Assembly: GCA_017998715.1 (NCBI GenBank)
Contig: JAGOCP010000009.1
Span: forward strand, 1 to 32,971
Direction of reading: 5' to 3'
DNA: 32,971 nucleotides
Origin: Thermoanaerobaculia bacterium
Lineage (GTDB): Bacteria; Acidobacteriota; Thermoanaerobaculia; Multivoradales; JAGPDF01
In this document: positions 1-32,971 of the stretch, piece after piece
Position numbering within the stretch: the first letter of the stretch is position 1
How the letters are laid out: each line of letters opens with the position of its first letter
Program-made: the position numbers and the translations under genes
Notes under the pieces: model-generated
What the model was told of the DNA's origin: nothing
Seen by the model: the letters and a program-made list of their open reading frames with translations, nothing else
Databases searched by the model: none

Positions 1-56
1 CGCTCCAGGACCGCAAGGCAGGTCGCCTTGAACTTCGAGATCGCGATGGTCTCCAT
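1..56 (-). CDS. Phd/YefM-type antitoxin, N-terminal fragment
   Basis: Only the first 18 codons are inside the window. They begin with ATG at 56 and read METIAISKFKATCLAVLE, the typical opening of Phd-family antitoxins, in which this segment forms the first strand and helix of the DNA-binding half. Such antitoxins bind and neutralise a partner toxin, often a PIN or RelE/Doc-type protein, and repress their own promoter. The rest of the gene and any toxin would lie to the left of the window. A direct repeat just upstream (68-90) fits the expected autoregulatory operator. The family call rests on a short stretch, so it is probable rather than certain. Confidence 0.7.
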   Translation of the reverse strand, partial: METIAISKFKATCLAVLE

Positions 57-67
57 GGCGAAAATCG

Positions 68-90
68 TACCATGGTCAAATACCATGGTC
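68..90. promoter_or_regulatory. Direct-repeat operator of the antitoxin gene
   Basis: Two identical 10-bp copies of TACCATGGTC are separated by AAA. Each copy contains the palindrome ACCATGGT. The site ends about 12 bp before the antitoxin start codon at 56. Tandem palindromic half-sites at this place are what Phd-type antitoxins use for autorepression. The repeat is seen directly; the operator role is inferred. Confidence 0.6.
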
Positions 91-167
91 CGACTCCGTC
101 TGGACTGTTCGCGCGCTCGTTCGGCTGCAGTTTCTCCGACCCGACCGAAGGCTCCCTCCGACTCGGG

Positions 168-353
168 TCAGCCGCCCGAGCGTGCGCGGTATGCGAGGTA
201 GAGGACGAGGATGACGCCCAGAGCGAGCACGACCCGCGCCGCCCCCATGAGCTGCGTGCGTGCCACGGGGCGCGTTCCCCGGGCTTTGATGCCGGTGAGA
301 GCCGCGATCGCGGTGATGAGGACGGCGAGGCCGAGCCAGGTGAGCCAGGTCAT
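168..353 (-). CDS. Small two-helix membrane protein, unknown function
   Basis: This 61-residue protein begins MTWLTWLGLAVLITAIAALT, a clear first membrane helix (about 3-20). A short basic loop with several Arg and Lys follows, then a second helix (about 38-56), ending in YRARSGG. The positive loop between the helices suggests both ends face outward. No family is recognised. It lies alone between the antitoxin gene and the E1 dehydrogenase gene, and no good ribosome binding site is visible before the ATG. The hydrophobic pattern with basic flanks argues for a real gene. Confidence 0.6.
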   Translation of the reverse strand: MTWLTWLGLAVLITAIAALTGIKARGTRPVARTQLMGAARVVLALGVILVLYLAYRARSGG

Positions 354-456
354 GATGATTCGACCCTAGCAGCACCGGTCGCAGCTGCTCTCCGTGCAGA
401 CTACGGACCTCCTCGAGCCGAGCGTTTGCGAGCGAGCTCGCGCCCGCCCCGGCGAC

Positions 457-2727
457 TCAGAACGCCAGGACTTCTCTGGCCGCGGCGAGGAGTTTGTCGC
501 GATCGGGGAAGAGGGCGTGCTCGAGGATGCGCGAGTAGGGGCTCGGGCGATCGGGGTAGGCGACCCGCTTCACCGGCGCGTCGAGGAAGGCGAAGGCGCG
601 GTCGGCCAGGCGCGCGGCGATTTCGCCGCCGAAACCGCCGGTCAACTGCGCCTCGTGCACGACGACGGCACGGTTGGTCTTCTGCACCGAGGCGAGGACG
701 GTCTCTTCGTCGTAGGGCACCAGGGAGCGCAGGTCGACGACCTCGCATTCGACGCCCTCGCCGGCCAGAACCTCGGCGGCTTCCATGGCGATCCAGGTCG
801 AGGCGCCGTAGGCGACGAACGTGAGATCGGTGCCGGCGCGCATCACGTGCGCCTTGCCGATCGGTGTCAGGTGTTCGCCCCCGGGCATCGTCGCTTTGAC
901 CCGGCGGTAGAGGAATTTGTTTTCGCAGAAGATCACCGGGTTGGCGCCGCGCAGCGCCGACTTCAACAGGCCCTTGGCATCCACCGCGGTCGCCGGACAG
1001 AGCACCGTGAGCCCGGCGACGTGGGCGAACCAGGCCTCCGGATTCTGCGAGTGGAAGGCCCCGGCGCCGACTCCGCCGCCCGCCGGCAGGCGCACGACGA
1101 CCGGACAGGGGCGCTCGAAGCGATAGAACAGCTTGGCGATGACGTTGACGATCTGATTGAAGCCGCACGAAACGAAGTCGGCGAACTGCATCTCGACCAC
1201 CGGCAGGTAGCCGAAGAGCGCCGCCCCGGCCGCGAGTCCGAGCGTGCCGCTTTCGGAGATCGGCGTGTCGAGCACGCGGTCCGGCCAGCGCGCATACAGC
1301 CCCTTGGTGACCCTGAAGGCGCCCTCGAACTGCGCGATGTCCTGGCCGAGGAGCACGATCGACGAATCGTGCTCCATCTCCTCCTGCAGGGCCTGGTGGA
1401 TCGCGTCGAGATAGGTGACCTCGCCCGCCTTCACCGGACCGACGGCGCCGCCGGTGAAGGCGTCCATGGCGGTCGGGATATCGGGATCGGCCAGGGCGAT
1501 CTGCGCCGACGCGGCCTCCACTTCCCCGGCATCGGCGTCCGCAGCCTCGCCGTGCGCGGGGTCGAAGGACTTGCCGAGCATGTCGGTGAGGTCTTCGACG
1601 AGGTCGCCGGATGCATCCGCAACGCCGATCTCCGGCGAGAGCACCGGAAACGTCGGCGAGACGCAGCGCGGGTAGATTCGCGCCCCGGGCTCGGCGAGAA
1701 CCGGCCGGAAGGCCTCCTCTGCGGCGGGCGATGCCGCCGCCAGCGCGCGCTCGATGGCCGTCTCGACCAGCTCCGCGACGCGCGCGTGCAGCCGCTGCTC
1801 GGTCGCGGGGTCGAGCAGACCTTCGCTCGCGAGCCTCCGGGCGTAGACGGGCACCGGGTCCTGGGAGAGGTAGAGCTCGAGCTCCTCCTGTGGCACGACC
1901 TTCATCGAGCCGTCGCCCTCGGCATGACCGCGCAGCCGCCCGACGACCGCCTCGATCAACGTCGGCCCGCCGCCTGCTCGCGCCCGCGACACCGCCTTGG
2001 CCAGGGTCGCCGCCATGTCGTCGGGGTCGTTGCCGTTCACCGTCAGGGCGGGGATCCCGTATCCCGGACCGCGATCGGAAAGCTGCACACAGGCGTACTG
2101 ATGCCGGGCCGGGGTCGAGAAGGCGTAGCGGTTGTTCTCGATCACCAGCACCAGCGGCAGCTTCCAGACCGCGGCGAGGTTCAGTCCCTCATGAAAATCG
2201 CCCGTCGAAGTGCCGCCTTCGCCGATGAAGTTGATCGCCACGCGGTCGCCGCCGTTGCGCTTCATGGCGAAGGCGCAGCCGGTCGCCACGGGGATCATCG
2301 AACCGAGGTGGCTGATCATGCCGACGTGGGCGATGCCCGCAGCGTCGTCGAAATGGCCGTAGTGGTAGGAGCGCTCGATGCCGTGCGAGAAGCCCGGCGC
2401 CTTGCCGAGCACCTGGCAGGCGAGGCGGTAGAACAGCTCTTCGGGCTCCGGCCGGCGGCCGTCCGCCGAACCGAAGCCGAAACCCGGGAAGGCTCGCGCC
2501 GGATCGAGATAGAAAGCGAGGATCGCTCCGACGTCGCGGTGCAGCGAACACAGGACGTCGCCGGCCTCGAGCGCCAGGCCCGCCGGGACGGTGATTCCCT
2601 CGTTGCCGATGGCGCTGTACCACTTCGAGATCCGGCCGGTGAGCAGCATGGCCTCGAAGCGCGCGTCGAACTCGCGCGCCAGTTTCATAAACGCGTAGGT
2701 GCGGAGGCGGTCTTTCGGACTGTTCAC
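457..2727 (-). CDS. Fused E1 alpha/beta subunits of a 2-oxoacid dehydrogenase (branched-chain or pyruvate type)
   Basis: This 756-residue protein joins both halves of a heterotetrameric thiamine-diphosphate E1. Residues 1 to about 345 are E1 alpha: the ThDP/Mg motif runs from GEGGTSTGDFHEG (169-181) to the closing Asn pair at 198-199. Residues 345-434 are an Ala/Asp/Glu-rich linker. Residues 435-756 are E1 beta, with LLGQDIAQFEGAFRVTKGL, DTPISE (E492 is the expected catalytic Glu), LPAGGGVGAGAFHSQ and the C-terminal PYSRILEHALFP region. E1 decarboxylates the 2-oxoacid and reductively acylates the lipoyl group of E2. No E2 or E3 gene is adjacent, so the substrate cannot be fixed; relatives are annotated as 2-oxoisovalerate or pyruvate dehydrogenases. 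The ATG at 2727 fits the family's N-terminus. Confidence 0.9.
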   Translation of the reverse strand: MNSPKDRLRTYAFMKLAREFDARFEAMLLTGRISKWYSAIGNEGITVPAGLALEAGDVLCSLHRDVGAILAFYLDPARAFPGFGFGSADGRRPEPEELFYRLACQVLGKAPGFSHGIERSYHYGHFDDAAGIAHVGMISHLGSMIPVATGCAFAMKRNGGDRVAINFIGEGGTSTGDFHEGLNLAAVWKLPLVLVIENNRYAFSTPARHQYACVQLSDRGPGYGIPALTVNGNDPDDMAATLAKAVSRARAGGGPTLIEAVVGRLRGHAEGDGSMKVVPQEELELYLSQDPVPVYARRLASEGLLDPATEQRLHARVAELVETAIERALAAASPAAEEAFRPVLAEPGARIYPRCVSPTFPVLSPEIGVADASGDLVEDLTDMLGKSFDPAHGEAADADAGEVEAASAQIALADPDIPTAMDAFTGGAVGPVKAGEVTYLDAIHQALQEEMEHDSSIVLLGQDIAQFEGAFRVTKGLYARWPDRVLDTPISESGTLGLAAGAALFGYLPVVEMQFADFVSCGFNQIVNVIAKLFYRFERPCPVVVRLPAGGGVGAGAFHSQNPEAWFAHVAGLTVLCPATAVDAKGLLKSALRGANPVIFCENKFLYRRVKATMPGGEHLTPIGKAHVMRAGTDLTFVAYGASTWIAMEAAEVLAGEGVECEVVDLRSLVPYDEETVLASVQKTNRAVVVHEAQLTGGFGGEIAARLADRAFAFLDAPVKRVAYPDRPSPYSRILEHALFPDRDKLLAAAREVLAF

Positions 2728-2796
2728 GATCGCGGAAGTCTACGGCGCGCAAGCGCGGCGCGGCAAGAAAGGCCTGCTCCCGCGGCAGCCTCCGGC

Positions 2797-5052
2797 TCAG
2801 CGCGGCAAATTCTGGATGCGGGTCTCGAACTCGCTGCGCCGCGGGTACTCCGGATCCATCTGCAGCAGGATCTTGAACGCGAGCTCCGCCTCGGCGCGCT
2901 TCTTCAGGCGCAGGTACCCCTCGAGCTGCTGCACCCCCTGCTCGATGCCCTGCTGCCGGCGATGGACCTCCTCGAGGCGGCTGATCTCGTTGAACAGCAG
3001 CGTCGGCCGCGGGCTGTCGGGAATGGCGCGCTCGAACTCGAGGACGATGTCGCGCGCCGCGTACCAGTCCCGCGCCTGGACCTTCTCCTTGTACTGACGC
3101 TCGAAGTCGTGCGCCTTGGAGTCGCGCTCGGCGAGAGCGGCGATATCGGCGATGCGCAGGCGATAGGTCTCGACCGAGACCTTGGCGAGTCCGGTTGCCG
3201 ACAGCCGCTGGAGCTCGCGCTCGGCTTCGTCGAGGCGATGCGCATCCAGCAGGGTCTCGAGGTTGTCGCGCCGCCGGTCGACCGCGGCGACGCTCGCCGC
3301 CTGCTGCTCTGCGGTCAGGATCGAGGCGCGCAGGGCCTCCGAGAGCTGCAGCGTCGGGTCGGACTTCTCGAGCTGCTCGAGCTTCTTCCTCGCCGCCGCC
3401 AGATCGCCGTGCAACACGGCGTCGCGCCCCTCGGCGAGGATGCCGCCGGCGATCTCCATCTTGCCGCGCTCTTCGCCCATGATCTGGATGGCGCTCGCGA
3501 AGAGATCGCGGCGCGGATGGTGGGGCTCGATCTCGAGCAGCGTCTCGAGCGCGAAGCTGGCGAGCGACTGCTTGTTCTCCTGCAGGTACTTGACCAGCAA
3601 CCGCTCGGCCTCCGCCGCCTTGGCGGCGAGCTCGCGCTGCTCGGCGGTCGGTTCGGCCGGCGCCGGTCGTGCCGCCGGTACAGGGCGAGCGGGCGGTGCG
3701 GCCGGTGCGGCGACGGCAACCGGTGCGACAGGCGCGGAAGTGGGAAGCACGGTGTCGGCGGTGCGGCTCGGCCGCGGCGGAGCCGGAGCCGGCGCGGCGG
3801 CCGTTGCGGCGACGGCAGGGGCGGCCGGCGCGGGCCTTGCGGCCGGCGTCGCGAGCGCCTTGCCCACGGCCGCCAGCTGCTCGCGCAGCTGCGCCACCGC
3901 GGGGTTGCGCGGCGCAACCGATTCGAGCTGGGTCACCAGACCGGCGGCGTCGTCGTAGCGTCCGGCGGCGAAAGCCTGGGTCGCGAGCTCGGCGAGGCGC
4001 GACGATTCGCTGACCTTCTTCGCCGCGCGTTCGATCTGGGCGAGGAGGTCGATGCGTTCCTCGCGCGAGAGCTCCGATGCCGAGCCGGTGCGTGAGGTCG
4101 GGCGCGGCGAGCTGGCCGGCTCGATCCGCGCCGCGATCCGCGCCGCGGACGGCACCTCGATCTCCTGCGTCGCCACCTGGCGCAGCGCCTCGGCCATCCG
4201 CACCAGCGCCTGCAGGAAGGTGATCGCGTCGGGGAAGCGGCGCTCGCGGTCCTTCTCGAGACCCTTCAGCACCAGGTCGTTCAACTCCTGTGGCACCCGC
4301 ACCTGCGGGTTGCGGCCGATGAGCGGAATCGGCGGCTCGGTCAGCCGCTTGAAGACGAAGCCGTGCTGGTTCTCGGAGTCGAACGGCGGCCTGCCGGTGA
4401 TCATCTCGTAGAGCACTGCGGCGAACGAATAGAGGTCGCTCCTGTGGTCCAGCGGGGCGTCCTTGATCGCTCCCGCCTGCTCCGGCGAGCAGTACATGAG
4501 CTTGCCCATGAAGATGCCGGCCTGGGTGATCTCGAGCCCGGCCTGCGCTTCGAGATTCTTCGCCAGCCCGAGGTCGATGAGCTTCACCTGATACCGCCCG
4601 CGGCGGTCGCGGGTGATCATCATGTTGTCGGGCGAGATGTCGCGGTGGATGACGCCCGCGGCGTGGATCGCCTCGAGCCCGCGCAGGGTCTGGATGCCGA
4701 GGTCGACCGCGAGCGGCAAGGGGAAGACGCCGTGCGTCTTCAGCCAGTCATGGACGTGTTCACCCTCGATGTGCTCCGACACCATGTAGAAGCTGCCGTC
4801 GGGCAGGCGCGAGAAGTCGTAGAGGATGGCGACGTTCGGGTGCTTGATCTGGGTGGCGATGCGCGCTTCCTGGGCGAAGCGCTGCAGGGCGTGCGGATCG
4901 GTGGCGCGATCGGCGCGCAGGATCTTGATGACCCGCAACTCCTGCAGGTGGACGTGGCGCGCCCGCCAGATCTCGCCCATGCCGCCCGCGGCAAGGCGGT
5001 CGAGGATCTCGTACTTGCCGTCGAGGATCGTCCCGCTATTGCGTTCGGTCAC
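2797..5052 (-). CDS. Soluble Ser/Thr protein kinase with long repeat-rich C-terminal region
   Basis: This 751-residue protein has a Hanks-type kinase domain at about 14-280. It carries the glycine loop LAAGGMGEIW (20-29), the ATP lysine K43 in VIKIL, the catalytic loop HRDISPDN (136-143) and a DLG (160-162) in place of the usual DFG. No transmembrane helix follows. Instead there is an Ala/Pro-rich stretch (about 405-470) and then charged alpha-helical segments to the end that look like degenerate TPR or coiled-coil repeats, probably for protein contacts. The start is GTG at 5052, with AAGGAG about 12 nt upstream. It ends 69 bp before the E1 gene on the same strand, so the two may be co-transcribed. 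The target is unknown. Confidence 0.9.
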   Translation of the reverse strand: MTERNSGTILDGKYEILDRLAAGGMGEIWRARHVHLQELRVIKILRADRATDPHALQRFAQEARIATQIKHPNVAILYDFSRLPDGSFYMVSEHIEGEHVHDWLKTHGVFPLPLAVDLGIQTLRGLEAIHAAGVIHRDISPDNMMITRDRRGRYQVKLIDLGLAKNLEAQAGLEITQAGIFMGKLMYCSPEQAGAIKDAPLDHRSDLYSFAAVLYEMITGRPPFDSENQHGFVFKRLTEPPIPLIGRNPQVRVPQELNDLVLKGLEKDRERRFPDAITFLQALVRMAEALRQVATQEIEVPSAARIAARIEPASSPRPTSRTGSASELSREERIDLLAQIERAAKKVSESSRLAELATQAFAAGRYDDAAGLVTQLESVAPRNPAVAQLREQLAAVGKALATPAARPAPAAPAVAATAAAPAPAPPRPSRTADTVLPTSAPVAPVAVAAPAAPPARPVPAARPAPAEPTAEQRELAAKAAEAERLLVKYLQENKQSLASFALETLLEIEPHHPRRDLFASAIQIMGEERGKMEIAGGILAEGRDAVLHGDLAAARKKLEQLEKSDPTLQLSEALRASILTAEQQAASVAAVDRRRDNLETLLDAHRLDEAERELQRLSATGLAKVSVETYRLRIADIAALAERDSKAHDFERQYKEKVQARDWYAARDIVLEFERAIPDSPRPTLLFNEISRLEEVHRRQQGIEQGVQQLEGYLRLKKRAEAELAFKILLQMDPEYPRRSEFETRIQNLPR

Positions 5053-5098
5053 CGCGGTTCCCAGCTCCTTGGCCGTTCAGTTCGATGGATTCTCTCCT

Positions 5099-5104
5099 AT
5101 TCTA
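5099..5104 (-). promoter_or_regulatory. Candidate -10 box (TAGAAT) of the kinase gene
   Basis: The minus strand reads TAGAAT here, five of six matches to the sigma-70 -10 consensus, about 47 bp upstream of the GTG start. It directly adjoins the end of the large palindrome, so the -35 region would lie inside the repeat; no good -35 match is seen. TAGAAT also occurs upstream of citrate synthase and of the gene at 29499-29966. Confidence 0.35.
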
Positions 5105-5282
5105 GCCCTAACTTCTCACCTGGCTTCGTCACGAGGCGGCGCAGATGCCGGTGGCTGCAAGGCGTCGCGACCGAGGCGAGCGGAGGCGGGCCTCAAGGCC
5201 CGTCGAGCACGCCGACCGAGCGCAACGCAGCAGGCGCCGGCAGATGCGTCGCCGCAGTAGAAGTCTGGTGAGAAGTTTGGGC
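5105..5282. repeat. 178-bp near-palindromic intergenic element (MITE- or REP-like)
   Basis: The outermost 16 bp, GCCCTAACTTCTCACC (5105-5120), return as the inverted copy GGTGAGAAGTTTGGGC (5267-5282) with one mismatch. Similarity continues inward with small gaps, for example GGCGGCGCAGATGCCGG against the inverted GGCGACGCATCTGCCGG. The centre is a perfect GGGCCT-CA-AGGCCC hairpin at 5188-5201, almost exactly at the geometric midpoint. The element fills most of the space between the divergent kinase and MFS genes. It holds no convincing gene. No clear target-site duplication is visible at its ends. Its shape is that of a dispersed palindromic repeat that folds as a long hairpin; other copies are expected but none is seen in this window. 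Confidence 0.75.
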
Positions 5283-5298
5283 GGGCCCTTGCCGCCGC

Positions 5299-6570
5299 AT
5301 GGCAGAATCTCGCGCCACCCCGATTGGGGGCGCGACCTCCGGAATGACACCCCCCAACCGCTCCTTCGCCGGGCCGATCGCGCCCGCTCCAGCGTCCGCC
5401 CCCAGGCACGCTATCGGCCTCGCCTGCGCCTGTCTGTTCGTCGCCATGCTGAACCTGACACTGGTCGTGGCGGGCTTGAAAGAGCTGGTGGTCGACGATC
5501 TCGGCGGCTCGGTCGCCGACGCGGCGCTCTTCTTCACCGTCGAAATGGTCGCTTATCTGCTCTTCGCGCCGCTCTGGGGGGCGCTCTCGGATCGCTTCGG
5601 CCAGCGCATACCGTTCATCGTCGGCGGCTTCGCGGCGAGCGGGCTGCTGTACTTTGCCTATCTCTGGATCGACTCGATTCCGCTGCTGCTGGCGCTGCGC
5701 TTCCTGCAGGGGGGCGCCGCCATCGCCGGCTGGTCGACGACGATGGCGCTGCTTTTCGACGGCGCCGACGAGGCCAACCGGCCGCGTCTCGCCGGTTTCG
5801 CCGGCGCCTCGCTGATCCTCGGCGTCGGCCTCGGCGCTCCCATCGGCGGGCTGGTGACGCAGCATTGGGGAGGGCGAGCTCCGCTCGCTCTGGCCGGGGC
5901 GCTCTTTCTCCTTCTCGCCCTGGCAGCGCTCGCCCTGCACGAGGCGACTTCCCAGCGCTCGCGGCCGCGCCTCGGCGACATCGGCCGCGCCCTCGCCGCG
6001 CGACCGCGGCTCCTCCTGCCGTGGGCGCTCTACGGCATGGAGCGTTTCACCGTCGGTCTGTTCGTGATCGTCTTCCCGCTCTGGCTACTGGCGCAGCACG
6101 GCGCCGATCCGGCGGCGCGCGGCCGGGCGCTCGCCGCTTTCCTGCTGCCGTTCGCCTTCCTGCAACTGGGGACGTACCGCCTGGTGCAGCGCTTCGGCCC
6201 CTACGCGCTGCTCGCCGCAGGCTGCGCCGGCTACGGTGCCGCCTTCGCCGCCCTCGGCCGCGTCGGCGAGGGGCCCTACTACCCGATTCTGATGACCCTC
6301 GGAGCGCTCGCGGCGCTGATCTTCCCGCCGACCCTCGCGCTCACCGCCGAGTGGACCGCCCCCGAGACCCGCGCCAGCGCGCTCGCCGGCTTCAACGTCG
6401 CGGGCTCGCTCGGCTTCGCCTTGGGCCCCGTCGCCGGCGCCTGGGCCCACCGCGCCGTAGGAGGAGAGGCCGGCAGTTTCACCGCCGCCTTCGACCTGGC
6501 CGCCGCCGCCGCAGGGATGGGCGCCATCGCCGCATTCGTCGCCTATCTGCACTCCCGCAAGCAGAGCTAG
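5299..6570 (+). CDS. Major facilitator superfamily transporter
   Basis: The 423-residue protein has twelve predicted membrane helices. The MFS signature loop WGALSDRFGQR follows helix 2 (about 94-104), and a long cytoplasmic loop with HEATSQRSRPRLGDIGRAL joins the two six-helix halves. The fold exports or imports small molecules using the proton gradient. The general pattern resembles drug or metabolite efflux members, but the substrate cannot be told. Two starts are possible, ATG at 5299 and ATG at 5344; neither has a strong ribosome binding site, and helix 1 begins after both. The gene diverges from the kinase and converges with the FGE-like gene. Confidence 0.87.
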   Translation: MAESRATPIGGATSGMTPPNRSFAGPIAPAPASAPRHAIGLACACLFVAMLNLTLVVAGLKELVVDDLGGSVADAALFFTVEMVAYLLFAPLWGALSDRFGQRIPFIVGGFAASGLLYFAYLWIDSIPLLLALRFLQGGAAIAGWSTTMALLFDGADEANRPRLAGFAGASLILGVGLGAPIGGLVTQHWGGRAPLALAGALFLLLALAALALHEATSQRSRPRLGDIGRALAARPRLLLPWALYGMERFTVGLFVIVFPLWLLAQHGADPAARGRALAAFLLPFAFLQLGTYRLVQRFGPYALLAAGCAGYGAAFAALGRVGEGPYYPILMTLGALAALIFPPTLALTAEWTAPETRASALAGFNVAGSLGFALGPVAGAWAHRAVGGEAGSFTAAFDLAAAAAGMGAIAAFVAYLHSRKQS

Positions 6571-6631
6571 GAACCGAGCGGCCGGCGCGATGGCGCCTCA
6601 GGCGTTCATCACCGCCGGGTTCTCCCCTTCG

Positions 6632-7465
6632 CTAAGTGGCTCGACGCAAGGCGGCGGCGGGGAGCGCGACGCGGAAGCCGAGGCTGAAGCCGGAGTCTTG
6701 CGGCCGGTGGGTGTAGCGCAGGGCGCAGCGGGCGCTCGACGCGTCGTAGTGCCAGCTGCCGCCGCGGATGACTTTGAGCTCGGTCGCGCACTCTCCGACC
6801 GGGTCGCGCACCGGCGCCGCCGGGTAGGGGCAGTGATCGTCCGCGGTCCACTCCCAGACGTTGCCGTGCATGTCGAAGAGGCCGAAGGCGTTGGGCGCGA
6901 AGGCGGCCACCGGAGTGGGCGCGCTGCCGGCGCGGTGCGGCGGGCCGGAGTCGGCCTCGCCGTCGCCGTCGATGTTCGCCTGCGTCGGCTGAAGACTGGC
7001 GCCAGTGTGAAAAGCCTCCTGGCTGCCGGCACGGCAGGCGTACTCCCACTCCGCCTCGGTCGGCAGGCGAAACGGCATGCCGGAAATCCGGCCGAGCTCG
7101 CGGAGGAAGACCTGCACGTCATTCCAACTCACGCGCTCCACCGGACAGTCGCCGCCGCAGGTCGCGAAGGAGCTCGGCCGGGTTCCGACAACGGCGGCCC
7201 ACTGCGCCTGTGTCACCTCGGTGGCACCTAGATAGTACGGATGGGTGATCCGGACGCGGTGCAGGACCTCCTGCGCCTCGCGGCCGGCCTCGTCGGCCGG
7301 GCTTCCCATCTCGAACTCGCCGGCCGCAATCCGCACCAGCCGCAGCCCGGTGTGCGGCTCCACCCAGGTCGCGGGCAGCCGATCGCAACCCGCCGACGCC
7401 CAACAGCACGAGAGCAGCAGCCCGGCGATGCGGCCGAGGGCGCTCGCCTCAGGCCGGGGGCGCAC
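6632..7465 (-). CDS. Formylglycine-generating enzyme (SUMF1/EgtB/PvdO-fold) family protein, probable lipoprotein
   Basis: This 277-residue protein has an N-terminal signal with Cys at 20 and 27 (ASAGC) that suggests a lipid anchor. The FGE-sulfatase domain follows: LVRIAAGEFEMGSPADE, EVTQAQWAAVVG, PVERVSWNDVQVFLREL, FRLPTEAEWEYACRAGS, NAFGLFDMHGNVWEW and IRGGSW, ending SGFSLGFRVA. True FGEs bind copper with two Cys near the C-terminus; here only the second is present (ARCALR) and the first position is Ala. It is therefore probably not a sulfatase activator, and may be another member of the fold such as a periplasmic binding or modifying protein. The start is GTG at 7465, overlapping the DUF1272 gene by 17 bp, which implies co-transcription. 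Confidence 0.85.
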   Translation of the reverse strand: MRPRPEASALGRIAGLLLSCCWASAGCDRLPATWVEPHTGLRLVRIAAGEFEMGSPADEAGREAQEVLHRVRITHPYYLGATEVTQAQWAAVVGTRPSSFATCGGDCPVERVSWNDVQVFLRELGRISGMPFRLPTEAEWEYACRAGSQEAFHTGASLQPTQANIDGDGEADSGPPHRAGSAPTPVAAFAPNAFGLFDMHGNVWEWTADDHCPYPAAPVRDPVGECATELKVIRGGSWHYDASSARCALRYTHRPQDSGFSLGFRVALPAAALRRAT

Positions 7466-7697
7466 AGCCGTGAGGCTTCACGGTGCGCACGGCGGTGGCG
7501 GGGTAGCGGGCCAGCTTGTCCGCTGGGCGGCGCGGCCGCGGCACGAGCTCGCCGCCGCAGTTGGGACAGATGCCGCCCAGCTTCGTCGCGGCACACGACG
7601 CGCAGTAGGTGCATTCGAACGAGCAGATGAGCGCCTCGTTCGAGTCCGGCGGCAGATCGCAATCGCAGCACTCGCAGCCCGGTCGAAGCTCCAGCAT
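7449..7697 (-). CDS. DUF1272 domain protein, small Cys-rich zinc-ribbon-like
   Basis: The 82-residue product begins MLELRPGCECCDCDLPPDS. Its Cys-rich pattern (CECCDC, CSFECTYCASC, CPNCGGELV) followed by RPRRPADKLARYPA is the standard DUF1272 layout and length. The paired CxxC motifs very likely bind zinc. The function of the family is unknown. The ATG at 7697 is preceded by AGAGGAGAG at good spacing, which decides the start over longer readings of the same frame. It overlaps the downstream FGE-like gene and follows the secreted protein gene by 29 bp. Confidence 0.9.
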   Translation of the reverse strand: MLELRPGCECCDCDLPPDSNEALICSFECTYCASCAATKLGGICPNCGGELVPRPRRPADKLARYPATAVRTVKPHGCAPPA

Positions 7698-7726
7698 GTC
7701 GCTCTCCTCTGGCCCTCGCGGCGAGT

Positions 7727-8284
7727 CTAGCGCTTCGGCAACGCGAGCTCGCGGCCTTCGGACCAGGAGTCGAATCGATCGATGAGCAGGGCTGCTGAGG
7801 CGAGCTCGTCGTCGGCCGGTTGTCGAGCAGGGCTGCCGTAAGTGACGCCGTCGTAGGAAAGCTCGAGGTCCCCGTAGGCGACTCCCCCGCCGCCGACACC
7901 GACGATCAGCGTTCGCCAGCCGCTGGCCGAGCGCGCGCCGACCCGGATCGGTGGACGGCTCAGCGGAATCCGGTCGACCTCTACGTGGCGTCCGCCTTGC
8001 GCGCGGAAGACGAACGTCGTACAGCCACCTGTTCCGCACCAGCCTCCGCCCACCAGATGAACCACGAGCTCGAGCGCTCCCTGCGCGTCGAGGTCGACCT
8101 CGGCGGCGAAGTACCTGGCAGAGGTCTGCGAGGACTGCTCGAGAAGCTGTTCGATCACGTCTTCTGGAAGCACGGTCGCGCCGGCGGCCGGTTCCTCTCC
8201 CGCCCACCCTGCCGTGGCCATCGCCACCGTCACGAAGATCGCGCCACCGAAACCGCTCCTCATCGCTCTTGCGGATCGTCTCAA
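7727..8284 (-). CDS. Secreted hypothetical protein with a CGTGGC motif
   Basis: The 185-residue protein opens with a signal peptide (basic MRRSARAMRSG, hydrophobic core about 12-26, probable cut after AGWAG). The mature part has DLDAQGALELVVHLVGGGWCGTGGCTTFVF, which resembles periplasmic proteins of unknown role that carry a D.NGDG-like strand followed by CG.GGC. The two Cys may form a disulfide. The start is probably TTG at 8284, because GGGAGGAAATT stands directly before it; the ATG eight codons later is less well placed. It lies 18 bp after the kinase gene stop and may belong to that transcript. No function can be assigned. Confidence 0.75.
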   Translation of the reverse strand: MRRSARAMRSGFGGAIFVTVAMATAGWAGEEPAAGATVLPEDVIEQLLEQSSQTSARYFAAEVDLDAQGALELVVHLVGGGWCGTGGCTTFVFRAQGGRHVEVDRIPLSRPPIRVGARSASGWRTLIVGVGGGGVAYGDLELSYDGVTYGSPARQPADDELASAALLIDRFDSWSEGRELALPKR

Positions 8285-8302
8285 AATTTCCTCCCTGACC
8301 GC

Positions 8303-11242
8303 TCAGTCGGGCGAGGGGCCGACGCGCTGGAGGTTGTGGAAGGTGCGGTCGGCCTTCGCCAGCGCCGCGAGGTCGCGCTCGGCGGCGAGGGTGCGGGGAT
8401 GGGTGGGGCCGTCGTGGGAGCGGAAGCGGGCGACCGCTTCGGTGAGGTCGCGCTCGGCGCTTTCGAAATCGCCGCGCTGGCGGGCAATGCGCGCCGAGGC
8501 CTGCAGGAAATCGTCGAGCCGGGGGGCCTCCGGGTCGAGCTTGCGCACCACCGCGATGGCGGTGGCGATCTCCTCGGCGGCGCTCGTCCAGGCTGCCGCG
8601 TCGCCTGACGCCAGCAGATCCAGGGCGATCTGGTAGCGCGAGGCGGCGACGGCCAGGTGCTCGTCCTTGCCGTAAGCGCGTCGCTCGATCTCTAGCGCGC
8701 GTCGGTGGTAGTCGAGGGCCGCGGCGGCGTCACCCTGCTCGCGCTCGACCTCCCCCAGGTACTTGAGCGCTGTGCGCAGCGGCAGGCTCTGCGGCCCGTC
8801 GACCTTCTCCATCTCGGCCGCCAGGCGCTCGAGCAGCGGCTTCGCCTCCGCATAGCGGCGCGCCTTGACCAACGCCCAGCCCTGCGACAGGCGCGCCGCG
8901 TGCTGCAACGGACCCTCGTCGCCCAGCGCCGCGCGAAAGAGGCGCTCGGCCTCGACGAACTGGTCGTAGGCGCGGTCGAACTGCTCGCGGCCCATCTCGA
9001 CGAAGCCGAGGTAGCGCAGCGCCGAACCGGCGTCGTAGTGACCGATTCCCGCGAGCACTTTGGCAGCGTGCCGCAGCACCCGCTCGGCGTCGTCGTAGCG
9101 GCGGCGCTCGCTCCAGTGGAAGCCGAGCTTGATCTCCCAGAGAGCGACCTCGGGATGATCCGGGCCGAGTGCTTCGCGATCGAGCTCGAGCCCCGACATC
9201 AACCAGCGTTCGGCCTCCTCGTCGTCGCCGAGAACATCGAGCATTTCGCCCGCCTGGAGACGCGCCGAGGCGAGACGAAGGGGGTTCCGCCCCTTGGTCT
9301 CCGCCAGCATCGGCAGCGTCTCGCGCACCAGCGGCTCGATCTCGGCGATCCGGCTGGCGTCGATCAAGAGACCGGCGAGCCCGAGGCGCCAGTGGGCGAG
9401 CTCGAGCTCGTCCGGCGCCGCCCGCGCCGCGACCTCGGCGAGCGCCCGCCGCGCCAGCGCCTCGGCCTCGGCAACCTCGAGCTGCTGCCCGAGGATCGAG
9501 AAGCGCGACTCGCACCAGCGCACACCGAGCGGCGTCGCCAGCGAGTCGAGCTCCGGCACGAGGCGCCGCGCTTCGTCGAGCAGCGTCAGCGCCGGCGCGA
9601 GCTCGCCGGCGTCGAAGTGAATCTCGGCGCGCGTCACGAGGCTTGCGGCGAGCTCCCGCGGCGCCCCGCCCGAGGCTGCCCGGCGCAGGGCGACGACGGC
9701 GTCGGCCCGCCGGGCGGCCGGTTCGATCAGGCCGAGATTGCGCTCCACCTGAGCGATCGCGTCGAGGAGCTCGGCGCGCACCGCCGGCTCCTCGACCAGC
9801 TGCTCGTCGAGCCGCAGCGCCCCCTTCTCGAGAATCTCGCGCGCCGTAATCGTCTCGCCCAGGGTCTGCGACGGGTCGGCCTCGCGGAACAGGTCGATCA
9901 GAAACGTCTTGACCCGGTCGGCGCGCCGAGCCTCGCCGCGGGCGACGCCGGCCTGCCAGAAAACGGCGCCGATGCCGGCGACGAGCGCGGCAAAGGCGAC
10001 GATCCCGGCCGCCACCCCGAGACTGTGGCGGCCGACGAACTTGCGCAGGCGATAGCCCGCGCTGTCCGGCCGCGCCTTCACCGGCCGGCCGGCGAGAAAG
10101 CGCCGCAGGTCATCGCCGAAAGCGGCGGCCGACGGGTAACGCCGCGCCGGATCGCGGTTCAGCGCCTTGAGGGCGATCGAGTCGAGATCGCCTTCGAGGC
10201 GCGGCGCAAAGCTGCGCACGATCTCGCGCTCCGGCTCGCGGTCGTCGGCGCCGGCGGCGACCACCGACGGGCGCTCGAGGGTCTCGGAGTCGACCGCGCG
10301 CACGAGCGCCGGCAACGGCCGCCCCGCGCGGTCGAAGGGCGGGCGGCCGGTGAGCAGCTCGAAGAGCAGCGCGCCCATCGAGTAGACGTCGGTGGCGGTG
10401 GTCACCGCCTCGCCGAGGATCTGCTCGGGCGCGGCATAGGCGGGAGTGAGCGGCTGCCCGCCGACCTGCGTCTGGCGCTCGTCGAAGGCCTCCGCCTGCA
10501 GGAGCTTGGCGATGCCGAAGTCGAGGAGCTTCACTCGCCCGCTCGCGGTCACCAGGATGTTGGTGGGCTTGAGGTCGCGGTGCACCACCAGCTGGCGATG
10601 GGCCGCGTCGACCGCTTCCGCCACCTCGATCATCAGGCGGATCCGCTCCTCGAGCGGCGCCGCGCGTTGCTCGCACCAGGCGGTGATCGGCACGCCTTCG
10701 ATGTGCTCGAGGACGAAATACGGGTCGCCGTCGTCGGTCGAGCCGCCGTCGAGGAGGTGAGCGATGCCCGGGTGGTCGAGCCGGGCGAGAATCTGGCGCT
10801 CGCGCAGAAAGCGATCGGCGATCGCCTGCGATTCGAGACCGGCGCGGATGCGCTTCAGCGCGACGCGCTGCTCGAACTCGCCGTCGGAGCGCTCGGCGAG
10901 GAAGACCTCGCCCATGCCGCCCTCGCCGAGACAGCGCACCAGGCGATAGGGGCCGATGGTCTCCGCCTCGTCGACCGGCAGGGCGACAGCACCGTCTCCG
11001 CCAGCCTGGTCCTCCTCGAGACGCGCGACCCCCGACTCGAGGGCCGAGGCGACGAACACAGGCGCCCGGGCCAGAAGCGGCGCGCCGATGAGCTCCTCTT
11101 CGGTGCGGTCGGCAGCGAGGAGCTCGGTGAGGAAGCGCGCCAATTCCGGATCGCTCGTGGCGAGTGTCGCGAGGCGGGCGGCCCGGACGTCGGCGCTCTC
11201 CTCTACCAGTTCGTCGAAAATCGCTTCCCAGCGCTGACTCAT
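8303..11242 (-). CDS. Membrane Ser/Thr protein kinase with extracytoplasmic TPR region
   Basis: With the ATG at 11242 (MSQRWEAIFDELVEESAD, the usual opening of this group) the protein has 979 residues. The kinase domain spans about 97-385: LGEGGMGEVF (105-114), K130 in VALK, HRDLKPTN (221-228), DFG (241-243) and APEQ (271-274). A single membrane helix lies at about 408-428. The C-terminal 550 residues are Ala/Glu/Leu-rich helical repeats of TPR type (for example AALDYHRRALEIERRAYG). This architecture is common in Acidobacteriota and Planctomycetes. The gene follows an ECF sigma factor gene by 76 bp on the same strand, a pairing in which the kinase may control the sigma factor by phosphorylation. 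Confidence 0.92.
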   Translation of the reverse strand: MSQRWEAIFDELVEESADVRAARLATLATSDPELARFLTELLAADRTEEELIGAPLLARAPVFVASALESGVARLEEDQAGGDGAVALPVDEAETIGPYRLVRCLGEGGMGEVFLAERSDGEFEQRVALKRIRAGLESQAIADRFLRERQILARLDHPGIAHLLDGGSTDDGDPYFVLEHIEGVPITAWCEQRAAPLEERIRLMIEVAEAVDAAHRQLVVHRDLKPTNILVTASGRVKLLDFGIAKLLQAEAFDERQTQVGGQPLTPAYAAPEQILGEAVTTATDVYSMGALLFELLTGRPPFDRAGRPLPALVRAVDSETLERPSVVAAGADDREPEREIVRSFAPRLEGDLDSIALKALNRDPARRYPSAAAFGDDLRRFLAGRPVKARPDSAGYRLRKFVGRHSLGVAAGIVAFAALVAGIGAVFWQAGVARGEARRADRVKTFLIDLFREADPSQTLGETITAREILEKGALRLDEQLVEEPAVRAELLDAIAQVERNLGLIEPAARRADAVVALRRAASGGAPRELAASLVTRAEIHFDAGELAPALTLLDEARRLVPELDSLATPLGVRWCESRFSILGQQLEVAEAEALARRALAEVAARAAPDELELAHWRLGLAGLLIDASRIAEIEPLVRETLPMLAETKGRNPLRLASARLQAGEMLDVLGDDEEAERWLMSGLELDREALGPDHPEVALWEIKLGFHWSERRRYDDAERVLRHAAKVLAGIGHYDAGSALRYLGFVEMGREQFDRAYDQFVEAERLFRAALGDEGPLQHAARLSQGWALVKARRYAEAKPLLERLAAEMEKVDGPQSLPLRTALKYLGEVEREQGDAAAALDYHRRALEIERRAYGKDEHLAVAASRYQIALDLLASGDAAAWTSAAEEIATAIAVVRKLDPEAPRLDDFLQASARIARQRGDFESAERDLTEAVARFRSHDGPTHPRTLAAERDLAALAKADRTFHNLQRVGPSPD

Positions 11243-11318
11243 TCGTGGACCGAGACTCCCCGTCGGTGGAAGCGCAGGCGGGAGGCGCGCGGGGACATCG
11301 GCGACGACCGTCCCCCCT

Positions 11319-11942
11319 TCATGACGCCGGTTCGGGTGCGATCGCCTTCCCTTCGAGGGCGGCGCGCAGGAAGGCCTGCGCCCGCCGCCAGTCCCTCTTG
11401 AGCGACCGCTCGCTGCGCTCGACGATCGGCGCGATCTCTTCGAGCGACAGGCCGGCGAAGAAACGCAGCTCGACCAGCCGGGCGAGATCTGGGCTGGCGC
11501 GCTCGAGCTCGCCAAGGGCACGGTCGAGGGCGAGCATTTCGATCGACAGCGTTCCGCCGGGATCGGCCAGGCGATGCGCCGCCTCTTCGAGCTCGATCGG
11601 CACGACGCCGCCACCGCGCTTCTCGGCGTCCCGGCGGCGGGCAAAATCGACGATGACGTGGCGCATGACGCGCGCCGCGAGATTGAAGAAGTGCGCGCGG
11701 TCGGCGGGCGCCGCGCCGGCCGGGCCGGCGAGGCGGAGGAAGGTCTCGTGCACCAGGGCGGTGGTGTCGAGCGTCTGCCCAGGGCGGCCGTGCACCGAAA
11801 GTTGCACGTGAGCCAGGCGCTTCAGCTCCGAGTAGACGCGGTCATAGAGCGCTTCGGAGGCGCTGCGCTCGCCGCTCCTCGCCGCAGCGATCAGCGTCGT
11901 GACGTCGGACGGTCCGACGTCTTCTTCTTCCCGCTCGGACAT
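11319..11942 (-). CDS. ECF-type sigma factor of the kinase-linked (TIGR02999-like) group
   Basis: The 207-residue protein has region 2 (ALYDRVYSELKRLAHVQL, then the tract HGRPGQTLDTTALVHETFLRL, then HFFNLAARVMRHVIVDFARRR) and region 4 with its helix-turn-helix (LVELRFFAGLSLEEIAPIVERSERSLKRDWRRAQAFLRAAL). The DTTALVHETFLRL and VMRHVIVDFARRR segments are hallmarks of the sig-70_X6 family, which often sits beside Ser/Thr kinase genes. It should direct RNA polymerase to a stress or signal regulon. No anti-sigma gene is adjacent; the kinase follows instead. The ATG at 11942 comes only a few bases after a terminator hairpin and lacks a good free ribosome binding site. Confidence 0.9.
   Translation of the reverse strand: MSEREEEDVGPSDVTTLIAAARSGERSASEALYDRVYSELKRLAHVQLSVHGRPGQTLDTTALVHETFLRLAGPAGAAPADRAHFFNLAARVMRHVIVDFARRRDAEKRGGGVVPIELEEAAHRLADPGGTLSIEMLALDRALGELERASPDLARLVELRFFAGLSLEEIAPIVERSERSLKRDWRRAQAFLRAALEGKAIAPEPAS
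11901..11921. repeat. Perfect 10-bp inverted repeat in the 5' end of the sigma gene
   Basis: GACGTCGGAC and its exact reverse complement GTCCGACGTC flank a single G. It lies in codons 8-14 of the sigma factor gene. It could be an operator or mRNA hairpin that controls sigma expression, or a coincidence of codon choice; the repeat itself is certain, the role is not. Confidence 0.45.
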
Positions 11943-11943
11943 G

Positions 11944-11979
11944 AAAAGGGACTCTACTCCAGCTGCGGAGCAGAGTCCC
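11944..11979 (-). terminator. Intrinsic terminator after the DUF4097 gene, abutting the sigma start codon
   Basis: On the minus strand GGGACTCTGCTCC, loop GCAGCT, and GGAGTAGAGTCCC form a 13-bp stem with one mismatch, followed at once by TTTT. The next two bases lead into the ATG of the sigma factor at 11942. It should end the long transcript that includes the two DUF4097 genes (stop at 12031). Confidence 0.8.
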
Positions 11980-12030
11980 TCGTCGTGCAGCGCCCCCCGG
12001 CAACGATCGGTGGGCGGCAGCCGGCGGCGG

Positions 12031-12888
12031 CTAGTTCTTGGCGCGCCGCAGGAGAACGTCGCCGTTGAAAGTCTTGAACAGGATCTCGGGACCGCCGCCG
12101 TTGATGGTGCCGATCATCTCGCGCGATACGACGACGTGGTAGCGACCCTTCTCCTTCTTCGTCTCCGGCCCCTTCAGCGTCTCGGTCGAAACCGCGACAT
12201 CGAAATCGGAGTAGATCTCGCCGTTGTCCGACTGCAACCGCACGGTCGCCTTGAGGCCGGGCGGGAAGGTCACGTCGACATCGCCGTTGAGCGTCGAGAA
12301 GGCCATCGGCGCCGCCGCCATGGCGGCGGAGAAGACCACCGTCACGTCGCCGTTGACGGTGTTGGCGGAGACCGGTCCGCGCACGTTGGTCACCCGGATC
12401 TCGCCGTTGGTGTTGCTGACCTCGACCTCGCCGTCGATACCCACGACCTCGATGTCGCCATCGTTCACGGTCGAGAGCGCGATCGAGCTGCCGGCCGGAA
12501 CCTGAATCTCCAGATCGACGGCGCGCGCCCAGGATTCGGCCGAGATCGACACCTTGTTCCCCGCCTCTTCAGCCTCGAGCCCGATCGCGGTATTGGGAAT
12601 CCGGCGCATGCCGGCGCGATCGCCGGGAAGGTCCCGCCCCTTGCGCTTGTCGTCCTCGTCCTCCGCCCGCGACTGCGCTTCGACGACCACCTCGCGGCCC
12701 GTCCCGCCGGTCACCTTGATCGAGCCCATGACCAGCGAGACCTCGAGCTCCGCCGGCTTCGCTGGATCGGAGAGCGGCACCACGAGGTGCTCGGCGGCGG
12801 CGGGCGCCGCGTTCATCGTCCAGGCGAAGGCGACCGCGAGCAGTGCCCTACCGAGAGTGGCTTTCCGGAACTTCGCTTCCATGTTCAT
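12031..12888 (-). CDS. DUF4097 family secreted protein (putative adhesin-like beta-helix), copy 2
   Basis: The 285-residue product has a signal peptide (MNMEAKFRKATLGRALLAVA, cut near APAAA-EHL) and a run of short beta-strand repeats such as STVNDGDIEV, SNTNGEIRV, NTVNGDVTV, STLNGDVDV and KTFNGDVLL. The spaced NGD/NGE turns are typical of DUF4097, predicted to form a right-handed beta-solenoid on the cell surface or in the periplasm. The ATG at 12888 is chosen because GGGGAGAG lies 6 bp before it. It follows a paralogue by 22 bp and is the last gene before the terminator. The function is unknown; the link to a sigma/anti-sigma pair suggests an envelope stress role. Confidence 0.85.
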   Translation of the reverse strand: MNMEAKFRKATLGRALLAVAFAWTMNAAPAAAEHLVVPLSDPAKPAELEVSLVMGSIKVTGGTGREVVVEAQSRAEDEDDKRKGRDLPGDRAGMRRIPNTAIGLEAEEAGNKVSISAESWARAVDLEIQVPAGSSIALSTVNDGDIEVVGIDGEVEVSNTNGEIRVTNVRGPVSANTVNGDVTVVFSAAMAAAPMAFSTLNGDVDVTFPPGLKATVRLQSDNGEIYSDFDVAVSTETLKGPETKKEKGRYHVVVSREMIGTINGGGPEILFKTFNGDVLLRRAKN

Positions 12889-12910
12889 CGCATCTCTCCC
12901 CACGCGAGCG

Positions 12911-13804
12911 TCAGGAACGCTCACGAATCGTGATGTCGCCGTTCAAGGTCTGACAGGCGAGGCCGATCCCGCCGCCGCCGAGGGTGGCGGCGGATCTCCC
13001 GCCCACTTCGTGATGCTGCCGCCCGCCGGACCGCGAGCGCGAGCTCGTCGGCGGGAGTTTCGCCAGCTCGAACGGGTAGTCGGTGTAGACCTCGCCGTTC
13101 ATCGTCGCGAAGGAGAGCTCGGCGCCGAGCCCCTTCGGAAAAGCCAGATCGATATCGCCGTTCACCGTCGCGAAGCTGCAGTCGCCGGTTGGCAGCGCGG
13201 CGAAATCGACCTTGAGCTCGCCGTTGACGGTATTCGCATCGACGATCCCGGAGACCCGCACCAGGGTGACGTCGTCGTTGACATGGTCCACCTCGAGGCG
13301 CCCGCTAATGCCAGTGATGCGGATCGCACCCTCGTTGACGTCGCTCACGTCGAGATCGATCTGGCGCGGGACCTTGAGCTTCCAGTCGAAAGTCACTTCG
13401 TAGTCCCGTTCTTCGTGATCGCAGCAGCAGTCTCCGCGCCGCTTGTGCTCGCGGCCTCTGCAGCTCCAGGGTCCGTGCTGGACGAGCTCGAGCCGCCCAG
13501 GCTGCTCGCTCACTTCGAGCGTGACCTCCTGCCGGGCGAGCGCCAGGTCGGCGGCGCTCCTCGCCTCGAAGGTCTGGGTGAGCGTGAGCTCGACGGTGTC
13601 GCCGCTGCCGCCCTCGATCTCGATCGCTCCGTTCAAGTTCTCGATGACGAGGGTCCGCTGTCCGTCGACGGCGGAAAGCGTGAAGCTTCGGGTGACGGTT
13701 GCGCTCTGTTCGAGGGCGGCGAGCGCTGCCGGAACCGCTCCGGCGAGGGCGATGACGGCGACGGCGGAGTGCAGCGACGGACGCCAGCGGCGGTCGGGAT
13801 TCAT
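12911..13804 (-). CDS. DUF4097 family secreted protein, copy 1
   Basis: The 297-residue protein begins MNPDRRWRPSLHSAVAVIAL, a signal peptide ending near AALA. Its beta-repeat segments include IENLNGAIEIEGG, HVNDDVTLV, NTVNGELKVDF, ATVNGDIDLAF, ATMNGEVYTDY and QTLNGDITI. A Cys cluster (SCRGREHKRRGDCCCDHEE, about 139-157) interrupts the repeats and is absent from the paralogue; it might bind metal. The start codon shares one base with the stop of the anti-sigma gene (TGATG), so translation is probably coupled. Like its neighbour it is probably anchored in or secreted to the envelope. Its role is unknown. Confidence 0.85.
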   Translation of the reverse strand: MNPDRRWRPSLHSAVAVIALAGAVPAALAALEQSATVTRSFTLSAVDGQRTLVIENLNGAIEIEGGSGDTVELTLTQTFEARSAADLALARQEVTLEVSEQPGRLELVQHGPWSCRGREHKRRGDCCCDHEERDYEVTFDWKLKVPRQIDLDVSDVNEGAIRITGISGRLEVDHVNDDVTLVRVSGIVDANTVNGELKVDFAALPTGDCSFATVNGDIDLAFPKGLGAELSFATMNGEVYTDYPFELAKLPPTSSRSRSGGRQHHEVGGRSAATLGGGGIGLACQTLNGDITIRERS

Positions 13805-14703
13805 CAGGCGCTCCTTCCGAGGCGGTCGCGCAGGTAGCCGCGCACCACCGGGTCGAGTTGCGGGTTGTCGAGCAGCTGCTCGAGATCGCGGCGCGCGGCG
13901 GGCTCGCCGGATTCGAGCAGCAGATCGATGAGCGACAGCGCGACCAGCGGCGACTCCTGCCGCGCGACCGCCGCCACGAAATCGCCGCGGCGGTCGCCGC
14001 GCGTGGCGAGCGGGCGCAGGGCTTCGAGCGCCGCGAGCCGGACGTTGACGTTGGGATCCTCCAGCAGCCGGGTGAAGAGTGCCGCCGCGACCTGCTCGCG
14101 CTGATCGGCCGCCGCGGCGCGAGCGTTCGGCTCGCCTGCGCCACGCGGATTCTCCTCGCCGCCGCGCGCCTGGGCGATGCCGAAGTCGCGGTTCAGGCCG
14201 ACCTCGCGGCTGTAGGCAACGCCCTGCAGGCGGTCGGAAACCGAGCTCTTCTCGAGCAGGGAGAGCGCCACCATCGTATGCAGGTCGCCGACTTCGCGTC
14301 GCAGGGTCGCGACGTCGTAGCCGCTGCGGCCGAACAGGAAGTAGCCCAGGCCGAGGCCGACGAGCAGCATCGCCGCGAGGGCGAAGAGCCGGCTGTCGAA
14401 AGGTCCGCTGGCACGCGCGCCGCGAAAGGCGAGCGGCGCCTTGGCGACTCCGCGGCTTTCCGCCGCGAGCTCCGCCGCGATGGCCGCATCGAGGCGGGCG
14501 CGCATCCGGGCGGTCGGCACGGTTTCGCCAGATTCCGTCAGGCCCTGCCAGAGCGCTTCGAGATCCGCCGCCTCGGCGGCGCAAGCGGCGCAACCGGCGA
14601 GGTGAGCCTCGAGCTCCGCGCGCTCGGCGGGTGCGAGGTCGTCGTGGAGGCGGGCTGTCAGGCGCTCCTGCATCGTTGCGCAAATCGTCGCTACGCGGTT
14701 CAT
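13804..14703 (-). CDS. Transmembrane zinc-finger anti-sigma factor with HEAT-like C-terminal region
   Basis: The 299-residue protein has an N-terminal zf-HC2 module with H34, C38 and C41 (HLAGCAAC), the ZAS fold that holds ECF sigma factors inactive. A single membrane helix lies at about 105-125 (FALAAMLLVGLGLGYFLF). The C-terminal part, about 200-299, reads as HEAT-like helical repeats (EDPNVNVRLAALEALRPLA, then SLIDLLLESGEPAARRDLEQLL). The C-terminal part should lie in the periplasm and may sense a signal or partner. The start overlaps the sigma factor stop as ATGA, and the stop overlaps the next start as TGATG, so sigma, anti-sigma and DUF4097 genes are one translationally coupled unit. 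Confidence 0.88.
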   Translation of the reverse strand: MNRVATICATMQERLTARLHDDLAPAERAELEAHLAGCAACAAEAADLEALWQGLTESGETVPTARMRARLDAAIAAELAAESRGVAKAPLAFRGARASGPFDSRLFALAAMLLVGLGLGYFLFGRSGYDVATLRREVGDLHTMVALSLLEKSSVSDRLQGVAYSREVGLNRDFGIAQARGGEENPRGAGEPNARAAAADQREQVAAALFTRLLEDPNVNVRLAALEALRPLATRGDRRGDFVAAVARQESPLVALSLIDLLLESGEPAARRDLEQLLDNPQLDPVVRGYLRDRLGRSA

Positions 14704-15326
14704 CGTGCCTCCCTGCTCTCTGGCTCCGGCGCGGCTCCGTCGGCGAGAAACGCCGCCTTGAGCTCCTTCATCGCCCGGTGGACCCTGACCTTCACCGCCC
14801 CCTCCGAAATGCCGTACTGCTCGGCGATCCGCTCGTACTTCAACTCCGAGAAGCGCGCCAGCAGCAGAATCTCGCGCTTGGCAGGATCGAGCCGGGCGAG
14901 CGCCCGCCGGAGCCTGCCCTCCTGCTCGGCGCGCTCGAGGCCGGCGATCGGGTGTTGGAGCGGCGCCTCCGGCTCCGGCGCGTCCGGCTCCTGCGGGAGC
15001 TCCTTCGGCCGCGCGCGATAGAGATCGGTGGCGGCGTTCCTCGCCAGAGTGAACATCCAGGGGACGAATTCGGATTCGCTGCGAAAGGTGTGGCGGTACT
15101 TGAGCATGCGCACGAAGACCTCCTGCACCAGGTCCTCGGCGGCCTGGCGGCTCCTGGCGAGGCGCAGGAAGAAGTGAAACAGCCGCTGGTGATGGCGTTC
15201 GAAGAGCTCGCCGAGAAGGGCCACGTCGCCGTCGCGCACCCGGCCCATGAGCTGGCTGTCCGCGGGCGCGGATGCAATCTCGGGGTCGGGGATGGGGGCG
15301 GTCACAGCGGCGGTTCCGGAGCTCAT
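14700..15326 (-). CDS. ECF RNA polymerase sigma factor (RpoE-like)
   Basis: The 208-residue protein shows region 2 (LFERHHQRLFHFFLRLARSRQAAEDLVQEVFVRMLKYRHTF and FVPWMFTLARNAATDLYRAR) and region 4 (LDPAKREILLLARFSELKYERIAEQYGISEGAVKVRVHRAMKELK). These are classical ECF signatures, unlike the kinase-linked sigma factor at 11319-11942. It should be held inactive by the membrane anti-sigma factor encoded directly downstream (ATGA overlap). The ATG at 15326 has only a weak ribosome binding site and is 33 bp after the stop of the His-rich membrane protein gene, so it may be translated from the same long iron-operon message. Its own promoter is not obvious. Confidence 0.92.
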   Translation of the reverse strand: MSSGTAAVTAPIPDPEIASAPADSQLMGRVRDGDVALLGELFERHHQRLFHFFLRLARSRQAAEDLVQEVFVRMLKYRHTFRSESEFVPWMFTLARNAATDLYRARPKELPQEPDAPEPEAPLQHPIAGLERAEQEGRLRRALARLDPAKREILLLARFSELKYERIAEQYGISEGAVKVRVHRAMKELKAAFLADGAAPEPESREAR

Positions 15327-15359
15327 GCTGCCCGGAACTACCGCGGCAGCGGGGGAAGG

Positions 15360-15812
15360 TTACCGCGGCGGGCGGCGGGCGGGCGGCGCGCGCCGCGAGA
15401 GGCGGCTGGAGAGCTGGTGCGCGAGGTAGCCGCCGAGCCAGAGCGTCGAGGCCGCGAGGTGCAGCGCGAGCCATGCCTGCCGCCAGCCGGGTGCGGTCGC
15501 TGTCTGCAGGAGGTAGCCCGAAGCGACCATCGGCGCCGCAGTCGCCGCGAGCGCCCAGCCGCTGCGGCGCCGTGCGGCGATGCCCAGGCGGAGGCTCGCC
15601 CGGACGTGGCTCTGCCAGATCAGACCGAGCGCAAAGACCAGGAGAGGCGCCGCGACCACGTGCAGGTGTTGCACGTCTGGCTGCCAGGGATGATTCACCA
15701 CTGCGAACGGATCGTCCGGTCGGACGAAGTAGCGCATCCAGGCGTAGACCAGCCCGCCGCCGCCCACCAGAATCGTCGCGACGTGAAGGAACCAGGCCTC
15801 GAGGCGCGTCAT
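15360..15812 (-). CDS. Four-helix His-rich membrane protein, probable b-type cytochrome-like electron carrier
   Basis: The 150-residue protein has four predicted membrane helices (about 8-24, 49-67, 86-103, 112-131). Histidines lie in or next to them: H10, H41, H49, H51, H69, H118 and H132. This pattern resembles the small cytochrome b561/DUF4405-like proteins that bind heme b and move electrons from quinol across the membrane. Its ATG overlaps the stop of the FMN-binding protein gene (ATGA), and known extracytosolic flavin systems pair such proteins with FMN-binding domains. I infer that it reduces the flavoprotein. Heme binding is not shown by a strict motif, so the assignment is tentative. 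Confidence 0.65.
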   Translation of the reverse strand: MTRLEAWFLHVATILVGGGGLVYAWMRYFVRPDDPFAVVNHPWQPDVQHLHVVAAPLLVFALGLIWQSHVRASLRLGIAARRRSGWALAATAAPMVASGYLLQTATAPGWRQAWLALHLAASTLWLGGYLAHQLSSRLSRRAPPARRPPR

Positions 15813-16429
15813 GGCTTCGGTTCCGCAGGGGCCGCAGGCGCTGCCGGGGCGGCAGGTGCTACGGCACCGGCGCGCTCCGCGAGCAGGCGATGGAGTGCCA
15901 ACGCGCGACGCGCTGCATCCGTGGTGGCGCGGGCGGTGAGCGTCGCGCCGGTCACCGGCCGGATCGCCCGGCCGAGCTCCGTTTCGGCGGCGAGCGCCCG
16001 GCCGTCGAACTGCGCGTACCACTGCCGGCGCGGCAGGTAGTCGGGCGGTTCGTCGAACGACAGCACCTCGACGCGCACGATCGCACCCGCCGGATCGATC
16101 GCCACCATCACCGTCTCGGCGAGGGTGCGCACGCGATGGCTGTCGAGATAGGCGGTGCCGCAGAGAGGGGAACGTGCATCCGGTCGCACCGCGCGGTAGG
16201 GATGAACGACGGCCGAGGCGGGTTCGGTGCCGGCGAGCTCGCGGGCGCGCTCGACCTCTGCCGCCGTGAGGTAAACCGAGCCGCGTTCGATCGTGCAACC
16301 CGGAAAGACGAGAGCCAGCGCTTCTTCGACGGAAAGCAGGACCTTCGCCGCCGCCGGCGCCGCGGTCAGCACGACGGCGACTGCGAGCCCGAAGGCGAGC
16401 GCCAGCGGAGCGAAGGTCTTTCCTCTCAC
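15809..16429 (-). CDS. Secreted FMN-binding domain protein (flavinylation target)
   Basis: The 206-residue protein has a signal peptide (about 1-28, ending TAAPAAA). An FMN-binding domain (NqrC/RnfG type) follows and closes with PVTGATLTARATTDAARRAL. In this family ApbE attaches FMN by phosphoester to the Thr of the (S/T)GAT motif, here T163. The acidic residue usual a few positions before the motif is missing (RAIRPVTGAT). The C-terminus is an Ala/Pro tail (AAPAAPAAPAEP). ApbE is encoded two genes upstream in the same run and a heme-like membrane protein just downstream, so a role as periplasmic flavin electron carrier is likely. It starts 5 bp after the porin stop. Confidence 0.85.
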   Translation of the reverse strand: MRGKTFAPLALAFGLAVAVVLTAAPAAAKVLLSVEEALALVFPGCTIERGSVYLTAAEVERARELAGTEPASAVVHPYRAVRPDARSPLCGTAYLDSHRVRTLAETVMVAIDPAGAIVRVEVLSFDEPPDYLPRRQWYAQFDGRALAAETELGRAIRPVTGATLTARATTDAARRALALHRLLAERAGAVAPAAPAAPAAPAEPKP

Positions 16430-16433
16430 CGTC

Positions 16434-17876
16434 TCAGAAGATATAGCCCAGTGCGAGATTGAACTGATCGACGCCGGTGCCGGCGCCGTTGTCGACGTCC
16501 TGCCAGTCCGCCTTGAAGATGAGTTGCTCGATCGGTTTCCAGTTGATGCCGACGGTCAGCGTCTCGATCTCGTTGGCCGGGTTGCGCGCGAATCCCGCCG
16601 GCACCGCCGCCTGGGTGTCGTAGCTCTCCCAGCGCGCGAACGGAACCAGCGATTGGCGGCTGCCGGCGACGAGCGCGAGAACGTCGTAGCCGGCTTCGAC
16701 GTAGTAGCCGGACAGCTCCTCCCCCACCGAACGGTTGCCGGTGAGACCGAGCTTGCCGTTCAGCCGGGCGACGCCGTCGAGGTCTCCTTCGACCCAGAGG
16801 CCGCGCAGCTCGAGGCCACCGCTGCGCCACTCGGCATGCGCTTCGAGCAGCTGTGTGCCGACGCTCAACTCGCCCGTCGCATCAGCCAGGCCCTGCGCCG
16901 AGTCGCCCACGTACCCCGAGACGCCGGCGACGAAGCCCGGAATCGCGGTCCAGTCGATCCGCCCAACCCAGGCCAGATTCTCCGCCACCGCCTTCGCGCC
17001 GTTCTGTCGCGCCGAGCGCACGCCGGAAGCGGCAAAGCGCTCGGCCTCCAGGCCATTCATGAGGTAGGTGCGATAGGTAATCGGACCGAGCTCACCGAAG
17101 ATCCCGACGCCATTCTCGCGCCAGGTGGTCGGCAGGATCGCCTGCTCGATGCCCGGGCGGCGCGCGCCGAGATAGGTCGTCGGCTCGTGGAGCTCGTTGA
17201 TGAAGCCCATCGGCACCAGGAGGAGGCCGGCGCGGGCGTTCACCTCGGGGCGGATGCGGCGCTCGAGGTAGGCGAACTCGACCGCCACCTCGCCGCGCTG
17301 CCCCTCGCCCGCCTTGGCATGCTCCCACTCGATCTCCGAGTTGAACAGCCAGTCGTCGTTCCATTTGTAGCCGAAGTAGAGGACGGCGCGGAGGAAATCG
17401 AGCTCGTCCTTGCGGCCCGAAGCGGCGCCGTCGTCGCGCTGCCCGGCGAAGCCCTGGTAGAGCATCTCGCCGTAGCCGCCGATCGAGAGCCCCTGCTCGA
17501 CGGCGTAGACCTTCGACGCCGCCGGGCCGAAGCCGGCGGTGCCGGCATCCGCGACCGCCGCCGGCGCGCTTTCGCCGAGGCGCATCTGCTCGAGGTCCGC
17601 GGCCAGCAGATCGATCCGCCGCGCCAGCTCGGCGAGCTCGGGCGCCGGAGGTGCCGACGGAGGGGGCGGGGCGGCCTTCGCCTGCAGCGCCGCGAGCGCC
17701 GCTTTGAGCTCGGCGACCTCGGCGGCGAGGCGGCGCAGCTCCGTCTCGCTGTTCAGAGTGGCGTCCGCCGCCGCGGCTTGAGCGCCACCCGGGGAGGCGA
17801 CGGACGAGAGCGGTATCGACAGGGTGAGCGCGACGGCGAGCCGCTTCCAGACACGAGACCTCAACTGGAGGTGCAT
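16434..17876 (-). CDS. OprP/OprO-like outer-membrane porin with N-terminal coiled coil
   Basis: The 480-residue protein has a signal peptide (about 1-36), a heptad-rich segment (ETELRRLAAEVAELKAALAALQAK, then ELAELARRIDLLAADLEQMRL) and from about 115 a beta-barrel. Barrel features are alternating aromatic strands (GGYGEMLYQGF, VLYFGYKWNDDWLFNSEIEWEHA, RAGLLLVPMGFINELHEPTTY) and a final strand ending LALGYIF; the last Phe is the BAM recognition signal. Relatives are trimeric phosphate or anion porins. Here it sits between ApbE and the FMN-binding protein, which suggests entry of iron or another electron acceptor, as inference. The ATG at 17876 has AGAGGAG about 9 bp upstream. Confidence 0.85.
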   Translation of the reverse strand: MHLQLRSRVWKRLAVALTLSIPLSSVASPGGAQAAAADATLNSETELRRLAAEVAELKAALAALQAKAAPPPPSAPPAPELAELARRIDLLAADLEQMRLGESAPAAVADAGTAGFGPAASKVYAVEQGLSIGGYGEMLYQGFAGQRDDGAASGRKDELDFLRAVLYFGYKWNDDWLFNSEIEWEHAKAGEGQRGEVAVEFAYLERRIRPEVNARAGLLLVPMGFINELHEPTTYLGARRPGIEQAILPTTWRENGVGIFGELGPITYRTYLMNGLEAERFAASGVRSARQNGAKAVAENLAWVGRIDWTAIPGFVAGVSGYVGDSAQGLADATGELSVGTQLLEAHAEWRSGGLELRGLWVEGDLDGVARLNGKLGLTGNRSVGEELSGYYVEAGYDVLALVAGSRQSLVPFARWESYDTQAAVPAGFARNPANEIETLTVGINWKPIEQLIFKADWQDVDNGAGTGVDQFNLALGYIF

Positions 17877-17935
17877 CGACTAGACTCCTCTTGTTTCATG
17901 GCCCGCGGCAGAAGTGCCGGGGGCAGTGGAACCGA

Positions 17936-17981
17936 GAGGGCGGCGGCCAGGAACTTTTGCGAGGCCAGGCCGCGCGCCCTC
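17936..17981 (-). other. Intercistronic stem-loop between apbE and the porin gene
   Basis: On the minus strand GAGGGCGCGCGGCC pairs with GGCCGCCGCCCTC (about 13 bp, one bulge) around a 19-nt loop containing CAAAAGTT. It begins a few bases after the apbE stop. No U-run follows the stem, so it is more likely an mRNA processing or stabilising hairpin than a full terminator. It may set a different expression level for the porin. Confidence 0.45.
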
Positions 17982-17985
17982 GCTT

Positions 17986-19203
17986 CTACGAAAATCCTCC
18001 GATCGTCTGGATGCGCAGCTCAGGGACGAGGGCTCGAACCCGCCCGGCGAAGCCGGGACTGACGAGCGCGCGCAGGCCCTGTGCTTCGATCAGCAGCAGC
18101 ACCGCTTCGGCCCGCCGTTCGCGGCTCCAGCGCGACATCAGCGCCACTCCCTCCGCCTCCCCGAGCACGTACAGTCCCGTCGACCTGCAGTCGGCGGCCG
18201 TAGCCTCGGTCGCGAGAACGGTCGCGCTGCCGATCTCGCGTGCCGGACGGCCGGTGCGCGGGTCGAGCAGGTGCCCGATCCGCACGCCGTCGACGACGGT
18301 CGGGTGCTCCGAGTTGCCGGAGGTCGAGAGCGAGCCGGCGGCGGCATCGAGGGTCAGGGCGAGCACCGCCCGCGAGCGGTCGCGGGGATCGGCCACCGCG
18401 ACCTCGACCGGGGCCCTGCGCCCCGTCCAGGCGAGTTGACCGCCGAAGTCGAGCTCGATGTGAGCTCCCGGCGCCATGGCTCGCGCTGCAGCGAGCGCTG
18501 CGTCGAGACCCGCTCCTTTGCCGAAGCCGCCCTCCTCGATGCGCGCCCCACCGGGTTGTCCGACCCTCCGGTGCTCGCGGTCGAGCTCGAGTCGCCCGGC
18601 GTCGACCAGCCGCCGCGCCGTTTCGATCTCGCTCGCGACCGGCAGGCGGCCGCCGCTGCGCAGCCCCCAGGCCTCGACGAGCGGCGCGACGGTCGGGTCG
18701 AAGGCCCCGCCAGTCTCTCGCCAGCAAGCGATCGCTGTCTCGACGGCGTGCCAGGCGAGCGGCGAGAACGCCACCTTCGCACCGGACGGCGCGGCGTTGT
18801 AGCTGACCAACTCGCTCGCCTTCAACCAGGTCGAGAGACGGCGCTCGGCATCTTCGACGGCGGCGACGATGGCGTTGCTCACCGCGAGGCCAGTCGGTCG
18901 GTCGACCGCTTCGATCGAGAGCCGGAGAGCGGATCCCATGGCGGCGACATCGCGCTCGACGATCGCGGCGCTCACCGGCTGCGCTCCCGCAACGGCCAGC
19001 GCCAGGAGGACCGCTCGCCCACCGCGGCGGCGCGGAGTCGGCGGATGGCCGATTTCACCAGCCTGTGCACAGCGGGCGCAGGGCAGGGAGTTGGCGGAGC
19101 TCGCTTTCGGCCGGCGCAGGAGCCGGCGGAGCGTCAGCGCGAGCGCCACCGCGGCGGCGGCGGTGACGATCCAGAACTGCGGGTCGGCGACGGGCAGCGA
19201 CAT
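17986..19203 (-). CDS. apbE: FAD:protein FMN transferase (ApbE) fused to a FeoB-associated Cys-rich membrane segment
   Basis: The 405-residue frame opens with MSLPVADPQFWIVTAAAAVA, one membrane helix, RRLLRRPKA and then LPCARCAQAG; this is the layout of the small Cys-rich proteins that often follow FeoB. A second hydrophobic segment (VLLALAVAGAQPVSA) leads into ApbE: AAMGSALRLSIEA, GGAFDPTVAPLVEAWGL, GGFGKGAGLD, IELDFGGQLAWTG, STSGNSEHPTVVDG, GHLLDPRTGRPA and AADCRSTGLYVLG. ApbE moves FMN from FAD to a Thr of target proteins, with Mg. No ATG or GTG separates the two parts in frame. The start lies 1 bp after the FeoB stop. The natural target is probably the FMN-binding protein at 15809-16429. 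Confidence 0.85.
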   Translation of the reverse strand: MSLPVADPQFWIVTAAAAVALALTLRRLLRRPKASSANSLPCARCAQAGEIGHPPTPRRRGGRAVLLALAVAGAQPVSAAIVERDVAAMGSALRLSIEAVDRPTGLAVSNAIVAAVEDAERRLSTWLKASELVSYNAAPSGAKVAFSPLAWHAVETAIACWRETGGAFDPTVAPLVEAWGLRSGGRLPVASEIETARRLVDAGRLELDREHRRVGQPGGARIEEGGFGKGAGLDAALAAARAMAPGAHIELDFGGQLAWTGRRAPVEVAVADPRDRSRAVLALTLDAAAGSLSTSGNSEHPTVVDGVRIGHLLDPRTGRPAREIGSATVLATEATAADCRSTGLYVLGEAEGVALMSRWSRERRAEAVLLLIEAQGLRALVSPGFAGRVRALVPELRIQTIGGFS

Positions 19204-19204
19204 C

Positions 19205-21223
19205 TCAGGAGACTCCGGCCAGCCGCAGACCGTGGAAGGCGACGAAGGCGCCGATCCAGGCGACACCGGTCATCCAGCAGAACTGCAGCATCGCCCATTT
19301 CCAGCTCTTCATCTCGCGGCGCACGGTGACCACCGTCGCCAGGCATTGCATCGCCAGGACGAAAAAGACGAGCAGCGAGACGGCCGTCGCCGTGGTCAGG
19401 AGAGGCGTGCCGTCGTCGCGTTTCGCGCGATGGATGCGATCGAGGATGCCGGCGTCCTCTTCGTCCGGGGCACCTACCAGCACGGCAAGCGTCGAGACGA
19501 AGACCTCGCGCGCGGCGAAGGCGGTGAGGACGCCCATCGTCAGGCGCCAGTCGTAGCCGAGCGGCGCGAACAGCGGTTCGACCGCGCGGCCCAGCTTGCC
19601 GGCGAAGCTCGCCTCCTGCTGATGCGACAGGGTGAGGCCGGCCGCTTCGGCGGCAAGGCGCTCGGCGGCGTTGGGCTCGGTTGCCGCGAGCGTCTCGGCC
19701 TGGGCGGTGAGCGCGACTGCCGCCGCCGGCGGCTCCACCTTCGGATAGGCCGAGAGCCACCACATGACGAAACAGATGGCGAGGATGACCGTGCCCACCG
19801 TGCGCAGGAACGACCAGCCCTGCTCGAAGGCGTTGGCGAAAGCGACGCGGAGCGACGGCCACTTGTAGGTCGGCAGCTCGAGCACCATCGGCCGCGACTT
19901 GCCCGGCAGGAGCGTCCGACGCACCAGAAAGGCGCTGCTCATCGCCGCGAGCGCCCCGAGGAGGTAGCAGCCGGCGAAGGCCACGCCGGCAAGGAGCGGG
20001 CGGTCGGCGAACAGGAAGTTGGTGAGCAGGACGTAGACCGGCAGCCGCGCCGAGCAGCTCATGAACGGCGCCACGAGGATGGTCGCGAAGCGATCGTGGC
20101 GATCGGGGATGAGCCGAGTCGCGAGAATCCCGGGGATGGCGCAGGCGTGCGACGAGAGCAGCGGCACGAAGGCGTAGCCGGGCAGGCCGAAGCGGCAGAG
20201 CAGGCGGTCCATGACGAACGCCGCACGCGCCAGGTAGCCGGTGTCTTCGAGAATCGTGATCAGGAAGAAGAGCAGGCAGATCTGCGGCAGGAAGACGACC
20301 GTACCGGAGACGCCGCCGATGAGTCCGCCGACGAGGAGGTCACGCACCGCGCCGGCCGGCATGCGCGCCTCGAGGAAGCCGCCCAGGTTGGAGAAGATCG
20401 CCTCGATCATGTCCATCGGCACGCTGGCGACGGCGAAGATGGCCCAGAACAGGCCGGCCATCACCAGGTGGAAGATGACCAACCCGAGGATCGGATGGGT
20501 GAAGGTCTCGTCGATGCGATCGAGCAGCGTGTCGCTGCCACTCCCCAGGGCGTGGGCGCCACCGACGCTCTCGCCGACCACCGTCTCGGCCCAGAGCTCG
20601 AGCTCGGTCGCCGATATCGCAGCGCGGCCGGGCTCGGGCGCGCGCGCGGCGTCCGCGGCGCACACCGGCGCCAGCGCCGCCAGCAGCTCGTCGATCCCCT
20701 TGCCGCTGCGCGCGGCGATCGGGATCACCGGCGCGCCGATAGCGCGCGACATCTTCGCCAGATCGAAGGAGAGGCCGCGCCGGTGCGCCAGGTCGATCAT
20801 GTTGAGCGCGACGACGAACGGCACCCCCTCGCGCGCCAGCTCGCCCACCAGCATGAGATGCCGCGAGAGGTTCGTCGCATCGGCAACGACGATCGCCGCC
20901 GCCGGCTTCGCCCCGTCGCTGCCGGCGAGCGCCCGCACGGCGACCGTCGATTCCGGCAGATCGAGCTTGAGGCTGTAGAGACCCGGAAGGTCGACGACGT
21001 CGAACGCTTCGCTGGCGCCGGAGGCGAGCGGCAACTGGAGCCGGCCGACGCGCAGGTCGGTGGTCGTACCGGGGAAGTTCGCCGTCTTGGCGCGCATCCC
21101 GCACAGGCGGTTGAACAGGGTCGTCTTGCCGGTGTTGGGATTGCCCAGTAGGAGCAGGCGCCTGAGCGGCACGCTCCGATTCGCCCCGGCGCGGGTCGTC
21201 GATACCGGGCCCGCGACGCTCAT
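19205..21223 (-). CDS. feoB: Ferrous iron transport protein B
   Basis: The 672-residue protein begins with a cytosolic G domain: G1 GNPNTGKTT (27-35), NFPGTTTD (49-56), G3 DLPG (78-81), G4 NMID (141-144) and a G5 region ARSGKGIDEL. A helical spacer follows, then two gate-type membrane halves with FLPQICLLFFLITILEDTGYLARAAFVMDRL and PFMSCSARLPVYVLLTNFLF; the Cys of the latter is conserved in FeoB pores. It imports Fe2+ across the inner membrane. The usual length is about 600-780 residues. The ATG at 21223 overlaps the feoA stop as ATGA, which fixes the start and implies coupled translation. Confidence 0.96.
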   Translation of the reverse strand: MSVAGPVSTTRAGANRSVPLRRLLLLGNPNTGKTTLFNRLCGMRAKTANFPGTTTDLRVGRLQLPLASGASEAFDVVDLPGLYSLKLDLPESTVAVRALAGSDGAKPAAAIVVADATNLSRHLMLVGELAREGVPFVVALNMIDLAHRRGLSFDLAKMSRAIGAPVIPIAARSGKGIDELLAALAPVCAADAARAPEPGRAAISATELELWAETVVGESVGGAHALGSGSDTLLDRIDETFTHPILGLVIFHLVMAGLFWAIFAVASVPMDMIEAIFSNLGGFLEARMPAGAVRDLLVGGLIGGVSGTVVFLPQICLLFFLITILEDTGYLARAAFVMDRLLCRFGLPGYAFVPLLSSHACAIPGILATRLIPDRHDRFATILVAPFMSCSARLPVYVLLTNFLFADRPLLAGVAFAGCYLLGALAAMSSAFLVRRTLLPGKSRPMVLELPTYKWPSLRVAFANAFEQGWSFLRTVGTVILAICFVMWWLSAYPKVEPPAAAVALTAQAETLAATEPNAAERLAAEAAGLTLSHQQEASFAGKLGRAVEPLFAPLGYDWRLTMGVLTAFAAREVFVSTLAVLVGAPDEEDAGILDRIHRAKRDDGTPLLTTATAVSLLVFFVLAMQCLATVVTVRREMKSWKWAMLQFCWMTGVAWIGAFVAFHGLRLAGVS

Positions 21224-21513
21224 TCCGGCTTGGGCGCGCTCGCGTCCGCAGCCGTCTCGCTCGCCACCACCAGCCGCACCGCGACGCTCCTGGCGAGCCC
21301 GATGCGGGTCGAGCGCACCTCGACGATGCACGGATCGCCGCTGGTGCGCACCCGCAGGCGGCACCCTTCGGTCATGCCCATGGCCGCGAGCAGGCAGGCT
21401 TCGCCCTCCGACAGCTCTTCGCACGACAGCCGCGCGACGCTGCCCACCGGCAGGTCGGCGAGGCGCTGCAGGACCGGCAGACGGGCCGGGAGTTTGCCGT
21501 TCGTTTCAGACAT
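21220..21513 (-). CDS. feoA: Ferrous iron transport protein A
   Basis: The 97-residue SH3-like protein shows the FeoA pattern: LADLPVGSVARLSCEELSEGE, LLAAMGMTEGCRLRV, GDPCIVEVRSTRIGLARSVAVRLVV. It is a small cytoplasmic partner that helps FeoB work. It is slightly longer than the common 75-85 residues because of an N-terminal lead and the tail ETAADASAPKPE. It overlaps fur by 8 bp at its start and feoB by 4 bp at its end. The fur-feoA-feoB order leaves little doubt about its role in ferrous iron uptake. Confidence 0.93.
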   Translation of the reverse strand: MSETNGKLPARLPVLQRLADLPVGSVARLSCEELSEGEACLLAAMGMTEGCRLRVRTSGDPCIVEVRSTRIGLARSVAVRLVVASETAADASAPKPE

Positions 21514-22009
21514 GAAGATGGGCTCCGGTGACCGGTTTGGCGGCCTGCTGGACCGGCGCGGCCGCCGCCCGCTCGTCGTCGGCGCAGCCGCGGCAGACGC
21601 CGAGGATCTGCAACTGGTTCAGGCGGCCCTCGAAGCCGTGCGCGCGGCAGATCTCGCCCAGCAAGGCGGTGATGCCCGGGCTCACGAACTCGACCATCCG
21701 GCCGCAGCAACGGCACGCCATGTGGTCGTGGCGCTGGCCGGAATGCAGGTGCTCGTAGAGATAGCTGCGGCCGGAGAGCCGCACCTTGTGCGCCAGCCCG
21801 GCCTGCACGAGGAGCTCGAGATTGCGGTAGACGGTGGCGCGTGAGATGGCGAGTCCGCGCTGGTGCATCGCGGTGAGAATCGAGTCGGCGTCGATATGCC
21901 CGTGCTGTGCGAAGATTTCGCGAATGAGCGCCCGCCGTTCGGCCGTGGCTCGCAAGCCGCGGGAGCGCAAGAAGCCCAGAAACTGTTCCTCTTCAGGCGT
22001 CGGATTCAT
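21506..22009 (-). CDS. fur: Fur-family iron-responsive repressor
   Basis: The 167-residue protein has an N-terminal winged helix (FLRSRGLRATAERRALIREIF through GLAISRATVYRNLELLVQAGLAHKV), the metal-site HDH at 94-96, and two CxxC pairs at 99-102 and 139-142 that bind structural zinc. It senses Fe2+ and represses iron uptake genes. Fur is preferred over Zur or PerR because feoA follows with an 8-bp overlap. The ATG at 22009 gives the normal N-terminus; a longer reading upstream would run through the promoter. A palindrome (22014-22030) lies between the promoter and the start codon. The C-terminal tail after 145 (Ala/Gln-rich, ending AHLHV) carries an extra His pair. Confidence 0.9.
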   Translation of the reverse strand: MNPTPEEEQFLGFLRSRGLRATAERRALIREIFAQHGHIDADSILTAMHQRGLAISRATVYRNLELLVQAGLAHKVRLSGRSYLYEHLHSGQRHDHMACRCCGRMVEFVSPGITALLGEICRAHGFEGRLNQLQILGVCRGCADDERAAAAPVQQAAKPVTGAHLHV

Positions 22010-22013
22010 GGAA

Positions 22014-22030
22014 TTGAGACTCTTTCTCAA
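22014..22030. promoter_or_regulatory. Candidate Fur operator (TTGAGA-N5-TCTCAA)
   Basis: A perfect 6-bp inverted repeat with a 5-bp spacer lies 4 bp before the fur start and just downstream of the predicted transcription start. It is the only strong palindrome in the fur leader. It does not match the enteric Fur box closely, so regulation by Fur is inferred from position. It would serve the whole operon. Confidence 0.5.
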
Positions 22031-22042
22031 CAAGCAGGAAAG

Positions 22043-22072
22043 ATTCTGGACGAGTTCAGTCCTCATTGTCAA
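22043..22072 (-). promoter_or_regulatory. Sigma-70 type promoter of the fur-feo operon
   Basis: On the minus strand a perfect -35 TTGACA (22067-22072) is followed by an 18-bp spacer and the -10 CAGAAT (22043-22048). Transcription should begin near 22036, giving a leader of about 27 nt. It is the best promoter match in the window and serves the eleven-gene run to 12031. Confidence 0.65.
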
Positions 22073-22108
22073 ACCCCATCCGGGCGGCGCGCGTAGACTC
22101 CCTGAACG

Positions 22109-22468
22109 ATGACCTCGAAGATCCGCCTGCCGCGCCACCATCGGCTGCGCTTCCAGCGCCTGCCGCTTCCTACATGGCTGCGGCTCTCGGTCCTCACCGT
22201 CGGTTGGGTGCTGATTCTGCTCGGCATCCTCGGGCTCTTCCTGCCGATCCTGCAGGGCGGCCTGATGCTGGCGCTCGGCTTCGCCCTGCTGTCGATCGGC
22301 AGCCAGACGATCCATCTCTGGTTCCGCAGCTTCATGGGCCGCTGGCCGCGGATCTGGAAACGCCTCGAGAAGTTGCGCCGCAAGATCCACCTCCGGCTGC
22401 ACAAGGCGAGCGGCGGTGCGAAACCCGCCGCCGGCAAAGACGGTCCCCCCCCGCCCGGCGCACCCTGA
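22109..22468 (+). CDS. Small PGPGW-like two-helix membrane protein
   Basis: The 119-residue protein has a basic N-terminus, two closely spaced membrane helices (about 25-44 and 47-66: LSVLTVGWVLILLGILGLFL then GGLMLALGFALLSIG) and a long basic, Pro-ending tail (KRLEKLRRKIHLRLHK, then PPPPGAP). The GW-LLGLLGLFLPILQGG core resembles the PGPGW putative membrane family, although the PGPGW motif itself is altered. The function is unknown. It diverges from fur, its ATG being about 37 bp from that promoter's -35, and converges with citrate synthase. Confidence 0.75.
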   Translation: MTSKIRLPRHHRLRFQRLPLPTWLRLSVLTVGWVLILLGILGLFLPILQGGLMLALGFALLSIGSQTIHLWFRSFMGRWPRIWKRLEKLRRKIHLRLHKASGGAKPAAGKDGPPPPGAP

Positions 22469-22517
22469 CGGGTTGCCGGAGGAGGCGGGCGCCTTCAGGC
22501 GAGAGAACTGCTGGGGT

Positions 22518-23777
<1,260 letters not shown>

Positions 23778-23812
23778 CACTGACCGCCTCTCGCCGCTTG
23801 GACGCGGCTGCA

Positions 23813-23840
23813 AGAATGTGCCGCGCCGCGGCACATTCTA
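23813..23840. promoter_or_regulatory. Perfect palindrome over the citrate synthase -10 region
   Basis: AGAATGTGCCGC and its exact reverse complement GCGGCACATTCT flank GCC (12-bp arms, 23813-23839). On the minus strand TAGAAT (23835-23840), a five-of-six -10 match, overlaps one end, and the palindrome continues through the expected transcription start. It is well placed for a repressor. The -35 is weak. It could instead form a hairpin in the leader, 36 bp before the start codon. Confidence 0.6.
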
Positions 23841-23946
23841 CCCGCCGTCACCGGCGTTGAACAGAGCCGGAGACTGCCCAAGAGGGTAGTTTTTCGGCCG
23901 ATCTGCGGCTGGATTGCAGCCAACCGGGTGACGACCGTCGGCGCTC

Positions 23947-23976
23947 TTGACCGACTCCGGAAGTTGCGTCTACTCT
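23947..23976 (+). promoter_or_regulatory. Candidate katG promoter
   Basis: TTGACC (23947-23952) and TACTCT (23971-23976) are 18 bp apart. The -35 matches five of six bases; the -10 only three. It would leave a leader of roughly 120 nt before the GTG at 24104. The rest of the 326-bp gap between the citrate synthase and katG genes shows no gene. Confidence 0.35.
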
Positions 23977-24040
23977 CGACTCGTGCGTCCGCGTCTGGCG
24001 TGCTCCACTGCGCACGACCCAGGGTTTCACCCCCACATGA

Positions 24041-26284
<2,244 letters not shown>

Positions 26285-26302
26285 TCGTTCCGCCTGGCGC
26301 GG

Positions 26303-26336
26303 GGTTGCGGCTGGCCGGCGTCAGCCGGCCGCAACC
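26303..26336 (+). terminator. Hairpin terminator downstream of katG
   Basis: GGTTGCGGCTGGC and GCCGGCCGCAACC can form a 13-bp stem with one G-U pair and an 8-nt loop. It lies 19 bp after the katG stop and overlaps the last codons of the convergent fusion gene. Only a poor pyrimidine run (TCTTCC) follows. Confidence 0.45.
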
Positions 26337-29300
26337 TCTTCCAGGGCGGTCGCGAGCGCGGCGAGCAACAATTCGGCGTCCGCGGCGCTGAAACACAGCG
26401 GCGGACGGATCTTCAGCACGTTGTGGTGCGGCCCGTCGGTGCCGATGAGCACGCCGCGGCGGCGCATGCGAAGGGCAACCTCCTCCGCCTCCGCTCCCGC
26501 CGGCTCGAGCGTCGCGCGGTCGCGCACCAGCTCGACGCCGAGGAAGAGACCGGCGCCGCGCACGTCACCGATGAGCTCGTGACGCTCCGCCAGCCGGCGC
26601 AGCCCGGCGAGGAGGGTCGCGCCGACCGCGGCAGCGTTCGCCTGCAACCCCTCCTCTTCGACGACCTCGAGCGTGGCGAGCGCGGCAGCGCAGGCCGCCG
26701 TCGAGCCGCCGAAGGTGGAGAAGAACTCCATGCCATTGGCGAACGCCGCCGCGATCGCCGGCGTCGTCACGACCGCCCCCATCGGATAGCCGTTGGCGAT
26801 CGGCTTGCCGAGAACGACGATGTCCGGTACCACGCCGTAGCGCTCGAACGCCCAGAAGCTCTCCCCCGTGCGCCCGAAGCCGGTCTGCACCTCGTCGGCG
26901 ATGCACAGGCCGCCAGCCTCGCGCACCGCGGCGTAGGCCGCGGCATAGAAGTCGCGCGGCGGGAGGATCTGCCCGCCGACCGAGGGCAGGGTCTCGGCGA
27001 GGAAAGCGGCGATCTCGCGGCCGCGCGCCTGCGCGCCGGCGATCGCCTCGGCGACCCGCCCGGCGTAGCGCGTACCGGCTTCGCGATCGGCGGGGTCGGC
27101 GGGGTCGGCGGCGCGGAACTCGCCGCGATAGGTGTCCGGCACCGGCACGAGGTGCACCCAGTCGGGTCTCCCCTCTCCGCCCGGCCCGTCGTGCTTGTAG
27201 GGGGAGAGATCGATCAGCGTCGTCGTGTGACCGTGATACGCCCCCGCCATGACCAGCATGTCGCGCCGCCCGGTCGCCGCGCGCGCCAGACGCAGCGCGA
27301 GCTCGTTCGCCTCGCTGCCGCTGGCGGTGAAGTAGCAGACCGAAAGTGCGGCCGGGAACTTTGCCGTCAGGCGGCGGGAGTATTCGAGGATCGTCGGGTG
27401 CAGGTAGCGCGTGTTGGTGTTGAGCAGCGCGAGCTGCGCCGTGACCGCCTGCACCACCTTCGGATGGCTGTGGCCGACATGCGGCACGTTGTTGTAGGCG
27501 TCGAGGTAGCGCTGCCCGTCGATGTCCCAGAGCTCGGCGCCGAAGCCGCGCACGATCGCCAGCGGCTCGGCGTACGACAGGCTGAGATTCGCCCCGAGGC
27601 GTTGCCGGCGCTCTGCGAGGAGCGCGCTGCGGTCGGGCCGCGCGGGCGGGAAGAGCTCCGCCGGCACCCGCGCGACGAGATTCGGATCCGGGCAGAGCGA
27701 GAGCCAGAGCGGCCGCTCCGAGGGCCGGCAGGAGCCGATGAAGTCGCCGCGGCCGTCGAGCATGTCGACGACGAGCTGCAGATGCAGGTGCGGCGGCCAG
27801 TTGCCGTTGACCGGAAAGTCGCCGAGGCTGGCGAGCCGCTCTCCCCTGCGGACGATCGCGCCCGGTTCGAGACCGGCGAGCGACTCGCGCGAGAGATGGC
27901 CGTAGAGGGTATGGAAGGTGAACGGACCGCGCTCGTCTTCGACGCGGTGCTCGAGCACGATGCACGGGCCGTAGTCGAACGGCGCGGCGTTGTCGGCGAA
28001 GCTGTGGACGATTCCCTCGAGCGGTGCTGCGACCGGCGTGCCGGCGGAGAGAAAAATATCGAGTCCGAGGTGAACCGTCCGCCACTCGTCGCGCTCGTCG
28101 CCGCGGTGGCGGTAGGCCTCGCTCGAGTAGACCGGCCGCGCCTCGTCGTAGCCACCGATGGCGGCGACCGCCCCAGCCGATCGAATGCGCGCGAAGACGC
28201 GCTCCGTCCACGCCGCGACGTCCGCGCGCTCGGCGGGCGAGCCGAGCTCCGTGCTGCCGGCGCTCCAGTCGGCGTAGACGAGCGGCACCCGCTCGAGACC
28301 GCTCGAGATGTCCGGCTCGAAGATCGGCGCGAGCTCCGCACGATGTCGCTCGAGCCAGGCGACGACGCGCGGCGCGTCAGGTTGCGCCGGGTAGCCGCAC
28401 GCCGCCCTCCAGGCGTAGAGCGTGCGGCGCGGGTGCGCCTCGGAGAGTGCCTCGAGCAGCGCCCAGGCCGGCCGCTCGCTCACCGTCAGGTAGTCGTTGT
28501 CCGGTTCGACGGTGCGCTGGTAGGCCGAGTTGGTGACACTGACACAGAGCCGCAGGCAGACGAGCGCCTGCATGAGCTCGAGCTCGGCCTCCTGCAGCGG
28601 ATGCGCGGCGTGGTAGCCGGCGAGCAGGTGGCCGATGCCGGCGACCGGATCGCCGAGGCCCATCGCGGCGTAGGCCGCGGCGGTCGCCGCTTCGCAGACC
28701 ACGTTCGAATGGCAGAGGTCGCCGAAGTCGATGACGCCGGCGACGACCGCGGCGGATCCGGGACCGGAACCGAAACCGGTCACGACGATGTTGTTGTCGT
28801 TGGCGTCGTTGTAGATCACCCCCAGGCGCAACCGGTCGAGCGCCGGCCGCACGCGCTGGTCGAAGTCGGCGAGCCAGCGTTCGACCAGCGCGCGCCGGCG
28901 GCCATCCTCGATGTAGTGCAGGTAGTCCCGGATCCAGCCCGCCTGGCGCAGATCCCACTTGAGCTCGCGGTGAGCAGCTGGCGAGTCGAATTCGGCGAGG
29001 CCGCGGTCGAGCGTGCCGAGCGTCGCGCCGAGGCTCTCGAGCAGCGCAGGCGGCGGACGGCGGACGGTGCAGACCTCCGACCAGAGCCGACCCGGCAGGA
29101 AGGTCAGCAGACGGACCCAGTGGTGCTCCCCGTCGGGCCCGGCGATCGTCAGCAGGTCGGCGCCATCGAGCGCCGGAATTACCTTCTGCAGCGCCAGTCC
29201 GGGCTCGCGCCGCGCAAGATGGGCGAGCGCCGCATGCTGCAGCTCGAGGTGCTCGCGCCTCTCGCCGGCGTGGGCGATCTTGAGGACGTAGCTTCCTGCC

Positions 29301-29437
29301 GGCGTATCGATGCGGAAGTTGAGGTCGTTCTCGCCCGCGAGAGCGGTGGTCTCGCCGGCGACGCCGAAGCGCGTGTGCGCGATCGCGACGGCGTCGGCGA
29401 TGGCCAGGCCGGGCCGCGGGGAGTGGATCCTGGGCAT
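26321..29437 (-). CDS. Three-domain fusion: APH-type kinase, M23-like domain, class III aminotransferase/phospho-lyase
   Basis: This 1038-residue protein has three parts. Residues 1-370 are an aminoglycoside phosphotransferase/choline-kinase fold with NDANDNN (210-216, D211 catalytic) and IDFGD (236-240). Residues 430-575 are an M23-type lysostaphin fold with HLGLD (456-460), YGHL (512-515) and HLHL (550-553), so the metal ligands are kept. Residues 605-1038 are a PLP class III aminotransferase with [23 protein letters not shown] and PLP lysine K878 in [12 protein letters not shown]. Kinase and phospho-lyase pairs of this kind act on hydroxylysine in animals (AGPHD1 with AGXT2L2), where the lyase removes phosphate and ammonia. 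I infer a similar two-step breakdown of an amino alcohol; the substrate is unknown. The ATG start at 29437 is plausible. Confidence 0.88.
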
Positions 29438-29498
29438 CGCCCCGATCTTAGCGTCCCCCGGCCCGGACCGACTTCGCCGGCGCCACGCCGCTCGCGCC

Positions 29499-29966
29499 TC
29501 AGTCGGGCTGAAAGTCGATACGGATGCGGAGCTTCTTCGCCCGGTCGATGCCGTACTTGAGGGTCGACAGCGTCACCGTCTGCTCGTCGTGGCGCTTTTC
29601 GCTGTCGAGCCCCTCCTGGCCGCGGTAGCCGTCGATCGCGACACCGGCCGAGTCCAGCCACTCGAGGTCGAACTTCGCCTCCCAGTCGTTGGTCGAGTCG
29701 TTGGTGAACTCGAGCTGGATCTGCACATCGGCGAGATACTGGCTGTTGCCGGGGCGCATGAACGACGACTTGGTGATCCCGCCCTCGCGCACCAGGCGGA
29801 TCCGGTGCAGCGTCACCGGCCCGTCGGTCGAGGCCAACTCGACCCACTCGCCGAGCTTCAGCGTCACCGTCTTTTCGGCGGTGCCGGCAAAGGTGGCATT
29901 GGGCAGGAACAGGGACAGTGCTGCGGCGAGACCGACAGCGAAACGGCAGGAACGAATCATGCGCAT
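29499..29966 (-). CDS. Secreted hypothetical protein
   Basis: From the ATG at 29966 the product has 155 residues. It begins with a signal peptide (MRMIRSCRFAVGLAAALSLF, probable cut after NATFA). The mature part looks like one beta-sandwich: VTLKLGEWVELAS, LHRIRLVREGG, YLADVQIQLEFTNDSTNDWEAKFDLEWLDSAG and AKKLRIRIDFQPD. The NDSTNDW strand pair recalls proteins with a transthyretin or immunoglobulin fold. CCGGGAG lies about 6 bp before the chosen ATG, which decides it over ATGs at 29972 and 29960. A candidate -10 TAGAAT (29992-29997) is upstream. No family is recognised. It diverges from the propeller genes. Confidence 0.75.
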   Translation of the reverse strand: MRMIRSCRFAVGLAAALSLFLPNATFAGTAEKTVTLKLGEWVELASTDGPVTLHRIRLVREGGITKSSFMRPGNSQYLADVQIQLEFTNDSTNDWEAKFDLEWLDSAGVAIDGYRGQEGLDSEKRHDEQTVTLSTLKYGIDRAKKLRIRIDFQPD

Positions 29967-29991
29967 GGGCATCTCCCGGGAAAGAGCGTGC

Positions 29992-29997
29992 ATTCTA
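29992..29997 (-). promoter_or_regulatory. Candidate -10 box (TAGAAT) of the secreted protein gene
   Basis: The minus strand reads TAGAAT 26 bp before the ATG at 29966, a suitable place for a -10 box. The sequence 17 bp further up (AAGATG) is a poor -35. The same hexamer is found before two other genes in this window. Confidence 0.35.
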
Positions 29998-30016
29998 TCG
30001 AGCGGGTCGCCCCCCA

Positions 30017-30083
30017 TCTTTCCGCCGACCATGGCCGGATCCTGCGCCCGAATCCGAATGGAGGGGCAAGGAGATCTACCGCC
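30017..30083 (+). repeat. Leader repeat, copy 1 (before the first propeller gene)
   Basis: This stretch starts TCTTTCCGCCG and runs to the start codon of the first propeller gene, including the ribosome binding site GGGGCAAGGAG. It is nearly identical to 31486-31552, with only a few substitutions. It shows that the duplication unit covered both gene and leader. Confidence 0.85.
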
Positions 30084-31472
30084 ATGCTTTCTCACCCCAA
30101 GCTGTCCGCCCTCCGCCTCGTGGGTCTTGCCGTCCTTCTGGGAATCGGCGGCCTCGCCGGCGCCTCCTTCGCCCTCCCTGCGGACGGCGACCTGGATCTC
30201 CGCTACGGGGTGGGCGGCGTCGCCCGGTCACCCGAGCTGGATCGCAGCGTCTACGCCATTCCGAGCTCCCTGGCCTGCGGCGCCTCTGGCGAGTGCTCAC
30301 TCGCTGCGAGTCGCTACGCCCCCGACCGGGACTTCCTGGGAATGAAGTTCAATACGAATGGCATCCACACGGAAAACTTCGGCACCCACTTCGATCTCGG
30401 GGGGAACCTCGACGACCGTACCTACGCGACCGCCGTGCAGCGCGACGGCAAGGTTATCCAGGTGGGCCACGCGCAGGACTCGGAAACCTCCGGCAACGCC
30501 TTTCAGGCGGCGATCGTGCGCTACTCCACGGCCCTCGTGCCCGACCCCTCCTTCTCGGCCAACGGCAAGGACAACACCAACTTCGTCGGGGACGCCCGGA
30601 GCTACGCCGTCGCCATCGCTCCCGACGACAAGATCGTCGTCACCGGCTGCTACCAGACGGGGGGCTCCGCCGGCTCCGACATCTTCGTTCTGCGCTACAC
30701 CTCGGCCGGCGTTCTCGACAACACCTTCGACGGCGATGGCATCCGGATCTTCGGCTTCGACCTCGGCGGCGCAAACTTCGACTGCGCCTACGCCGTCCTG
30801 GTGCAGCCCGACGGCAAGATCGTCGTCGCTGGAACCGTCCAGTATGCCGATAACGACGACGACTTCGCGATCGTCCGCCTGCTGCCGGACGGCGCGTTCG
30901 ATCCCTCCTTTTCCGACTTCCTGAGCGGGGCCGGCCGATCCCGTGTCGCCTTCGACCTCGGCGGTCCTTACGAAGCCGCCAGATCTGTGGCGCTCGACGA
31001 CCGTGGCCGGATCGTCGTGGGCGGACAGGCTGAAGACTCTGTCATCAACATTCGCACGGCGATCGCCCGTCTGTTGCCGGATGGCACACTCGACACGGCG
31101 CCGGGGTCGTTCGGAACCGGCGGCAAATATGCGCCAGACGACTCCCGCCTCGGGGTCATGGGCATCGCCGTCGCAGGGCCCCCTTCGAACCACATCTACT
31201 ATCTGACTTTCTCTGACTGGATCGGAGCGCTCACCGGCGCCGGCGTCCTCGACACCGGATTCCAAGGCGACGGCTTCGTCCGCCTTGACGATCCGCTGCC
31301 AGGCACCTCCCAAAGCGCCGACGGCCTGGCCTTCGCCGGCGGCATGCTTCAAGTTGGAGGCCACTCCTACGTCGGCGATGACGACTACAACATCGTGGCC
31401 CGGTACTGGATGCACCAGATCTTCGGCGACGGCTTCGAAGCGGGCAATACCGGAGCCTGGCTGGGCTGGTAG
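30084..31472 (+). CDS. Secreted delta-60 repeat (DUF5122) beta-propeller protein, copy 1
   Basis: The 462-residue protein has a signal peptide (LSALRLVGLAVLLGIGGLAG, cut near ASFA). About six repeats of the delta-60 type follow: YATAVQRDGKVIQVG, YAVAIAPDDKIVVTG, YAVLVQPDGKIVVAG, RSVALDDRGRIVVGG, MGIAVAGPPSNHIYYLT and DGLAFAGGMLQVGG, which suggests a six-bladed propeller. It ends IFGDGFEAGNTGAWLGW, a tail seen on many secreted proteins of such bacteria and a possible sorting signal. The ATG at 30084 has AAGGAG at suitable spacing. A close paralogue follows after 80 bp. The function is unknown; such proteins are often extracellular. Confidence 0.88.
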   Translation: MLSHPKLSALRLVGLAVLLGIGGLAGASFALPADGDLDLRYGVGGVARSPELDRSVYAIPSSLACGASGECSLAASRYAPDRDFLGMKFNTNGIHTENFGTHFDLGGNLDDRTYATAVQRDGKVIQVGHAQDSETSGNAFQAAIVRYSTALVPDPSFSANGKDNTNFVGDARSYAVAIAPDDKIVVTGCYQTGGSAGSDIFVLRYTSAGVLDNTFDGDGIRIFGFDLGGANFDCAYAVLVQPDGKIVVAGTVQYADNDDDFAIVRLLPDGAFDPSFSDFLSGAGRSRVAFDLGGPYEAARSVALDDRGRIVVGGQAEDSVINIRTAIARLLPDGTLDTAPGSFGTGGKYAPDDSRLGVMGIAVAGPPSNHIYYLTFSDWIGALTGAGVLDTGFQGDGFVRLDDPLPGTSQSADGLAFAGGMLQVGGHSYVGDDDYNIVARYWMHQIFGDGFEAGNTGAWLGW

Positions 31473-31485
31473 GTTCGTCCCGCGG

Positions 31486-31552
31486 TCTTTCCGCCGGCCA
31501 TGGCCGGATCCTGCGCCCGATTCCGAATGGAGGGGCAAGGAGATCCACCGCC
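31486..31552 (+). repeat. Leader repeat, copy 2 (before the second propeller gene)
   Basis: It begins TCTTTCCGCCGGCCATGGCC and ends at the ATG of the second propeller gene, with the same ribosome binding site. It occupies nearly all of the 80-bp space between the two paralogues, leaving no room for a clear separate promoter or terminator. Confidence 0.85.
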
Positions 31553-32944
31553 ATGTCTTCTCGCCCCTCGCTGTCCGCCCTCCGTCTCGTGGGTCTTGCC
31601 GTCCTTCTGGGAATCGGCGGCCTCGCCGGCGCCGCCTTCGCGCTTCCTGTCGACGGCGACCTGGATCTCCGCTACGGCGTGGGCGGCGTCGCCCGGTCAC
31701 CCGAGCGCAATCGCGCCTTCTACGACCCTCCGGTAGCCCTGGCTTGCGGACCGACCGGCCTCTGCGCGCTCGCTGCGGGCCGCCGCGTCCCCGACGAGGA
31801 CTTCTCCGGTTCGAGGTACGGCTCGGACGGCTCCTTCGAGGGGGATTTCGGCACCCATTTCGATCTCGGCGACAGCCTCGATGACCATCCCTACGCGACC
31901 GCCGTGCAGCGCGACGGCAAGGTCATCCAGGTGGGCTTCGCGACGGACTCGGCAACCGTCGGCGACCGCCTCCAGGCCGCGGTCGTGCGCTACAGCTCGA
32001 TCTTCGTGCCCGACGCTTCCTTCTCCGCGAACGGCAAGGACAACTACAACTACTCCGGGGACATTTCGAGCCGGGCCGTCGCCATCGCTCCCGACGACAA
32101 GATCGTCGTCACCGGCTGCCTCCAGACGGGGGGCTCCCTCGGCTTCGAAATCTTCGTCCTGCGCTACACGGCGGCAGGCATTCTCGACACCACCTTCGCC
32201 GGCGACGGCATCCGGATCTTCGGATTCAACCTCGGCGGCGACAACTTCGACTGTGCCTACTCCGTCCTGGTGCAGCCCGACGGCAAGATCGTCGTCGCGG
32301 GCAGCACCCGATATGCCGCCGGCGACATCGATTTCGCGATTGCACGCCTGCTGCCGGACAGCACGCTCGATCCCTCCTTTTCCGATCTGGTGAGCGGAGA
32401 CGGCCTATCCCGCGTCGCCTTCGACCAGGGCGGCGAATTCGAAGGCGGCTACTCGGTGGCGCTCGACGCCCGCGGGCGCATCGTCGTCGGGGGAGATGCC
32501 GAGGACTCCGACGAAAACTACCTCACCGCCATCGCCCGACTGTTGTCGAACGGCAGACTCGATTCCGCGCCGGGGTCGTTCGCATCCAGCGGCCGATACG
32601 CGCCGGACGACTCCCGCAGCGGAGTGAGCGGCATCGCCGTGGCAGGTCCGCCTTCGAACCGCATCTATTATCTGACCCATCTGGACTGGATCGGGGCGCT
32701 CACCGGCGCCGGCGTCCTCGACACCGGATTCAACGGCGACGGCTTCGTCCAGTTCGAAGATCCGCTGCCCGGCATCGACTTTCGAAGCGCCGAGGCCCTG
32801 GCTTTCTCGGGCGGCATGCTCCACGTCGGAGGATCCTCCGCTGCCGGCGCAGACGACTACGACATCGTGGCCCGATACTGGATGCACCAGATCTTCGGCG
32901 ACGGCTTCGAAGCGGGAAACACCGGGGCCTGGCTGGGCTGGTAG
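31553..32944 (+). CDS. Secreted delta-60 repeat (DUF5122) beta-propeller protein, copy 2
   Basis: The 463-residue paralogue of the preceding gene has the same signal peptide core (LSALRLVGLAVLLGIGGLAG), the same six repeat positions (YATAVQRDGKVIQVG, VAIAPDDKIVVTG, YSVLVQPDGKIVVAG, YSVALDARGRIVVGG, SGIAVAGPPSNRIYYLT, EALAFSGGMLHVGG) and the identical 17-residue tail IFGDGFEAGNTGAWLGW. Ends and repeat cores are conserved; differences gather near the mature N-terminus (about residues 45-90) and in loops. The ATG at 31553 follows GGCAAGGAG. The two genes arose by tandem duplication including the leader. A shared surface or secreted role is likely; the ligand is unknown. Confidence 0.88.
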   Translation: MSSRPSLSALRLVGLAVLLGIGGLAGAAFALPVDGDLDLRYGVGGVARSPERNRAFYDPPVALACGPTGLCALAAGRRVPDEDFSGSRYGSDGSFEGDFGTHFDLGDSLDDHPYATAVQRDGKVIQVGFATDSATVGDRLQAAVVRYSSIFVPDASFSANGKDNYNYSGDISSRAVAIAPDDKIVVTGCLQTGGSLGFEIFVLRYTAAGILDTTFAGDGIRIFGFNLGGDNFDCAYSVLVQPDGKIVVAGSTRYAAGDIDFAIARLLPDSTLDPSFSDLVSGDGLSRVAFDQGGEFEGGYSVALDARGRIVVGGDAEDSDENYLTAIARLLSNGRLDSAPGSFASSGRYAPDDSRSGVSGIAVAGPPSNRIYYLTHLDWIGALTGAGVLDTGFNGDGFVQFEDPLPGIDFRSAEALAFSGGMLHVGGSSAAGADDYDIVARYWMHQIFGDGFEAGNTGAWLGW

Positions 32945-32956
32945 GGCCGGCCCCCG

Positions 32957-32971
32957 TCTTTCCGCCGAGCA
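32957..32971 (+). repeat. Leader repeat, copy 3, cut by the window edge
   Basis: The last 15 bases, TCTTTCCGCCGAGCA, repeat the beginning of the leader found before both propeller genes, and lie at the same distance after the stop codon. A third paralogue probably follows outside the window. Confidence 0.6.

Follow-up and report, generated by a model that had tools for sequence, protein, structure and literature searches.

Flavinylation genes are known to occur beside iron transporters. Meheust et al. (2021, PMC8238504) described clusters with VIT1, with P19/FTR1 and with PepSY proteins, the P19/FTR1 clusters carrying FMN-binding genes, and distinguished MsrQ-like, PepSY-like, DsbD and NQR/RNF-like membrane partners; Fur represses the PepSY-like clusters of Shewanella and Caulobacter. 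Huang et al. (2024, PMC11334425) have since described apbE-linked DUF4405 cytochromes and FezC. Porins have also been connected with ferrous iron uptake. In E. coli without TonB they are needed to supply iron to FeoB (PMC7315122), and in Geobacter a porin-feoA-feoA-feoB2 operon is predicted to be Fur-controlled, the 17-bp Fur box in delta-proteobacteria being WTGAAAATNATTTTCAW (PMC545781). Finally, VciB of Vibrio cholerae and the CCNA_03155-03159 locus of Caulobacter represent membrane-linked ferric reduction serving ferrous uptake (PMC12004947, PMC8238504).

The window analysed here (the whole stretch of 32,971 nucleotides) contains a seven-gene operon that resembles each of these systems in part. 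As in the systems of PMC8238504, ApbE and a periplasmic carrier, here predicted to be flavinylated, are combined with a putative membrane electron donor beside an iron transporter. However, the carrier is an FMN_bind protein, whereas the PepSY clusters use DUF2271; the membrane partner belongs to none of the five classes by Pfam; and the partners include FeoB and a porin. With the Geobacter operon (PMC545781) it shares a predicted Fur-controlled porin with feoAB and an equal 17-bp palindromic box layout, but no ApbE, FMN_bind protein or cytochrome b is listed for Geobacter, and the box arms here are TTGAGA/TCTCAA. The likeness to VciB and CCNA_03155-03159 (the latter Fur-regulated, as predicted here) lies in the proposed coupling of reduction to uptake. 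Unlike here, those systems have a PepSY-type membrane protein, with no porin or FMN_bind protein described. Clusters with FeoB and the word 'porin' are absent from the main texts of PMC8238504 and PMC11334425. Judged by those texts, flavinylation beside iron transporters and apbE-linked DUF4405 are already known, and FeoB and porin are the new partners.

The operon runs fur-feoA-feoB-apbE-porin-FMN_bind-4TM, all on the minus strand, as assigned from the ORF list, the sequence and Pfam/NCBIfam (Table 1). The fur/feoA and feoA/feoB junctions overlap by 8 bp and 4 bp, feoB and apbE are separated by 1 bp, apbE and the porin gene by 109 bp, porin and FMN_bind by 4 bp, and FMN_bind and 4TM overlap by 4 bp. 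Gene content, direction and junction sizes are those of the original prediction, which had been made from the sequence alone. The GTPase and membrane core of FeoB and FeoA are all present (PF02421, PF07670, PF07664, PF04023; Pfam). In a search of the source genome, which is 84% complete, this FeoB was the only one found, and the fur of the operon was one of two Fur-family genes.

Table 1. Features of the iron-associated operon, with positions in the window.
Feature	Position	Strand	Basis
Four-TM predicted diheme b cytochrome	15360..15812	-	No family model; invariant His51, His69, His118, His132
Periplasmic FMN-binding-domain protein, RnfG/NqrC-like	15809..16429	-	PF04205 E=1.8e-7, above cut-off
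Flavinylation motif T-G-A-T	15941..15952	-	Predicted FMN acceptor Thr163, codon 15941-15943
Outer-membrane porin, N-terminal coiled coil, predicted 16-strand barrel	16434..17876	-	AF2, Foldseek, cassette conservation
apbE, FAD:protein FMN transferase	17986..19203	-	PF02424 E=1.1e-50
ApbE N-terminal extension, FeoB-associated-like	19066..19203	-	PF12669 E=0.024, below Pfam cut-off
feoB, ferrous iron transporter, N-terminal GTPase	19205..21223	-	TIGR00437 9e-124, 414 bits, cut-off 316
feoA	21220..21513	-	PF04023 E=2.7e-9
fur, ferric uptake regulator family protein, 167 aa	21506..22009	-	PF01475 E=1.3e-23
Predicted Fur box, palindrome TTGAGAAAGAGTCTCAA	22014..22030	-	Ends 4 bp before fur start codon

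Several other genes surround the operon. An ECF sigma factor gene (PF04542/PF08281; 14700-15326) begins 33 bp after the membrane protein gene on the same strand and is followed by probable anti-sigma and DUF4097 genes (12031-14683). An ECF sigma gene also lies downstream in L013, L014 and L032, so that the one in the window may belong to the operon transcript. On the other side, the intergenic region that holds the Fur box is bounded by the gene of a small divergent membrane protein (22109-22468; weak DUF454/PGPGW), which also adjoins fur in L013, L014 and L020. Further away are a catalase-peroxidase gene (KatG-like; 24104-26284, plus strand), beside which no Fur-box-like palindrome was found at up to one mismatch, and a large ORF (26321-29437) joining APH phosphotransferase, M23 peptidase and class-III aminotransferase domains.

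A search with the four-helix membrane protein as bait recovered relatives from 27 of 59 near genomes and from 101 of 396 Acidobacteriota genomes (about a quarter), the latter representing 55 of 210 genera. Others came from contigs titled Planctomycetota, Latescibacterota and Myxococcaceae (Myxococcota). Neighbourhoods were compared for about 100 loci, and the counts that follow refer to 92 Acidobacteriota cassettes. The membrane protein gene was accompanied by FMN_bind in 91/92, by the porin in 84/92 and by ApbE in 72/92, and the commonest gene order was ApbE-porin-FMN-4TM. The operon order recurs in relatives, which makes the arrangement more than a chance one. All seven genes together are mainly limited to the source family, with similar arrangements in families f6, f16 and f81 and in Latescibacterota. 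Thus, where the original prediction had proposed an unusual complete pathway in one unit, the seven genes do lie together, but the cassette itself is widespread and usually has no adjacent feo gene. Two side observations concern cassette composition. In 21 loci (L034, L038, L040, L044, L053, L058 and 15 others), the gene directly after that of the membrane protein codes for a secreted protein in which a carboxypeptidase-regulatory-like domain is weakly recognised (same strand in 19/21). In family f38 a multicopper oxidase gene, a possible ferroxidase or copper link, lies between porin and FMN_bind (L057:5960-7393, minus strand; Pfam), and in L090 the corresponding gap is about as large.

Iron genes recur beside the cassette. 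A Fur gene was found within 10 kb in 26/92 cassettes from 14/35 families, nearly always at the head of the cassette and in the same orientation. Since the 40 cassette genomes that were searched whole hold about two Fur genes each, the chance of such adjacency is estimated at below 1%. Fur, FeoB, FTR1 or DtxR/VIT1 adjoin the cassette in 14 of the 35 families. FeoB does so in families f1, f6, f16 and f81. In the Latescibacterota locus (L039), feoA-feoB and a FeoB-associated Cys-rich gene lie downstream of the membrane protein gene, a different position that marks a separate joining event. Three loci have FTR1 in place of Feo (L018, L063, L102), and L041 and L046, for which the search gave no Fur, have the cassette flanked by a DtxR-type regulator and VIT1. 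A short FeoB match in L048 was rejected as spurious and left out of the counts. No recognised iron transporter or regulator was present within 10 kb of 65/92 Acidobacteriota cassettes. Some of the cassettes without box or iron neighbours may have other roles or other regulators.

Immediately upstream of fur lies the palindrome TTGAGAaagagTCTCAA, which shares the 17-bp layout of Fur boxes and, in a genome-wide scan at up to one mismatch, has a single copy in the source genome. The sole exact copy in G001, G005, G006 and G007 also sits at this operon, so that with the source genome five genomes of the family carry it there. Across nine related genomes, exact copies lie upstream of this operon, of feoB (L114/L136, L121/L135, L127) or of TonB receptors (L120, L123, L131). 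One-mismatch copies were found near a ferritin-family gene (L133) and upstream of fur-FTR1 (L124). In three genomes (G008, G016, G099) the cassette thus has its operator in common with a distant feoB.

Fur-box-like sites, defined by at most one mismatch with one position per arm relaxed to C/G after variants had been seen, numbered 68 in the 1.29 Mb of cassette loci that were retrieved. All but one (67/68) fell within 600 bp upstream of cassette genes, in windows that make up 7.9% of this sequence (binomial p ~8e-73, a value that is too optimistic as the loci are related; still, 24 groups are represented). A reversed-pattern control over the same loci gave one site. A box was found at 55/84 evaluable cassettes, including both Planctomycetota loci, and was absent from 29/84. 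In relatives it is conserved upstream of fur or of the cassette, and most sites belong to cassettes without an adjacent feo gene. It was absent at two sampled f4 genomes, one with no Fur (G018) and one with a single weak Fur match (G010), and at G381, in which no Fur was found. Absence of the box where a proper Fur is missing is expected if Fur reads it. From its conservation, the palindrome is predicted to be the Fur box of the clade. With a Fur-family gene and a conserved palindromic operator at both the operon and other iron genes, the features of a Fur regulon are present, and we regard it as very likely from these patterns that the operon is under Fur control. In a few clades without nearby apbE (L060, L061, L064, L069), two operator-like palindromes of the TTGCGA/TCGCAA type were seen per locus, before fur and before the porin gene.

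The flavinylation site of the cassette is strongly conserved. The residue corresponding to Thr163 is Thr or Ser in 98/98 aligned relatives with a residue there, and an FMN_bind domain with an [S/T]GA[S/T] acceptor is found together with an apbE gene. It is highly likely that the protein is a flavinylated carrier with covalently bound FMN. In the source family and in L020, the ApbE ORF opens on a single TM helix and a CxxC motif, resembling a FeoB-associated Cys-rich protein. The PF12669 match of this segment has E=7.6e-4 in G007 and is weaker in the source, both under the Pfam cut-off, and an equivalent extension is present in L013, L030, L032 and L020. This is a weak but pointed hint that ApbE serves the Feo pathway.

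The four-helix membrane protein matched no Pfam (E<=0.1) or NCBIfam family, and its homologues likewise had no NCBIfam match. By Pfam/NCBIfam it falls outside the described flavinylation classes (MsrQ, PepSY, DsbD, NapH, NQR/RNF and DUF4405), and the PepSY_TM domain of the PepSY-type reductase VciB is absent (Pfam). The AF2 model, of moderate confidence (pLDDT 74), contains helices at residues 3-29, 44-76, 79-104 and 108-141. The histidines listed in Table 1, two in helix 2 (51, 69) and two in helix 4 (118, 132), are invariant in 101/101 homologues, whereas a His in helix 1 is kept in only 62/101. Such a layout, a pair of parallel helices that each carry two His close to opposite faces, is the one in which two bis-His b hemes are arranged; the His of helix 4 are spaced 14 residues apart, as in FdnI/HydC. 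In hhalign comparisons, the profile matched DUF4405 (PF14358) at 73.9% (E=2.9e-5 for one comparison; reversed control 6.3%) over 58 columns that include His118 and His132, and the Ni-hydrogenase cytochrome b (Ni_hydr_CYTB) at 49% (reversed control 1%). Homology to DUF4405 is suggested only. The best PDB match in Foldseek was the E. coli HyaC cytochrome b, which was not significant (E=0.35), and profile-based sequence searches of the PDB gave nothing meaningful for this protein or for the porin. DUF4405 and FezC (PMC11334425) are likewise small membrane proteins with four His placed for b hemes and an association with apbE, in the case of FezC also with iron. However, DUF4405 has six helices against four here, and the present protein has no Pfam match and has FMN_bind and porin as partners. 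The protein is likely to be a diheme b cytochrome, heme being predicted from the histidines, and its homologues are probably small diheme b cytochromes of a new family, a distant relation of the DUF4405 and Ni-hydrogenase cytochromes.

The porin-like protein also matched no Pfam or NCBIfam family, and no sequence in the PDB profile search. Its AF2 model (pLDDT 72) has 16 strands and an N-terminal coiled coil, and Foldseek retrieved the general and phosphate porins OmpU, Omp-Pst1, OprP and OmpM1 with E about 1e-11 to 1e-12 and target TM-scores mostly about 0.55-0.7. A role in iron entry is plausible for it, given the E. coli porins that supply FeoB when TonB is absent and the predicted Fur-controlled porin-feoAB operon of Geobacter; gene order and co-regulation, along with general knowledge, are what tie it to iron. 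That it is the iron entry route across the outer membrane is a tentative assignment, to which we give slightly less than an even chance.

Taken together, these data point to a Fur-controlled, assimilatory, flavin-based periplasmic ferric reductase that feeds FeoB or another importer, a reading to which we assign a probability of about 0.7. The operon, Fur box, cassette, flavinylation site, histidines and iron-transport partners on which it builds were established by comparing sequences. When iron is scarce, Fur would leave the palindromic box and the operon would be transcribed. Small iron complexes, the presumed cargo, would enter through the porin. In the periplasm, ApbE would load the FMN-binding protein with FMN at Thr163, and the four-helix protein, a probable diheme b cytochrome, would supply this flavoprotein with electrons drawn from the membrane, the quinol pool being their most likely source; heme, donor and direction are presumed here. 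The flavoprotein would then reduce Fe(III), presumably free or weakly chelated, and FeoA/FeoB would import the resulting Fe(II). The main elements had been anticipated in the original prediction. Its Fur control agrees with the conserved palindrome, its flavinylation system with ApbE and the invariant acceptor Thr/Ser, and its heme-type membrane protein with the four invariant His and the remote likeness to cytochrome b. Its iron role is supported by the recurrent Fur, FeoB, FTR1, DtxR and VIT1 neighbours and the FeoB-associated-like N-terminus of ApbE.

The same cassette could instead be a general extracytosolic electron-transfer module, for respiration or redox homeostasis, of which only the expression is tied to iron, for example with flavin carriers replacing heme c carriers under iron shortage. 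The majority of cassettes have no adjacent iron transporter, clades such as f4 keep the cassette without box or proper Fur, a multicopper oxidase is inserted in L057, and an economy of the flavodoxin-for-ferredoxin type has been proposed for flavinylation (PMC8238504). However, the membrane partner looks heme-based, so the cassette would not be iron-free; the neighbours gained repeatedly and independently are Fe(II)/iron importers and iron regulators, not oxidoreductases; and an outer-membrane porin is a constant partner. We consider such a module unlikely. A chance adjacency of a Feo operon and a functionally unrelated flavin redox operon would account for the 109-bp gap between apbE and porin and for the many cassettes apart from feo. 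It is very improbable already from the statistics of Fur neighbours and box positions, and it is opposed by the box at cassettes whose feo is elsewhere, by FeoB/FTR1 adjacency having arisen several times in two phyla and by the FeoB-associated-like segment fused to ApbE.

The remaining alternatives concern the direction of electron flow. A porin, a periplasmic carrier and a membrane cytochrome are laid out as in porin-cytochrome conduits, which would suit outward flow for extracellular or dissimilatory Fe(III) reduction with the porin as part of the conduit. Nevertheless, the predicted 16-strand barrel is like that of general porins and not a large conduit barrel, the outer membrane cannot be bridged by a single FMN domain, and Fur repression suits assimilation rather than respiration on abundant iron; we regard outward flow as improbable. 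Least probable of all is that the module oxidises Fe(II), for detoxification or signalling, instead of reducing Fe(III). The direction of electrons is not readable from sequence, and this idea could draw on the multicopper oxidase in L057, the VIT1 adjoining the cassette in L041 and the boxed ferritin-family gene in G099. Yet control by iron limitation and coupling to FeoB, which requires Fe(II), favour reduction, and a low-potential flavin is a poor oxidant of Fe(II).

More broadly, the periplasmic ferric reductase proposed here leads to a wider reading that we hold at even odds: ApbE-porin-FMN_bind-4TM may be a distinct, undescribed, reductive porin system of iron acquisition. It would be controlled by a Fur box, independent of siderophores and TonB, equipped with a new family of diheme b cytochromes, present in a large share of Acidobacteriota and some Planctomycetota, and able to use whichever importer the host has (FeoB, FTR1, VIT1). 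Acidobacteriota abound in soils and are difficult subjects for genetics. Should the proposed function of the operon be right, it would offer one testable answer to how many of them supply themselves with iron, the cassette being recognisable in about a quarter of the sampled genomes together with a Fur operator. It would also add a new family of small cytochromes, which goes unnamed in annotation pipelines, and FeoB and an outer-membrane porin would join the known partners of protein flavinylation.
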